A program made the position numbers and the translations under genes. The notes below the pieces were generated by a model. That model did no database searches. It saw only the letters and a list, made by a program, of their open reading frames with translations, and was not told the origin of the DNA. DNA of 64,000 nt. Source: Verrucomicrobium sp. BvORR034 (GTDB lineage: Bacteria; Verrucomicrobiota; Verrucomicrobiia; Verrucomicrobiales; Verrucomicrobiaceae). The stretch spans positions 1 through 64,000 of the forward strand of contig NZ_BATQ01000001.1 in assembly GCF_000739635.1 (NCBI RefSeq), given 5' to 3'. Position 1 is the stretch's first letter. Each line of letters begins with the position of its first letter. Positions 1 through 64,000 of this stretch are shown here, one piece after another.

Positions 1-213
1 CGAAAGCTCTGAGAAAAGTTGTTTGAAGACGTGCAACGACCTCAAACGGAGGTTCCTCAGGGGTGTTCGCAGGGGTCTATCGCGGTCAGAAAGTGGCAAA
101 ACGATGTTCGGCGCGTCGCTCCGCTCCCAAAAAGCGACCTCCTGGAGCCTCAGAATGACCAAAGCTACGGTTCGGTGGAGCAAAACCGGAGCCTGCCATC
201 TCGTAATTGTCGG
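1..213. other. window-edge intergenic sequence
   Basis: No gene is supported here. The reading frame of the following phosphatase-like gene stays open back to a TTG near position 19, but the encoded residues have no signal-peptide character. A much better start with a following hydrophobic segment lies at 214. I take this stretch as upstream or intergenic DNA, possibly holding the promoter of that gene. Confidence 0.5.
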
Positions 214-1401
214 ATGGCGCACCGACATTTTTGCTTTTCTGCCTCCTCTATACCCAAAGCAGCCCTCTTTACCCTGGTCTTGGTGGGGCTCAAGGGCATG
301 GCGCAAGCCCAAGTGGAACGGACGTGGCTCACCCCTCAGACCCACACGCCCGACGCGGTGGTAGTGAGTTGGCAGACGGCCACGCCGACAGAATCTGTGA
401 TTCGATACAAGGCCGGGGAAGGAGCTACCCAGGAAGAAGCACGTCTTCCGGGCACAAGAACGCTGCACCATGTGGAGATCCCGGTGAAGAAGCCTGACAC
501 GGCCTACTCCTACACAGTGGGCACGGGGAGCCAGGTCAGCCAGGAGGCCCGTTTCCAGAGCCTTCCCGCACAAGGAGAGCTCCGAGTGGCCATCGTGGGA
601 GATTGGGGCTATACGCCGGGACGAGATCTCTCCGCTCTTAAGAACGACAAGGTGCACCTGCTCCTGACGGCGGGCGACAATGTCCCCAGCTTGCATGAGG
701 CCGCTGCACCCGGTCTGAAGGCGTTTGGAGCCTTGATCGATCAGCAGCCTGATCTGTTCCGCAGCACCCCGTTCCTTCCTATTCTAGGCAATCACGATCG
801 CGAAGTCCGGCCTCGCGGCCCCAAACCACCGGCAGAGCCCGTCTATGATGTAGAAGCCACGGCCTATCGCGAATTCTTCGCCCTGCCTGGGGAGGAATGG
901 CGCTGGCACTTTGACATCCCGGCCTTCGACGTGCGCTTTGTCGCCCTGGACCTGAACCACATCTCCGACTTTGGTACCACCTGGCAGACCTGCCATGCGT
1001 GGGACGAAAGTTCCGACCAGTTCCAATGGTACAAGAAACTCATGGCCGAAACCATCAGCGGCTACGTCTTCACCCTGAACAACGAGCGCCAGTCCTCGCT
1101 CGCGGGCAAGACCAAGGGGCTGTGGCATGAACAGTTCCGCAAGGGCAGCGCGCTGGTCACCGGCTTTGGTTATTTCGCCGAACGCGCCGAGTTGGAAGGG
1201 GGCCTGCCGTATTTCAACACCTGCCTCAAGGGCGACGGCTCGCCGTACAAGGATGCCAGGTCCGCCTTCTTTGCCAGCCAGGACAACTACCTGCTGCTGA
1301 CTTTCACTGCGGGATCAGACAAGATGAAGGTGCAGATCAAGAACCTGAAGGGCGAGGTGCTGGACACCCGGGAAATCACGAAACGGGGGATGGCAAAGTA
1401 G
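214..1401 (+). CDS. secreted metallophosphoesterase, purple acid phosphatase-like
   Basis: Predicted exported phosphoesterase of 395 residues. The ATG at 214 is followed by a signal-like stretch ending near AQAQ, then a fibronectin-like domain (about residues 35-110) like the N-terminal domain of purple acid phosphatases. The catalytic domain shows ordered metal-ligand motifs: VGDWGY, AGDNVPS and GNHDRE. These normally hold two metal ions and hydrolyse phosphate monoesters or diesters in the periplasm or outside the cell. I cannot find the late GHxH-type histidine motif expected near the C-terminus; the segment around NTCLKGDGSPYKD is where it would be sought, so activity is uncertain. The gene stands alone and converges with the AraC-type gene downstream. 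Family assignment is good; the substrate is unknown. Confidence 0.8.
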   Translation: MAHRHFCFSASSIPKAALFTLVLVGLKGMAQAQVERTWLTPQTHTPDAVVVSWQTATPTESVIRYKAGEGATQEEARLPGTRTLHHVEIPVKKPDTAYSYTVGTGSQVSQEARFQSLPAQGELRVAIVGDWGYTPGRDLSALKNDKVHLLLTAGDNVPSLHEAAAPGLKAFGALIDQQPDLFRSTPFLPILGNHDREVRPRGPKPPAEPVYDVEATAYREFFALPGEEWRWHFDIPAFDVRFVALDLNHISDFGTTWQTCHAWDESSDQFQWYKKLMAETISGYVFTLNNERQSSLAGKTKGLWHEQFRKGSALVTGFGYFAERAELEGGLPYFNTCLKGDGSPYKDARSAFFASQDNYLLLTFTAGSDKMKVQIKNLKGEVLDTREITKRGMAK

Positions 1402-1533
1402 TTTCATCGATCTGGCCTGCGGCCCTGAGCGTCATTCGGTCATCGAACCTTGGACACTGTCTAAGGCTGATATCACGCCGGGCCTTTGGCCCTCAGCTGC
1501 CGCCATGCCACAGCGGGTCAGAGTGACTTGCCA

Positions 1534-2409
1534 CTACAACGCAGATTGCAGCCGCTGATGGGGTTGCCGCCGCACGGCGGAGGGCGGGCAGCCATAGCGC
1601 CGACGGAAGACCCGGGAGAAATAGAAGGGACAGACAAAGCCGCAGTCTTGCGCGATCTCCGCCACGGCGCGGGGCGAATGCATGAGCTGTTGAACAGCAA
1701 GTTGAAGCCGGCGTTCGTTGAGCCACTCCATGGGGCGGCGGCCGGTCTCGCGTTTGAAGAGGCGGCCAAAGTACACGCCCCCCATGCCGGCAGCAGCAGC
1801 CCAATCGGACAGGGTAATTTCCTCTGCCAGATGCTCCATGGCCCACCGCTGGGCATGGAGGATGGCATCCAGTCCGCGTCGAGCGCCGGCGGTGCCCGCA
1901 CCCTTGTGAAGCGGCGCGTGCAGGTGACGCATCAGATACGCCACCCACTGGAGCACCGCGCCATGCAGGGCAAATCCCTGCCCCACGGTCGTGCCACCCA
2001 GCACTGACAGCACCTTTTCAAACTCAGAGACGAACTCCGTATGCGAATGCCAGGAGCAGCGCCGCGGGAAGGCCCGCTGCAGGAGGATATTCGGTTCACC
2101 CCCCTGGGAGATGGCGAGACTGGCGCTGAGGCTCACGTGGGGAGCCTGGGCGTCATGTCCAAATTCAAACTCATCGCCCCCTTTGATGATGACGAAGTCA
2201 CCCGTGGCCAGTTCCAGCCGGGTTCCATTGATCTCCGCCCAGCACGAGGAGCTCTCCACAAAGAAGAAACTCATCATGTGCGGGGCGAGCCGACTGCGCT
2301 CCACCGCCCACTCGGGGTACCCAGCATAGCGGCCAAACCAGTGCATTTGCAGTCCAAAGTGCCCGTCAGCCAGCAAAGGCCAGTCGTGGTGATAGGGCAA
2401 AACGTTCAT
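1534..2409 (-). CDS. AraC-family transcriptional regulator
   Basis: DNA-binding regulator of 291 residues. The N-terminal half (about 1-140) looks like the AraC cupin ligand-binding domain. The C-terminal 100 residues hold two helix-turn-helix units: one around LSDWAAAAGMGGVYFGRLF and one around AEIAQDCGFVCPFYFSRVF, ending in the usual RRRYGCPPS segment. I chose the ATG at 2409 (MNVLPYHHD), because the residues upstream of it look non-native. The gene is divergent from the exported Gfo/Idh/MocA gene at 2512 with about 100 bp between starts. By the usual AraC arrangement it may control that gene, but no operator is recognisable. The ligand is unknown, though a sugar or sugar acid would fit the neighbours. 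Confidence 0.88.
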   Translation of the reverse strand: MNVLPYHHDWPLLADGHFGLQMHWFGRYAGYPEWAVERSRLAPHMMSFFFVESSSCWAEINGTRLELATGDFVIIKGGDEFEFGHDAQAPHVSLSASLAISQGGEPNILLQRAFPRRCSWHSHTEFVSEFEKVLSVLGGTTVGQGFALHGAVLQWVAYLMRHLHAPLHKGAGTAGARRGLDAILHAQRWAMEHLAEEITLSDWAAAAGMGGVYFGRLFKRETGRRPMEWLNERRLQLAVQQLMHSPRAVAEIAQDCGFVCPFYFSRVFRRRYGCPPSAVRRQPHQRLQSAL

Positions 2410-2511
2410 GGTTGAAAAAATGCAGGAAATCACCGGGGGCCGTCCATTCCCAAAAGGACGACGTCACGCTCACATAACGGCAGCAAAACCACTCTTGATT
2501 CCACACGAAGC

Positions 2512-3753
2512 ATGAAATCCTCCACCTCCCCAGACCGCCCCAGTCGCCGCCAATTTCTTGCCACCATCGCAGCGGGGGCTGCCGCCGGCATCGTCCCCAT
2601 AGGCAACGCTGCAACCACCCCAGGCAAGAAAGTCCGCCTCGGCATCGCAGGAGGCCGCTTTGGCGCGACCTTCCACTGGCATGAGCATCCCCAATGCGAA
2701 GTCGCCGCCGTCACCGATCTGATTCCGGAGCGCCGCGCCCATCTGGTGAAGACCTACCGCTGCGACAAGAGCTACGCCTCCCTGGAAGAAATGGTGAAGG
2801 ATCCCAACCTGGACGCCATCGCGGTCTTCACTGATGGACCCAAGCACTATGAGCATGCCGTGCTCGCGCTGAAACACGGCAAACATGTGATCTCCGCGGT
2901 GCCGGCCGTGATGGCCGCTACCGTGGCCGAAGCCCTGGACCAAGCCAACAGCCTGGAGGAAACGGCGCGAAAAAGCGGCCTGACCTACATGATGGCCGAG
3001 ACGAGCTACTACCAGGACTTCACCATCAGTGCGCGGAAGTTCCATGAAGACGGCACCTTGGGCAGCCTCGTTTCCTGTGAGTCCGAGTACCTGCATCCCG
3101 GTCTACGAGTGCTGTACGGCTCCGCAGAAAAGCCCACTTGGCGCTACGGCGTGCCGCCGATGTTCTACCCCACGCACTGCACCGCCCACCTCGTGAGCGT
3201 CACCGGCGAACGGCTCGTGGAGGTGACCTGCTCAGGATGGGGCAATGATCACCCCGTCTGCAAGAAGAACGCGTTCGGCAACAACCCGTTTTGGAACGAG
3301 ACCGCCCACTTCCGCAGCGACCGGGGCACGCCGTTCCCGGTGCGCATCTGGTGGGAAGGGCCCGTGTGGGGACGGGAGAGCGCCAACTGGTACGGCACGA
3401 AGATGAGCTTCGCAGCTAGTCCGGGACAGGGGCATGTGATCTGGCAGCCGGGCAAGGAGCAGGGGCACGATGACGCCGGCTTCCCGCTGGTCACGGCCAA
3501 GTTGACTCCTTATGAGCAGCCCGACTGGTGGAAGACCGACCTGCTCCCGGAACCGCTGCGCCACAACAGCGGGCACCACGGCTCCCATACCTTCCTCACC
3601 CACGAGTTCATTGATGCGCTGGCGAACGCAAGACGACCTACCGTGGACCTTTATGAAGCGCTCGCCTATACCGTGCCGGGCATCATCGCCCACCAGTCTG
3701 CCTTGAAGGGCGGGGAGTCACTGAAGATCCCGCAGTTCACCCGGCCCGCGTAA
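2512..3753 (+). CDS. Tat-exported Gfo/Idh/MocA family oxidoreductase lacking the EKP motif
   Basis: 413-residue member of the Gfo/Idh/MocA NAD(P)-binding family. It opens with a twin-arginine signal (SRRQFLATIAAGAAAG, residues 11-26), so it should be exported folded with cofactor. A Rossmann fold follows (VRLGIAGGRFG; VTDLIPER). The canonical EKP motif with the catalytic lysine is absent: at the matching site the sequence reads HVISAVPAV. The protein may therefore be catalytically altered or not a dehydrogenase. The long C-terminal domain is rich in Trp and His (WWEGPVWGRES, HNSGHHGSHTF). The gene is divergent from the AraC regulator and converges on a second Gfo/Idh/MocA gene that keeps EKP. 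A role in carbohydrate modification in the periplasm is inferred. Confidence 0.83.
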   Translation: MKSSTSPDRPSRRQFLATIAAGAAAGIVPIGNAATTPGKKVRLGIAGGRFGATFHWHEHPQCEVAAVTDLIPERRAHLVKTYRCDKSYASLEEMVKDPNLDAIAVFTDGPKHYEHAVLALKHGKHVISAVPAVMAATVAEALDQANSLEETARKSGLTYMMAETSYYQDFTISARKFHEDGTLGSLVSCESEYLHPGLRVLYGSAEKPTWRYGVPPMFYPTHCTAHLVSVTGERLVEVTCSGWGNDHPVCKKNAFGNNPFWNETAHFRSDRGTPFPVRIWWEGPVWGRESANWYGTKMSFAASPGQGHVIWQPGKEQGHDDAGFPLVTAKLTPYEQPDWWKTDLLPEPLRHNSGHHGSHTFLTHEFIDALANARRPTVDLYEALAYTVPGIIAHQSALKGGESLKIPQFTRPA

Positions 3754-3771
3754 GCACCAAACAGGTCACCG

Positions 3772-3806
3772 GCCTGCGTTTCCCCAATCATTGGGGAAGC
3801 GCAGGC
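3772..3806. terminator. bidirectional terminator-like hairpin between convergent genes
   Basis: A 15-bp stem with one G-T wobble and a 5-nt loop sits between the converging ends of the two Gfo/Idh/MocA genes. The arms begin gcctgcg and end cgcaggc. There is no strong T-run on either side, so termination on both strands is inferred from stem strength and position. Confidence 0.6.
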
Positions 3807-3827
3807 TCAATCACAAGTCTCGCAGAA

Positions 3828-5285
3828 TCACGCCGGATAAGCCTTCACCACGTAGGGTGCGCGGTACTCACGCGTGAGCAGCTTGCTGGCGGCGGCGTTG
3901 CCGGAGGCGGTTTCGGCCGCAGGATCGAACTTCAGCACCGGGCCCAGCGTGAGCGGGGTGGCGCTGAGATCCACGGCATTGGCCTGGAGGTGCTGGAGCA
4001 TGCGATCCAGCGTCTCCGTCGCACCCTGGCTGGAGGCGACCGCCTGCTTGATTTCCTCGATGCTCTTCTTCTCGCCGAGCTGGTAGGAGATGTTGCCAGT
4101 ATGGCAGATGGCGGCGCTGAGGTGCCCATCGAGCAGCGGCGCGTTCAGCTCCGCAGGCTTGCGGCTGCGCACGGCCTTGATGAAGTTTTCGTAGTGGTTG
4201 TCCGCGCCTTCCCACTTCTTCACCTCCTTGCCCTCTTTGTCATAGGCGATGGCGCTGTAGTAGTCGGGCACCAGAACGTGACCATTTTCGCAATGGATGA
4301 TGACGCCCACTCCAGCTCCCATGAACTTGTCCATGCCTTCACCCGCGTCCTTGGCGGTGGGGAGTCCGCGAACCTCAAAGATCAGCGGTGCCTTCTCATA
4401 GCCCTGGTACACGAGCTGGGTATTCGGCGTCTGGCCATCGTCTTGATATCCGAGGCGACCGCCCACGCTCCACGCCGTGGGGGCAATGGCGGTCTCACCA
4501 AGGAACCAGCGGGCAATGTCCATCTGGTGGACGCCTTGGTTGCCCAGATCGCCGTTGCCGTAGTCCCACTGCCAGTGCCAGTCATAGTCCAGGCGCGGAC
4601 GGCGGATGTCCACAATGGGGGCAGGCCCGAACCAGAGATCACGGTCCACCTCTGCCGGCACGGGAAGAGGCGTCTTGCGCACCTTCATCGCGGGGCGGCT
4701 CTTGTAGCAGAGACCGCGGGCGAGGGTGATCTTGCCCAGATTGCCCGCCTGCACCCAGGCCACGGCCTCGCGGATGGCAAAGCTGCTCCGGCTCTGAGTA
4801 CCGCCTTGGACAATGCGGTTGAGCTTCTTCTCCGCATTCACGATCTGGCGACCTTCCCACACATTGTGAGAGACCGGCTTCTCCACAAAGACATCCTTGC
4901 CCGCCTCCATGGCCCACTGAGTACCTAGGGCATGCCAGTGGTTTGGTGTGGCGAGGCTTACGGCATCGATGTCTTTGTCGGCTAGCAGCTTCCGGTAGTC
5001 CTGGTAGGTCTTCACCTTCAGGCCCTCCTTCTCCAGGCGGGCCGCCTCATCAGCGAGGTACTTCGAGTTCACATCGCAGATCGCGGCGATGCGCACTCCG
5101 GGAATTTTTTTGTAGCTCGCCAGATGGTCGCCACCACGACCCTTGAGACCCACCACGGCCACGTTGATGGCGCCGTTGGCCTTCCCTCCGCACGAGGTGA
5201 GACGGCTGCTGATGAAGAAGGCCCCGCCGGCAAAAGTGGCTTGGGAGAGGAATCGACGGCGGGAGGAAGGGGACGAGGGAGGCAT
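3828..5285 (-). CDS. Tat-exported Gfo/Idh/MocA family oxidoreductase
   Basis: 485-residue NAD(P)-dependent oxidoreductase family protein. It has a twin-arginine signal (SRRRFLSQATFAGGAFF) followed by RLTSCGG, which could be a lipobox-like cysteine. The Rossmann segment reads VAVVGLKGRGGDHL, and the EKP motif is present (DVFVEKPVSHN). After it come WHWQWDYGNGDLGNQGVHQ and the usual beta-sheet C-terminal domain. This subfamily (exported, about 450-490 residues) is common in Planctomycetes and Verrucomicrobia and is thought to act on sugars or cyclitols. It lies 57 bp downstream of the alanine dehydrogenase gene on the same strand and may be the last gene of that operon. The exact substrate cannot be told. 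Confidence 0.88.
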   Translation of the reverse strand: MPPSSPSSRRRFLSQATFAGGAFFISSRLTSCGGKANGAINVAVVGLKGRGGDHLASYKKIPGVRIAAICDVNSKYLADEAARLEKEGLKVKTYQDYRKLLADKDIDAVSLATPNHWHALGTQWAMEAGKDVFVEKPVSHNVWEGRQIVNAEKKLNRIVQGGTQSRSSFAIREAVAWVQAGNLGKITLARGLCYKSRPAMKVRKTPLPVPAEVDRDLWFGPAPIVDIRRPRLDYDWHWQWDYGNGDLGNQGVHQMDIARWFLGETAIAPTAWSVGGRLGYQDDGQTPNTQLVYQGYEKAPLIFEVRGLPTAKDAGEGMDKFMGAGVGVIIHCENGHVLVPDYYSAIAYDKEGKEVKKWEGADNHYENFIKAVRSRKPAELNAPLLDGHLSAAICHTGNISYQLGEKKSIEEIKQAVASSQGATETLDRMLQHLQANAVDLSATPLTLGPVLKFDPAAETASGNAAASKLLTREYRAPYVVKAYPA

Positions 5286-5342
5286 GTGAAAGAGAGGAGG
5301 GGAACGACGCTGGATAAAACAGTTAAATGTCGAAAGGAGGGA

Positions 5343-6458
5343 CTATCGTGACGCAAAGATCGTGTCCGCATCCAGATACGGCATTCCGTGGGCGTCGGCC
5401 ACAGCGGCATGGGTCACCTGTCCGTCGAAGACGTTGAGACCATCAAGAAGATTGGCATCCCGCTGGAAGGCTCCGGGCACACCATGGTCTGCCAGCAGTT
5501 CGATGTAGCGGTAGGTCACATTGGTCAGGGCCTGGGTCGCCGTCCGAGCATAGGCCGCAGGCATATTGGCCACGCAATAGTGGGTGACCTCTTCCTCCAC
5601 ATAGGTGGGCTGGTCATGCGTGGTCGCGCGGGAGGTCTCGCAGCAGCCGCCCTGGTCAATCGCGATATCCACGAGCACACTGCCCGGCTTCATGACCTGC
5701 AGCATCTGGCGGGTGATGAGCTTGGGCGCCTTGGCCCCGGGCACCAGCACGGCTCCGATGAGCAAGTCCACGCTGGGCAACATTTCCAGGATATGGGCAT
5801 GGTTGGAGTACAGCGTGTGGGCGGTGTGGAGAGTGATGTCGAGGAAGCGCATGCGTTCTACATCCACCTCCAGGATGGTGACATCCGCGCCCAGGCCCGT
5901 GGCCATGCGAGCGGCATTCACCCCGGCCGTGCCACCACCGATCACGACCACCTTGCCCGGCAGCACCCCAGGCACGCCACCGAGGAGAACCCCTTTGCCC
6001 CCATGATGCTTGGCCAGGAAATAGGCACCCACCACGACGCTCATACGACCAGCGATCTCACTCATCGGCTCCAGCAGAGGCAGACGGCGGTTCACTTCCA
6101 CCGTCTCATAGGCGATGCCGGTGCACCTGGAGGCCAGGAGCGCCTCCGTGAGCGACTTGCTGGCGGCCAGATGCAGGTAGGTGAAAAGGATCTGTCCGGG
6201 CCGGAGCAAGGGATACTCCTGGGGCAGAGGTTCCTTCACCTTCACAATCATGTCCGCCTGGGCAAAGATGGCCTCATGCGTGGACAGGATTTCCGCCCCG
6301 GCATTGGCATATTCTTCATCGGGGAAGCCTGATCCTGCGCCTGCCTGGGTCTCCACCACCACCCGGTGCCCGCGCTTGACCAGTTGATAGGCAGCAGAAG
6401 GGAGCAGCCCGACGCGGTTTTCCTGTGCCTTGATCTCTTTGGGAACGCCGATGATCAT
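5343..6458 (-). CDS. ald: alanine dehydrogenase
   Basis: 371 residues, the usual length for L-alanine dehydrogenase, which reversibly deaminates L-alanine to pyruvate and ammonia with NAD. The start [17 protein letters not shown] is the family signature. The substrate-binding lysine region ([10 protein letters not shown]) and catalytic histidine region ([10 protein letters not shown]) are present. The NAD-binding Rossmann segment [17 protein letters not shown] lies near residues 170-186. It starts only 4 bp after the 2-hydroxyacid dehydrogenase gene, so the two are almost certainly cotranscribed. The pairing suggests interconversion of 2-keto/2-hydroxy acids and amino acids. Confidence 0.96.
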
Positions 6459-6462
6459 GAGC

Positions 6463-7467
6463 CTACTTTGCGGCGACAGCGGGCGGTGGCGAGGAAAAAA
6501 GCGTGACGGATTCCAACCGGCGTTGCGTGGTGGTCCGCAAATCAGGGATGACGTTCAGCAGCGGCTGCCCTTGGAAATGGGCGATGAGGTTGTCATGGAC
6601 GATGCGCGCCATCTCTTCGCGGTTCTCCTCGGTCCGGCTTCCCACGTGGGGAAGCAGCACCACTTGAGGCAGTCGGGTCAATTGATCAGGGACCAGCGGC
6701 TCCCGCTCGTACACATCCAGCCCTGCGGCCCGGATGGTGCCGGTTTCCAGGGCGTGCACCAGAGCGGATTCGTCCACCACCGAGCCGCGCGTGATGTTGA
6801 TCAAGGTGCCGTCTGGCCCCAGCATCTCCAGTACGGAGGTATCCACCAGATGCCGGGTGGCGGATCCGCCCGGGCAGGCGATAATGAGGAAGTCGCTCCA
6901 GAAAGCCAGATCATGCAGCGACCTGAAGAACGGATAGCTCACCGTGAGATTGGGTCGCCGCGCCGCATAGCCCACCCGCATGCCGAGCGCCTCCAGCCGC
7001 CGGGCGACGGCCTGACCGACCCGGCCCAGCCCAAAGATGCCCGCGCGTTTGCCCCCTGGCTTGAAGCCCAAGGGGAAAGACATGGCTGGCCAGCCTCCGT
7101 CATGTAAAAAGCGATTGGCCTCCAGCAGGCGGCGGGAGGTCATCAGTACCAGAGCCAGAGCCACGTCCGCCATGTCCTCGGTGAGGACGTCTGGCGTGTG
7201 GGTCACACGGATCCCGCGGGAACGGCAGTAGTCCACCGGCACGCCCTCGTAGCCAGTACCAAAGACGGAGATGATTTCCAGGTTGGGCAGGATGTCCAGA
7301 AGGCCTTCTCGATACAGAGCATTGCCAGACCCCACCAGGCCCCGGATAGAGTTCTCCTCACCATCGTTGAGACTGGTGTGGCAGACAAACCGCTCCGCCA
7401 GGGCATGCGACAACCGCCCCGGGAGAGGAGCCAGGCAGAGAAGATGGGGACCCTTCGGCGCAGGCAT
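6463..7467 (-). CDS. D-isomer-specific 2-hydroxyacid dehydrogenase (GhrB/hydroxypyruvate reductase-like)
   Basis: 334-residue NAD(P)-dependent dehydrogenase reducing 2-keto acids such as glyoxylate or hydroxypyruvate to D-2-hydroxy acids. The nucleotide-binding motif reads AGIFGLGRVGQAVARRLE. The catalytic Arg lies in INITRGSVVDE, the Glu in LDVYEREPLV and the His in VVLLPHVGSRT, so the Arg-Glu-His set is complete. It is the first gene of a minus-strand operon with ald and a Gfo/Idh/MocA gene. It is divergent from fdhD across about 150 bp. The substrate among glyoxylate, hydroxypyruvate and others cannot be resolved. Confidence 0.92.
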   Translation of the reverse strand: MPAPKGPHLLCLAPLPGRLSHALAERFVCHTSLNDGEENSIRGLVGSGNALYREGLLDILPNLEIISVFGTGYEGVPVDYCRSRGIRVTHTPDVLTEDMADVALALVLMTSRRLLEANRFLHDGGWPAMSFPLGFKPGGKRAGIFGLGRVGQAVARRLEALGMRVGYAARRPNLTVSYPFFRSLHDLAFWSDFLIIACPGGSATRHLVDTSVLEMLGPDGTLINITRGSVVDESALVHALETGTIRAAGLDVYEREPLVPDQLTRLPQVVLLPHVGSRTEENREEMARIVHDNLIAHFQGQPLLNVIPDLRTTTQRRLESVTLFSSPPPAVAAK

Positions 7468-7616
7468 GATCGCAAATTGAGGAGGGGAAACCCGGAAAGC
7501 AAGAAGGGTTGCAAGATTGCGATTTACTTTCGTATGGAGGCAATCCGAGGGGAAGGAATCCCCGTTGCATTTGAAGACGTTACGTTTTGGTTGGTGGTTA
7601 CCCTTTTAAGCCCTTC

Positions 7617-8432
7617 ATGAACCTGCCTGCCTCGCTCTCTGTCCCGGTGACCCGACTCTTTCGCGGGCAGCCGGACGAGCTGCTGCAAGACGAAGTGGCC
7701 GCAGAAGAACCTCTCGAACTAAGGGTGGAGGGGAAAAGTGTGGCAGTCGTCATGCGGACGCCTGGCCACGATGAAGAGCTGGCCGCAGGCTTCCTGCTGA
7801 CCGAGGGTGTCATCACCGGGCCACAGGATGTGTTTGAGATCTCCATCTGCCCCAGCCGGTCCGAAGGCTATGGCGGTGTGGTGGACGTGTTGCTGGCCAA
7901 GGGAGAGGTGGACTGGTCCAGGCTTACCCGGCACGTTTTTGCCAGCAGCAGTTGCGGCGTTTGCGGCAAGGCCACCATCGAATCAGTGTTTCAGTCCTTC
8001 GCCCCCCGGGCATGGGACTGGACGGTGCCGCGCGAGTTGGTGTGGAGCCTTCCGGACAAGCTGCGGGCAGCGCAGCTCACTTTTGAAAAGACCGGGGGGC
8101 TGCACGCCAGTGCCATCTTTGACCTTGAGGGTCAGCTCGTGGTGGCACGGGAGGATGTAGGCCGCCATTCCGCTCTGGACAAGGCTCTCGGGTTTGCCCT
8201 CCGGCAGGACCGGCTGCCCCTGGACCGCCATGTGTTGCTGGTCAGTGGCCGCGTTTCGTTTGAACTGATGCAAAAGGCACTGGCCGGCGGCATCGGCCTG
8301 GTGGCCGCCGTCTCTGCCCCCAGCAGCCTCGCAGTGGACTTTGCCCGGGAGTCCGGCCAGACGCTGGTCGGCTTTCTGCGGGGTGGACGCATGAATGTGT
8401 ACGCCGGGCAGGAACGGATCAGCTGGGATTGA
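7617..8432 (+). CDS. fdhD: formate dehydrogenase accessory sulfurtransferase FdhD
   Basis: 271 residues from the ATG at 7617; a TTG 30 bases earlier is also in frame. FdhD takes sulfur from a cysteine desulfurase and passes it to the bis-MGD molybdenum cofactor, which is needed for active formate dehydrogenase. The diagnostic cysteine motif SSSCGVCGKA puts Cys113 and Cys116 in place. Other family segments are LTEGVI, TGGLHASA, REDVGRHSALDK and VSGRVSFELMQK. A cysteine desulfurase gene begins 9 bp downstream, a natural partner in this relay. No formate dehydrogenase subunit is encoded in the window, so the target enzyme must be elsewhere. Confidence 0.96.
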   Translation: MNLPASLSVPVTRLFRGQPDELLQDEVAAEEPLELRVEGKSVAVVMRTPGHDEELAAGFLLTEGVITGPQDVFEISICPSRSEGYGGVVDVLLAKGEVDWSRLTRHVFASSSCGVCGKATIESVFQSFAPRAWDWTVPRELVWSLPDKLRAAQLTFEKTGGLHASAIFDLEGQLVVAREDVGRHSALDKALGFALRQDRLPLDRHVLLVSGRVSFELMQKALAGGIGLVAAVSAPSSLAVDFARESGQTLVGFLRGGRMNVYAGQERISWD

Positions 8433-8441
8433 GGAAACACC

Positions 8442-9563
8442 ATGCGCGGCTACTTTGACTATAATGCGACCACGCCCCTGCACCCCGCAGCGCGGGCGGC
8501 CTGGCTGGAGGCGACGGACCGCTGCTGGCAGAACCCCTCTTCCCTCTACCGCGAAGCGGCTGCGGTGAAGCACCGCCTGGAAGAAGCACGGGAACGGCTG
8601 GCCGATCTGCTGGGCTGCGACCCGGGCCGCGTCATCTTCACCTCCGGCGCGACGGAATCCAACAACGCCCTGGTGCGATGGCTGGCCCAGAAGTCAGGGC
8701 CGGAGGGAAGGGTAGTTTCATCGAGCATGGAACACCCCAGCCTGGCGGAGCCGCTGGAGCATGAATTTCGCGGTCGCGTGATCAAGGTGCCGGCGCATGC
8801 GGACACCTCTCTAAATCTGGAGGCAGCAGACCGGCTGATCCAGCCAGAGAACACTGCCCTGGTGACCGTGATGGCCGCCAACAATGAAAGTGGCACCTTG
8901 AACCCGTGGCGGGATCTCGCCGCCCTCTGCCGGGCGAGACAGGTGCCCTACCACTGCGACGCGAGCCAGTGGATTGGCAAGATGCCTCTGATGGGCCTCG
9001 GCGAATGCGACTACCTCACCGGCAGCGCCCACAAGTTCGGCGGCCCCAAAGGCACCGGCTTCCTCGTGGTTCGAGATGAAAACGAGCGCCTCCATCTGGC
9101 CAGGGGCGGTCCCCAGGAGGAGGGGCGCAGGGCCGGAACGGAAAACTATCCAGCCATCGAGGCGACGGTGGCAGCGCTGGAGGCGGTTGAGGAAACCCTC
9201 GCAGCCGTGGCCCCGCAGCAGAAGGCTTTTCGTGATGCATTTGAAACAACGCTGTGTACGCTGATCCCAGGTACACGGATTGTGGGGCGGGAGGTGCCAC
9301 GCCTCTGGAACACGAGCCTGATGGTTCTGCCCGCTCATGATCACCGGAAGTGGCTGGGACGTCTGAGTCAGGCTGGGTTCGCGGTGTCAACGGGGTCCGC
9401 CTGCAGCGCCGGGGACAAGGGCGCCTCATCCGTCATGCAGGCCATCCACGCCCCTGTGGAAGAGTGGCGCCGCGTACTGCGGATCAGCGGCGGCTGGGAG
9501 ACGACGGAAGAAGAATGGAATGGCCTGGCAGACGCCCTCCAGAAGGTGGGGGCGGGACTCTGA
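8442..9563 (+). CDS. cysteine desulfurase (NifS/IscS family)
   Basis: 373-residue PLP enzyme that removes sulfur from cysteine as a protein persulfide. The start YFDYNATTPLHP is typical. The PLP lysine is Lys198 in SAHKFGGPKG, and the cofactor-binding region shows TSGATESNN. The catalytic cysteine is Cys321 in STGSACSAGDKG. It sits 9 bp after fdhD with a purine-rich stretch (gaggaaac) just before the ATG, so coupled expression is likely. The family includes housekeeping IscS, but position suggests that this copy supplies sulfur to FdhD. No iscU, sufBC or tRNA-thiolation genes are nearby. Confidence 0.93.
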   Translation: MRGYFDYNATTPLHPAARAAWLEATDRCWQNPSSLYREAAAVKHRLEEARERLADLLGCDPGRVIFTSGATESNNALVRWLAQKSGPEGRVVSSSMEHPSLAEPLEHEFRGRVIKVPAHADTSLNLEAADRLIQPENTALVTVMAANNESGTLNPWRDLAALCRARQVPYHCDASQWIGKMPLMGLGECDYLTGSAHKFGGPKGTGFLVVRDENERLHLARGGPQEEGRRAGTENYPAIEATVAALEAVEETLAAVAPQQKAFRDAFETTLCTLIPGTRIVGREVPRLWNTSLMVLPAHDHRKWLGRLSQAGFAVSTGSACSAGDKGASSVMQAIHAPVEEWRRVLRISGGWETTEEEWNGLADALQKVGAGL

Positions 9564-9605
9564 GAATCGGCTCAGGGCCAATCCCTGCCACGCAACGGTG
9601 CCCCA

Positions 9606-9622
9606 AACCCCGATCCGGGGTT
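9606..9622 (+). promoter_or_regulatory. hairpin abutting the start codon of the small exported protein gene
   Basis: Perfect 7-bp stem aaccccg / cggggtt with a 3-nt loop, ending directly before the ATG at 9623. It covers the place where a ribosome binding site would lie. It could restrain translation of the small gene, or serve as a weak terminator for the desulfurase operon; there is no T-run to support the latter. Confidence 0.45.
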
Positions 9623-9802
9623 ATGAACAAGAACACCAAGACCATCCTGACGTTGGCGCTGCTGGGTTTCGCAACGCTGGCCCAGATCAGTTGTTCCGCC
9701 AGCGGCTCGGGATCGATGCGCCACCACGGCCATTCGCATGGGGCTGGCGGCTCTGCCTCAGCGGGTGGCGGCAGCGCCTCGGCTTCCGGCTCGATCCACT
9801 GA
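9623..9802 (+). CDS. small exported Gly/Ser/His-rich protein
   Basis: 59-residue protein not recognised as a known family. It begins with a charged start and a hydrophobic stretch (TILTLALLGFATLAQIS) followed by a cysteine, like a lipoprotein signal, although Gln rather than Leu stands at the -3 position. The mature part is only Ser, Gly, Ala and His in short runs (MRHHGHSHGAGG), which could bind metal ions. The ATG is immediately preceded by a hairpin. Codon use fits the neighbours. Likely a genuine tiny envelope protein; the function is unknown. Confidence 0.6.
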   Translation: MNKNTKTILTLALLGFATLAQISCSASGSGSMRHHGHSHGAGGSASAGGGSASASGSIH

Positions 9803-9886
9803 AGACGGATTTGATCCTATCTGACCCAACGGGTCTGGAGTGAACCGCAAGATTTTGGGTGCTCCGGACCAACTCACACTGGTACG

Positions 9887-11623
9887 ATGTCGGCCATGCA
9901 CCGGCATCGTACCTTTTCACTGTTGATCACAGCGGCAGGCGCGCTGCTGTCGTCGGTTTTCCTCTGTGAACGCTCTCCGGCATTCGAATGGAAGCAGTCC
10001 GCCGTGGCTTCGGTGCATCCCCTGGCCACGGCTGCAGGAATCAAGGCCCTGGAACAAGGTGGCAATGCCGTGGATGCCGCGATCGCCACCGCCATCACGC
10101 TGGGAGTGGTGGATGGCCACAACTCCGGCCTGGGCGGGGGTTGTTTCATCCTAATCCGCGCCGCAGACGGGACGGTAGCCGCCATCGATGCCCGCGAGAC
10201 GGCGCCCGCTCTGGCCAGCCGGGACATGTACCTGAAACCGGGCACCACTGAGCCACGCGAAGTAAATGCGGAGGCCAGCAAAACCGGAGCGCTGGCTGTG
10301 GCCACCCCGGGAGCCCTGGCTGGCTATGCCCTGGCGCTGGAGCGGTTTGGCAAACTGAAGCTGGCCGACGTGGCGCAGCCCGCTGCCCAGATCGCTGAAG
10401 AAGGATTTGCCCTCGATGCCGTGTACGCCCGCAAGCTGGCCGCCACGAAGAAGGAGCTGGCCTTGTTTCCTGCGACCAAGGCCCTCTTCTTTAAAGACGA
10501 CGGCAGCGTGCTGAAGGAAGGGGACATCCTCAAGCAACCTGATCTGGCCACCACCCTGCGGGCTATTGCCGCCGGAGGGAGCCGGGCCTTCTATGAAGGC
10601 GACTTCGCCAACCGGGTGGGGGAATGGATGGCAGCCAACGGTGGCGTGCTGCGGAAGGGTGATCTCTGCGCCTACGCGCCCAAGCTCCGCGAACCGCTCC
10701 GCACCACCTATCGCGGCCATGAGATCATCGGCTTCCCACCGCCCAGCAGCGGCGGCGTGCATGTGGCCCAGATCTTGAACACGCTGGAGGGTTTCGATCT
10801 CGCGGCATTGCCACCTGCCGATCGAGTGCACACCACGGCGGAGGCGATGAAGGCAGCGTTTGCCGACCGCGCCTACTGGCTGGGGGATCCGGACTTCGTC
10901 CCGGTGCCCACCGGGCTCTTGGATAAAGAATACGCCAAGACTCTGGCCAGCCGCATCCAGCCTAGCGGCTCGGCCGTGACGGTGCCAGGGCATGGGACAC
11001 CACCCCGGGCTGATACGGATGTGTTTGGCGACCTGCTCAAGCACACCACCCACCTGTCCACCGCGGATGCCGAAGGCAACTGGGTGGCGCTGACCCAGAC
11101 GGTGAACACCACCTTTGGCAGCAAGGTCATTGTGCCGGGCACGGGCGTAATCTTGAACAACGAGATGGACGACTTCGCTGCAGCCCCCGGTGCGCCCAAT
11201 GCCTTCAAACTCGTGGGTTCAGACGCCAACGCCGTAGCGCCCCGCAAACGACCGCTCAGCAGCATGAGCCCCACGATCGTGGTGAAAGACGGCAAGCCCT
11301 TCCTCAGCGTGGGTGCCGCCGGCGGGCCCACCATCATCAGCCAGACCCTGCAGAATCTGGTGAATGTGCTGGATCTCAAGCTGAGCCTGCAAAATGCCAT
11401 CGCCGCGCCACGGATCCACCACCAATGGTCACCCGACGAACTGCGGATGGAGCACGCCTTCGGCCCCGAGATCCTGGACGCGATGAAACAACGCGGCCAT
11501 ACCGTCAAAGAAGCCGGCAGCGTCGGTATTGGTGTCAGTCAAGGGGTACGATGGGATGAAGTAAAGGGCGAGTTCGAGCCCGTGCATGATCCACGGGTGC
11601 CCGGAGCAGTGGGAGGGAGGTGA
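9887..11623 (+). CDS. ggt: gamma-glutamyltransferase
   Basis: 578-residue member of the Ntn-hydrolase gamma-glutamyltranspeptidase family, which cleaves glutathione and other gamma-glutamyl compounds, normally in the periplasm. A signal peptide covers about residues 8-33. The large-subunit signature GHNSGLGGGCF is present. The autoprocessing threonine lies in LKHTTHLSTADAEGN, where the precursor should split into two subunits and expose the nucleophile. The small subunit holds the expected RPLSSMSPT and GAAGGPTIIS segments. Length matches the family. The gene appears monocistronic and is followed by a repeat region. Confidence 0.95.
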   Translation: MSAMHRHRTFSLLITAAGALLSSVFLCERSPAFEWKQSAVASVHPLATAAGIKALEQGGNAVDAAIATAITLGVVDGHNSGLGGGCFILIRAADGTVAAIDARETAPALASRDMYLKPGTTEPREVNAEASKTGALAVATPGALAGYALALERFGKLKLADVAQPAAQIAEEGFALDAVYARKLAATKKELALFPATKALFFKDDGSVLKEGDILKQPDLATTLRAIAAGGSRAFYEGDFANRVGEWMAANGGVLRKGDLCAYAPKLREPLRTTYRGHEIIGFPPPSSGGVHVAQILNTLEGFDLAALPPADRVHTTAEAMKAAFADRAYWLGDPDFVPVPTGLLDKEYAKTLASRIQPSGSAVTVPGHGTPPRADTDVFGDLLKHTTHLSTADAEGNWVALTQTVNTTFGSKVIVPGTGVILNNEMDDFAAAPGAPNAFKLVGSDANAVAPRKRPLSSMSPTIVVKDGKPFLSVGAAGGPTIISQTLQNLVNVLDLKLSLQNAIAAPRIHHQWSPDELRMEHAFGPEILDAMKQRGHTVKEAGSVGIGVSQGVRWDEVKGEFEPVHDPRVPGAVGGR

Positions 11624-11700
11624 GGGCGCTGCGCAGGAGACACAAGACTGGAAGACGCAAGACTCAAGACCTGAGGTGCGGGCTGGTCCGCAGGCCGGTA

Positions 11701-11735
11701 CAGGAGGCGGGGGTTCCCAGCCCCGCTCAGTCGCG
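11701..11735 (+). repeat. dispersed GC-rich hairpin repeat, copy 1
   Basis: A short palindromic unit beginning aggaggcgggggttcc and ending gccccgct. Closely similar units occur at 32297-32323 (same strand) and 32408-32434 (opposite strand). The repetition at distant intergenic sites marks a dispersed repeat family. Confidence 0.6.
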
Positions 11736-11820
11736 CTTCTGGTGACATGACATGCCAGCCAATGGGTGGAACGGCCGTTGCTGCGACCCCTCCGGGGTCG
11801 GCGGAATTCTTTGACAATAC

Positions 11821-12173
11821 CGGAGGTATCAGTCGCCACGCTCCTTCAACCATCCGGTTAATAGCTGGGATGCCTTCGGCATCCGAACCCCGGCGGTGAC
11901 AGCCAGAATCAAGTATAGCCTGTAGATCGAATCCCGATGCTACCGATGTGGGGCCTCCAGGTTCAAACCATAGGTAACACCTGTGGGTCAAAACATGGGT
12001 AACACATAGCGTAGCAAAGGTGACTGACACAAGACCAGCGGACAGGTTTCTGCCGACAAGCCCGGCATCGGGCATGGGATGCCGAAGGCATCATAGATGG
12101 TAGCCGGGGGTCGAGGGAGCGTAGCGACTGATACCCCCGGTTGTCTGAGGGCATTGCATCCCGGATGGGATGC
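11821..12173. repeat. inverted pair of REP-like palindromic units
   Basis: Two arms of about 64-68 bp lie in opposite orientation: 11821-11884 and 12076-12143. Shared segments include ggtatcagtcgc, acgctcc and gatgccttcggcatc. Each arm ends in its own hairpin (ggatgcc-ttc-ggcatcc at 11868-11884; the matching unit at 12078-12092). A further perfect hairpin gcatccc-ggat-gggatgc lies at 12156-12173. The spacer of about 190 bp has no gene. This architecture resembles REP/BIME elements mobilised by RAYT transposases, but no RAYT gene is in the window. Confidence 0.65.
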
Positions 12174-12296
12174 CAGCAACGGCCGACGCCGTGAACAGCT
12201 CCCAGCCATCCTTTGCAAGAGATCACGACGCGATCCCATTTCATCAACGCATTTCAACCAGCGTAGCGTCTCAACGGCCGCTTGCGGCCCCCGCCC

Positions 12297-13424
12297 CTAA
12301 CGCCACAGCGCCTTCCAGAACTTGCCGAGTTCCGTCGGCCATTCTGCGCCCCACTTGCTCTCTGCCCACCAAACAAAAGCGACGGCCGCACCGGCCAGGA
12401 TGCAGACAAAAAAGAAAACGCCCGCGAGACGGTCCGGGGAGAAGAACCGCGGGGAACCACCTGTCGCGAGGTGGGTGGTGGGTGTGGCAATGAGCCGGGC
12501 CGTGGGGGCATTCGCATCCACAGGCGGGCCGGGCGCAGGGCCAGCCGGCCTCGGGGGCACGAGCCGCGGTACCACGGGGCGAGGTGCAGACGCCTGAGCG
12601 CGACGGTTGAGCACCTCGGTGGCTTGAGACACCCAGCCCGGCCGATCCCGGGAATCGAGTTTCAAGAGCCAACCCAACCACTGAACAAAGGCGGGATCCA
12701 CATCTGCGCGGAACGTGGTGATGGAGGCAGGATCAAACTGCTGCCAGGAGGCCAGCAGGGCCTCGCGTGTCCTCCCCTCTACCGGTTGCTTCCCGGTGAG
12801 AAGATACCAGATGGTCGCCCCCAGGGAGAAGAGATCGCCCGACACGGTCGCCGGTCCGCCCATGAGCCGCTCGGGAGCCATGAACTGCAGCGTCTCCACC
12901 GGCGGATTGGCCCGGCATTCCGAAAGGCCCCAATCCAGCACCAGCAAACTCAACCCTGCTGTGCCCTGATCGGTGATGATCAGATTGCTGGGCTTCAAAT
13001 CGCCATGGGGCATGCCCGACTTTTCCCCGACCATGATGGCATCGCACAACTGCCGCGCCACCTCACGGGCTTCATCCGCATCCGCCAGAAGGCGCTGGGT
13101 GGGGAAGGCATTGCCCGCCCAACCAGCCTGATAGGCGTACACTAGCACGCACCCTTCAGGATCATCATAGGCATCCAGCAGAGTGGCAATGTGGGGATGC
13201 CGGATCTGCTTGAGCAACGGAGCCCGCTCCAGCACCCAGGCCGGGTCCATGGGATTCGACGTTTCCCCCGAGAGCAGCTTGAAAAGCACCTGCTGACCGG
13301 TGGCCGTCTCTATGGCCCGATACACGATCCCCGCGGTGCCAATCGCCACGCGTTCCTGCACGACGTATGCTTCCGTCGTGGGCTGCTCGGGCAGGGCATT
13401 TTGAGCCAGGGATTCGGGCATCAT
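12297..13424 (-). CDS. membrane-anchored Hanks-type Ser/Thr protein kinase with altered motifs
   Basis: 375-residue protein with a kinase domain (about 20-275), a Pro-rich linker (280-325) and one membrane segment (334-353) near the C-terminus, so the kinase faces the cytoplasm. The ATP-site lysine is likely Lys49 (VLFKLL), with Glu67 as its partner. The catalytic loop reads PHGDLKPSNLI, with HGD in place of HRD. The metal loop reads VLDWGLSE, with DWG in place of DFG. The APE motif is present (FMAPERL). The glycine loop AIGTAGIVYRA is irregular. The HGDLKPSN form is known in active bacterial kinases, so activity is likely but not certain. The short C-terminal tail carries no sensor domain. 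It is monocistronic; the secDF terminator lies just upstream. Confidence 0.88.
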   Translation of the reverse strand: MMPESLAQNALPEQPTTEAYVVQERVAIGTAGIVYRAIETATGQQVLFKLLSGETSNPMDPAWVLERAPLLKQIRHPHIATLLDAYDDPEGCVLVYAYQAGWAGNAFPTQRLLADADEAREVARQLCDAIMVGEKSGMPHGDLKPSNLIITDQGTAGLSLLVLDWGLSECRANPPVETLQFMAPERLMGGPATVSGDLFSLGATIWYLLTGKQPVEGRTREALLASWQQFDPASITTFRADVDPAFVQWLGWLLKLDSRDRPGWVSQATEVLNRRAQASAPRPVVPRLVPPRPAGPAPGPPVDANAPTARLIATPTTHLATGGSPRFFSPDRLAGVFFFVCILAGAAVAFVWWAESKWGAEWPTELGKFWKALWR

Positions 13425-13554
13425 GCCGACTTGGGAGGGGATTGATGGTCCAACGGAACGCTAACCCGCTTCGCGAGAGACGCAAGGGCCGGGAGGTTCT
13501 CACTTTCAAGTTTTCGACCCCCGTTTTTTGGCACCCTATCCGCGATACGGCAAA

Positions 13555-13590
13555 GAAAAAACCGCATCCACCCAGAGGTAGATGCGGTTT
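13555..13590 (-). terminator. intrinsic terminator of the tgt-yajC-secDF operon
   Basis: On the minus strand a stem (aaaccgcatc / gatgcggttt) with a short interior is followed directly by a U-run. It sits about 30 bp past the secDF stop codon. Confidence 0.85.
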
Positions 13591-13617
13591 GAAGCGGGAT
13601 CTTGCGGAGACCTGCCG

Positions 13618-15963
13618 TTACGCCGCGGCTCCGGGAGCCTTCACGGACGAATCGGAGTCGTCCAGCGCATGGCGCTGGAGGCCGCGACCGGTGACCCGGC
13701 CATACCACAGCACCAGGGAGGAGGCGATGTAGATGGAGGAATAGGTACCCACCACGACGCCGATGATGATCGGCAGAGCGAACTCCTTCATGGAAGGACC
13801 GCCGAAGAAGTACAGCACGATCATGGACATGAGCACCGTCAAGCTGGTGAGCAAGGTACGGCTCAGGGTGGCGGAGATGGCCTCGTTCATGATGTCGCGG
13901 ATGCTGCCACGATGGGTGCGGAGCATTTCGCGAATACGGTCGAACACGATGATGGTGTCGTTGATCGAGTAACCCGCCACAGTGAGGATGGCACCGATGT
14001 GAATGACCGAGAGCTGCTGGCCAAAGAGCACCGAGAGGCCGATGGCGATGACGCAGTCATGGAAGAGGGCTACGATGGCCGCCACAGCGAAGGCAAACTC
14101 ATAGAAGACCACCAGGTAGATGAAGATGGCCAGCATGGCCAGGCCATAGGCGATGGAGGAGCGGATGGCCAGTTCCTTGCCGACGATGGAACCCACACGA
14201 TCCGTCTGACCGCCGGAGAGTTCACCCTTGTACTTGGACTCCAGGAGTTCTTTCACCTTGGTCCCGTCGTCATACTCGCTGCGAACCGTGATGAGGTTGG
14301 CCGTGGCGTTGGAGCTGGCCTGGACAAAAGCACCCTGGATGTTGGATTCCTTGAGGAAGTTCTCAACGCTCTCGGTTTCCACCGTTTTGCCAGCAGTCAC
14401 TTCAAAGCGGGTGATGGCACCACCACGGAAGTCAATGCCGATGGAGTCCTTGCCCTTGATGGGGAAGACCAGGAGGGACACGGCCGCGAGGCCGAAGGAG
14501 CCAATCACGAAGGGCTTGGACCACTTCAACATGTCGAACGTGCGGTTCGGGATGATGTGGGTGACGGTGATCTTCTTGAGGAGATTCGCGTCAATGAACC
14601 AGTTGAAGCACACGCGGGTGACGATGAGAGCGCCCAGCATGGTGCCGACAATGCCGACCGTGAGCGTGACCGCGAAACCCTTCACCAAGCCGGTGGCGAG
14701 GTAGAAAAGAATGACCGCTGAGAACAGGGTGGTGATGTTGGCGTCGAAAATGGCGGAGAAGGCTTTTTCAAACGCTGCTTCGAGCGCGGCGCCGAGTGTT
14801 TTACCTGCGACCATTTCCTCACGGAGACGCTCGTAGATCAACACGTTCGCATCCACCGCCATGCCGATGGTGAGCACGATACCGGCGATACCCGGCATGG
14901 TGAGGGTGAAGTTGAAGAGGGCCATGGAGCCGAACACCAGGAGCATGCAGACTACGAGACCGATCAGGGCGATGAGGCCCGCGAAGCGGTAGTAGATGAG
15001 CATGAACAGCGCGACGAGGATGGTGGAGACCCAGCCGGTCTGGATACCCTGCTGGATGGTCTGCTCACCGAAGGCGGCGGAGACGTTGCTCTCCTCAATG
15101 ATCTTCATGGGGTTCTTGAGGGGGTTCTCAAGACCAGAGGCGAGTTCCTGGGCCTCTTCCTGCGTGAACTTGCCGGAGATTTCAGCATTGCCACCGGTGA
15201 TCGCGGAGCGAAGCGTCGGGGCGGAGAGCACTTCACCGTCCACGATGATGGCGAGGTTCTCACCGATGTGGGCGCTGGTCAGGTCAGCGAAGGTCTTGCT
15301 GCCAGCGGAGTCCAGCTTGAGGTGGATGACCCAACCTTCGGGATTGAGAGCCGGCCAGGCCTGCACCACGTGCTCGCCTTCGAGATCCGCGCGGCTCTTC
15401 ACCAGATAGCTGGCGACTTCGCGCTTTCCTTCCTTGTCTTTCTTACCAGGAAGCTCGGTGTAGCCGATGACCGGCTGGCCGGTGGCTTTCATCTGGGCCA
15501 GGGCTGAATCGCCCTGAGGATGCACGAGGCGGAATTCCAAATGTGCCACCTTCTGGATGGTCTCGCGAATCTTGCCGACTTCATCAGGATGCACGCCGGG
15601 CATCTGAATGAGGATGCGGTCCGTGCCCTGAGGAGCGGTCAGAAGGTCCTTGCCGCCATCGGGGTTGAGGCGCTTCTCCAGGATGCCAATGGCCTGCTGG
15701 ACGGCAGCCGGAGAAAGGGGCACCGGCTGGCCTTTGTCATCGATGGAGGGCTGGAGCTGCACCGTGAAGGAGCTACCGCCCCCAAGGTCGATCCCCTTTT
15801 TGATGCCCAAGCCCGCGAACGCCCAGATGCAGAAGGCACTGACCCCGATGGTCAGAACCGTACCGATGATCTTTTTGGTCCGGTGAATGGTCGTGCCCAG
15901 ATAGTAAAACAGCAGGAAGAGCAGGACGGCGCCCCAGATGAAGGTGATTTGCGGTGTATTCAT
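13618..15963 (-). CDS. secDF: fused protein translocase subunit SecD-SecF
   Basis: 781-residue fusion of SecD (about 1-460) and SecF (about 470-781), inner-membrane RND-type subunits that use the proton gradient to help complete SecYEG export. The SecD start reads KGIDLGGGSSF, close to the family LDLRGG motif. The periplasmic P1 domain is followed by the membrane segment LTMPGIAGIVLTIGMAVDANVL in the SecD half. The SecF half has the matching IGIDFRGGAITRFE and AGYSINDTIIVFDRIRE segments. Both halves keep the Asp-containing membrane motifs used in proton passage. It follows yajC and tgt, the classic order, but with a terminator-like hairpin in between. Confidence 0.96.
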   Translation of the reverse strand: MNTPQITFIWGAVLLFLLFYYLGTTIHRTKKIIGTVLTIGVSAFCIWAFAGLGIKKGIDLGGGSSFTVQLQPSIDDKGQPVPLSPAAVQQAIGILEKRLNPDGGKDLLTAPQGTDRILIQMPGVHPDEVGKIRETIQKVAHLEFRLVHPQGDSALAQMKATGQPVIGYTELPGKKDKEGKREVASYLVKSRADLEGEHVVQAWPALNPEGWVIHLKLDSAGSKTFADLTSAHIGENLAIIVDGEVLSAPTLRSAITGGNAEISGKFTQEEAQELASGLENPLKNPMKIIEESNVSAAFGEQTIQQGIQTGWVSTILVALFMLIYYRFAGLIALIGLVVCMLLVFGSMALFNFTLTMPGIAGIVLTIGMAVDANVLIYERLREEMVAGKTLGAALEAAFEKAFSAIFDANITTLFSAVILFYLATGLVKGFAVTLTVGIVGTMLGALIVTRVCFNWFIDANLLKKITVTHIIPNRTFDMLKWSKPFVIGSFGLAAVSLLVFPIKGKDSIGIDFRGGAITRFEVTAGKTVETESVENFLKESNIQGAFVQASSNATANLITVRSEYDDGTKVKELLESKYKGELSGGQTDRVGSIVGKELAIRSSIAYGLAMLAIFIYLVVFYEFAFAVAAIVALFHDCVIAIGLSVLFGQQLSVIHIGAILTVAGYSINDTIIVFDRIREMLRTHRGSIRDIMNEAISATLSRTLLTSLTVLMSMIVLYFFGGPSMKEFALPIIIGVVVGTYSSIYIASSLVLWYGRVTGRGLQRHALDDSDSSVKAPGAAA

Positions 15964-15989
15964 GGCACTGACTTTGAGGATGCGGGATG

Positions 15990-16038
15990 AAAAACAAAAG
16001 GCGCCGCCCGGCGGGCCGTAGGGCCTGAAGGCGGCGTC
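15990..16038 (-). promoter_or_regulatory. terminator-like hairpin between yajC and secDF
   Basis: In the 93-bp gap, the minus strand can form a GC-rich hairpin with outer arms gacgccgcc and ggcggcgcc (one mismatch). A U-rich run broken by one G follows, and secDF then starts. The arrangement is that of a partial intrinsic terminator or attenuator that would lower secDF relative to yajC. Alternatively it ends one transcript, with a separate secDF promoter just after it. Confidence 0.6.
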
Positions 16039-16056
16039 ATGAGACGGTGCAAAAGC

Positions 16057-19208
<3,152 letters not shown>

Positions 19209-19229
19209 GCGGAGGCGCAGATAGGTACC

Positions 19230-19390
19230 CGCTTGCCGCGCCCCCCTGACTGAGGCAACCGAGGCGGTCGCCCTACAACCCAGATCGTTGTTCGCCAGGA
19301 GGCAAGAACGTCTCCACTTGGTCCAAGATCCATTCTCCTCCCAAGGCCTCATTCTGTAGGGCGAGCGCTCCGCTTGCCGCGCCCCCCTGA
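19230..19390 (+). repeat. direct repeat pair in a gene-free gap
   Basis: The 20-base unit cgcttgccgcgcccccctga occurs twice in the same orientation, at 19230-19249 and 19371-19390. The gap between the sulfatase and the next gene (19209-19522) otherwise holds nothing that I can support as a gene. Confidence 0.65.
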
Positions 19391-19522
19391 GTAGGTCAGC
19401 CACCCAAAGAACCGGGACGGTTCTTCTACCTTGTCCCCTTCGCCGAACGCATCGTCCGAAACAAAAAGTTCTGTTGCCCCGTCACTCGGACTCCGGTTAC
19501 GATCCCGCGAATTCTTCCGGCC

Positions 19523-20314
19523 ATGATCTCTCCCTTTCCTGATCGCCCGCTCCGCGTCCGGAGTTCCTTCGCCACCAAGAAAACTCTCGGCGGTATCGCG
19601 CTGCTTCTGCTGGGGATTGGATTCCTGGCTCTCTTCGTCTTCGTAGAGAAGGAATCCATCACTCAGGTCCTGGAAGACAAGAAGATCTGGGACACCGGGG
19701 TGCCGGCCAGTTTCTCGGAGGTTCAAGGCAACGAACGGACGAAGAACTTCATCTTCCACGAGTACGATCTGGTGGTGCGGTATGGGGACAAGGAGATGCA
19801 GGCCCGTAGCGCCAAGGTGAAGTTTGACACGTTCCTGACAAGTGTGGATCAGGAGGGCCGGCAGGAGTCCCGCTATCTGGAAAGCGATCCCACCAAGGTC
19901 GCCCACTCCTGGGCCATCGATGCCCTGACAGGCCGGTGGCTGGCGATCAGCTTTATGGGAGTGATGGGGGCTTTAATCGGAGGGTTTTCTGCATGGAGCG
20001 GGTTCGCCCTGTTCGGCCAACTCAGTCTGGCCAAGCGCTGCGGCGAGCGCTCTGAGGTCGTGAACCTGGAGATCACAAACGTGACGCCCAACGTCGTGAA
20101 CGGCAAGCAGGTGGGACTCGTTTACAACTACCAGGGCACGGATAGGGATGGCAAACTCCACCAGGGGAAGGCAGTCTTCACCATGAAGGAGGAGCCGCTC
20201 TTTGCGGACGAGGAGCGCAAATACCTCGTGGGTCTGCACAGCCCGGCGGCACCAGGGAAGTTTCTGGTGCCGCGGAGTGACCTCCATCCCTTCGTGTCGC
20301 CAGTGCGCCTCTGA
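19523..20314 (+). CDS. DUF3592-like membrane protein
   Basis: 263-residue protein with two membrane segments (about 23-41, LGGIALLLLGIGFLALFVFV, and about 135-158, WLAISFMGVMGALIGGFSAW). A soluble beta-rich domain of about 90 residues lies between them and another at the C-terminus. The layout, with a VVRYGDKEMQA-type strand and a SRYLESDPTKVA segment before the second helix, resembles DUF3592 proteins, whose function is not known. The C-terminal domain begins with a second such strand pattern (LVYNYQGTDRDGKLHQGK). It converges with the DUF1501 gene, 23 bp away. Confidence 0.65.
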   Translation: MISPFPDRPLRVRSSFATKKTLGGIALLLLGIGFLALFVFVEKESITQVLEDKKIWDTGVPASFSEVQGNERTKNFIFHEYDLVVRYGDKEMQARSAKVKFDTFLTSVDQEGRQESRYLESDPTKVAHSWAIDALTGRWLAISFMGVMGALIGGFSAWSGFALFGQLSLAKRCGERSEVVNLEITNVTPNVVNGKQVGLVYNYQGTDRDGKLHQGKAVFTMKEEPLFADEERKYLVGLHSPAAPGKFLVPRSDLHPFVSPVRL

Positions 20315-20337
20315 TCTGACCGGGGCCCGGAGGAACA

Positions 20338-21645
20338 TCATCCCCAGAGGCCCTGGAGCCGCTCTGCGGCGGGCACGGTATAAGGAAACTGAGCGCTCAA
20401 CCGATGGTCGGCGATGCCGGCCAGTTCGCGCAAGGCTCCATGAATGTGCTCCGGGCGCAGGCGGATGCCATTCCCGGCATCCGTGGACAGGGTGGCAGGA
20501 TTCACGGGCACGCAGAACTGTTGATCATCCGTGGCACCGATGACGCGATTCCCCTGGATGCCGCGCCCCATGAACATGACGGAGCCGATGGACCAGTGGT
20601 CCTTGCCGTTGCCCTTGTTGTACTGGGGCGTGCGGCCCATCTCACTCTGGATCACCACCACCAGCCGGTCGCGGATCTTGAGATCCTCCGCCCGGCGCAT
20701 GAGGTGGGCAATGCCGGCCAGGAACTCCGGGATGAGTTTCATCTGGTCCTTGTCGTTGTTCGCGTGGCTGTCGAACTGGCCGATGGTCAAGTTCGCGGAA
20801 ACGCACACGCCCGCCTTGAAGGAGGCGAGGGCGATCTCCACCTGCTGGGCGAGACGGGCCTTGGGGATCTCCGCCGGGATGTATGGCGTCACCCGCTGAA
20901 GGGCCTTGGAATTGAGCTGGGCAGCGTAGAGCATGCTCTCGGCACGCTCCACCCGCGGCAGCACCTGACGGGAGAGCCGGGCATCGGTCTGCGCCTTCAG
21001 GGTGCGCTCGATGCGGTCCAGCACAAAGTCATCGTGATAGGGCGACCGCTGCTGGCCCTCCACGCTGTCCGCATTGGCCACCCGCTGGAGGGAGGGCAGG
21101 TAGGGGATGCGCGACATGGGCACGAGGTTGCCGGTGTTGGAGTAGTTGCCAAACGTGAGGTAGGCGAGGGGACACTGCGGCCCCCGACAGGCGGCGACCA
21201 GCGCGGCGAAGGTGGGGTAGGCCAGACTGTCGAGATGCCCGGTGGCCATGTAGCGAGCACAAGGGGAGTGGTTGTTCACCGAATAGTCCAGGCCGTTCAC
21301 CACCAGGAGTTCGCTGCCGAACTCGGCAAAGAAGTCCTCATTGCTCATTCCAGCCCCGGCTTCCATGTGGGCCGCGTTGGGCGCAAACTTCAACTGGCCG
21401 CGGGTCTGGATGTCGCCGTTCCCATAGAGACGGTTGATGCCGTCGGTGCCTTTGGGATCCATGAGATAGGTCGTGTCCCAGCCGCCGGAGGCATTGAAGA
21501 CCACGTAGTACGGCCCTTCAAAGGCGTCCGGGTTGGCGGAGGCACTGCGGGCTTCCTCTGCGGCGAATCCCAACCCGGGAATCGCCACGGGTGCCGCCAC
21601 GCCCAGACCGGCCAGGCCGCACAGTTTTAGGAAATCACGTCTCAT
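20338..21645 (-). CDS. DUF1501 family exported protein
   Basis: 435-residue protein of the DUF1501 family, abundant in Planctomycetes and Verrucomicrobia and related to the alkaline phosphatase/sulfatase fold. The start MRRDFLKLCGLAGLG is a Tat-type signal with a long hydrophobic stretch. Family segments present include VFNASGGWDTTYLMD and SEMGRTPQYNKGNGKDHWS. It starts 17 bp after a large c-type-heme protein gene on the same strand, the usual DUF1501/PSCyt pairing. The biochemical role is not established; an envelope enzyme working beside a cytochrome-like partner is inferred. Confidence 0.88.
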   Translation of the reverse strand: MRRDFLKLCGLAGLGVAAPVAIPGLGFAAEEARSASANPDAFEGPYYVVFNASGGWDTTYLMDPKGTDGINRLYGNGDIQTRGQLKFAPNAAHMEAGAGMSNEDFFAEFGSELLVVNGLDYSVNNHSPCARYMATGHLDSLAYPTFAALVAACRGPQCPLAYLTFGNYSNTGNLVPMSRIPYLPSLQRVANADSVEGQQRSPYHDDFVLDRIERTLKAQTDARLSRQVLPRVERAESMLYAAQLNSKALQRVTPYIPAEIPKARLAQQVEIALASFKAGVCVSANLTIGQFDSHANNDKDQMKLIPEFLAGIAHLMRRAEDLKIRDRLVVVIQSEMGRTPQYNKGNGKDHWSIGSVMFMGRGIQGNRVIGATDDQQFCVPVNPATLSTDAGNGIRLRPEHIHGALRELAGIADHRLSAQFPYTVPAAERLQGLWG

Positions 21646-21662
21646 GTCATGGTGCTGGGTGG

Positions 21663-24032
21663 CTATTCGTAGAGGAAGTCCCGCTCCCGGAGCAGGCAGG
21701 TGACGACGGCGCGCCAGGCGCGCATGATGTAGCGGGGGTCCCTGATGCGGCCCACGCCCTCCACCCGGCAGGCGTAGATATCCAGCGGCTCCAGTCCCTG
21801 GCGCTCCCGGGCATCGCTGATGACGCCGGCAAAAAGATCGTAGATCCGCCCAACCTCCGGGGAGTCCGGGGCATCGTCCCGCCCGAGAATGAGGCGGTGC
21901 AGGTGCACAATCGCCTCCCGGATGCGGGCATCGGACTCGGGCGAGACACCGGGTTCGACATCCGGCTCGATCCCAGGAAACAACACTCGTGCGACAGGTG
22001 CCCTGGCGAAATCCACCGGCACATTCCGGCAGGCCACATCATTGGCCATGGCCCTCTGGATGGCCCCCATGGCACCGCTGGGGTCCGTGGCACGCTCCGT
22101 CACCTCCTTGGAGTCAATGCCACCGTACAGGAGCGCAAACTGCGGGTCTCGCAGCCGACCCCAGTCGCGGCCAAAGATGGCCGTGACTTTGCGCTCCAGC
22201 TGCTCTGGCATGAGCAGGCGGACCAAGCCCACGTCGGCCAACTCCGCCTGGCGATCAGCGTTCACCGCCAGATCCTGGGTGGCGAGCCCGTCCGCCCGGT
22301 AGAAGGGCGAGACGGCCCAGCCTTGGAGGATGGATTTGAAATTGTGGCCGGACTTCACAAACTCCGCGGCGATGCGGGCCACCTCCCGGCGCTGGGCCTG
22401 GTGGGCGTGCAGTCTGGCCTCATAGTGTGGCTCAGCAGGATCCTTGGGCGGCAGAAGGGTCTTGCGCCCTGTCAATACATAGAACCCATGTTCCACCATG
22501 GTGGTGGCGAAGCGCGGATCGCGCACCGTATGCTCACCCAGCCACTGCAAGGCCCGCCACCGCTGGTCGCCAGGCAGATCCTCGCCTTCAAAGCCGGGTG
22601 CGAAGACATCTTTGAACCAGCCATCCTTCCGCGGACCAAACACCCCCTCCAGGCTGTAGTAGTCCTGAAACACACCCGCTACGGGATCCAGTGTGCGATG
22701 GCACACCACGCACTCCGAGGCCTGCATGACGGGCACCTCAAACTTGGCCGACACCGCAGCAGCGTCTTTCACCCGAGCCGCCAGTTCCATCACGTCCACG
22801 CCCAGGAAATGCTGGTAGTACATGCGGGCCCGCAGGCGGTTCCGGTTGGTCTCCGTGGTGGGGTAGCGCCGCAGGTACTGAAAGAGGCTCATCATCCCGG
22901 CATGCGGGTAGAAGCCGGTGGGCGATTCCTGGTGGTCACGACCTGTGCGATTCTTCAATGATGGCAACCGGACCGGCACATACTCAAAGGGGTCCTCCAC
23001 GTTTTTAAACCGGTCCTTCACCTCCTCAAACAGACCATAACCCCGCGCCGTGTACGGCGAGATCATGATGTAGTCTGCCGTCGCGAGCTCGGTGAAAGGC
23101 CGGTTCTCCCGCACCATGTGCTTCACCAGCTCCATGGGTTCGCGGAGTAACGCTTCGCGGTAGTCATCGGCCAGCTTGTACCGCGCCTTCTGGCGGGCTT
23201 TCTCATCGGCGATGCTCGTGAGATCGTGCTTCTGCGTCCAGTGCCGGGTGGTGCTGAAGTGATCGTACGACAGGGCACTTTCCGCCCCATCGCCATAGCC
23301 CCGCGTGAGGAAGATATCATTGAATGCCTCGGCCAGTCTGTCGTAGAAGGCCTCCTCCTTCATCACTGTCTCAAGCACAGCAGGCAGGGCTTTGAGCCCA
23401 CCCTGACCGATCTGCCTGTCTTCGTCGGCAGTGGGCAGCCGTCCTGCGAGGGAGAGGGTCAGTCTTCGCAAGAGGCGGCGGTCGTCCACCATGGTCACGC
23501 CCGCAAAGAAATCAGTCTCCGGACCGGACAACTTGGCGGGCACCGACAAGGCAGCCTGCCAGGTGCCAGCTTGCACCCGCTGGACGAAATGCTCCAGCAC
23601 CTGGAAGCGCGGCGAGCCCGGCTTCAGCACATCTTCTCCGCCATGGTCCAACCCTCCACTGGCCTTCATCAGGAGACGGGAGCCATCCTTTTCCCGGACA
23701 CCTGCCATCTTCTGAAAGGTGGTTTGATTGTGCTGCCAGGACTCCTGCTGATGGGGGCTGGAGTCCTTGGCCGGATCGTGCAGAATGAACTCGCTGTCCT
23801 CCGCATCGCCCCCCTGCTTGTGACACTTCAAGCAGGACTGGGCTCCCACTTGAAGCCAGACCGTCTTAAAGGGATCGACCCCTTTTGCGGGGATCACTCC
23901 GGCAGCGCAGGGCGTGGCCTCCGCGGCGGCACTGAGAGGGTACACCGGCAGGCCGGCCAATGAAAGCATACCCGACCAGACCAGCAGGATCGACCTGGAC
24001 CGGTTGAGTGAGAGCGGCAGCGGGGAGTCCAT
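21663..24032 (-). CDS. planctomycete-type cytochrome protein (PSCyt/DUF1549-like)
   Basis: 789-residue exported protein. A signal-like stretch (about 13-37) is followed by a c-type heme motif CLKCH at 67-71. The segment LRRLTLSLAGRLPTADE (about 188-204) is the DUF1549 signature. A second heme motif, CVVCH, lies at 441-445 within the typical CHRTLDPVAGVFQDYYSLEG context. The remaining C-terminal third resembles the PSD1-type region. Two hemes suggest electron transfer outside the cytoplasm. It lies upstream of and is coupled to the DUF1501 gene. These pairs are frequently multiplied in this superphylum; the substrate is unknown. Confidence 0.85.
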   Translation of the reverse strand: MDSPLPLSLNRSRSILLVWSGMLSLAGLPVYPLSAAAEATPCAAGVIPAKGVDPFKTVWLQVGAQSCLKCHKQGGDAEDSEFILHDPAKDSSPHQQESWQHNQTTFQKMAGVREKDGSRLLMKASGGLDHGGEDVLKPGSPRFQVLEHFVQRVQAGTWQAALSVPAKLSGPETDFFAGVTMVDDRRLLRRLTLSLAGRLPTADEDRQIGQGGLKALPAVLETVMKEEAFYDRLAEAFNDIFLTRGYGDGAESALSYDHFSTTRHWTQKHDLTSIADEKARQKARYKLADDYREALLREPMELVKHMVRENRPFTELATADYIMISPYTARGYGLFEEVKDRFKNVEDPFEYVPVRLPSLKNRTGRDHQESPTGFYPHAGMMSLFQYLRRYPTTETNRNRLRARMYYQHFLGVDVMELAARVKDAAAVSAKFEVPVMQASECVVCHRTLDPVAGVFQDYYSLEGVFGPRKDGWFKDVFAPGFEGEDLPGDQRWRALQWLGEHTVRDPRFATTMVEHGFYVLTGRKTLLPPKDPAEPHYEARLHAHQAQRREVARIAAEFVKSGHNFKSILQGWAVSPFYRADGLATQDLAVNADRQAELADVGLVRLLMPEQLERKVTAIFGRDWGRLRDPQFALLYGGIDSKEVTERATDPSGAMGAIQRAMANDVACRNVPVDFARAPVARVLFPGIEPDVEPGVSPESDARIREAIVHLHRLILGRDDAPDSPEVGRIYDLFAGVISDARERQGLEPLDIYACRVEGVGRIRDPRYIMRAWRAVVTCLLRERDFLYE

Positions 24033-24276
24033 GGATCAAGGACAAGTCCGGACAAAATACGGCAAAGCTGGACATACGTTGCAAGTTCACAGGTATTGCA
24101 TCCCGACTCCATCGTCAGGGCCTGGAAGCGTGTTTACCTCGCGATTGAGGCTTGAGCTTTCCAGGATTTTTGCTTTGTGGGAAGTGTTAACTCTTGCCCT
24201 TGAGTAAGTCCCTTTCTGCGATGGTGAATGAAGATGTCTGGCATCCCTCGCCCTCCGCCAAAACCCGCCCCCCACG

Positions 24277-26988
24277 ATGAACTATCTAGTCCACAAGCAC
24301 GGACAGCAGCTTGGTCCTTTTTCCGAAGCCACTCTGCGTCAGAAACTCGCGACCGGTGAATTCGCGCTGATGGACATGGCCTGGCGCGAGGGCCTGCCCG
24401 GCTGGATGCCGCTGAAAAACGTGCTTCCGCCGGAAATGGCACCCCTGCCAGGGACGCCCCCCGCTCCAGCGCCTCCGCCCCTGCCCCCGCGGCAGCCCGT
24501 ACCGCAGGCCGCAGCGCCCCTGCCTGCTCCCGCAGACATCCCCCTGCGTCAGCCAGTGGCATCGCCAGCTCTTGACCGGACTTTCCCGGCGGGGGCAGGC
24601 AAGCCTGCGTTGAAGCGGCAACGCCCCCTCTGGCCGTGGGTGCTGGGGGCTGTGATCCTCTGCGGATTTGGCCTGCTCTTCACGATCGGTTTCCTCGTGC
24701 TGCAGAAGGTGAACAAGCAAGTCACTGCAGCCAGCAGCGCAGAGAAGTCTCTCTTTGAGGACCGGGCCGGACATCGCACGGTTTGGAAGAAGTCCTCGTA
24801 CAAGGCATCGGGACCCGCCGAGGATCCACCTCAAGGAGTGTTTGAAAAAGTCCACTACCGGTCCGACGCAGGCTCCCTGGTGGCCTACATCACCCCCGAC
24901 CCCAAGGATGGGAAGAAGCATCCGGCTATTGTCTGGGCCCACGGCGGGTTCGGCGGCATCGGCAGCTTTTTCTGGGACGATGCCTCCAAGTATGATGACC
25001 AGTCGGCCCGCGCCTTCCGCGAGGCGAGTATTGTGCTCATGACACCGTCCTGGCGGGGTGAGAACGACAACCCGGGAAGGTTCGAACTGTTCTTCGGCGA
25101 GGTGAATGACCTCCTGGCCGCCGTGAAACATGTGAAGACGCTGCCCTATGTGGACCCCAACCGCGTGTACATCGGCGGGCACAGCACGGGTGGCACGCTC
25201 ACGCTCCTGGCCAGTACGGCCTCGGACCAGTTCCGTGCGGCGTTCTCCTTTGGCGGCATGCCGGATGGGCGCGAAGTGCTCTACGCTGGCGAGGGGTTTG
25301 GCAACACACCGTATGATTCGTTGAAGGAGCGCGAGAGCCTGCTGCGCAGCCCCATCCGGTACACCCGGTTCATCACGCGTCCCACGTTCTACTTTGAAGG
25401 TGAAGACAACCCCACCTTTGCCGAGAGCGCCCAGAAGATGGGCAGGCGGGCGGCCAACATCAACGTGCCCTTCCAGGCCTACACCTTGCCCGGCACCCAC
25501 TTTGACATCGTGCATCCCGTCACTGGCCTGGTGGCGAAGAAGATCCTGGCCGACACCGGTGATACCTGCAATGTGACCTTCACTGATGCCGAACTGCGCA
25601 CAGCGTACGATGAAGCGTTCAGTCACACGCTGGGCACCGTGCTAAGGGCCTGGCTCAAAGATGGCGGAGACCTTACCAAGGCGCTGAAGGATCTGAAGGC
25701 AGATGATACCGAGCCGCGCACGACCAACGATGTCAAACTGCTGACGCAGACCGTGGACAAGCTGCGGGGCGCACCCGCGAGTCCCGCCATCACCACCCAG
25801 ATGGCTGCCCTCACCGAGATCTGCGACAGCGTAACAGACTCCGACATCTATGATGCCCTGATCGAGGAAGTGCTGCCTGGAGTTCATTCCTGGGCCAAGA
25901 AACGGCTGGGAGATTCGACCACGTTCGCTGCGGCCTCAGGCGAAGACCCCAGTGAGGCGGCCCAGTTCCTCCAGGTGCTGCAATACATCCTGGAGTATGG
26001 CGAGACAGGGAAAGCACGGCCCCTCGTTGTCGTGGCCGCCCGCAACGGGGTGGGACAGGAGGACTACACATGGACTTCATTGTTTAACACCTTCTCCGCG
26101 GACCCGGAGCAGATGACGCTGCTGATAAAGGATCTGAAAGGCAGCCTGCCACCAGGTTTCGCGGGGGTGGCGCTGCTTGACTCCGCGAACCAAGCCCGCC
26201 TGAAGGATAAGTGGAAGGGCGTCCACCCCTATGACACGGAAGCAGGCGTCACCCGGCTTCAAGAGTGGCTGGAGAGCCGCGATAAGGAAACCACCAGCTA
26301 CGCCCACAGTACTGCGGTGGGACTGGCCTATCTCTCGCCGGCGAATCGAGCGAAACTGCTGCCGGTGGCCCTGGCTCATCCCGATGAAGAGGTGCGGCTG
26401 GAGGCCGCGTGGGCAGACCTGAAGAATGAGGGTACCACGGGCCTGGAAGTGCTCCAGAAGGCCTGCCTGGACGTCAACCGCTCCAGCACCGCCAAACGCT
26501 ACCTGGAGGAACTCAAACACGCCGCTGACATCCCAGCCGCTGCAAAGGAACCGGAGTTCGCCGCGAAGGCCACGATGTCTGAATGGCTGCAACATCCCAA
26601 CGAGCTCGGGTCCCCGCCGCTGAGCCTGGAGGTCTATGACAAAACGGAGCTCTACTGGCCCCCCCGGCAGAAGAAGATTCCGCTGTGGCTGTTTAAGTTC
26701 ACCTATCGCTTCGACAGCGACGAAGGCGAGGCTGCCAAGGAGGTCAAAACCAGCTACGGCATGGTGGGCACCATGACGTGGTCCTTCTTTGCTGAAGACG
26801 CCGCCGCGCCCACGCCCGGGCACCTCTACGTCAAACACTGCGCCCTGGAACTGCAGCACCTGGCTGAAGACGATGAGGACGAAGAAGAAGAAAACAAGCC
26901 AGACAAGAAGAAACTGACCTCCGAGGAGTGGCAGGCCGAGGCGCGGAAACAGTTGGAGAAAGGCAATCCGGGCAGGAGTTTTGAATGA
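24277..26988 (+). CDS. GYF_2 domain-membrane anchor-alpha/beta hydrolase fusion
   Basis: 903-residue protein. Residues 1-50 form a GYF_2-type domain (YLVHKHGQQLGPFSEATLRQ, then WREGLPGWMPL), followed by a Pro-rich linker (55-95) and one membrane helix (119-143). Residues 155-430 are an alpha/beta hydrolase of the dienelactone hydrolase/S9 type: oxyanion segment AHGGFGG, nucleophile elbow GGHSTGGT (Ser303), acid near FEGEDNP (Asp377) and PGTHFD (His408). The C-terminal 470 residues are unassigned, possibly with HEAT-like helices near AHPDEEVRLEAAW, and end in an acidic then basic tail. With a cytoplasmic N-terminus the hydrolase would be periplasmic. Two large envelope genes follow on the same strand. 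Confidence 0.75.
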   Translation: MNYLVHKHGQQLGPFSEATLRQKLATGEFALMDMAWREGLPGWMPLKNVLPPEMAPLPGTPPAPAPPPLPPRQPVPQAAAPLPAPADIPLRQPVASPALDRTFPAGAGKPALKRQRPLWPWVLGAVILCGFGLLFTIGFLVLQKVNKQVTAASSAEKSLFEDRAGHRTVWKKSSYKASGPAEDPPQGVFEKVHYRSDAGSLVAYITPDPKDGKKHPAIVWAHGGFGGIGSFFWDDASKYDDQSARAFREASIVLMTPSWRGENDNPGRFELFFGEVNDLLAAVKHVKTLPYVDPNRVYIGGHSTGGTLTLLASTASDQFRAAFSFGGMPDGREVLYAGEGFGNTPYDSLKERESLLRSPIRYTRFITRPTFYFEGEDNPTFAESAQKMGRRAANINVPFQAYTLPGTHFDIVHPVTGLVAKKILADTGDTCNVTFTDAELRTAYDEAFSHTLGTVLRAWLKDGGDLTKALKDLKADDTEPRTTNDVKLLTQTVDKLRGAPASPAITTQMAALTEICDSVTDSDIYDALIEEVLPGVHSWAKKRLGDSTTFAAASGEDPSEAAQFLQVLQYILEYGETGKARPLVVVAARNGVGQEDYTWTSLFNTFSADPEQMTLLIKDLKGSLPPGFAGVALLDSANQARLKDKWKGVHPYDTEAGVTRLQEWLESRDKETTSYAHSTAVGLAYLSPANRAKLLPVALAHPDEEVRLEAAWADLKNEGTTGLEVLQKACLDVNRSSTAKRYLEELKHAADIPAAAKEPEFAAKATMSEWLQHPNELGSPPLSLEVYDKTELYWPPRQKKIPLWLFKFTYRFDSDEGEAAKEVKTSYGMVGTMTWSFFAEDAAAPTPGHLYVKHCALELQHLAEDDEDEEEENKPDKKKLTSEEWQAEARKQLEKGNPGRSFE

Positions 26989-27129
26989 CGGCGTAGGTTC
27001 GAAAGCGAGCGGGGGATGGCATTTGCGCGGTCCCTGCTCCGACCTGCCAAATATTTTTCCAAACTCATTCAACATTCACGCCGGTGGATGTTCAATGCTC
27101 TCCACTGACTGTTTGGTCTTGCTCACACG

Positions 27130-28563
27130 ATGTGGAGTGTCCGGTCCATTTTATTCGGGACGATTGTCTCCTGGTTTGCCCTCGCTGGTGCCTGGCTATG
27201 CATCGCCGCAGGGCAGCCTGATGCTGTGGAGGCATCGCCCCCGCCCGCCTGGTGGGTTTGGAATCGCACCACATCGCTGACGGCGGAGGAAGCCGCGACG
27301 ATCCAAAGGCACGGGGTCAAAGAGTTGCAGTGGAACCTGGGCACGCTGACGCGCAAAGGCACCCAGTGGACTGGCGCGGAGAAGTTGTACCTGCCTGCAC
27401 GGGTGAAGGAGGTGTCCATCATCCCGGTGGTGCGTCTCCATCATGCACCTGCCACCATCGCGGAACCGGCGGCGGATGAAGCACTGGCCGAGCTGCTTTC
27501 AAGGCTCTGCGGACGTCTGGACTGCAAAACGCTGCAGTTGGACTACGACTGCCCTGACCGCTTGCTGTCCCGCTATGCGGAGGCATTGAGCAAGATCCGC
27601 AAGCGCATCGCCCCGGTGCGTCTGAGCGTCACCGCCCTGGCAGGCTGGCCCAGGGTGGCAGGGTTCGAGGAACTGTGCGCCAGCGCAGATGAACTGGTGC
27701 CCATGTTCTACGACCTGGAGGAGGACGCTGTCGCGGAGCGCCGGGCACCATTGCTCTCCGACACCACGGTGCGCGAGCAGATCCCGCTCTGGGCACGCTG
27801 CACAACGAACTGGAGGGCCGGGCTCCCCAACTTTACCCGTGTGACGGTGCTGGATGCGGAGGACAAAACCCTGGGACACGTGGACACCTGGCGCTGGGAG
27901 ACGCTGGTCTATGATCCCGCGTGGGAGGTGCGGTCCTCCACCACCCAAGGCATGACGGAACTGCGCGCCAGATCCGCGAGCAAGGTGGGGCGCAATCCAG
28001 TGGCCCAGGGTGGCGGACTCCTGGTACGGTGGCCGGACCTGAAGGTGCTGCAAGCTGCCAGTGAGTCTGCCCGCGCCGCAGGGGCGCGTGGCGTGGTCCT
28101 GTTCAAACTGCCGCAGGCGGATTCCCCCAGCGGATGGAGTTTGAGCACCGTCCTTGGAGCTTTGAATGACAAAGCACTGAAGGAATTGCGGCCCGCGCCA
28201 CAAGACTTCCGACTGCTGCAGGAAGGATCCCGGCTTACGCTGGTGCATCAAGGAAGCATGGATCTGCCTCCGCGATTTGGGCCAGCTTCACATGACTTGG
28301 ATGCAGACTCCGCCCGGTCTGGCTGGAGCCTTGAACTCGACCTGCCTCCTGCCGCACTCGCTGAGTTCACCGCCGGTGACTTCGCAGGTCGCGACACGCA
28401 GCAGGAACAAAAGACCGGGCACGTCGTGGTACAACTTCCCCATCTGCGCAGCGGCGGCAGCCTCAGTTCTGGTTATTTCCAGTATCTCCATCCGCCGGCC
28501 GTGTTGCGCTGGCGCATTCCCCAGCTCTCACCTCTATGGCAAACCGCCGCTCCCTCCCACTAG
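27130..28563 (+). CDS. DUF3142 domain-containing exported protein
   Basis: 477 residues. A signal peptide (about 6-28) is followed by AWWVWNRTTSLTAEE. A domain of about 40-240 matches DUF3142: LQLDYDCPDRLLSRYAE and LSVTALAGWP are the tell-tale strands, resembling a glycoside hydrolase TIM barrel of unknown activity. The rest (about 240-477) is not assigned. The next gene starts 28 bp before this one stops, in another frame, so translation is probably coupled. The family is usually found in envelope gene groups of Bacteroidetes and Verrucomicrobia; no substrate is known. Confidence 0.78.
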   Translation: MWSVRSILFGTIVSWFALAGAWLCIAAGQPDAVEASPPPAWWVWNRTTSLTAEEAATIQRHGVKELQWNLGTLTRKGTQWTGAEKLYLPARVKEVSIIPVVRLHHAPATIAEPAADEALAELLSRLCGRLDCKTLQLDYDCPDRLLSRYAEALSKIRKRIAPVRLSVTALAGWPRVAGFEELCASADELVPMFYDLEEDAVAERRAPLLSDTTVREQIPLWARCTTNWRAGLPNFTRVTVLDAEDKTLGHVDTWRWETLVYDPAWEVRSSTTQGMTELRARSASKVGRNPVAQGGGLLVRWPDLKVLQAASESARAAGARGVVLFKLPQADSPSGWSLSTVLGALNDKALKELRPAPQDFRLLQEGSRLTLVHQGSMDLPPRFGPASHDLDADSARSGWSLELDLPPAALAEFTAGDFAGRDTQQEQKTGHVVVQLPHLRSGGSLSSGYFQYLHPPAVLRWRIPQLSPLWQTAAPSH

Positions 28564-31500
28564 CCTTGCTTGCCGCGGGCACCTGTCTGGCTGTTCCAGG
28601 CAAGGTGAACTCCTGTGGCCCGATGTACTATGCCGCTGCCCCAGCGCTGGCGGCGTTTCCCGAGCGGCATCCGGTGAAGACGATGCTGGATCTGTTTGCT
28701 GAGTCACAGAAGGCTGGCGCTTCCCCAGATCAGGAGCCCGTGCCATTGCTGGTGCGGCGCCTGCTGTCTCAAAGCAGGGAGGAGGCCATTCAGGCCATCG
28801 ACCATGCCATGACGGTGAATCGCACGCCCGGATATTATCAAGCCCGCATGGCCAATCTGCTGTGGGATCTGCGCGACCTGCGTTTTGCCTGGGAAGGAAA
28901 CTTCAACGACGAGGCCAAAGCCTACGTGGAGTGGCGGGTAAAGCAGTACGAGAGTGAAAAGCGTGGCCTTCCGCCCAGCATGGCGGCAGAGCATCGCAAA
29001 GTAGAGGAGGGTTGGTGGTTGTCTCCCCAGCAGAAGGTGGAAGAGGAGCGCAAGCTGGCGATGGAACAAGCCGCCATCAAAGCGGGAATTGAAGAAGGGG
29101 AACGCGCCATTGCCCAGGCATCGCCCGCGCTGGCCCCTCACTGGATGGTGGCGAGAGGTGGAGCAGCCTTCCGCCGTGGAGCGCTGGAAGAAGCGGCGGG
29201 ATGGTTCGAAAAGGTGGTGCAGCAGCACGCAGGGCATCCCCGGCGGGAGACTGCGCTGTTCATGATAGCCCGCCTGAAGATCGAGGAAGCCCGGCGTATT
29301 TCGCGGAAACAACCCGAGGCGGAAGCGGGGCCTCATGACCTGCCCGAGAGGCTGTCCAACGCCCTGGAGGAGGCCGAACACGCTCTGGATGACTACGCCA
29401 AGGAGCATCCCAAAGGGCGCTACTCTGTCGAGTTGGCCGGTTGGCGGGGAGCCATACACACCCTGGCCGGGCAACACTGGCTCGCCCTCGGTGACTATGT
29501 CACGCAACTGGATCACGCAGACCATTCAGAAGTGCGTGAATCCGCCGGGCGTGAGATCGAACGCTGTCTCAAGGAGCTGTTGTTGTCGGACAAGGTCGAG
29601 GATGATCCAGAGGGCATCCAGACCGTGCTGGTTCTGCTTGCCGCCAGCCCACCAGCAACGCTCCGGGTCATGGGGTATCTTCTGGATGGTCCGGCCAATC
29701 TTGGCTATGAGGCCCGTTATTGGGACGAAAGCTATCTGAACCAGGAGAAGCTGGACAGGATCAAGACCATGCTGAACCGGTCCCGTCATACGGACATGCT
29801 GCAACAGCTGGCGGGTGCGGCCATCGACCACGAGAAGGCATTCAAGACAGCGAAGTGGCATCCTAAATTTGTGGCCTTGATGGCCTGGGCCGCGACGGAA
29901 GGAGGCGAACATGCCCAAGCCCTCCGCCTCTGCGAACGCCAGCCCGAAGCTCTGGCGGACAGCGACGACCTCCAGTACTGCCGCGCTGTCGCCTTGCAAC
30001 GCCTGGGAGACGACGCCAGGGCTGCTGAGGCGTTGCAAGCCCTGCGGGCCCGCTTTCCCGGAAGTCCGCTCTCCAAAGGGCTGGCACTCCGGCAGGCCCA
30101 AAGTCTGCACCGGCTGGGACGTGATGGCGAAGCCATCGTGGTCCTGAACGTAGCCGTCGCGGCCATCGAGTCGGCGGAACGGGAGCCCCTTCCAGACGGT
30201 GAAAAACCCCCTGTCTTCCTGCACTCCTACGAGGAACTCCGCCAGTACTTGGACGTGCTGGAGCAGTTCTGCCCTGTGCCGCAACTGGAAGCAGCGCTGC
30301 AATCGCCACAGCTGACTAACCCCTCCGCCTTGCGCCTTCATCAGCTCACGGTGGCCCGCCTGCTGGCGGCTGAGGACTGGACCTCCCTGCGCCGGGTGCT
30401 GGACCATCCTCCCGAAGGAGCGGGTGCCCTCCAGGCAGATGAACTGGACCGGCTGGAACAAATCTACGCAGACTGGGAATGGCGCCAGCCCTCGCCGATG
30501 TATTTCTATGCCACCAGGAGTTTGCACGCCGGCCTTGGGCGGGCGTTTCTGTTATTGCATGAACCCCTGCGTGACAGCATGGAGCCTGGTCAAAAAGCCC
30601 TCTGGCACTGGAGCCTCGCCACGACTTGGGAAGCCTGCCGGGGCCAGCTGATCCTGTCCGCCGTCCACGCAGGCCCGGGCAGCTACATGGCCAGCGATCA
30701 TCGCCAGATGGAGCTCCGCCTTCGCGCAAATGCCCTGGCCTTGGGATACCGATCCGACACCGTCAATCGAGAGCTGGAGTCGCGCGATGAACTGCGCCAC
30801 TCCTACGATCACTGCCTTCAGGCTGCAGATGCAGCTCCAGGCACGCCACTGGCCGCCCGGGCTCTGTTCAAGGCTCTCGAAAGCCTGCGGCGGATGGCCG
30901 AAGTGACACCGTATGCCCAGGGACGGGCATTCGAAGCGGATTGGGGGAGCGTTTCCCGGCAGCTGTATGATCGCCTGCTCAAAGAATGCCCACAGTCACC
31001 CGAGGCCACGCGACTCGCCGCGTGGTGGGACTTTGCCGCCACTCCTGAGCTTCATGACTGGATGCCAGGAAACGGCTATCCGGCCGGGGAAGACTATACG
31101 ATCCGCGATATCCTGGTGCCCGATCCGTCGGTGAAGGGCCGTGAACGTTGGGACCAGCAAACCTGGCAAAGAGAATCCGAACGCAGACGCCAGTTCGGTG
31201 TCCTGCGGGAGCGCATCCAGAAGCTCGGAAACTACTTAGAAAGCCGCGGTCTGGAGGCGGCCAGAACGGAATCCAAGGCCATCCGGGAGGCCCTGATCCC
31301 GCTGGCCGATGTCCTGGAATGGACGGAAGCCATCAATGCTTTGGATGGGACGGACCTCATGTTGAACCAGGCTTCACCAGACCTGGACGCTGTGAAACGT
31401 TATTTCCTCCACACCAGTGGTCCTCCGGTTGAGGAGCCCCCTGTCATTGCTGGCATTCCCGTGCGGACAACAGCGTCGGATGGAATGGAAGACCTTCGCG

Positions 31501-32120
31501 CCTACCAGACGGCTACGGTGGGCATGGAGGAGGATCGGAACAAGCCGGACCGCTGGAGCCTTCAGGAGACACGCTGGCAGAGCTATCTGGCCGCCTATCC
31601 CCAATCACTGAAACGTGAGGCAGCCCTGTTCCAACTGGCTCGTGCCGTGACCCGCCAGTACCGGACCTGGACTCATGTGCGAAATCGCAACTGGCCGGAT
31701 GCACCGTTCATGGGAAGGTATGTCCACCTCGTGGTAGAGCGTGAAAAGCCGTTCGAAGCGGCCCGGCCCAATGCGGCTCTGGATGAATATCGCAAGGCCT
31801 ATCCCAAGGGCCGCTATCTGGCCGATGTGCATCTGCTCCGGGCCGGTGTGGCGGTGGATGCCGGGGACTATCCTCTCGCCTTGCGTCTGCTCTGTGCTGC
31901 CCTGGCCGATGAGAACCACAAGGAACTGCATCTGGATGCTGCCCTGGCGCTCGCGCAATGCTTTGAGCTGCTGCACGATCCTGAACAACGTCGCGCCCTG
32001 GCCATCGCCATCGCGGCGGATCCCCTTGCCTGGGACCGGTTCACTGCCTTCACCCACAGTGCCAGCTGTGGCCAGCGGCTGAGGGTGTATGAGAATTGGG
32101 TGTCGAGCTTGAAGAAGTGA
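28536..32120 (+). CDS. large exported TPR-like repeat protein
   Basis: 1194-residue protein. It has a signal-like start (SLPLALLAAGTCLAVPG), then a conserved-looking NSCGPMYYAAAP segment whose cysteine could be lipidated or disulfide-bonded. The body is almost all alpha-helical with TPR-like pairs, for example AAFRRGALEEAAGWFEKVV, FVALMAWAATEGGEHAQALR and LLRAGVAVDAGDYPLALRLL. Such proteins usually scaffold other envelope proteins. It overlaps the DUF3142 gene by 28 bp, which supports a functional link. No enzymatic motif was seen. Proteins with an N-terminal CGP motif and long helical repeats occur in several Bacteroidetes and Planctomycetes, but I cannot name the family with certainty. Confidence 0.78.
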   Translation: MANRRSLPLALLAAGTCLAVPGKVNSCGPMYYAAAPALAAFPERHPVKTMLDLFAESQKAGASPDQEPVPLLVRRLLSQSREEAIQAIDHAMTVNRTPGYYQARMANLLWDLRDLRFAWEGNFNDEAKAYVEWRVKQYESEKRGLPPSMAAEHRKVEEGWWLSPQQKVEEERKLAMEQAAIKAGIEEGERAIAQASPALAPHWMVARGGAAFRRGALEEAAGWFEKVVQQHAGHPRRETALFMIARLKIEEARRISRKQPEAEAGPHDLPERLSNALEEAEHALDDYAKEHPKGRYSVELAGWRGAIHTLAGQHWLALGDYVTQLDHADHSEVRESAGREIERCLKELLLSDKVEDDPEGIQTVLVLLAASPPATLRVMGYLLDGPANLGYEARYWDESYLNQEKLDRIKTMLNRSRHTDMLQQLAGAAIDHEKAFKTAKWHPKFVALMAWAATEGGEHAQALRLCERQPEALADSDDLQYCRAVALQRLGDDARAAEALQALRARFPGSPLSKGLALRQAQSLHRLGRDGEAIVVLNVAVAAIESAEREPLPDGEKPPVFLHSYEELRQYLDVLEQFCPVPQLEAALQSPQLTNPSALRLHQLTVARLLAAEDWTSLRRVLDHPPEGAGALQADELDRLEQIYADWEWRQPSPMYFYATRSLHAGLGRAFLLLHEPLRDSMEPGQKALWHWSLATTWEACRGQLILSAVHAGPGSYMASDHRQMELRLRANALALGYRSDTVNRELESRDELRHSYDHCLQAADAAPGTPLAARALFKALESLRRMAEVTPYAQGRAFEADWGSVSRQLYDRLLKECPQSPEATRLAAWWDFAATPELHDWMPGNGYPAGEDYTIRDILVPDPSVKGRERWDQQTWQRESERRRQFGVLRERIQKLGNYLESRGLEAARTESKAIREALIPLADVLEWTEAINALDGTDLMLNQASPDLDAVKRYFLHTSGPPVEEPPVIAGIPVRTTASDGMEDLRAYQTATVGMEEDRNKPDRWSLQETRWQSYLAAYPQSLKREAALFQLARAVTRQYRTWTHVRNRNWPDAPFMGRYVHLVVEREKPFEAARPNAALDEYRKAYPKGRYLADVHLLRAGVAVDAGDYPLALRLLCAALADENHKELHLDAALALAQCFELLHDPEQRRALAIAIAADPLAWDRFTAFTHSASCGQRLRVYENWVSSLKK

Positions 32121-32296
32121 GGGGGCGGATGAGGGGAGGTACGGGCGATATCGGAGTTTTGGGAGATCATGAGCGGCTGAGCTTCTTTCAACCTGGCCCT
32201 TCCTCCTCACGCCAGTGTCTTGAAGTGCTGGCGGCTCGACGCCGCTTTCGCCTGCCGATGAGACGTTCTCTCCATCTCAATGCCATCGCCAGCAGG

Positions 32297-32434
32297 CAAA
32301 GGAGGCGGGGTCTCCGGCCCCGCTCAATCGAACGGCGACTGAGGGGGCACACGTGTTGAGCGGCTAGCCGTCGCGGGCCTTGAGCAGATCCATCCCTCCG
32401 CTCACCCGCGGGGCTGGAACCCCCGCCTCCTTTG
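32297..32434. repeat. inverted pair of GC-rich repeat units
   Basis: A 27-bp unit at 32297-32323 starting caaaggaggcgggg is matched in reverse at 32408-32434 ending cccgcctcctttg, with about 84 bp between. A third relative lies at 11701-11735. The pair can fold into one long hairpin or two small ones. Confidence 0.68.
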
Positions 32435-32465
32435 TCCTCCCTGCTCCAGCGTCCGGGTTCTAGCT

Positions 32466-32540
32466 CATCACAAGGGGTGCCACGGCGGTGTCGGGCCACA
32501 CGCACTCCGAAGACGCTTCGCGTGGCTGTCAGCGTTGGAG
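32466..32540 (+). repeat. dispersed repeat, copy 1 (second copy near 44.2 kb)
   Basis: This stretch begins catcacaaggggtgcc and ends gttggag. A diverged copy in the same orientation lies at 44191-44259, sharing tcacaaggggtgcc, cgcactcc, aagacgc and gttggag in the same order. Both copies sit in gene-free DNA next to other repeats. Confidence 0.62.
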
Positions 32541-32634
32541 CATTTGAAGCTGGGCGACGGCTGGTCACTCTTCCGTCTTGCGCAATCCACATTCCTCTGC
32601 GCAAAATCGAGATCCTGCTCCCCCAACGATCTCG

Positions 32635-34494
32635 ATGAAAAGGACGTCCTCCCCCAGACTCCCCGTCGCCATGCTCTGCCTCATTGCTGCGGGGCTTCTC
32701 ACCATAGCTCACGGTGAAGAACCTGCCGGGTGGGTCACCAAATCCTTCCCCATGCGGTGGGAGGATGTCGCCCCTCCTGTCACGCCGGAAGGTGAAGTGC
32801 CACCACTTGTCCTTCCACCTCTGCCGGTCGGTCAGACTTCCGGCATGGAGTGGGAAAGGGTGATCAAGACATCCTCAGAGATGCTCACACGGATCATGCA
32901 AGACTACCTTCCGGTATTTCCGGCAGGCACCACGATGCTTTATGATCCTGCTACAGAGACACTCGCAGTTCGGACAACACAAGAGTCGATGCAAGTGGTT
33001 GAGATTCTAGCGCGGGAGCTTCTGCGAGGGCGTCCCTGGCAACCTGTACTGAGGGTCTTTGTTTACGAACTCGATCAGCCTGTGATGCGCGATCTGCTAC
33101 TGGAAACTGCGGTCGCAAACGATCATGTCCAAGCTTGGAACAAGGTTGAGGCTTTGACTGCAAACAAGAAGGCAACGCTCCTAGATCAAATCCGGCTACC
33201 CGTGCGATCCGGCTTTCGCGCTTCGGCTGATTCGGGGTGTGAAAAACTGTTCCCTGAGGACAAAACGCCATTTAGAGGGCTGTCTTTTGAGATGGAGCCA
33301 GTGATCAACTCTGAAGGAAGGCTACTGACCTGCGACTATCGCCTCACTTGGAGTCCTCCACTCTTGGGTGCTATGCGTAAAGAGCATCCTTTGGTCACTT
33401 GGGATTCCTACACTTCCATGATTCCCGGACAGGTGCAATTGATTGGAGCCTGGAACGAACAAGCTGCTGCTTCAAAAAAAAGTCAGTGCGCTTTTCTTCT
33501 CTGCGGCAGGCATCCGGGGGTTCCCAAAGTGAACGAGGCGATACGACAGGTGCTCATTGATCACTCACCCCCCCCCTTGCCGGTTTCAAAAGCGACTGCG
33601 CCTGAAGCCGCACTGGGAATGAAGCTGGGCACTTATCGCGTACCTCGAAGTTACCTGGCACTCGATCAGGATCCAGTTTCGCCGCCGATGGACCCCTTTG
33701 CTACGTCTTCGACGACCGACAGCCTACGGCCAAAGACAACACGAAAACGTCCCCCAATCAAGGCCGCACAACATATCCTTGAAATGCAGGGCATCTTGTT
33801 CCCAGCAGGATCATTCGCAGCATTCCACCCGGGCGCGGGAGTGCTGCTGGTAAAGAATCAGGCAGCCAACCTTGATCAGGTTGAGGCTTTCGTATGGTCT
33901 CATCCACGTGTCTCTCCCACATCCCGGTTCACGATTCACCTGGTTGAAGCAGACAGCCAGCCATTGCGTGAGTTGTCCAGCGAAGCGGCCGAAGGTGGGG
34001 ATCACACGGTTCTTTTGCAAAAGCTATCCAAGCTGCCAGACTTTCGATGGATCGAGTCTATCTTTGTGGACACCATGGCCGGCAGACGCGCGGGTTTCAG
34101 TTCGGGCTGGTTCAATGAGCCAATTGCAGCTGCTCCGCTCCCTGAGTCAAAAATTACCAGCAACGGAGAGGGGAATACCTCCGATCAGCCTGTCAACGAG
34201 AAGAAGCTTCTGCACTCTGGCATCCAAGTGAATCTGGATTCCGTTCTGGGGCCAGACGGAACAACCACCAACATTATCCTGGAGTTGGAGCAACGTGACG
34301 AGGAAGCAATTTCGCGATCAACTTCTGCAACAGGAGTCAAGTTGAATGTGTCTACCGTGATGACGGCTGGCACCACCCGATGGATCGCCACATGGCGCCC
34401 ACCGGCGGGGAGCAACGCACCAGCTCGCGACAAACTGAGAGCCGTGTTTCTTACCTTGAACCAGATTTACTTTGACTCCGGATCGGACTTCTGA
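32635..34494 (+). CDS. exported secretin-like module protein, member 1 of a pair
   Basis: 619 residues from the ATG at 32635; earlier in-frame codons lack a signal. The signal peptide is about 1-27 (VAMLCLIAAGLLTIAHG). Two modules follow, near 90-280 and 385-612. Each opens with FPAG(T/S), a turn, and a strand like LAVRTTQESMQVVEI or LLVKNQAANLDQVEAFV, as in the N-domain of secretins. Each continues with a mixed domain ending in a G-V-K-L-N-V-type strand and a final segment resembling TRWIATWRPP. No membrane-spanning secretin barrel is seen. A run of nine C at 33568-33576 lies within the gene. It overlaps the next gene by one base (TGATG). Base composition is visibly more AT-rich than its neighbours. 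The function is unknown. Confidence 0.72.
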   Translation: MKRTSSPRLPVAMLCLIAAGLLTIAHGEEPAGWVTKSFPMRWEDVAPPVTPEGEVPPLVLPPLPVGQTSGMEWERVIKTSSEMLTRIMQDYLPVFPAGTTMLYDPATETLAVRTTQESMQVVEILARELLRGRPWQPVLRVFVYELDQPVMRDLLLETAVANDHVQAWNKVEALTANKKATLLDQIRLPVRSGFRASADSGCEKLFPEDKTPFRGLSFEMEPVINSEGRLLTCDYRLTWSPPLLGAMRKEHPLVTWDSYTSMIPGQVQLIGAWNEQAAASKKSQCAFLLCGRHPGVPKVNEAIRQVLIDHSPPPLPVSKATAPEAALGMKLGTYRVPRSYLALDQDPVSPPMDPFATSSTTDSLRPKTTRKRPPIKAAQHILEMQGILFPAGSFAAFHPGAGVLLVKNQAANLDQVEAFVWSHPRVSPTSRFTIHLVEADSQPLRELSSEAAEGGDHTVLLQKLSKLPDFRWIESIFVDTMAGRRAGFSSGWFNEPIAAAPLPESKITSNGEGNTSDQPVNEKKLLHSGIQVNLDSVLGPDGTTTNIILELEQRDEEAISRSTSATGVKLNVSTVMTAGTTRWIATWRPPAGSNAPARDKLRAVFLTLNQIYFDSGSDF

Positions 34495-36272
34495 TGAAAC
34501 AATTCCAATTCTTCATGCTGAAACTGGGCCTCTTTGCCCTGGCCGTCGGCTCCAGGTTGGTTCACGCAGCTGAATCTGCTGAAGAAGACGACCCATGGGT
34601 GACCGAAGTTCTACGGGCGGATTTTTCGGCTGGATACCATCGCGACCTCGCAGCAGATCCTTTCACCTCCCCACCCTCGCCGGACAACATGCTCCCGCGT
34701 GCGGATGACTCGGAGGAAGCCTGGCAACGCTACGCAGTTGGGTCTACCAGAAGGCTCAGCCCATTTCTTCAGGAAATCGGTTGTCCCGTACCTGTTGGCA
34801 CAGTGCTGATTCCGGATGCGTGGCAAGCCACGCTGGCTGTGCACACGCGACAAAGCGCCCTGAGCAAGCTCCGGCTCCACAGCCGAAGGCTTCTTACCCG
34901 TTTCCCTGAGACATTCGATCTGCGCGGAACGCTCTATGCCGGAGATGCGAGTTTGCTTTTTCCACTCGTGAACCAGGTCAGCTCTCAGGCGAGCCATAGT
35001 GAAGCGGTCGCACAATTGGAGACCCTTCTTAAAGGAGGGAAAGTCCAGTTGCTCGATGAGTGGCAATTGTACGCCAAACCGGAACAATCAACCAAACTCG
35101 AAAACCATACCGACAGGTCACACAGAAAGGAAAATGAAACAAGTGATTCTGATGCCGTTGCCATCGGGACCACCGTGGAAGCGAAGCTTTCCAATACCGT
35201 TGGTGACGGAGGAATAGCACTGTCTCTATCCTTCTCACACGCCGCAAGAACCGAAGTGTCCAATCCTGAAGACAAGACACGCATCGACCTCGCGGAAGCT
35301 CACGCGTCCAGCGTGAAGCTAAATATCTCGTCGATTCTGGCACCGGCAGAGCCGCACATTGTAGCGGCCTGGACGCCTCCGGAAACTGTACAAACGTCCG
35401 GTCAGAGGCAACTCCACCTCCTTGTTGTCAAAGCCCACATGAATAGAGTTTTGCCGCCAGGAAACGACGCGTTGAAGACCAAGCTGACCCAGGTGCTTCC
35501 CAAAGCAAAGGCCGAGTTGATCAAGACTGAAATGCAAAGTGCCAGTGAGGCAGAGCCCCCCAAACGGACACCACCTCCGGGAATGGAGACGCGTGTCATC
35601 AAGGTCCCGCCAAAGTTTCTGGAGAAACACCCGCCGGAACAGATTCTAAACGCCAATATCCCATTGCCAGAAGGTTCATCGTGCGTTTTTCATACACACT
35701 CCCGTACCTTGGAACTGGTCAACACTCCGGCTAATCTCGATGCCATTGCCAGGCTTGCTGCGGCACCTGAGTTCCAGAATGATCCGGTAATTCGCAAGAC
35801 GGTGTACTTGGTTCGTGGTGACCGGCAGATGATAGGAAAGTGGGTGGAAGAGTTGGACACAAATCTTCTGCCTCAGTTGAAGTGGAAGGAGTTTCTTGAA
35901 GTCATAGCCCGCCTTCCTGAGCAGGCGAAGGTAGTGGAGGTGGCAAGCCTGGAAAGCAGGCCTGGGGAACGCAATGAACTCTTTGTGGAAGGGGTCGAAC
36001 ACGATTTGGCATGGATGAGCGACAGTGTCGCCGCCCGAACTGGCACCACCATGGACTGCAACCTGCTTTTTAACTATGCTCGAAAACTTCCGCTCCATGC
36101 AAAAGAGAGTCATAACAACCGATTGATGACCTCACTCATCTTGATACAGGGTACTCCATGTGTGATCGGAGAATGGATACCCGTGGCAGACACTGGTGCA
36201 CCGGCAAGGGACCAACTACAGATAGCGGTGTTGAAGCTGGAAGCGGTGAGAAGACCAGTGACTGATGAATGA
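34494..36272 (+). CDS. exported secretin-like module protein, member 2 of a pair
   Basis: 592 residues; signal about 5-26 (FFMLKLGLFALAVGSRLVHA). It is built like the preceding protein: module one near 98-330 (PVGTVLIPDAWQATLAVHT ... VKLNISSI ... IVAAWTPPE), and module two near 368-585, opening with VIKVPPKFLEKHPPE, then PEGSSCVFHTHSRTLELVNT and ANLDAIARL, and ending CVIGEWIPVADTGAPARDQL. The last segment matches the end of the partner protein (SNAPARDKLRAVFLTL), so the two genes are ancient duplicates. A Ser/Thr/Lys-rich linker lies between strands near 190-225. Translation is coupled to the first gene by a one-base overlap. No catalytic motif is visible. Confidence 0.72.
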   Translation: MKQFQFFMLKLGLFALAVGSRLVHAAESAEEDDPWVTEVLRADFSAGYHRDLAADPFTSPPSPDNMLPRADDSEEAWQRYAVGSTRRLSPFLQEIGCPVPVGTVLIPDAWQATLAVHTRQSALSKLRLHSRRLLTRFPETFDLRGTLYAGDASLLFPLVNQVSSQASHSEAVAQLETLLKGGKVQLLDEWQLYAKPEQSTKLENHTDRSHRKENETSDSDAVAIGTTVEAKLSNTVGDGGIALSLSFSHAARTEVSNPEDKTRIDLAEAHASSVKLNISSILAPAEPHIVAAWTPPETVQTSGQRQLHLLVVKAHMNRVLPPGNDALKTKLTQVLPKAKAELIKTEMQSASEAEPPKRTPPPGMETRVIKVPPKFLEKHPPEQILNANIPLPEGSSCVFHTHSRTLELVNTPANLDAIARLAAAPEFQNDPVIRKTVYLVRGDRQMIGKWVEELDTNLLPQLKWKEFLEVIARLPEQAKVVEVASLESRPGERNELFVEGVEHDLAWMSDSVAARTGTTMDCNLLFNYARKLPLHAKESHNNRLMTSLILIQGTPCVIGEWIPVADTGAPARDQLQIAVLKLEAVRRPVTDE

Positions 36273-36315
36273 ATCGCGGAGTTTTGCCCCGCTGAACGCC
36301 TGCTTTGGAGGCACT

Positions 36316-36394
36316 GTTTGTAGTTCAAACTTTTGTTTGCTCAGTGCACTATGTCTTAGCTCGACTCAGGCAAACTAAAGTTTGAACTACAAAC
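36316..36394. repeat. near-perfect inverted repeat between convergent genes
   Basis: Arms 36316-36344 and 36365-36394 share gtttgtagttcaaacttt and gtttgc with one mismatch and one indel, separated by a loop of about 20 bp. It sits between the end of the secretin-like pair and the end of the minus-strand HEAT gene. It may end both transcripts, or be a mobile palindromic repeat. No T-run supports classical termination. Confidence 0.65.
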
Positions 36395-36413
36395 GGCTTC
36401 CAGCATCGTGAAC

Positions 36414-38765
36414 TCACGGCACCGAGCCATGCACCTGCCAGAGTGTCAGGGGTGCATCATCGACACCTCGCTTGGCAAGTTCCTTCAAGACCTCGACAGA
36501 CACGTCTGGGTTGCCCGCCAGTTCACTGTCCGCAGTTCCTTCAGGGAGCTTCAGCAGATATTGACGAAGCTGTTCGGCCTCGGGCGAATCCGAGCCAAGT
36601 TGGGGGCTCCTGGCCACTTCCTCCAGCGAGTACTCGTCTCCCTCCAACCCCTTGGCGTGTTTCAACAACGCCTTGACCGGAGTCAGGCTGTGCATGCGGG
36701 CGCAGGATTTCAGGTAATCACTTTCGGTTTCCAGAAAAGCGGCCAGCACGGGGCCGCTGTCACCGCCGGGTGTGACAGCGGCTTGTTTCCATTTCTCAAA
36801 GCCTGGTGCGAACTCCACGCTGGCGCTGTCGATCACGGCGCGCTCAAGGATGACATCCAAGGGCATGTTCCGGCGGGGTTCCAGACGCCACACGCGTGGA
36901 TAGACTTTGGCAATGATGCGCACGGCTTCTTCCGGAAGACGCGGATGCTCGAGCAGATCATGCACATCACCGGCGTGGTCGAGGTAATTTTCTGAACTGG
37001 TGTTCCACCAGTCTGCCGGCGCGGCTGCGACCCGGCGGGCTTCCTGGATGAGGAGAGCGGGCGGGACCGCCAGATTGTCTAAGGCGAAACGCCGCACGTA
37101 CTTGTCCGTATCCTTCGCCAGCGTTTCCAGGGACTTCTCGTCCCGGACCGCAGCGGCCAGCGTCCGGCGGATCTGGTCCGACTTGTCTGTCAGGAAGCGC
37201 TCGCGATTCTCATTGAGGAACGCAAAGAGCCCGGCAGGCGCACCTTTTTTCAACGCTGCCTCGCGCACGGCCAGGCGTTCATCGGTGAGGTCCTTCTTCC
37301 AGTCGCCCGGCGTCATGGTAGGGTCGGATGAAACGGCCTCGTCGCCCTCATGCTGCACCGCCCAGGCGACGAGATCCTCATCCTTGGCCTCCCGCAGTTC
37401 CTTTACCCACGCAGCGGTGACGGGCAGGTACCGCAGCGCACGGAGCCGCACCGGCTTCTCCTCATCCTGCAACAGCTTGCGCCGCTGGGTGTCTGTCAGG
37501 GCGGGATGGGAGCCGCAGGCCCGGCGGATTTCAGGAGAAGGGTCCACCACCAAGGCATCCAGGAAAGGGGCACCATGAATCGACGCCGCGAGCTGGCGTC
37601 GCACGCCGGCATCTTTGTCTGTGGAGAGGGCCGCGGCCTCCTTCTCAGGCAACGCTGCCTGATGCACTAGCGCCCGTCGCACCGCCGGCTCTGGATCAGC
37701 CGCGAGACGCACCATTCCTTCCGCAGTAAGTCGGGGATGGCCTGCTGCAACGATCCGATCCTGGACTTCCGTGCTGGAAGCATGGTCTGCCACAACTTTG
37801 ACATTAGCGTTTGCATCAAGCCGCCAGTCCGGCTTTCCGGCTGGAGCAGTCACAAAAGGTGAATTCCCCGCCCAGCAGACTGTGGCTATTTCCTCGATCG
37901 ATGCCGGAATGGAGCGCACGACTTTGAGCTTCTTCGCTGTGGCGGCATCCAGGGGCTCTCCATCTTCGTCCAGCCAGCGCAACTTCCCATCCTTCTTTTC
38001 ACGCCGATAGACATTCGCGTCTTCATCCTGCCACCGAACGAGGGATTCCAGAAACACCTTCTCCGCCGCCCCTTTGCCATCGGCCTCATCGGCATTGTAC
38101 AGATACTCTGCCAGATGTTGAGGAAGCGAAACTGAGCGGTCCGTGATGACCAGGGCGCGACTCTTGAAAGCGGGTCCCCAGACTTCGAACGCGAAGTCGT
38201 TGTAGTCAGCACAGATGACGCCACTGCAATGCATGGAACCCAGCACGACCAGCAACTGCTTGCTGAGAATGTGGTGGGCAAGGACATCTCCCGTCACGAC
38301 CAGGGAAGTGGAGTCCCCCATGTCGCTCAGCGTGCCCCGCACGATCAGGTTGCCCTTCACCACCAGGTTGAGGTCGCTGTGAAAGTCCCCATCGATCATG
38401 AGGTCGCCCTCATGCACGTACCAGGATCCTTCAAAGGTGTCGGCCAGCTGGGAAGAAGATCCGCCATTGCGAGGAAAGCTCTGAAGCAACTCCTGGCGGG
38501 CCTCCTTTGGAAAAGGCAGGAGCCGGGCGGCCATGTCCCGGGTCTTTTGTGACTTCATGGAGCCGGGTGCAGGAACTGCAGTCTGGACCTGGGCCGAGAG
38601 GGGCCGGGGCATGAAGATACCTTCGACGGCCAGGATGCCAAGGGTGAGCGCGCAGGCACCGACGGCGAGGGAGCGGCGGCCGGGGGCCTTCCCAGATGGA
38701 AAGTCCGGGTGCTGGGGCTGGCGGCGATTCGACCAGAGGCGAGGGGGGCAGGGAGGAAAAAACAT
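36414..38765 (-). CDS. membrane protein with bactofilin-like beta domain and HEAT-like repeats
   Basis: 783 residues. The N-terminus is cytoplasmic and Pro-rich, then one membrane segment (about 31-52, RRSLAVGACALTLGILAVEG). Residues 113-190 form regularly spaced short beta strands with G-x-L/V patterns (GDLMIDGDFHSDLNLVVKGN, LIVRGTLSD, LVVTGDVLA) like bactofilin or polymer-forming beta-helix domains. The rest (about 330-760) has HEAT or leucine-rich-variant repeats, such as LAADPEPAVRRALVHQ and VDPSPEIRRACGSHP. Such repeats bind other proteins. The combination suggests an envelope scaffold. It is not recognised as a named family and appears monocistronic, lying just upstream of and divergent in role from the cyclase gene. 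Confidence 0.65.
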   Translation of the reverse strand: MFFPPCPPRLWSNRRQPQHPDFPSGKAPGRRSLAVGACALTLGILAVEGIFMPRPLSAQVQTAVPAPGSMKSQKTRDMAARLLPFPKEARQELLQSFPRNGGSSSQLADTFEGSWYVHEGDLMIDGDFHSDLNLVVKGNLIVRGTLSDMGDSTSLVVTGDVLAHHILSKQLLVVLGSMHCSGVICADYNDFAFEVWGPAFKSRALVITDRSVSLPQHLAEYLYNADEADGKGAAEKVFLESLVRWQDEDANVYRREKKDGKLRWLDEDGEPLDAATAKKLKVVRSIPASIEEIATVCWAGNSPFVTAPAGKPDWRLDANANVKVVADHASSTEVQDRIVAAGHPRLTAEGMVRLAADPEPAVRRALVHQAALPEKEAAALSTDKDAGVRRQLAASIHGAPFLDALVVDPSPEIRRACGSHPALTDTQRRKLLQDEEKPVRLRALRYLPVTAAWVKELREAKDEDLVAWAVQHEGDEAVSSDPTMTPGDWKKDLTDERLAVREAALKKGAPAGLFAFLNENRERFLTDKSDQIRRTLAAAVRDEKSLETLAKDTDKYVRRFALDNLAVPPALLIQEARRVAAAPADWWNTSSENYLDHAGDVHDLLEHPRLPEEAVRIIAKVYPRVWRLEPRRNMPLDVILERAVIDSASVEFAPGFEKWKQAAVTPGGDSGPVLAAFLETESDYLKSCARMHSLTPVKALLKHAKGLEGDEYSLEEVARSPQLGSDSPEAEQLRQYLLKLPEGTADSELAGNPDVSVEVLKELAKRGVDDAPLTLWQVHGSVP

Positions 38766-38822
38766 GGCTTTACCCGTGCATGTCAGAGCCGCCCGCCCTG
38801 TGACAAGGGCCTGCCCGGGCAG

Positions 38823-40103
38823 TCAAACCGGGGCAAACACGCGCACGCTGGCATGGCGGCCCTTGACCGTGCTTTCCGTGATTTCCTTAAACTTCAGTTC
38901 CGAGCCTGCGCGGTCCCGGGTCTCGCTGGAAAGCAGGATGTCCTCATTGTGCACCTTCGTGAGCTGCTCAATGCGGGCAGCAAGGTTCACGGTATCGCCA
39001 ATGGCGGTGTACTCCCGCCGATGCGGGGCGCCGATGCTGCCAATGACGGCCATACCGGTGTGGAGCCCCACTCCCATGCGCAACAGAGGCTCACCCAGAG
39101 CGGCCCGCCGGACATTGATGTCCACAAGCGCGGCCTTCATGGCGAGCGCGCATTGCACCGCGCGTTCGGCATGGTTGGGCGTCGCGAGCGGCGCGCCAAA
39201 GTAGGCCATCATGCCATCGCCGATGTACTTGTCCAAGGTGCCGCCATGCTCGAAGACGAGGTGCACCATGTGCTCGAAGTACTGGTTGAGCAGCTTCACA
39301 ATGTCGTGGGTGTCCAGCCGCTCGGAGAGGGTGGTGAAGTCGCGGAGATCGCTGAAGAGCACTGTCACCTCGCACCACTGGCCGTCGCTGAGGCCGGAGG
39401 TGCCTTTTTCGATCTCGATGGCCACCTGGGGAGAGAAATAGCGGCCGAGGCGCTCGCGCCGCACCTGCTCGTGGTAGAGGGCCTCAATGGCTGCGAGACG
39501 GTTGCGACGGGCAAAGTCGCACATGGCCGCCGCTACGAGGATGACGACCGTCCCGCCAAGGGTGCCGAAGGGTCCCTCGCCCGCGGCCCGATGCAGGGTG
39601 AACTGCAGACCTGTCGCGAGAACGCCCGCGAGATAGATCTGCCACCGCTCCAGGGAGCTGGCCGCCAGCATGATGAGCGAAACAAAGATCCCAATGGTGA
39701 AGTTCCCCGCGATGCGTGGGTCCGCCGCCATGGTGGCGATCAGATTCCACTGGCAGAAGAACACCATGGGCATGTCCAGAAAAGGCACCGCCAGGCTCCC
39801 GAGCCGGCCGATACGGGGCGAGTAGATGGTGCCCACCAGCAAGACCAGGACAAGGCCCCAATAGGCCAACAAGATGGCAAACGTGGAGGCCCGACCCTGC
39901 TCCGTCCAATGAATGCCATTGAGCCAAAGCTCCAGGACGAGAAACCCCGTCACGGCCACAAGACGGTACCAGTGGAAGGAGCGCGCGTTCTTCAATTGCT
40001 CCTGACGGAGCACGCGCAGATAAGCCCCACCCTCGATCGGGCCAAGCGAGGCATCAACGGCTGGGCCGCCGCCTTCCGGGGATGCGTTGTCCTCTTCAGA
40101 CAT
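38823..40103 (-). CDS. membrane-bound class III adenylate cyclase
   Basis: 426 residues from the ATG at 40103. About six membrane helices occupy residues 45-195, followed by a short coiled linker (GRYFSPQVAIEIEKG) and a catalytic domain to the C-terminus. The two metal aspartates lie in TVLFSDLRDFT and DKYIGDGMMAYFG. The lysine in LDKYIGD favours ATP, and the EYTAIGDTVNLAARIE segment supplies the remaining nucleotide contacts with the transition-state Arg. The expected product is cAMP. The membrane part resembles MASE-like sensory regions, but I cannot name it. It is divergent from aag across about 120 bp. No cAMP-binding protein is nearby. Confidence 0.92.
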   Translation of the reverse strand: MSEEDNASPEGGGPAVDASLGPIEGGAYLRVLRQEQLKNARSFHWYRLVAVTGFLVLELWLNGIHWTEQGRASTFAILLAYWGLVLVLLVGTIYSPRIGRLGSLAVPFLDMPMVFFCQWNLIATMAADPRIAGNFTIGIFVSLIMLAASSLERWQIYLAGVLATGLQFTLHRAAGEGPFGTLGGTVVILVAAAMCDFARRNRLAAIEALYHEQVRRERLGRYFSPQVAIEIEKGTSGLSDGQWCEVTVLFSDLRDFTTLSERLDTHDIVKLLNQYFEHMVHLVFEHGGTLDKYIGDGMMAYFGAPLATPNHAERAVQCALAMKAALVDINVRRAALGEPLLRMGVGLHTGMAVIGSIGAPHRREYTAIGDTVNLAARIEQLTKVHNEDILLSSETRDRAGSELKFKEITESTVKGRHASVRVFAPV

Positions 40104-40221
40104 GGTGGGGTGTTGCAATGCCAGTTCCCATCGGTTTCAATCAGTGACCGGCTGCGGTCCGTCCGGCCAGTCAGACGCCAGATCATCGGTGCCGCCGTTA
40201 CTTCCATCAAACAGGAGCAGG

Positions 40222-40893
40222 ATGCTGAATCAAGATTTCTTTGAGCGCGATGTGCTGACTGTGGCGCGTGAACTCGTCGGCATGGAGCTGGTATGGCATG
40301 GGTGCAGCGGCGTGATCGTGGAGACGGAAGCCTACGCCGTGGAGGGGGATGCCGCCTGTCACACGGCCACTCGTCCCAGTTCCCGGGAGTTCGTCCGCGT
40401 CATGCCAGCGGGAACGGCTTACGTCTATTTCAACTACGGGATGTACTGGCTCTTCAACCTGCTGGTGAAGGGCGGCAGACAGGACGGCTTGATCCTCATT
40501 CGCGCTCTGGAGCCCCGTGAAGGCATAGAGGTGATGCAGCAACGAAGGGGGCGTGAGAAAGCACGTGAACTCTGCTCGGGGCCCGGGAAGCTGGCCATGG
40601 CTATGGGCATCACAGGTGAGGCCCACGGCACTTTCATGGCAGGGCCTCATCGTCCTGACGGGGTGGGACTGCGACGGCCGGCCGTCCCACTGGCCCCGGG
40701 TCATGTCGTCGCAGAGGACATTCGGGTTGGGATCTCCAAGGCGGTGGATTTCCAATGGCGTTTCCTCGCGAAAGGACATGACCATGTGAGCGTGCCTCAT
40801 GGTCGCGTGAAGGCTCCGGTCCCCGCATCCATGAACCCGAGGGGCAGAAAAAAGAAACCGCCGACCCGGAAGAAATCCCAGAGCGGCGGTTGA
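40222..40893 (+). CDS. 3-methyladenine DNA glycosylase (AAG/MPG family)
   Basis: 223 residues. The enzyme removes alkylated purines from DNA, starting base excision repair. The catalytic Glu is in VIVETEAYAVEGD (Glu34), with TAYVYFNYGMYWLFNLL and GPGKLAMAMGI as family segments. I chose the ATG at 40222, preceded by aggagc; upstream residues are not family-like. The C-terminal tail is Lys/Arg-rich (GRKKKPPTRKK). The terminator of the opposite-strand lipoprotein gene lies inside the 3' end of this coding region. uvrB follows 0.8 kb downstream, so two repair genes lie close but are not cotranscribed. Confidence 0.93.
   Translation: MLNQDFFERDVLTVARELVGMELVWHGCSGVIVETEAYAVEGDAACHTATRPSSREFVRVMPAGTAYVYFNYGMYWLFNLLVKGGRQDGLILIRALEPREGIEVMQQRRGREKARELCSGPGKLAMAMGITGEAHGTFMAGPHRPDGVGLRRPAVPLAPGHVVAEDIRVGISKAVDFQWRFLAKGHDHVSVPHGRVKAPVPASMNPRGRKKKPPTRKKSQSGG
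40847..40891 (-). terminator. intrinsic terminator embedded in the end of the glycosylase gene
   Basis: The minus strand reads aaccgccg, a partly paired interior, cggcggtt, then a U-rich run. It ends the small Cys-rich lipoprotein transcript but lies inside the last codons of the convergent glycosylase gene, including its stop. Confidence 0.72.
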
Positions 40894-40934
40894 ACAGACA
40901 ACAGGGCATAAGCAGCCCTGCTGGCGAAGATGGG

Positions 40935-41159
40935 TTACTTCTTCTTCGCCTTCGTCTTGCTGTGGTCGTGGCCAGCGCCATCTGCACAGCAGGCGTCTTT
41001 GGCCTTGGCTTCAGCGGCAGGCTTGGTGGCACAGCAGGCGCTGCAGTCACCCTTCTTTTTCAGAGAGGCGCAGGAAGCAAGGCTCAGGGTGGCCACGGCT
41101 GCGGCGAGGGAGAGAATTCGGATCATGTTGGTGATGTCGAGTTGTTGGTTGTTTTGCAT
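40935..41159 (-). CDS. small Cys-rich lipoprotein
   Basis: 74 residues from the ATG at 41159, which has a good ribosome binding site (taggaagg) 7 bases ahead; an internal ATG at 41126 would also give a clean signal. The hydrophobic segment RILSLAAAVATLSLASC ends in a lipobox (LASC), so the protein should be lipidated. The mature part has CSACC and ACC clusters plus GHDHSK and a Lys-rich tail, suggesting metal binding. The function is unknown. Its neighbour at 41311 has a similar signal (LTLASCAS), so the two small genes may be related. Confidence 0.75.
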   Translation of the reverse strand: MQNNQQLDITNMIRILSLAAAVATLSLASCASLKKKGDCSACCATKPAAEAKAKDACCADGAGHDHSKTKAKKK

Positions 41160-41254
41160 GTGCCTTCCTAACAGGACTGTTAAGCAGGCGCAAAATGAGA
41201 CGCTTCGGGAACCGCAGTTATTCCAACTTGTGGACAGAAATTGCCCCGAATAGC

Positions 41255-41285
41255 AAAAAGGCGCGCTGGGTTGCCCCACCGCGCC
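41255..41285 (-). terminator. intrinsic terminator of the 40-residue lipoprotein gene
   Basis: On the minus strand an 11-bp stem with one mismatch (ggcgcg ... cgcgcc) and a gcaa loop is followed by five U. It begins 26 bp after the stop codon of the gene at 41311-41433. Confidence 0.85.
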
Positions 41286-41310
41286 TGATCAAAGTGCTAA
41301 ACAAGCTGGA

Positions 41311-41433
41311 TTACTTGCCGCTGTGCACGCCCATGTCCACAGGAGCGGGAGCAGGAGCGGGCTTCTTGGAAGCGCAGGAAGCCAGGGTAAGAGCGGCGGT
41401 AGCCAGCACGAGGGCGACGAGAGTGGATTTCAT
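41311..41433 (-). CDS. very small lipoprotein (40 residues)
   Basis: Complete frame on the minus strand: MKSTLVALVLATAALTLASC is a textbook lipoprotein signal with lipobox LASC. A 20-residue mature part follows: ASKKPAPAPAPVDMGVHSGK. An intrinsic terminator lies directly downstream, which supports a real transcript. The Pro-Ala repeat is typical of envelope spacers. No Shine-Dalgarno sequence is obvious. The function is unknown. Confidence 0.72.
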   Translation of the reverse strand: MKSTLVALVLATAALTLASCASKKPAPAPAPVDMGVHSGK

Positions 41434-41688
41434 GATGATAATGTTGGGGTCGTTGGTGGTACTGTTTTGCGATGCCGGTTTTCACCATGCACCGCGCGGC
41501 GATATAACGTGAACTATTGCTTTTGCCAACTAGAAAGCAAGATCGCTGTGGGGACAGAAGGTCGCGTCTTTCCAAGGGCAACATCAACGGTTCGTGATTG
41601 CCCGGCGGCACGGTTGTCTTTTTCGGGGCATAGAGGTGTTACTTTTCGGAGGATTTGCATCCGGGCCGCAGTTGTGATAGGTGTTCAG

Positions 41689-43911
41689 GTGAGCAGCCCG
41701 TTTCAACTCAACTCGCACTACTCGCCCGAAGGAGACCAGGGCCAAGCCATCGCCAAGCTGGTGAAATCCGTCCGCGCTGGCAACCGGCACCAGACCCTCC
41801 TGGGGGTGACGGGATCAGGCAAGACCTTCACGATGGCCAACATCATCGCGCAGATCGGCAAACCGGCGTTGATCATGTCTCACAACAAGACGCTGGCGGC
41901 GCAGCTCTACTCGGAGTTCAAGAACTTCTTCCCCAACAACGCGGTCGAGTACTTCGTCAGTTACTTCGACTACTACCAGCCCGAGGCCTACATCGCGCGT
42001 TCTGACACTTACATTGAGAAGGACTCCAGCATCAATGAGGAGATCGAGCGGATGCGCCTCTCCACCATGGGTGCCCTGCTCACGCGCAAGGATGTCATTG
42101 TCGTGGCCAGCGTCTCCTGCATCTACGGCTTGGGCTCGCCCGAAGATTATGAGGGCATGATGCTGCCCGTGAAGGTGGGCGATGTGATCACGCGAGAGAG
42201 CTTCCTGACCCGTCTGGTGGACATGCTCTATGAGCGCAACGACATCGCCTTCGGCCGCGGCAAGTTCCGGGCTCGCGGTGATGTCATCGAGGTCTTCCCC
42301 GCCTACCTGGAGGACGAGGCCATTCGCGTGGAGTTCTTCGGCGATGAGATCGATCGCATGAGTGTGTTCAATCCGCTCACCGGCACGGCCACAGGCCAGC
42401 TGCCGGGTTATACCTTTTACCCCGCCAAGCAGTTCGTCACCCCGGCGGACAAACTGCGGCGTGCCATCAAGGCCATCCGGGAGGAGCTGGAGGCACGCAT
42501 CGCGGAGTTTGAGCAGCAGGGCAAGCTGCTGGAGGCCCAGCGGCTGCGCATGCGCACCGAGTACGACATTGAGATGATGCAGGAGATGGGCTTCTGCCAG
42601 GGCATCGAGAACTACAGCCGCCACCTGGCTTCCCGCGAACCCGGCAGCACCCCGGGCACGCTGCTGGACTTCTTCCGCGATGACTTCATGCTCTTCCTGG
42701 ATGAAAGCCACGTCACCGTGCCGCAGATCGGCGGCATGTACGAGGGCGACCGCTCCCGCAAGACGGTGCTGGTGGAGCACGGCTTCCGCCTGCCAAGTGC
42801 CATGGACAACCGGCCGCTGAAGTTCCCGGAGTTCATGAAGAAGATGCACCAGATCGTGTACGTGAGCGCCACACCCGCCACGTTCGAGGTGGAGAACAGC
42901 ATCGTGGGCAACACCGGCTACATCCCGCACAAACGCGAACGCATCGGCGAGGACGAGGGTGTGCCCGCGATGGTTCCGGGTTCGAGGGCCAAACCCATCG
43001 CCCGCATCTCCGGCAGCGCGGAGTCGCTGGAGAAGTTCGACGTCAACGCGAAGGGACGCCATCTCATCGTGGAGCAGATCATCCGGCCCACCGGGCTGCT
43101 GGACCCCATCGTCACCATGCGCCCGCTCAAGGGCCAGATTGACGAGACCATCGAGCTCTGCCGCCAGCGCATCGAGAAGAACGAGCGCGTGCTGGTGACC
43201 ACCCTCACCAAACGCACCGCCGAGGATCTTACCGACTACCTGCGGAACCTGGACCTGAAGGTTCGATACCTGCACAGTGAGATCGACGCCATCGAGCGCG
43301 TGGAGATTCTGCGCGCCCTGCGCGCCGGGGAGTTCGACATCCTCGTGGGCATCAACCTCCTGCGGGAAGGCCTGGACCTTCCCGAGGTAAGCCTCGTGTG
43401 CATCCTGGATGCGGACAAGGAAGGCTTCCTGCGCAGCGAGACCTCCCTGCTGCAGACGGCCGGACGCGCCGCCCGGCACGTGAACGGAGAGGTGGTGCTC
43501 TTTGCCGACCAGATCACCCAGAGCATCCAGGCCCTCATCAACATCAGCGCCTACCGTCGCGAACGGCAGGAAGATCACAACGAGAAGCACGGCATCACCC
43601 CGCAGACCGTGCAGCGCGCCGTGCAGGAGAGTCTGCACACCTACCAGGCCGGACGGAATGTTGAGGAAAGCATGGTCCGGGATGAAGCCGGCGGCTATGC
43701 CGTGACCGAGGTCATCCGCGAACTGGAATCCGAGATGGCCGAGGCCGCCGTGAAGCTCGAGTACGAACGCGCCGCCCTGCTGCGCGACCAGATCCGTGAG
43801 CTCAAGAAACAGGCGGGTATTGAAGACACCGGCATGATGCCCGCCCAGAAGAAGGTGAAGTATGGGGTGAAAAAAGGGTCAAGGGAGAAGGGAAAAGGGA
43901 AGAAGGGTTGA
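41689..43911 (+). CDS. uvrB: excinuclease ABC subunit B
   Basis: 740-residue UvrB, the damage-verifying helicase of nucleotide excision repair that loads UvrC. I chose the GTG at 41689 (encoding SSPFQLNSHYSPEGDQ next); another in-frame GTG lies at 41674. Walker A is GVTGSGKTFTM, the beta-hairpin region reads YFDYYQPEAYIARSDTYI, the DEAD-like box is FLDESH, and motif VI is QTAGRAARHVNG. The C-terminal UVR domain (ELESEMAEAAVKLEYERAA) binds UvrC. A Lys/Gly-rich tail makes the protein longer than the usual 670 residues. It is probably monocistronic, with about 255 bp of upstream intergenic DNA. Confidence 0.96.
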   Translation: MSSPFQLNSHYSPEGDQGQAIAKLVKSVRAGNRHQTLLGVTGSGKTFTMANIIAQIGKPALIMSHNKTLAAQLYSEFKNFFPNNAVEYFVSYFDYYQPEAYIARSDTYIEKDSSINEEIERMRLSTMGALLTRKDVIVVASVSCIYGLGSPEDYEGMMLPVKVGDVITRESFLTRLVDMLYERNDIAFGRGKFRARGDVIEVFPAYLEDEAIRVEFFGDEIDRMSVFNPLTGTATGQLPGYTFYPAKQFVTPADKLRRAIKAIREELEARIAEFEQQGKLLEAQRLRMRTEYDIEMMQEMGFCQGIENYSRHLASREPGSTPGTLLDFFRDDFMLFLDESHVTVPQIGGMYEGDRSRKTVLVEHGFRLPSAMDNRPLKFPEFMKKMHQIVYVSATPATFEVENSIVGNTGYIPHKRERIGEDEGVPAMVPGSRAKPIARISGSAESLEKFDVNAKGRHLIVEQIIRPTGLLDPIVTMRPLKGQIDETIELCRQRIEKNERVLVTTLTKRTAEDLTDYLRNLDLKVRYLHSEIDAIERVEILRALRAGEFDILVGINLLREGLDLPEVSLVCILDADKEGFLRSETSLLQTAGRAARHVNGEVVLFADQITQSIQALINISAYRRERQEDHNEKHGITPQTVQRAVQESLHTYQAGRNVEESMVRDEAGGYAVTEVIRELESEMAEAAVKLEYERAALLRDQIRELKKQAGIEDTGMMPAQKKVKYGVKKGSREKGKGKKG

Positions 43912-44080
43912 GCCGGTGCGTCAGTGGGCAGCAGGCAGTGCGTCAAGACGTTGGACCGTTGTTGTGGGGAGAACCTGGTTTCAGCCTCCGGGAACTGAAT
44001 GCCGGGCGGGAGTTTGGGTTCGAGGAAGTTTTTAGCTGGATAGTGCATCTTGGAGGATGCGGCCTTGACCGCATCAATGC

Positions 44081-44400
44081 GGAACTCCAACCCACTCCGT
44101 TCCCGCTGCAGGGTCGGAGCTCCGCGTTTACGCGGGTCAGGAAATCTTGGTTGATGCGATGGCGGTGGTCGAGCGCTTGGGTGGCGGGATATCACAAGGG
44201 GTGCCAAAGCGGCGGTTCCCGCGCGCACTCCAAAGACGCGGCGCGTCCAGGTGTTGGAGGCGTATGGGTTCTAGGTGATTCTTTTGGGCCTGCAATGTCG
44301 AGGGGTGCACGTGACGAGAGCCTTGGAGAGGATGCGGGACGGTACTCCAACTCTCTCCGTTCCCGCTGGCAGGGTTGGAGTTCCGCGTTTACGCGGGTCA
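44081..44400 (+). repeat. direct repeat pair of about 60 bp
   Basis: Copies lie at 44081-44139 and 44341-44400. They share actccaac, ctccgttcccgctg, cagggt, ggag and the palindrome-containing end ccgcgtttacgcgggtca in the same order. The two are about 260 bp apart in the gap after uvrB. Confidence 0.72.
44191..44259 (+). repeat. dispersed repeat, copy 2
   Basis: Diverged copy of the unit at 32466-32540. It begins atcacaaggggtgcc and ends gttggag. It lies between the two direct copies of the 60-bp unit, so repeats of different families are nested or clustered here. Confidence 0.6.
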
Positions 44401-44552
44401 GTTCGCGAGCCCCCCTGAGGTTACAAGAATTGACCCTTCACAACGTCATCACACCTGAGATGTCATTCTGCCGTATGACATGATCGAAGCGGGTTGGAGT
44501 ACCGACTTTAGTCAGCAGAAGCTTCGCAGTCGGTTCAATGAATCAAATAACC

Positions 44553-45539
44553 CTATCTCGCCCCAAAAGCGTGCCTGGCCCATGCACTCTTCCTCGCATC
44601 CTTCTGGTTGGTGACGTGAACCAGCAGTTTCTGTTTCAGTTTGGCGGGCAGCACGGCCAGTCTTGAGGTCGGCCAGCCAACCAGAAATCTGGCCGCGCCT
44701 TCGAGCTGGGCCGTTGTAAAATCGTCCCGCTGTCCAACGGTCACGAAATCCGCATCGCCGTACTCCTCCAGCATCAACTCGGGGGCTGACGCATAGTGTA
44801 AGTCCGATGCCCAGTCATCGTCCTGAGCATACCAGGTAAAGAGAGCCAGGATGCGGTTCTCTGCCTTGGGGAACTGCTTTGCCAGAAGCACCTGCAGCTT
44901 CTTCAGATCTCTCTTCTCGCCCTCCGCTTGCCAGGCCGCCCAAACTGGCCGGATTGACTCTGGCATACCTGCCAGCCACCGGGCTTTTCCTTCTGCAAAA
45001 AAATTCCTCTCCTTCTCCTCCATCTCATAGCTGCTATCCGAAAGAGGCACGCGGCCCGCTTTGAGCAGCGAGTTGAAGTACTCCGGTGAAGCCGTCAGCC
45101 CAACGGAGGAGAGCCGCTCCTGGTCACGATAAACGTCGACCCTTACACACTCGAAGCAGATCACGAGATCATAGTGATGCTCCCTTGTCGTGACTCGAAG
45201 GGCGTGTCTTGGGGCGAAGCAGAACGCCAGTCGATCGTGGCCTTCGGCAACCCCCTTTTTGATCAAACGGAATGCCGTCGCGGTTTGCTCCCAGGTCAGA
45301 GTGGTTTCACCCAGGACCCGTTCGTTGTGCAGACGCTCATGCTGCGGCAGCATCTCTCCCGTAGGTTCTAGGGAATACAGTTTCGTCGTCTTCGCCGCCT
45401 CGAAAGCCGCCACCACCTCGGCGGGAAGCGAGTCCGGGATCTTGATGTCTTCCGCATTTGCCGGGCGTGAAAACACGAGCCCCAGACAGATCCATCCACT
45501 GAGCTGAAGGCAATGCCTCACGATAGCTGACACATTCAT
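44553..45539 (-). CDS. exported protein of unknown function
   Basis: 328 residues with a signal peptide (about 1-29, ending RPANA). The mature part is mixed alpha/beta and has three cysteines near 105-145 (AFCFAPRHALRVTTREHHYD, VICFECVRVDVYRD), reminiscent of a strand-rich module in some verrucomicrobial exported proteins. No catalytic motif is apparent. It lies between the repeat region and the transketolase terminator on the same strand as transketolase, about 170 bp downstream, but the strong terminator at 45634-45667 separates them. The function is unknown. Confidence 0.7.
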   Translation of the reverse strand: MNVSAIVRHCLQLSGWICLGLVFSRPANAEDIKIPDSLPAEVVAAFEAAKTTKLYSLEPTGEMLPQHERLHNERVLGETTLTWEQTATAFRLIKKGVAEGHDRLAFCFAPRHALRVTTREHHYDLVICFECVRVDVYRDQERLSSVGLTASPEYFNSLLKAGRVPLSDSSYEMEEKERNFFAEGKARWLAGMPESIRPVWAAWQAEGEKRDLKKLQVLLAKQFPKAENRILALFTWYAQDDDWASDLHYASAPELMLEEYGDADFVTVGQRDDFTTAQLEGAARFLVGWPTSRLAVLPAKLKQKLLVHVTNQKDARKSAWARHAFGAR

Positions 45540-45633
45540 AGGGCGGAGGGGTTGGGGGATGGAGACGCGCTTGCGCTCATCACATCAGTTTTTCTCCATG
45601 AAATCAAGCCTCGGATCCAACCTTCCCCCCAAC

Positions 45634-45667
45634 AAAAAACCGGACAACCCTCTCGGGTTGCCCGGTT
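45634..45667 (-). terminator. intrinsic terminator of the transketolase gene
   Basis: The minus strand forms a 13-bp stem (aaccgggcaaccc / gggttgtccggtt, with one mismatch) with loop gaga, followed by a run of six U. It lies about 40 bp past the transketolase stop codon. Confidence 0.88.
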
Positions 45668-45707
45668 CTCAAATGATCTGTCTGTTGCCTGCTCAGGCTG
45701 ACTCAGC

Positions 45708-47687
45708 TTACTGCGCAGCGGCCACGACGCTGTCGGCGGTGATGCCGAGCTCCTTCATGACGACATTGCCGGGGGCGCTGAGGCCGAAACGGTCGATGGC
45801 GATGATCTTGCCTTCGGTGCCGACGTACTTCCACCAGAGGGCGGAAACACCGGCCTCGATGGCGACGCGCTTGGTGACTGCGGGAGGCAGCACTTCATCG
45901 CGATAAGCCTGGGGCTGGCGGTCAAAACGCTCAAAGCAGGGAAGGCTGACGACGCGGACGCCTTCGCCAAGCTGCTTGGCGGCATCCACTGCATGCTGCA
46001 CTTCGGAGCCGGTGGCGAGGAGGATGGTCTTCAGCGCGCCGGTTTCCTTCACGAGCACATAGCCACCCTTGAGGGTGCCTTCGCGGCGCACTTCGGCAGG
46101 GGTGCCGCCCTGGTTGGGCAGGTCCTGACGGGAGAGGGCCAGAAGCGTCGGGCCGTCATTGCGGCTGTAGGCAGCGGCGAAGGCGGCGGCGCACTCCTCG
46201 CTGTCGCCCGGGCGGATAACATCGAGGTTCGGGATCACGCGCAGACCGCTGACCGTTTCCACCGGCTGGTGGGTCGGGCCGTCTTCACCCACACCCACGG
46301 AGTCGTGCGTGAAGATGTAGGCCACCGGAAGCTTGGACAGGGAGGCCAGACGGATGCTGGGGCGGCAGTAGTCGGCGAACACCAGGAAGGTGGCACCGCT
46401 GATGCGGAAGAGGCCGTCATAGGCTACGCCGTTGCAGATGGCGCCCATGGCGTGCTCGCGAATGCCGAACCAGATGTTGCGGCCCTTCGGATTGGCGGCG
46501 GAGTAGTCGCCACCGTCCTTGATGTAGTTCTTGGTGGAACCGAAGAGGTCGGCGCTGCCGGTGATGACGTTCGGGATGGCCTTGGCGATGTGGTTCAAGA
46601 TCTCACCACCGCTGTTGCGGGTGGCGGCCTTGCTCTCAGCCGGATACTCGGGGATGAGCTTCAGCAGCTCTTCGGCGGAGTGGTCGTAGTTCACGCTGTT
46701 GTCCAGCTCGGCCTTGAGCGCCGGGTTGGCGGCGGCCCAGGCGTCGAAGGTCGTGGTCCACTCGGCATGCGCGGCACCGCGCTGTGCCTTGAGGTCGGCA
46801 AAGTAGGCCTTCACCTCGTCGCTCACAAAGAAGTGCTGGTCAGCAGGAAGGCCGAGAGCCAGACGGGCGGCGTCGATGAACTTGGCACCGCCTTCACCGT
46901 GGGCCTTGGCCGTGCCGGCCACTTCCGGGATGCCCTTGCCGATGAGGGTCTTGGCGATGATGATCTTGGGCTTGCCATTGTTGGTGGCCTTGGCGGTCTC
47001 CACCGCGCTCTTGATGGCGTCAAGGTCGTGACCGTCGATGGTCACGGCGTCCCAGCCGAGGGCTTCGAAGAGCTTCTGGAAGTCTTCGCTCTGGGTCACC
47101 TTCGCCATGGCGTCCAGCGTGACGTCGTTGGAGTCGAAAATGAGGATCAGGTTGTCCAGGCCGTTGTGGGCGGCAAAAGCTACCGCTTCACGGGCCACGC
47201 CTTCCTGAAGGCAGCCGTCGCCGGCGAGGGCGAAGATGTGGTTGTCAAAAATGGTGTGCTCCGCGGTGTTGTATTTCGCAGCAGCCATCTTGCCGCTCAG
47301 CGCGAAACCGACGGCGTTGCCCACGCCCTGGCCGAGGGGGCCGGTGGTGCACTCCACGCCTACGGTCTCAAAGGACTCCGGGTGGCCGGGGGTGTGGCTG
47401 CGCAGCGCGCGGAACTTGCTCAACTCCTCAACGGGAAGGTCATAGCCGGAAAGGGCCAGCCAGGAGTAGATGAACATGGAACCGTGACCGGCGGAAAGGA
47501 TGAAGCGGTCGCGGTTGAGCCACTTGGGGCTGGCAGGATCGCACTGCAGGGTCTCGCCGAAAAGCACGGCTCCTACTTCCGCGGCGCCAAGAGGCAGACC
47601 CAGGTGACCGGAGTTGCACTTGTGGACGGCGTCCATGGCAAGGCCACGGGCTTCATTGGCGGCTTTCGAGAGGATGGCTTTATTCAT
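45708..47687 (-). CDS. tkt: transketolase
   Basis: 659 residues, the normal size. It transfers two-carbon units between ketose and aldose phosphates in the pentose phosphate pathway, using thiamine diphosphate and a divalent metal. The start at 47687 ([16 protein letters not shown]) precedes the conserved [16 protein letters not shown]. The TPP/metal motif is [13 protein letters not shown] with the later NDV segment. The C-terminal half has the IREHAMG and [11 protein letters not shown] segments. It lies 118 bp downstream of the phosphatase-glycosidase fusion gene on the same strand, and may be cotranscribed with it, joining sugar-phosphate supply to disaccharide synthesis. Confidence 0.96.
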
Positions 47688-47805
47688 CGTGTTTTCTGCG
47701 GAGCAATAGATTCTGCAAAGGCGCGCTACATACCTTTCACGGGGCGGGATGCAAGGGCGAATGCTGGGCGGGGGCGACCGCTCCAGCGGACTTGTGAACA
47801 ATCGG

Positions 47806-49914
47806 TCAAAAATGTGACTGAATTTCCAGTTCCTCGCAGGCGAGCAGGAATTCGCTGGCCGACCAGGCTTGCTTGATCTTGCCCATGGGGTTGCCAGTCC
47901 GGGCGTGCGCCCACTCGTTGAATTCCCAGTCGCCCAGAACGCCCCGCTGGTTCAGCCGGGCGAGTTTGAGCAACTCCTGCCGGGCCAGGACACGGAGGCC
48001 CAGACGGTTCACAAAGCGCACCCACGCTGCTCCGATGTACGGCCAGATGCCGCCGTTGTGGTAGTGGCCGGGGAGGTTGAGCAAGTTCACCGTGTAGTAC
48101 GGACGCCAGTCGGGATCGCCCGGCTGCACCACCGGGTAGAGGTTGGCCACGGGGAAGGGGTCGTTTACCCCCACACCCCACATGAAACGGAAGGCGTGGC
48201 GGGCCCGATCCACATCCATGACGTTGAAGAGGAACGCGAGAATATTGCCGTACACGTCGCAGCGCCAGTTGAAGGCAAACGGGGTGACCTGGGCCAGCAG
48301 GTAGCTGGTATCACCCAGGCTGAACTGCATGTCCGCAAAGCTGCGCGGCGAGGCCTCCGGCACCGGGGCGGTGCTGGGCCAGAACCGCTGCATGATCACT
48401 GCCTTAATCGTCTGGGAGCGGCGCACATAGTCACCCGCACGACCAGAGACGCCCAGCATCTCCAGCAGACGACCAAAGGCAATGTTCGCCCGGTACCAGA
48501 GGACCTCGTCCAGCAGCACGTTGTAAGAGCGCCCGAAAAGGTCCGTCCAGTCGCCCGCCTCAGGGATCTCCAGGAGGCCGTCATTGTTGGAGTCATGCGC
48601 GCCAAGCCAGTCCATGGCCTTCTGCAGCGTGCCCACCCATTTCCTGGCAAAGGGAAGGTCCTTGGTGCTGCGCACGTGTTCATACGCGGCGATAACGACC
48701 CACAGACCGCTGTCGATGGCACAGATGCCGCCCACACCTGAATAGTCGGGCAGGCCGGTGTCGATGTTGACGTTGGCCGGGATCTGACCATTGGGCGAAA
48801 CATTCGAGAGCAACGTTTCCAGGGTTCGCACCCGGCACTGGGCCACCTCGGCATCCTCCAGGCTCATGCAGCCGATCACGGTGATGGCACCGTCGCGCCC
48901 CCAGACGCTGCGGTAATTCGCATCCGTGCCGCGCACCTCGTTCTCCGCCAGGGAGCAGGCGGAGAAGCCCATGGGCGTGATGTTTTTCTTGAGCGTTTCC
49001 ACCGCCTTTTGATAGGCCGTCTTGAGGAACTCCAGCTCCTCAGGTTTCAGCTCGTCCGTGGGAGCCTGCTGGAGCAGCTGCTGGATCTCCGGGGTGAACC
49101 GGTTGTGGCCAGGATCCTCGGGGACTGCTGCGGGCACCTCCTGGATGAGACCGTAGTGCTTCATGCCCTCCAGCACGCCGTCCGCGCAGATGGCGTGGGC
49201 CATGTAGGGGCGGGTGGCCAGCACCGCCTCCAGCAGCTCTGGCTGGGCATTCTCCACCACAATGCCGCGCACGTCCGGCAGGTGGAACATGGCGGCGTCG
49301 TTTCCTGTATCCCCGGCCACCAAGGTCTCCGCCGGGGAGATGTCCAGGTGGTTGAGCAGCCAGTCCAGCGAGTTGCCCTTGTCCGCCAGCATGGGCAGCA
49401 CGTCCAGATCCCGGTCACTGGAGTACACCACGGTGGCCTGCAGACCGGCGGTTTCCAGTGCGGCGCGAAGGCCGTCGATGACCTCCATGGAGGCATGATG
49501 GAGATACCAGCTCGACTTGAACGGCGATTGAAAATGCGCAGGCTGCGGCACCGCATGCGTGGTCTGTGTGACCACCTCCACCGCCTTCGTGCGATTCCAG
49601 CCGCCACTCATGATTTCCGAGAACTCCTGCACCACCTCCTGCGTCTCGCGGCGGTAGATGAGGGTGCCGACGCCGCAGATGAGATAGTCAGGCGGCGGCA
49701 AATCCGTGCGGCGGAGCTGGCGCAGGCTGTCCGCCAGCATGCGGCCGGTGTTGTACACCAGCACGGGGCGGGTGTCTTCCGGCAGCGCCAGCCAGGCCCG
49801 CTGGAAGTTCAGGGTGGCGTCGGGCTTGCCCAGCAGGGTGCCGTCGAGATCGAAACAGGCGAGCCGGATGGGCAGGACGGGACTGGCAGGGGAGGTTTCA
49901 GTGGCGTCAGGCAT
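47806..49914 (-). CDS. sucrose-phosphate phosphatase-like HAD domain fused to a clan GH-G-like glycoside hydrolase
   Basis: 702 residues in two enzyme domains. Residues 15-255 are a HAD phosphatase of the sucrose/mannosylfructose-phosphate phosphatase type: nucleophile [11 protein letters not shown] (Asp22), VYNTGRM, and the Mg site [12 protein letters not shown]. Residues 295-690 form an (alpha/alpha)6-type hydrolase resembling neutral invertases and amylo-alpha-1,6-glucosidases: [11 protein letters not shown] (Asp341), [16 protein letters not shown] (Asp401) and [17 protein letters not shown]. Together they would remove phosphate from a newly made disaccharide phosphate and possibly later hydrolyse it. 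It starts 15 bp after the synthase-like gene. No signal peptide, so it is cytoplasmic. The substrate is inferred. Confidence 0.82.
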
Positions 49915-49929
49915 GCAGAAGGTTCAAGG

Positions 49930-51312
49930 TCAAACAAACGAAGGCGTGGTGCCCCCCGGTACGAAGGAAGGGTGGGGATCCAGCAGGGATTCCGGTGAAA
50001 GGCGGTCCTCCAGTTCACGCAGCACCTGCTGGGCGATGCCCGTCCACGTGAAGAGGCTGCGAGCCCGCTGGCTGCCCAGGCGGCCCAGACGCTCCCGCAG
50101 GCGGTCGTACTTCGTGGCCTGGAGCAGGGCGATGCCGAACTCCTCCTTGTCCAGGGTGTCGGCATAAATCGCGTGAACCCCGAAGTCCAGCGCACGATAG
50201 AGCCCGCCGTGGGTGGTGACCACCGTGGGCGTGCCGCAGGCCAGGGCCTCGACCGCCGTCATGCCAAATGGCTCATAGCGGCTGGAGAGGGCAAACACGT
50301 CTGCCGCACGGTAGCGGTCCGCCAGTTCCTCATCGGACACGGAATCAGAAAGCACAATCCGATCCCGGTAGGGGCTCTGAGAAATAAGCCCCCGCATCTC
50401 CTCCAGCAGCGGGCTGTTTCCGGGGTCTGAGGAAACTTGCCCTACTGCGAGATGCAGCCACACATCGTCCTTGCGGGCGGCGGCCACCTCAAAGGCCGGG
50501 ATCAGCAGATCAAAGCCCTTGTTCCGCGCCAGGCGGCCAAGCGAAAAGATGACCTTCCCCTGATAGCCAAATGACTCCCGCAGTGCCTGACGGCTCGCAG
50601 TGCTCACCGGGAAGAAGCGGGTGTCATCATATCCGGGCGGAATCATGCGAATGGTGTCCGCAGGCAGGTTGTAGTCAGAACGCAGGAGGTCGAACTGCTG
50701 CGGTGAGGTGGCCACGACCAGATCACAAGCCCGGTAAAGCGCCTGCTCCTCACGAATGCGCACGGGGAAGTTGTACTTCTTGTCGAGATCGGCCACCTCC
50801 TCTGGAGCATCGGCCTTCATCTGGCTGCGCTTCCATGCGCCAAGTGAGTGGGGGGTGTGCACATGCGGAATGCCGAGCGCCTCCGCCATCTTTTGCGAGG
50901 CCACACCAGCGTCCCAGTAGTGGCTGTTGATAAACTGGTAGGAATAATCATGCCTGTCAATATAGCGGAGCGCATGCTCCACCCATTCGGGCAGCTTGTT
51001 GACCAGTGTTTCTTTTGGAATGAAATCTTTCCCTCCGCAGGGCATCCGTAGAATGGTGACATTCTCATCCACCACCTCACGTTCAGGCTGTTCCTCGAAC
51101 CTGCGTGTCCAGATGTCCACTTTGAAGCCCAGTTGGGCCAGCTTGCGGGAGAGCTCCAGCACATACACCACTTGCCCTCCCGTATCCGGTGCGCCCAGCG
51201 GTGGATTGGCAGCGACATAACCGTGGGTGGAAACCATGGCGATCCTCGGGCGGAGTCGTCGGCGACGGGCGGGCGTGGTCTTGGTGGTAAGTGTTTCCAT
51301 TTCCATCATCAT
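49930..51312 (-). CDS. family 4 glycosyltransferase, sucrose- or mannosylfructose-phosphate synthase-like
   Basis: About 460 residues. The exact start is uncertain: ATGs at 51342, 51312 and 51306 are in frame and none has a clear ribosome binding site; I use 51312. The acceptor half shows RIAMVSTHGYVAANPPLG and DTGGQVVYVLELSRKLAQLG, a sucrose-synthesis-type signature. The donor half has LGRLARNKGFDLLIPA and the E-x7-E element SRYEPFGMTAVEALACG. Relatives make sucrose-6-phosphate from UDP-glucose or mannosylfructose-phosphate from GDP-mannose. A fused phosphatase gene begins 15 bp downstream, the expected second step. The two products cannot be told apart from sequence alone. Confidence 0.85.
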   Translation of the reverse strand: MMMEMETLTTKTTPARRRRLRPRIAMVSTHGYVAANPPLGAPDTGGQVVYVLELSRKLAQLGFKVDIWTRRFEEQPEREVVDENVTILRMPCGGKDFIPKETLVNKLPEWVEHALRYIDRHDYSYQFINSHYWDAGVASQKMAEALGIPHVHTPHSLGAWKRSQMKADAPEEVADLDKKYNFPVRIREEQALYRACDLVVATSPQQFDLLRSDYNLPADTIRMIPPGYDDTRFFPVSTASRQALRESFGYQGKVIFSLGRLARNKGFDLLIPAFEVAAARKDDVWLHLAVGQVSSDPGNSPLLEEMRGLISQSPYRDRIVLSDSVSDEELADRYRAADVFALSSRYEPFGMTAVEALACGTPTVVTTHGGLYRALDFGVHAIYADTLDKEEFGIALLQATKYDRLRERLGRLGSQRARSLFTWTGIAQQVLRELEDRLSPESLLDPHPSFVPGGTTPSFV

Positions 51313-51698
51313 GGGGTACGGCCACCCTGTCCCCCGCACCATAAGCAAGGGCTTTAGAACCGCCTAAACGATCCTGTTTCTCTTTGCCAAGCAAGCAGGG
51401 GGCGCGCTGGCACAGAGGATCGTTTGCAGTGGGATAAGTGGATGTGTCCAGGCTGCATTCCTCCAAGACCGCAAGGCCTTCCGACACCTGATCCCACGCA
51501 GCTGAATTGGGGGACTGCGGTGAGAATCGCTTTGGCGCTCTTTGTGCTTTCCTATACCCTTCACCTTCCAGCAGGGCCAGGCATTGAACGTCTTCAGCCC
51601 CTCAGAGGCGCCATACAGCTTGCCACACCGTCATTCCCGGCAAGATGCCGGGAACAGCACGCAAGATGCGTGCGCTCCCCGAGCTTCTCGCAACCTTT
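51313..51698. other. intergenic stretch ending in paired hairpins
   Basis: About 385 bp between the synthase-like gene and the end of the FAD oxidoreductase gene. It has no convincing gene. It presumably holds the promoter of the synthase operon near 51350-51420 and ends in the two hairpins at 51634-51673. Confidence 0.55.
51634..51673. repeat. tandem hairpins with the same loop
   Basis: Two perfect hairpins lie 2 bp apart: ttcccggc-aagat-gccgggaa at 51634-51654 and gcacgc-aagat-gcgtgc at 51657-51673. The loops are identical (aagat). They sit 26 bp past the stop codon of the FAD oxidoreductase gene (minus strand) and may stabilise or end its transcript, although no T-run follows. Confidence 0.62.
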
Positions 51699-53168
51699 CT
51701 ACACCTTCTGCAGCCCCTCCAGCACCGACTTGACCTCGCTCCACGCCACTTCATGCGGGGCGCGTTTCGTCCGGGCCGCCACGGCAGCCGTGGCTCCCGC
51801 CGCTTCCCCCATGGCAACGGAGTTCCCCGTGACGCGGTAGCTCGCGTGGGCCGTGAAGTCGCCGCTGATGCAGCGGCCCGCCATGAGCAGGCCGTCCACG
51901 TCTTTCGCGATCAAAGCCCGCAAGGGGATGTCGTAGGGGTGGAACTTGAAGTCGGCGTGAATGATGGCCTTTTTGTCATTTGCCTCCTTGTCATGAGCGT
52001 GGATGTCCACGCCAAACGTGGCCTGGGTCACGGCATCATCATGTCGTGCACCTGTGGCCAGGTCGTCGCGGTTCACGGTATAACGGCCATGGATGCGCCG
52101 GCCATCGCGCACGCCGATCTGTTCTGGCGTGGCTACGATCTGCATACCCTCCCAGGGTCCACCGAGCTTGCGCAGGCCACGCACGACGTTGAACACCTCC
52201 GCACGGGCGCGGATGGTGGCCTCAGTGATCGCCGGAGCGTCAAAGGCCTTGATGCCATATTCGTGATTGATCATCACCATCACGAGGTTGTCCCGCACTT
52301 GGAAGAGCGTGGGCATGCCGTAGGAGGGTTTGAATCCGGCCCGGATGATTTCATTCTTGAAGCCCTCTGTGGCCTGGTGGTGCCAGTCCCACATGCTCTT
52401 GCGGTTCTCCGGGGTGACCTGGTAAAAGGAAATATAGTTCTTGAGCGCCTCCGCATCCTTCACCACGGCCAGGGTGTTCAGCGTCATGGGCTGGCAGGGA
52501 CATTCCGCCCCACCTTGACCAATATCCCAGCCACAACGGGCCATGGCACCGAGGTCACCATCTCCCGTGGCATCAATAAAGACCGGGGCACGCCAGGCCT
52601 GACGACCCGACTTCGACTCCGTGATTACCGTGGTGAGCTTGCGACCATCCCGATAAGCGGCAGCGAGGCGGGTGTGCAGGTGAATCTTCACACCTGCCTC
52701 CACGCACATCTCTTCCAACAACACCTTCATCTCCTCCGGTTCATACACAAACTGGTCCGGCAGCTTGCTGCGGCGGGCATCCCGCTCGTCCAGTCGACGG
52801 ATGATCTCCTGGGCGAGGCCGGGTTTGTTGAAGTCGAAGATGTAGGTCAGCAGCCCCGCAGTCCACACCCCGCCCAGGCAACCGTGAATCTCGATGAGGC
52901 GGGTCTTCGCCCCCGCCCGCGCCGCGGCCAATGCGGCAGCGATCCCGGCTGGCCCGGCCCCGCAGACGATGACATCCACGTCCTCACCTAGCGGCAGATC
53001 TTGCGCAGGCTCCGCAAAGACGCCCGTCTTCAACTGCGCCACCTCTGGAGTGGACGCCGCCTCGAGCCAGGGTCCCGAGGCCAGCGTAGCCGCCCCGGTC
53101 AGAGCGGAGCGCAAAAAGGTGCGGCGGCCATTTTCAGGGCGGTGAGGGGAAGAGGTGGATTCGGACAT
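51699..53168 (-). CDS. Tat-exported FAD-dependent oxidoreductase
   Basis: 489 residues from the ATG at 53168. A twin-arginine signal (NGRRTFLRSALTGAATLASG) directs export after folding with FAD. The dinucleotide-binding motif is VIVCGAGPAGIAAALAAARAG, followed by TRLIEIHGCLGG. Conserved C-terminal segments include GRCISGDFTAHASYRVTGNS. This PF12831-like family is common in Verrucomicrobia and Planctomycetes and its substrates are mostly unknown. It is divergent from the BlaI-type gene across 150 bp that hold the operator cluster, so its own transcription may also fall under that repressor. Confidence 0.9.
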   Translation of the reverse strand: MSESTSSPHRPENGRRTFLRSALTGAATLASGPWLEAASTPEVAQLKTGVFAEPAQDLPLGEDVDVIVCGAGPAGIAAALAAARAGAKTRLIEIHGCLGGVWTAGLLTYIFDFNKPGLAQEIIRRLDERDARRSKLPDQFVYEPEEMKVLLEEMCVEAGVKIHLHTRLAAAYRDGRKLTTVITESKSGRQAWRAPVFIDATGDGDLGAMARCGWDIGQGGAECPCQPMTLNTLAVVKDAEALKNYISFYQVTPENRKSMWDWHHQATEGFKNEIIRAGFKPSYGMPTLFQVRDNLVMVMINHEYGIKAFDAPAITEATIRARAEVFNVVRGLRKLGGPWEGMQIVATPEQIGVRDGRRIHGRYTVNRDDLATGARHDDAVTQATFGVDIHAHDKEANDKKAIIHADFKFHPYDIPLRALIAKDVDGLLMAGRCISGDFTAHASYRVTGNSVAMGEAAGATAAVAARTKRAPHEVAWSEVKSVLEGLQKV

Positions 53169-53257
53169 GGCAGAAGCAGTGAGAAGGGCGAACGCTGGTT
53201 TGTTCCCTAGAGTCCCCGATCCCGCCATGTTGGACAAATCGGTGCGATCGAGCACGC

Positions 53258-53318
53258 TGCTAAATTTTTAGCATTTAGCACTCGACAGTTGCACGTGACG
53301 AGTGCTAAAAAATTAGCA
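53258..53318 (+). promoter_or_regulatory. operator cluster with CIRCE-like half sites upstream of the BlaI-type gene
   Basis: Three overlapping symmetric elements precede the repressor start. Near-palindromes tgctaaatttttagca (53258-53273) and tgctaaaaaattagca (53303-53318) flank an inverted repeat with arms ttagcactc (53275-53283) and gagtgctaa (53300-53308). The outermost matched bases extend to tttagcactcg / cgagtgctaaa. The half sites equal those of CIRCE, but the spacer is 16 rather than 9 bp. The second palindrome overlaps the ATG. Autorepression by the BlaI-type protein is the simplest reading. Confidence 0.8.
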
Positions 53319-53719
53319 TGAAGCGGAAATTGCATGAGCTCAGCCGACGCGAGCGGCAAATCATGGAACTCATATTGGTCAAAGGCTCCGCCTCTGCAGC
53401 CGAAGTGGAGGCAGGGATTCCCGATGCACCAAGCTACTCCGCCATCCGCGCCCTGCTGCGCATTCTAGAGGAGAAGGGCCATCTCAAGCACCGGGAGGAA
53501 GGGGGACGTTATGTGTACGAACCGATCGAGGCCCCGCAAACGGCGAGTCGGTCGGCCCTCCAACAGGTGGTGAAGACATTCTTCGGCGGCTCGTTGGCCG
53601 ATGCGGTTGCCGCGTTCGTCGATGACAAGGACGGCAACCTCTCCAGCGATGAGTTGAAACGGCTGGAGGACATCATCAAAAAGGCAGGAAAGCCGGGCTC
53701 TGAGCCCCGGGCGTCTTGA
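53318..53719 (+). CDS. BlaI/MecI-type transcriptional repressor
   Basis: 133-residue penicillinase-repressor family protein. Residues 1-75 form the winged helix: LSRRERQIMELILVKGS, AAEVEAGIPDAPSYSAIRAL and LRILEEKGHLKHREEGGRYV. The rest is a dimerisation and cleavage segment ending in a short acidic to basic tail; BlaI relatives are inactivated by cleavage at the C-terminal helix. The ATG overlaps a palindrome, fitting autorepression. The M56 peptidase gene begins just after it, the classic repressor-sensor pair. No beta-lactamase lies in the window. Confidence 0.93.
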   Translation: MKRKLHELSRRERQIMELILVKGSASAAEVEAGIPDAPSYSAIRALLRILEEKGHLKHREEGGRYVYEPIEAPQTASRSALQQVVKTFFGGSLADAVAAFVDDKDGNLSSDELKRLEDIIKKAGKPGSEPRAS

Positions 53720-53763
53720 GATCAACATCCTTTCACATCGGACTCACATCCCAAAACAGCGCC

Positions 53764-55116
53764 ATGAATGCCATCACCCCCCTCATGATTGACCTTGGGC
53801 TGCGCAGCAGCGCCATTCTGATTGTCGTCTTTGCTTTGCTCGCTGTCTTTCGCCGTGCCTCCGCAGGCGCGCGCAGTGCCGCCTGGCGCGTGGGATTCCT
53901 GCTGCTGTCCCTGCTGCCCCTGACTTATTACTTCGAACCCCCGTGGTGTCTGACCGTGGCCGAAATGGCTCCGCCTCCGTCTCGAGAACGGTCGATCTTC
54001 AACGCACCGGAGGAGCTGGACCCGGCGAACAGCATCTATGGCGGGCGTTCCATGATGGAGTCCCTGGAAGAAACCAGCCCGGGAATCACGTGGATCGTCA
54101 TCTGGATGGCAGGTGCCGGGGTCTTGCTGATGCGCCGTTTCATCTCCAGGCGGCAGTTGAGGAAGCTGGCGAGGCAAACCATGCATCTCACGCCCAAGTC
54201 ACGGCAAGGACGCTTGTGCAAGCAACTGGCCACCTCACTGGGCATCTCACGTCGTGTCCGCCTGCGCCATGGTCCCACCTTGGCCGTGCCCGTCACCTGG
54301 GGCATTCGCAGACCCGTGATTGCGCTGCCGACGGCCTCGTCCGACTGGGATGAGGTTCGGCTTGAGGCCGCCCTGCTGCACGAACTGGGGCACATCCGAA
54401 ACCGCGATGCCTTTTCCCGTCTCCTCGCCACAGCGGTGCAGGCATTCTACTGGCCCAATCCTCTGGTATGGATCGCCGCCAGGGCCTGGCGGACCGCCCA
54501 GGAACAGGCCTGTGATGATCACGTTCTCCTCAAAGGCACCCCAGCCGACACCTATGCCCACCAACTGGTGGAAGCCGCACGCAGCCTGGCCGTGGCACGT
54601 CAGCGCCTGGGCACAGCGCTGGCCATGGCACGCCCTTCCACTCTGGAGCAACGCATCACCGCCATCCTAAATCCCCGGGTGAACCACCAGCCCGTGAGCC
54701 GCAGCACCTGGTTCAAGATCTCCACAGCGGGAGTTCTGTGCCTGATCCTCCTGACCATGGTGCAGATTCGCGGACTCGCGGCACCCGCGGAAGACTCCAG
54801 CAAAGGCAATCCCACAGAAATACAAGATCTGGCTGAACGCACGGTGCTCCCCGAGCTGAAACTCCGCATGGCCTCCCTGGAGGAAGCGGTCGCCGCCATA
54901 CGCCTCAAGATCGTCGAGGCATCACCGGAGAAGAGGCCGCTTAAGATAACGGTGACGCACCTGTCCGTGCGCGACAGACAAGCCAAGATGTCGGTAGATT
55001 TCATACAAATTCCCCTGCATGAAGCACTAAACTACATCACCCAACTGGCAGGGGTAAAGTTCCGCTACGTGGACAACGAGGTGCTGATTGAAGGGAACGA
55101 ACCTGCCAGCGATTGA
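53764..55116 (+). CDS. M56 (BlaR1-type) membrane peptidase with C-terminal STN-like domain
   Basis: 450 residues from the ATG at 53764; an in-frame TTG at 53716 overlaps the repressor stop. Membrane helices lie near 12-28, 41-58 and 108-123, with a final one at 319-333. The zinc motif is LLHELGHIRNRD (206-217), and the third ligand is likely Glu247 in AQEQACDDHVL. In BlaR1 the C-terminus is a penicillin-binding sensor. Here instead residues about 362-443 form a short STN/secretin-N-like unit (IPLHEALNYITQLAGVKFR, then YVDNEVLIEG). The stimulus is therefore probably not a beta-lactam. It likely cleaves the adjacent repressor; this is inferred from family and position. Confidence 0.88.
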   Translation: MNAITPLMIDLGLRSSAILIVVFALLAVFRRASAGARSAAWRVGFLLLSLLPLTYYFEPPWCLTVAEMAPPPSRERSIFNAPEELDPANSIYGGRSMMESLEETSPGITWIVIWMAGAGVLLMRRFISRRQLRKLARQTMHLTPKSRQGRLCKQLATSLGISRRVRLRHGPTLAVPVTWGIRRPVIALPTASSDWDEVRLEAALLHELGHIRNRDAFSRLLATAVQAFYWPNPLVWIAARAWRTAQEQACDDHVLLKGTPADTYAHQLVEAARSLAVARQRLGTALAMARPSTLEQRITAILNPRVNHQPVSRSTWFKISTAGVLCLILLTMVQIRGLAAPAEDSSKGNPTEIQDLAERTVLPELKLRMASLEEAVAAIRLKIVEASPEKRPLKITVTHLSVRDRQAKMSVDFIQIPLHEALNYITQLAGVKFRYVDNEVLIEGNEPASD

Positions 55117-55135
55117 CGGCATTCTCGCCCACGGT

Positions 55136-56869
55136 TCATGGTGACAACTCTTCCACCGGGAAAGAGTTGAACAGCACACACCAGTTCCACAGGGGATACG
55201 GTTGTCCGGCACGCGTCCCATACTCCCGATCTCCGAAGGCATAGACCGCCTTCTCGGGATCGGAATCCCGCAGGTTGCCGTAGGAAAACGCGCGATAGGC
55301 CACCAGCGTCTGCCCTTCCAGAAAAGGCACCTGATTGCGGAGTTCACGATTCTCAATCCGGATCACGATCTTCCCATCCTCATCCCGCAGATCCCGGATG
55401 GGTGCCCGGGTGGCGGCAGCAGCCGGGGCTTGGTTCGCGATGTAACAGGTGCCTTCGTCCAACTTCAAAGAGATCGATGAGCCCTCCCGTGCCACCGCCA
55501 GCTCCGTGGTGGCAGGCTGCCCTTCCACGACCGGCGTCAACCGCACGGCCGTGATGCGGCCGACCGCTCCAAGATAGGGGACACCGTAGCTGATCTTGAT
55601 CTGGGCGCCCGGAGGCAACGGAGCCGCCAACTTGAGCCGGACTTGCGTAGCGGATGACAATTGCACGGCCTCAAGGGCGATGACCGCCCCTGATTGGTTG
55701 CGAAGCTGGAAGCCAGCCAGTGAGCCATACGTGCCCGGTTTTCCAGCAGCCGATTGCTGGCGCGGCAAAAACGCGTCATCCAGCACCAGGGGCGGACGCG
55801 GAACGATGAAGTCCACCAACACGGAGGAGCGTCCCGCCTCCGGTACGGCCCGCCGGGGACGCAGCGGCTGCCAGTCCTCCTTCTCGATCAGAACACGGCG
55901 CACCACCTTGGCCACTTGCTCGCCATACCAGCGTTCTCCATCTGCGGCCAGGTGAATGCCCTCCCCATGACGGCCCGCATAGCGGCTATTGATAGCGCTG
56001 GGCACCATGTAGTGCGGTCCCACCATGTACAGGTGCGGATCCTGGTCAGCAGCCATCAACTGGGCATGCCCGGCGGCCCCCAGTGTCTGATAGGTGAAGA
56101 GAGGGATCTCCCCGGCCTGACCGGTGATCGCCCGAAGATCATCCGACCATTGTTTCCGATAACTCACCAGCCGGTCGCGATACCACTCCTGTCCCTTCGG
56201 AGCCGGCAGTTCCGCCTCCCAACGGCTGGGCACGAGCCCGCCGGTGGGGCCGCCATTGGCCTCCCCCTGCATCCAGACCAGGGCGGTGATGGCGAAGTCC
56301 TGGCCCCGGGCTTTGGACAGGGCCACCGCCCGCCGGGCATCGTCCAGGCTGGTGACATAGAAGCCGCCGGCATGCCGCTTGGTCTCCGGGGAGCGCGGGT
56401 CTGCCGACTGGTTGGCAGAGGAAAGCTCATCGATGCCGCGGCCGCCCTGGCCGGCATAGGTCACGAGAAAATGCGGCGCCTCACCTGCCTGCGAAGCCAC
56501 GCCGGGCAGGGTGGCCTTCAGGTGATCCGCCAGGCCATTGGCAATCGTCTCTCCGGTGCCGCCGTTCATGGATGCTTGCAGAGGCACCAGAGCAAAGTCC
56601 TCCGCCGGACGCCCCTCAGGCTTGGCCGACCACGGTCCATGCGCCCATGTACGCACTCCCCGCTGAAACATCCAGTTTCCCCATGGAGACGGGGTGGTGG
56701 TGACTAGGGGCAGGGACTCTGAGCCCTCGCACAATGACTGCCCCATGAGCCACAGGCCCTGCAGTGGGGGTGGGGGAGGAGGATCAGCATGACCTTGCAT
56801 CGCAAGTCCCGTCATCATCAAGGCGAGGATCGGGCGAAGACAGATTCGGGGGGAAGAAGGAAAGCTCAT
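55136..56869 (-). CDS. exported SGNH/sialate O-acetylesterase-like hydrolase
   Basis: 577 residues with a signal peptide (about 10-28, ILALMMTGLAMQGHA). The catalytic domain begins LQGLWLMGQSLCEGS, with the serine in GQS. Block III is LVWMQGEANGG, and the His block is EGIHLAADGERWYGE, so the Ser-Asp/His set is present. A C-terminal beta-sandwich (about 400-577) has repeated strand segments (LVLDDAFLPR, TQVRLKLAAPLPPGAQI). The family removes acetyl groups from sugars, including xylan and sialic acid; the exact substrate is unknown. It converges on the M56 peptidase gene, 19 bp away, and is divergent from the lactate permease gene. Confidence 0.86.
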   Translation of the reverse strand: MSFPSSPRICLRPILALMMTGLAMQGHADPPPPPPLQGLWLMGQSLCEGSESLPLVTTTPSPWGNWMFQRGVRTWAHGPWSAKPEGRPAEDFALVPLQASMNGGTGETIANGLADHLKATLPGVASQAGEAPHFLVTYAGQGGRGIDELSSANQSADPRSPETKRHAGGFYVTSLDDARRAVALSKARGQDFAITALVWMQGEANGGPTGGLVPSRWEAELPAPKGQEWYRDRLVSYRKQWSDDLRAITGQAGEIPLFTYQTLGAAGHAQLMAADQDPHLYMVGPHYMVPSAINSRYAGRHGEGIHLAADGERWYGEQVAKVVRRVLIEKEDWQPLRPRRAVPEAGRSSVLVDFIVPRPPLVLDDAFLPRQQSAAGKPGTYGSLAGFQLRNQSGAVIALEAVQLSSATQVRLKLAAPLPPGAQIKISYGVPYLGAVGRITAVRLTPVVEGQPATTELAVAREGSSISLKLDEGTCYIANQAPAAAATRAPIRDLRDEDGKIVIRIENRELRNQVPFLEGQTLVAYRAFSYGNLRDSDPEKAVYAFGDREYGTRAGQPYPLWNWCVLFNSFPVEELSP

Positions 56870-57033
56870 GAAGGGGCAGGCTGGAAAAGGAACGGGGGAC
56901 CGTCCTCATTCTTGCCAAACCGGTCTGGAGTCTGACAGGATCATTTTGTCCATCACGAGCTGGGGCTTCTTTGCAAGTTTGGTGCAAGCCGCCGCGTCTT
57001 GGCCTCACGCTTTCGCCCACCTTCTCCACCTCC

Positions 57034-58665
57034 ATGCCCTGGCTTCAGAATTACGACCCCTTTGGCAACCCTTCCCTCTCCACCCTGGTCGCCGCCATTC
57101 CCGTGGGGGTCCTGCTCGGGCTGATCGCCTCGGGGAAACTGCGCATCCACCTCGCGGCGGTCGTGGCCCTCATCGTGGCGCTGGTCGTGGCCGTGGCCGG
57201 ATTTCACATGCCTCTGACCGCCGCCACCGCAGCCGCAGGCTATGGCGCGGCCTTCGGCCTGCTGCCGGTGGGATGGATGATCCTGAACCTGATCTTCCTG
57301 TACCAGATGACGGTGGAGAAGGGATGGTTCGATGAACTACGGACCAGCTTCACCCGCATGGCACCGGACCCCGGCATCCAGCTCATCCTGGTGGCCTTCT
57401 GCTTTGGGGCCTTCTTTGAGGGCATTGCGGGCTTCGGTGCTCCGGTCGCGGTGACCTCGGCCCTGCTCATCCAGCTGGGGTTCCGGCCTCTGGAGGCCTG
57501 CGTGCTTTCCTTGATCGCCAACACCGCCCCGGTGGCCTTTGGCTCACTGGGCATTCCGATCGTCACCCTGAACAAGGTCACGGGCCTGGGTGAGCTCACC
57601 CTTTCTCAAATGGCAGGGCGGCAGCTGCCCTTCTTCTCAGCGATGATCCCGGCATGGATCATCGCCGTGCATGGTGGGCGGCCTGCTCTGCGACGCGCCT
57701 GGCCGGCAGCGCTGACCGCCGGCGTCTCGTTCGCCTTCATGCAGTTCATCATGTCGAACTATCACGGCCCCATGCTGGTGGACATTGTCTCCGCCCTCTT
57801 TGCCCTGGGGGCCATGGCCGTGCTGCTGCGCTTCTGGAAGCCCGCCGAAGCTCCCGCCAGCGCGCATGTCCAGAGCATCGCCGATACGGGAGCGCGCATC
57901 CGCAAGCGGGCCTGGCTGCCCTGGCTCATCCTCACCGGAGTGGTGTTTGTCTGGAGCCAGCCGGGCATCAAGGACAGCCTGGATGCCGCCTTCAGCCGCG
58001 ATCTTCCGGTGCCCGGTCTGCACAACGAGGTGCTGCGCGTGCCGCCCGTGGTTCCTGAAACCCCGGCCGCGAAGCCTGAGGCAGCCCTGTTCAAGCTGAA
58101 CCTGCTTTCCACCACCGGCACTGCCATCCTTCTGGCCGCCCTGGTCTCCGGTCTCATCATGGGATTCAGCCCGCTGCGCATGCTGCAGATCTGGCTGCGC
58201 ACCATCATCAAGATCCGGCTCTCCCTCATCACCATCGCCTGCATGCTCGCTTTGGGCTTTGTCACGAAGTACTCGGGGGCCGACGCCACGCTGGGGCTCA
58301 CCCTGGCAAAGACGGGTTGGCTGTATCCCTTCTTCGGCACCTTGCTCGGCTGGCTCGGCGTGGCTCTCACGGGCTCAGACACCGCTTCGAACGTGCTCTT
58401 TGGCTCCCTGCAAACGATCACGGCCCAGCAGGTGGGCGTGAGCCCGGTGCTCATGGCCTCTGCCAACAGCGTGGGCGGCGTGATGGGCAAGATGGTGGAT
58501 GCCCAGAGCATTGTGGTGGCCAGCACCGCCGCCCAGGTCTTTGGCCAGGAGGGGGCCATCCTGCGCCGGGTCTTCTGGCACAGTTTGGTGCTGGCATCGC
58601 TGGTCGGCGTGCTGGTTTTCCTGCAAGCCTATGTCTGGCCGTTCACGGAGATGGTGGTGAAGTAA
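57034..58665 (+). CDS. L-lactate permease family transporter
   Basis: 543 residues from the ATG at 57034 (MPWLQNYDPFGNPSLST, the family's typical start). About 13 membrane helices are visible. Conserved segments include ILVAFCFGAFFEGIAGFGAPVAV, FGSLGIPIVTLNKVTGL, and near the end DTASNVLFGSLQ and SANSVGGVMGKMVDAQSIVVA. LctP-family proteins import L- or D-lactate and glycolate with protons. No lactate or glycolate oxidase is adjacent; the 2-hydroxyacid dehydrogenase at 6.5-7.5 kb is on the far side of the window. It has its own promoter region in the gap to the divergent esterase. Confidence 0.93.
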   Translation: MPWLQNYDPFGNPSLSTLVAAIPVGVLLGLIASGKLRIHLAAVVALIVALVVAVAGFHMPLTAATAAAGYGAAFGLLPVGWMILNLIFLYQMTVEKGWFDELRTSFTRMAPDPGIQLILVAFCFGAFFEGIAGFGAPVAVTSALLIQLGFRPLEACVLSLIANTAPVAFGSLGIPIVTLNKVTGLGELTLSQMAGRQLPFFSAMIPAWIIAVHGGRPALRRAWPAALTAGVSFAFMQFIMSNYHGPMLVDIVSALFALGAMAVLLRFWKPAEAPASAHVQSIADTGARIRKRAWLPWLILTGVVFVWSQPGIKDSLDAAFSRDLPVPGLHNEVLRVPPVVPETPAAKPEAALFKLNLLSTTGTAILLAALVSGLIMGFSPLRMLQIWLRTIIKIRLSLITIACMLALGFVTKYSGADATLGLTLAKTGWLYPFFGTLLGWLGVALTGSDTASNVLFGSLQTITAQQVGVSPVLMASANSVGGVMGKMVDAQSIVVASTAAQVFGQEGAILRRVFWHSLVLASLVGVLVFLQAYVWPFTEMVVK

Positions 58666-58772
58666 GCCTCGCAGAACAGCGTTGCCCCCCGGCCTTCACG
58701 GTCCGTCCAGGGCAGGCTTTGAATAATCATGATTCACTCAACGTCCATGTTACTCGACGTCACCACCTTCCT

Positions 58773-59372
58773 ATGAAATCACAACACGTTCCCTCTCTGA
58801 CATGGCTGGCTGCGCTTCTGATCGTAGCGGCTGATTTGCCTGTCTATGCACAGGAAGTACCAGCTGCGCCCGTCTCTGCGTCCGCGCCCGCACCAGCACC
58901 CAATCCCATTCGGCGACGGGTTACGGGCCCCGGATTCAACGAGGGGTCGGACATCCAGCTCAAGCAGAACTACCGGATTCACCTGACCATCGCGGGCGTC
59001 GGAGATAAAAAGCGCGAATGCTCCCTGCTCACTTCTTCCCGTCAGGTGAAGAGCAGCCTCTTCGCCGGAGAGCTGGGTGACACCTCTGCACAAAATGCCG
59101 CGACCCTGCCCTTGGGATTGCGCATCTCCTTCAGTGGCCTGCTGGATGAGGCGGATGAAGGCCTGCGCTTTCAGTACTCCCTCACCACTTCCATTCCCAC
59201 ACCCAACACCGTTCAGAATTCAGACAAAGGCACCACGATCACCTCCTACAGCTATACTGAGGAGGGCACGACCAGTTCCCTCCTGATGAAGCCGGGCAAA
59301 ACCTACGAGGTGCTCAAGTCTGGCAGCCGCATCTACACGTTGAGCATTGAGGCAGTGAAGGAAGATCCGTAA
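58773..59372 (+). CDS. small exported protein of unknown function
   Basis: 199 residues from the ATG at 58773. A signal peptide (about 8-26, ending PVYAQE) is followed by an Ala/Pro stretch (VSASAPAPAPNPIRRRV). The mature beta-rich part has LKQNYRIHLTIAGVGDKKRE and AATLPLGLRISFSGLLDEAD, and shows no catalytic motif. It could be an envelope protein with a single beta domain of about 150 residues. It stands alone after the permease gene. No family is recognised. Confidence 0.68.
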   Translation: MKSQHVPSLTWLAALLIVAADLPVYAQEVPAAPVSASAPAPAPNPIRRRVTGPGFNEGSDIQLKQNYRIHLTIAGVGDKKRECSLLTSSRQVKSSLFAGELGDTSAQNAATLPLGLRISFSGLLDEADEGLRFQYSLTTSIPTPNTVQNSDKGTTITSYSYTEEGTTSSLLMKPGKTYEVLKSGSRIYTLSIEAVKEDP

Positions 59373-59612
59373 CAGGAGCAGGAGGGCTACCAATGGGTGT
59401 GCGGATTGCCACCCACGGGGGTAAAAGCAGGCATAATGCATGACCAAAGCTGCCTCGCGAATGCTCGATGAGATCGGGCACTTCGCTCAACGTGAGCACT
59501 TTATGCTGCCTTCGCACCTCCAGGCATGGGTTATGCGACTAACATGGGCAGCGCTGTGAGATGATCATCCGGGTGGATGACATCGACCAGCTAAAATCAA
59601 ACCCATACCGCC

Positions 59613-59777
59613 ATGCTTTCCTGGACTGTAACATTCTTGGTAGTTGCTCTGATCGCGGCTGTGCTCGGTTTTGGTGGCATCGCTGGTGCCGCTGCCGGGG
59701 TGGCCAAGATCTGCTTCTTTATCTTCCTGGTCTTCTTCCTGATCTCGCTGGTCACCGGTCGAAGAACAGCCCCGTGA
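59613..59777 (+). CDS. DUF1328-family small membrane protein
   Basis: 54 residues. The sequence starts [20 protein letters not shown], then [20 protein letters not shown], and ends [14 protein letters not shown]: two membrane helices with the Gly-rich GxxG turn that marks DUF1328 (YtjA). These proteins are often stress-induced and found near envelope-stress genes; the molecular role is unknown. The ATG is preceded by a short AT-rich stretch (taaaatcaaacccat) and no clear ribosome binding site. Confidence 0.85.
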
Positions 59778-59960
59778 CGGGCCTGCCATCGGCCATCCCT
59801 GGCAGCGGGCCCCAACCCACATTTCATGATCAAACCCCCCGCGCAGGGCAGCCATAGGGCTGCCCTGGCTTGTTTGCAGGCTCAGGCCGGAGGGCCTGCG
59901 GGTTTGCTTTTCACGCATTCCGTGTTTTAATTGTCGGTTCGTTTCCCCCAGACCGCCTTC

Positions 59961-60773
59961 ATGTCCAAGTTTCTGCTCATTATTGGCCTGCTGATTTTTG
60001 CCTACGCATGCCGCACTTTTCACAATCGCTACCTCAACAAGGCGGGTTGGGTGGCAGTGCTGGTGGCCAGTTATCTCGCTGCCTATTTCCTTACCGGAAG
60101 TCATGTCTGGGGCTGGCTGGCGCTCGCCCTGTGGTTCCTGTTCCCCTGGGTGGAGATCGTCGGCCGGGTGCGCAAGCTCCGCTTCCCCATTCACAGCCAC
60201 GTGAAGCATCGTTTTCCCCCGTCCCGCGAGGTGTTTCCAGATCTGGACGAGATCACGAATGAAGTGGAAGAAGCGGGTTTCAGCAAGACGGATGACGCCG
60301 GCTGGAAGTGGGATGAGACTGACCATTTTGTCCGTCTCTTTTACAATGAGGAAAAGAAGCTCCAGGCCACCATCAGCGTCGCCCAGCAGGAGGCCTTTAT
60401 CTTCTCCCACGCCAGCCTCACCACCCGCACCGCCGATGGTGAAACGCTGGTGACGACGAACTACCCCTTCAGCTTCACCATGAAGCTGTCTCCCCGTCAG
60501 CGTATGAACCGCTGCGACGACGCCGAGACCTTTGAAGACATGCTGGTGTCTCACGAGGCCTTCCTGGCCCGCCATGGCATCACCTCGGCCAAGACAGAAG
60601 CGCAGGATCCTGAAAACCTGCACACCGTCATCGAAGATGACCTCGTGCAGCAGGTCTCCCACAACCTCGATGCTGGCGTTATTGTCCGCACTGAAGGCGA
60701 GCAATTCCGCTATTCATGGAGAGGCTGCTTCTTCCTGTGGTGCCAGGTCGTGAAGGATATGCTCCGCGTATAG
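59961..60773 (+). CDS. membrane-anchored protein of unknown function
   Basis: 270 residues from the ATG at 59961. Two membrane helices (about 2-19 and 30-68, KAGWVAVLVASYLAAYFL) are followed by a cytoplasmic alpha/beta domain of about 180 residues. That domain has strands around HFVRLFYNEEKKLQATISVA and SFTMKLSPRQRMNRCD. No catalytic motif was recognised. It lies between two small stress-type genes. The function is unknown. Confidence 0.7.
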   Translation: MSKFLLIIGLLIFAYACRTFHNRYLNKAGWVAVLVASYLAAYFLTGSHVWGWLALALWFLFPWVEIVGRVRKLRFPIHSHVKHRFPPSREVFPDLDEITNEVEEAGFSKTDDAGWKWDETDHFVRLFYNEEKKLQATISVAQQEAFIFSHASLTTRTADGETLVTTNYPFSFTMKLSPRQRMNRCDDAETFEDMLVSHEAFLARHGITSAKTEAQDPENLHTVIEDDLVQQVSHNLDAGVIVRTEGEQFRYSWRGCFFLWCQVVKDMLRV

Positions 60774-61013
60774 TTGACTCCAGCACCGTGCATCTTGTCT
60801 GGCGCATCTCGACGCCGGACCGTGGAAACAGATGCAAAAAGCAAGTATTTCGCCCGTTTTGACATGCAGTTTGCATGAAAACGGCCGGAGAACCAGGTTC
60901 GGCGCAATATGTCAACCCGTTGATAGCGAGCCAGTTATACACTGGCATCTCGAGTTGGAACCGAACCTGCAAGAGAGGGAAGGCAGTTGCGTGTCCCCGA
61001 CGCGCCTCCTTCC
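60774..61013. other. intergenic stretch upstream of small membrane protein genes
   Basis: About 240 bp with no gene supported. It contains a 13-bp palindrome-like AT/GC mix (gcagtttgcatg) and a possible promoter at the end of the region (ttgatagcgag and tatacactgg). I see nothing that fits an RNA gene. Confidence 0.4.
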
Positions 61014-61154
61014 ATGAAATCGACTCTCTTCCATCCCATCGTCTCCATCATTGCAGGCATTTGCGTGCTGATCTTTCCCGCATTGCTGAACTACGTGGTG
61101 GGTATCTATCTCATTCTGACAGGAGTGCTCGCTCTGACGGGACGCCCTTCATGA
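61014..61154 (+). CDS. DUF3096-family small membrane protein
   Basis: 46 residues: MKSTLFHPIVSIIAGICVLI, then FPALLNYVVGIYLILTGVLA and LTGRPS. The pattern of two membrane segments joined by the FPALLNYVVGIYLI loop is the DUF3096 signature. These proteins are of unknown role and often lie beside other small stress-related genes. It is in the same cluster as the DUF1328 protein and the LEA-like lipoprotein. Confidence 0.86.
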   Translation: MKSTLFHPIVSIIAGICVLIFPALLNYVVGIYLILTGVLALTGRPS

Positions 61155-61266
61155 TTGGATTGAAGAAGTGAAGACCAAGCGAGCCCGTCATTTTCCGATC
61201 CCTTTCCCCAAGGCCTGAGATCAGATCAAAACAAAACCATCTACTACAAACCACACCCCTCCTTCT

Positions 61267-61524
61267 ATGAAATACGACATGAAATCCAGCCTGTTGATCG
61301 CCGTCGCCCTCTTCCTCACCGGTGCTTCCGCCCTCTTGTTCACCAGTTGTGAAGAGAAGCCCCGCTCCGCCACCGAGGCGGTAAAGGACGGTCTCAATAT
61401 TCGTGAAAACGAGAAGGCCAAAGACGCGGGCGAGGACCTCAAAGACGCGGCTAAAGACGCAGCTGAGGGCGTGAAAGATGCGGCCAAGGACGCCAAAGAA
61501 GCCGTGAAAGACGCCACCAACTGA
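61267..61524 (+). CDS. LEA-like repetitive lipoprotein
   Basis: 85 residues from the ATG at 61267; an in-frame ATG lies 4 codons on. The hydrophobic stretch SSLLIAVALFLTGASALLFT precedes a lipobox cysteine (TSC). The mature part is a repeated amphipathic pattern of KDAGEDLKDAAKD, AAEGVKDAAKDAKEAVKDA, as in LEA-like or YtfJ/CsbD-type stress proteins. It is predicted to be helical and outer-membrane anchored. A strong terminator follows. Confidence 0.8.
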   Translation: MKYDMKSSLLIAVALFLTGASALLFTSCEEKPRSATEAVKDGLNIRENEKAKDAGEDLKDAAKDAAEGVKDAAKDAKEAVKDATN

Positions 61525-61603
61525 TTTGCAGGTCCATCCCGGTGCGCAGCCTCGAATCAGAGGGGCAGCGCGCCACCTGTCCCTCCTGGGGGCAGTAAAA
61601 TGT

Positions 61604-61648
61604 GATCCCGGCCGCATGCCCGCCATGCGGTCGGGATCTCCTTTTTTT
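61604..61648 (+). terminator. strong intrinsic terminator
   Basis: A 15-bp stem (gatcccggccgcatg / catgcggtcgggatc, one G-T wobble) with a 5-nt loop is followed by tcc and a run of seven T. It terminates the small-protein cluster 80 bp before the histidine kinase gene. Confidence 0.93.
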
Positions 61649-61686
61649 GACGCGGAAGCACCCACCTTCATCCCAATTTAGTTTCC

Positions 61687-63120
61687 ATGATCCGCTCCTG
61701 GCATCGCTGGCTGTTCACCATCGCCGCCTTCCTGCTGCTGGTGGCCCTGGCCGCCAACATTCGCAGCGCCCGTCTCACCGAACAGAACATCACCAGCGTG
61801 CTTCACACGGATGAGGTCATGGCCCGATTCCTCCGTCTGCGTGCGCTGCTCAGTGAGACCGAATCCACCGCCCGGGGCTACGCACTGGCAGGCGACACCG
61901 TGAGTCTGGCCCTCATGGGGCAGAGTCGCGCCGACGCGCTGCTGGAGTTGAGGAGGATTCAGGAAATGACTCACGACAACCCTGTTCAGCAGGATCTGCT
62001 GCTCCGTGTGAGGGAGCTCGCCGAGTCCCGGTTCGCCGCGTTTGACCTGATGGTGACCCAACGGGGCAACGCGGTGGATCCGCGCACGATGATCCCGCTG
62101 GTGGACGAAGGCCGCGGCCTGAGCCGTGCCCTCCAGGCCCGCATGGATGAAGGCCTTGCGAGGGAACAACTGCTTTTTGACCGGCGCAACGCACGCACGT
62201 GGTGGCATCTGCATATGCTCCACCTCACGTCCATCGGGAGTGGGATCATGGCTATCATCACTGCCGCAGCAGGCCTGTTCCTCATGAAACGGGCCCAGAA
62301 GTCGGCACTGAAAGCAGCGGTGCTGGAGCTCGACAAGGCAAGGGTGGAACACATCGCGCAAAAGAAGAGCCGCTTCCTGGCCAACATCAGCCATGAGATC
62401 CGCAACCCACTGACATCTATCATTGGTCACGCCGAACTCCTGGCGAAGAGTCCCGACAGCAAGGCTGGACGGGAATCCCTGGTGGCCATTCAGGCGAGTG
62501 GCCGCTCGTTGCTGCGCCTGGTGAATGACCTGCTTGACCTCTCCCGCATGGAAGTAGGTCGCCTGAAGCTGGAACCTGGGCCGGTCAACGTGCGGGATGT
62601 GCTGCGTGAAGTGGCAGTGGTGCACGAGGGCGCGATTCGTGAAAAGGGCCTGGCCTTCATCTGCCGCACCTCACCCGAAGTCCCATCCCTGCTTGAACTC
62701 GATGCGGAACGCCTGAAACAGGTGCTGGGCAATCTGGTCTCCAACGCGTTGAAATTCACCACGGAAGGCAGCATTGCCCTGGAGGCCTTTGGCACGCGCG
62801 TGGCCGGCACCCATCCCAGGTTTGATCTTCAGTTCCGCGTGTCCGATACTGGCGTGGGCATCTCGGAAACAGATCAGAAGCGCATCTTCCGCGACTATGA
62901 ACAAGTGGCGGAGAATACCGCTGGTCGTGGCACCGGTCTGGGTCTCAGCATCTCCCGCCAGCTCGTCCAGCTAATGGGCGGAACCATTGCATTGAAGAGT
63001 GAAACCGGCGAAGGCTCGTTCTTCACCATCAACCTCCCCGGCGTGCCCGTGGTGCCAGGGGGAGCAGTATCTGAAGGTGTTGAAGAAGATGTGAAGGCCG
63101 GGGCAGCAGCCGCGAGGTGA
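61687..63120 (+). CDS. membrane histidine kinase with CHASE3-like sensor
   Basis: 477 residues. Membrane helices at about 8-24 and 178-200 flank a periplasmic helical region of about 150 residues with SETESTARGYALAGD, the CHASE3 signature. The HisKA domain shows FLANISHEIRNPLTSIIGH (His236). The ATPase domain has the N box LGNLVSNALKF (Asn353), DTGVGIS and GRGTGLGLSIS. The kinase is complete and should autophosphorylate. No response regulator gene is adjacent, so it is an orphan kinase. It lies after the strong terminator and is the last gene before the repeat element. Confidence 0.93.
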   Translation: MIRSWHRWLFTIAAFLLLVALAANIRSARLTEQNITSVLHTDEVMARFLRLRALLSETESTARGYALAGDTVSLALMGQSRADALLELRRIQEMTHDNPVQQDLLLRVRELAESRFAAFDLMVTQRGNAVDPRTMIPLVDEGRGLSRALQARMDEGLAREQLLFDRRNARTWWHLHMLHLTSIGSGIMAIITAAAGLFLMKRAQKSALKAAVLELDKARVEHIAQKKSRFLANISHEIRNPLTSIIGHAELLAKSPDSKAGRESLVAIQASGRSLLRLVNDLLDLSRMEVGRLKLEPGPVNVRDVLREVAVVHEGAIREKGLAFICRTSPEVPSLLELDAERLKQVLGNLVSNALKFTTEGSIALEAFGTRVAGTHPRFDLQFRVSDTGVGISETDQKRIFRDYEQVAENTAGRGTGLGLSISRQLVQLMGGTIALKSETGEGSFFTINLPGVPVVPGGAVSEGVEEDVKAGAAAAR

Positions 63121-64000
63121 GGGGGGAGAGCCTACCGGTTTCGGTGAGTCCGCTGAAGCTCTTCCTCGAAGAGGATGCGGCGACAAGCCCAACGTTGGCG
63201 AGCTTCCAGCGAGTCTACGTTGGGTGCGTGGAAGAAGAAGCTCTACTCCGAAGGAGTTACGGCGGTCTGGATGGCTGTGGCGGCCACAAGGTGATCCCTC
63301 GTCCAACCCTGATCCCAGCGTACACCTTGGGCCTTCGTTCATCGGGTGAGCCACGCCGTTATATACAGGGAAATTTGTGCCTGCCAAGGAACCTGGGGGA
63401 CTGACGTGGAGGTGTTGATGGCGGTGGGGAGAAAGCGGATTCTGTCGGCGTTCCCACCTGATCATCCTCCGCGGAGGTACCCAAGGTTGACTCGCTTAGG
63501 GCTCGTCCAACCTTGGGCTATGCTACAAATTCCTTACAGGGATTAGCTTCGGACTGAGCTAGAGCCGGTTCCTTGGCGGCCACCCCAAAAACGCGCGAGG
63601 TTGGTCCGTTCTCCTCACGTCGACAACTACGATCGGCGTTGTTTCTCATACCCAAATAGAACGTTTTGACGGCCAGCCAGTATCTAAGAGCGCGGGCCCG
63701 CTCCGCGGGGATCACCTGCCTCCATTTCCAGTCGCCCCAGCAGTTCCCCCTCTGCCACATCGCCTCCAACACCGGACGTAGTTGTTGACGTGAGGAGGCA
63801 CTAACTGAAGCGTCTATGATGAGGATCTCGCGAATGAGGTCCGCGCCCCAGACCGCCGCAACTCCTTCGGAGTAGGCCCCAATCTCAGTCCACCCAACGT
63901 AGACTCGCTAGAAGCTCGTCAACGTTGGGCTTGTGGCCAGATCCTCTTCGAGGAAGAGCTTCGACTGAACCCGGGGTGATCCGGGCTCCTCCGCACTACC
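63121..64000. other. gene-free terminal stretch with long inverted repeat
   Basis: About 880 bp after the kinase gene hold no convincing gene. The dominant structure is the inverted repeat of 63152-63968; a smaller related palindrome lies inside at 63478-63520. An 84-residue open frame on the minus strand overlaps it but shows no family features. Confidence 0.55.
63152..63968. repeat. long inverted repeat with internal palindromes
   Basis: Arms of roughly 110-120 bp lie at about 63152-63275 and 63845-63968. Shared segments in order are gaagctcttcctcgaagagg, acaagcccaacgttg, gcgagtctacgttgggt and tactccgaaggagtt, then cggcggtctgg. Each arm contains its own imperfect hairpin (cccaacgt / acgttggg). 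A degenerate third unit with cccaaggttgactcgc and caaccttgggc lies near 63480-63520. The spacer of about 570 bp shows no transposase. Confidence 0.7.

Follow-up and report, generated by a model that had tools for sequence, protein, structure and literature searches.

Probable twin operator of an autoregulated blaI–M56 operon in Verrucomicrobium sp. BvORR034, with CIRCE-like arms confined to one lineage

Which regulator reads the three nested palindromes that stand before a blaI-type gene in Verrucomicrobium sp. BvORR034, when the middle one carries the half sites of CIRCE, the operator of HrcA? The window, by which we mean the whole stretch of 64,000 nucleotides that was analysed, holds all three palindromes where the original prediction had placed them, and the lower TGCTAA palindrome does touch the start codon, as it had also stated, since 53318, where it stops, is the first letter of the blaI ATG. 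The features on which the argument draws are as follows.

51699-53255, minus strand: divergent FAD-dependent oxidoreductase gene, with a leader (RRTFLRSALTG) resembling a Tat signal
53258..53273, no strand assigned: upper operator (op1, probable), dyad TGCTAA-N4-TTAGCA, letters TGCTAAATTTTTAGCA
53274..53309, no strand assigned: CIRCE-like middle inverted repeat, lineage-specific, present in this genome and G002 only
53282..53287, plus strand: probable -35 element TCGACA, at a column where orthologues of other genera keep TTG
53303..53318, no strand assigned: lower operator (op2, probable), dyad TGCTAA-N4-TTAGCA, letters TGCTAAAAAATTAGCA
53306..53311, plus strand: probable -10 element TAAAAA inside op2, proposed from sequence and conservation
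53318..53719, plus strand: blaI-type repressor gene, 133 aa (PF03965, 85 bits against a cut-off of 22.6)
53716..55116, plus strand: M56 (BlaR1-type) metalloprotease gene (PF05569, 111 bits; HELGH motif), start codon uncertain

The blaI product is an ordinary BlaI/MecI-type repressor whose AlphaFold model has their winged-helix fold, the top 12 PDB matches all being MecI or BlaI (E 5e-8 to 6e-6), and the M56 gene adjoins it as in other BlaI–M56 pairs, its reading frame overlapping the blaI stop. PF05569 is the sole family above its cut-off in the M56 protein, and a Pfam search at E values up to 5 returned M56 only, apart from a weak M48 match; the penicillin-binding sensor domain that characterises a BlaI–BlaR1 beta-lactam system was not among the results, so that, to judge from the domain content, beta-lactams need not be the signal for this protein. 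In place of such a sensor, the end of the protein (361-458) shows a weak similarity to the N-domain part of the Amuc_1098 type IV pilus secretin family (E 3.5e-6, well short of the family cut-off). The divergent oxidoreductase gene probably begins later than its listed start, the ATG at 53169 being the likelier one.

Two dyads stand at the repressor's own promoter, the arrangement of a BlaI-family twin operator. At one mismatch or fewer, op1 and op2 are the sole matches to TGCTAA-N4-TTAGCA in the 8.58-Mb genome (a backward control gave 4 matches per strand), and at two mismatches or fewer the genome contains 58 matches versus 137 in the backward control, which is no excess. We therefore ruled out a wider regulon in this genome, there being no third site at the first threshold and no excess at the second, and with no further operator at hand the main target of the pair seems to be the operon that encodes it. 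The operator core is TAAANNTTTA, kept as such in the orthologues; the TACA/TGTA-type core of mec, bla and cop operators, TACANNTGTA, was looked for at op1 and op2 and is not present in either.

An exact-dyad search of 57 genomes (Verrucomicrobium sp. BvORR034 and relatives) found the dyads in 10, the very genomes that carry an orthologue of blaI, plus one isolated match. The original prediction had expected TGCTAA dyads in relatives, and they precede orthologous blaI genes in nine of them, which together with this genome make up six genera and repressors 62-100% identical. In every one of the ten orthologues op1 and op2 are separated by exactly 45 bp and the lower dyad has the A of the start codon as its final letter, while the four central dyad bases and the spacer vary; nine carry two exact copies, and G013 has a second copy that has diverged to TGCTAGAAAACCAGCA, still 45 bp away. 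The surroundings of the dyads also bear on the possibility that they mainly control the divergent oxidoreductase gene, with blaI encoding the regulator of a neighbour. That gene is indeed divergent from blaI within the genus, but other genera have a different neighbour there while the operator stays, and the dyads hold their distance to the blaI ATG, which makes this explanation very improbable. Since the neighbour on that side of blaI is not conserved, control of the divergent gene by the dyads was rejected; the M56 gene is conserved. In one locus (L017, in G014) blaI and the M56 gene are separated by an extra 333-aa open frame, which lies about 407-1408 bases from where blaI begins.

Lack of conservation in close relatives was the outcome on which the original prediction had staked its palindromes, and here the outer two hold up while the middle one fails. 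The middle repeat reads TTTAGCACTCG(ACA)..(TGA)CGAGTGCTAAA, and inside it TTAGCACTC and GAGTGCTAA are exact nine-base CIRCE half sites separated by 16 bp, letter for letter as predicted; with any spacer of 5-25, these arms occur a single time in the genome. Perfect inverted repeats with arms of at least 11 bp and spacers of 3-30 number three in the 64-kb window and zero in two mononucleotide shuffles, so the middle repeat is uncommon but not singular in the window. The TTTAGCA of the op1 right half (53267-53273) is directly repeated at 53274-53280, the start of the left middle arm, and the right middle arm overlaps the left half of op2; the CIRCE-like arms are therefore partly built from operator halves. 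In this lineage the arms extend beyond the half-sites by CTCG/CGAG, possibly by chance. They are limited to this genome and G002 (BlaI 99% identical): in G003, of the same genus (BlaI 95% identical), the spacer is tttccatctagacagccgagagcttcgga, without CIRCE-like arms, and no orthologue from another genus has them.

Could the site nevertheless serve HrcA as a variant CIRCE, alone or together with BlaI, and so couple the operon to heat shock? The exact nine-base arms, TTAGCACTC and GAGTGCTAA, are what the locus shares with the HrcA operator, but it differs in having N16 where CIRCE has N9, in not standing before a chaperone gene and in its lack of conservation, the arms being lost in the third genome of the genus. 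HrcA itself (PF01628) was found in 0 of the 53 genomes of the order that were searched, this one and 52 relatives, by a search that matched 7 of 14 control genomes, and this genome has no CIRCE with N9 at up to three mismatches. The proposed check on HrcA and an N9 CIRCE in this genome thus returned neither, and taken together with the loss of the arms in G003 these results led us to reject the CIRCE/HrcA identity, to which we give next to no credence. The idea of HrcA as a second regulator of the site falls with the absence of the protein, and the idea that the BlaI-type protein reads an HrcA-like sequence falls with the absence of the arms from G003 and from the orthologues of every other genus. 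From the sequences compared, the CIRCE resemblance is best described as an accident of one lineage, owed to extra half-site-like sequence between its two operators. This removes a misleading link of the locus to heat shock, and as no HrcA was found in the 53 genomes of the order, these must control heat shock by other means.

The same extra sequence could act as a third, lineage-specific BlaI operator, or as additional half-sites that make repression tighter in this species and in the one closest to it. The middle repeat does contain the half-site TTTAGCA/TGCTAAA, and this genome (G000) and G002 have identical arms around an 8-base loop that differs at two positions; yet a pair of changes in the loop does not suffice to demonstrate selection on the arms, neither G003 nor any of the remaining orthologues has the repeat, and its halves lie 29 bp apart with the outer edge included in op2, a layout different from that of the N4 dyads. 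We consider such a role unlikely.

The site is, in our assessment, very probably the twin operator of an autoregulated blaI–M56 operon, as the outer dyads recur at a fixed place before blaI orthologues and the CIRCE arms do not; the outer palindromes are most likely two copies of a docking site by which the BlaI-type repressor switches off its own gene. Points that count against this reading are the half-site, which departs from the classic TACA/TGTA, and a consensus promoter scan of the site, which called no promoter, with neither a -35 nor a -10 element. In the assignment given above, TAAAAA is preceded by TGC and separated from TCGACA by 18 bp, which would have transcription begin approximately at the first letter of the start codon and yield a leaderless mRNA. 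A dimer of the repressor would bind each 16-bp dyad, with op2 covering the probable -10 region, the transcription start and the start codon, and op1 sitting immediately before the probable -35 element; joint occupation of both would shut off the promoter. By analogy with BlaR1, which cleaves BlaI in S. aureus (PMC9834060), the membrane M56 protease, once activated by its signal, would release the promoter by cleaving the repressor.

Twin dyads are also found at other BlaI-family genes. This genome has eight such genes, and among the paralogues of blaI paired dyads with other half-sites precede the ATG: TGTTGA (L009), RGCTGA (L006) and ACTACA (L003). Among about 70 BlaI-family genes of relatives, most have twin 16-bp dyads, mostly 39-45 bp apart, and a minority showed none by the same search; the scores of these twin dyads were never reached in 30 dinucleotide shuffles per gene. 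A separate group of paralogues (L094, L095, L085, L038 and similar) combines a helix YSAVRALLG with TGCAGA-N4-TCTGCA twin dyads, which are placed about 40-64 bp before the predicted ATG and not at it.

These varied half-sites can be compared with the recognition helix, which spans residues 40-52 in the AlphaFold model of the blaI product. The predicted helix corresponds to MecI helix alpha3, reported as Ser41-Asn56 (PMC5341023); the invariant R44 aligns with MecI R46, S41 matches K43 and A45 matches T47. Across 52 non-redundant genes with a twin operator and 116 protein columns, after removal of overall protein distance, the half-site difference was tracked best by columns 41, 48, 40, 45 and 47 (r from 0.52 to 0.28), all inside the recognition helix; the median over all 116 columns was about 0, and 0 of 500 permutations reached as high.

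A rule linking the helix.YSxxRA..R with TGCTAA came from the first gene set, and we put it to the test on loci retrieved afterwards from Verrucomicrobiota, Planctomycetota, Acidobacteriota, Gemmatimonadota, Rhodothermales, Fimbriimonadaceae, Aminicenantes and others. Scoring a dyad as present when at least 11 of its 12 positions matched in the roughly 220 bp upstream, we found TGCTAA dyads before 12 of 17 held-out genes with this helix and 1 of 15 without it, the exact helix pattern having been fixed after a first look at these loci. Among 400 random half-sites, none did better than 1 of 17 on the same loci, and TGCTAA ranked first among its 180 letter permutations; at L121 and L122 the helix is present and the TGCTAA dyad absent. 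Many of these genes are probably orthologues, so the held-out result speaks for conservation no less than for a code. When co-changes of helix residues and operator bases were counted on a tree, with few events and little power, the helix was not singled out, though two co-changes occurred twice each: K45 together with G at half-site position 4, and S45 together with G at position 5.

The covariation of half-site and recognition helix lends indirect support to binding of the twin operator by the adjacent repressor. Whether helix residues 40, 41, 45 and 48 set the half-site of twin 16-bp operators in Verrucomicrobiota and several other phyla is a proposal on which we are evenly divided; under such a code, for example, YS..RA..R would read TGCTAA, YS..RS would read TGYTGA, MAVRR would read CGTTAA and K45 would go with GAA. 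If it is true, the code would let several paralogous BlaI–M56 pairs coexist in one cell without crosstalk. BlaI–M56 pairs are numerous in these bacteria; with an operator readable from the recognition helix, one could predict their regulons from sequence, and natural repressor–operator pairs would be at hand for testing specificity. In the literature searched, with subscription journals thinly covered, we found neither the TGCTAA operator class, nor its place over the start codon, nor the helix–operator correlation, nor anything on this operator type in Verrucomicrobiota or Planctomycetota.

Other elements of the arrangement are already known, namely twin operators and non-TACA half-sites of BlaI proteins and the 16-bp dyads of CopY. 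The Staphylococcus MecI/BlaI operator (consensus RNATTACAWNTGTARKNT; PMC5341023) resembles the locus in that a repressor of family PF03965 reads a dyad, an M56 gene lies alongside, and the A/T-rich core has the same register, but the core here is TAAA/TTTA with GC outside (TGCTAAANNTTTAGCA), not TACA/TGTA, and the locus is without a beta-lactamase or PBP gene and has an M56 partner without a penicillin-binding domain. The CopY/CopR operator, RNYKACANNYGTMRNY, is likewise a 16-bp dyad (PMC7253601), often in two copies before the repressor's own operon, whereas our locus has other core letters and a protease as partner. In Clostridium thermocellum, BlaI_0696 and BlaI_1845 have two inverted-repeat pairs upstream with half-sites GTCTAT and GACTAT, and tiny autoregulatory regulons that include BlaR1 genes (PMC8457756). 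The locus in Verrucomicrobium sp. BvORR034 shares with them the twin repeats, the non-TACA half-sites and what appears to be a very small autoregulatory regulon with its M56 gene, and differs in its half-site and phylum, in the fixed 45 bp between its dyads and in a lower operator that ends on the start codon.
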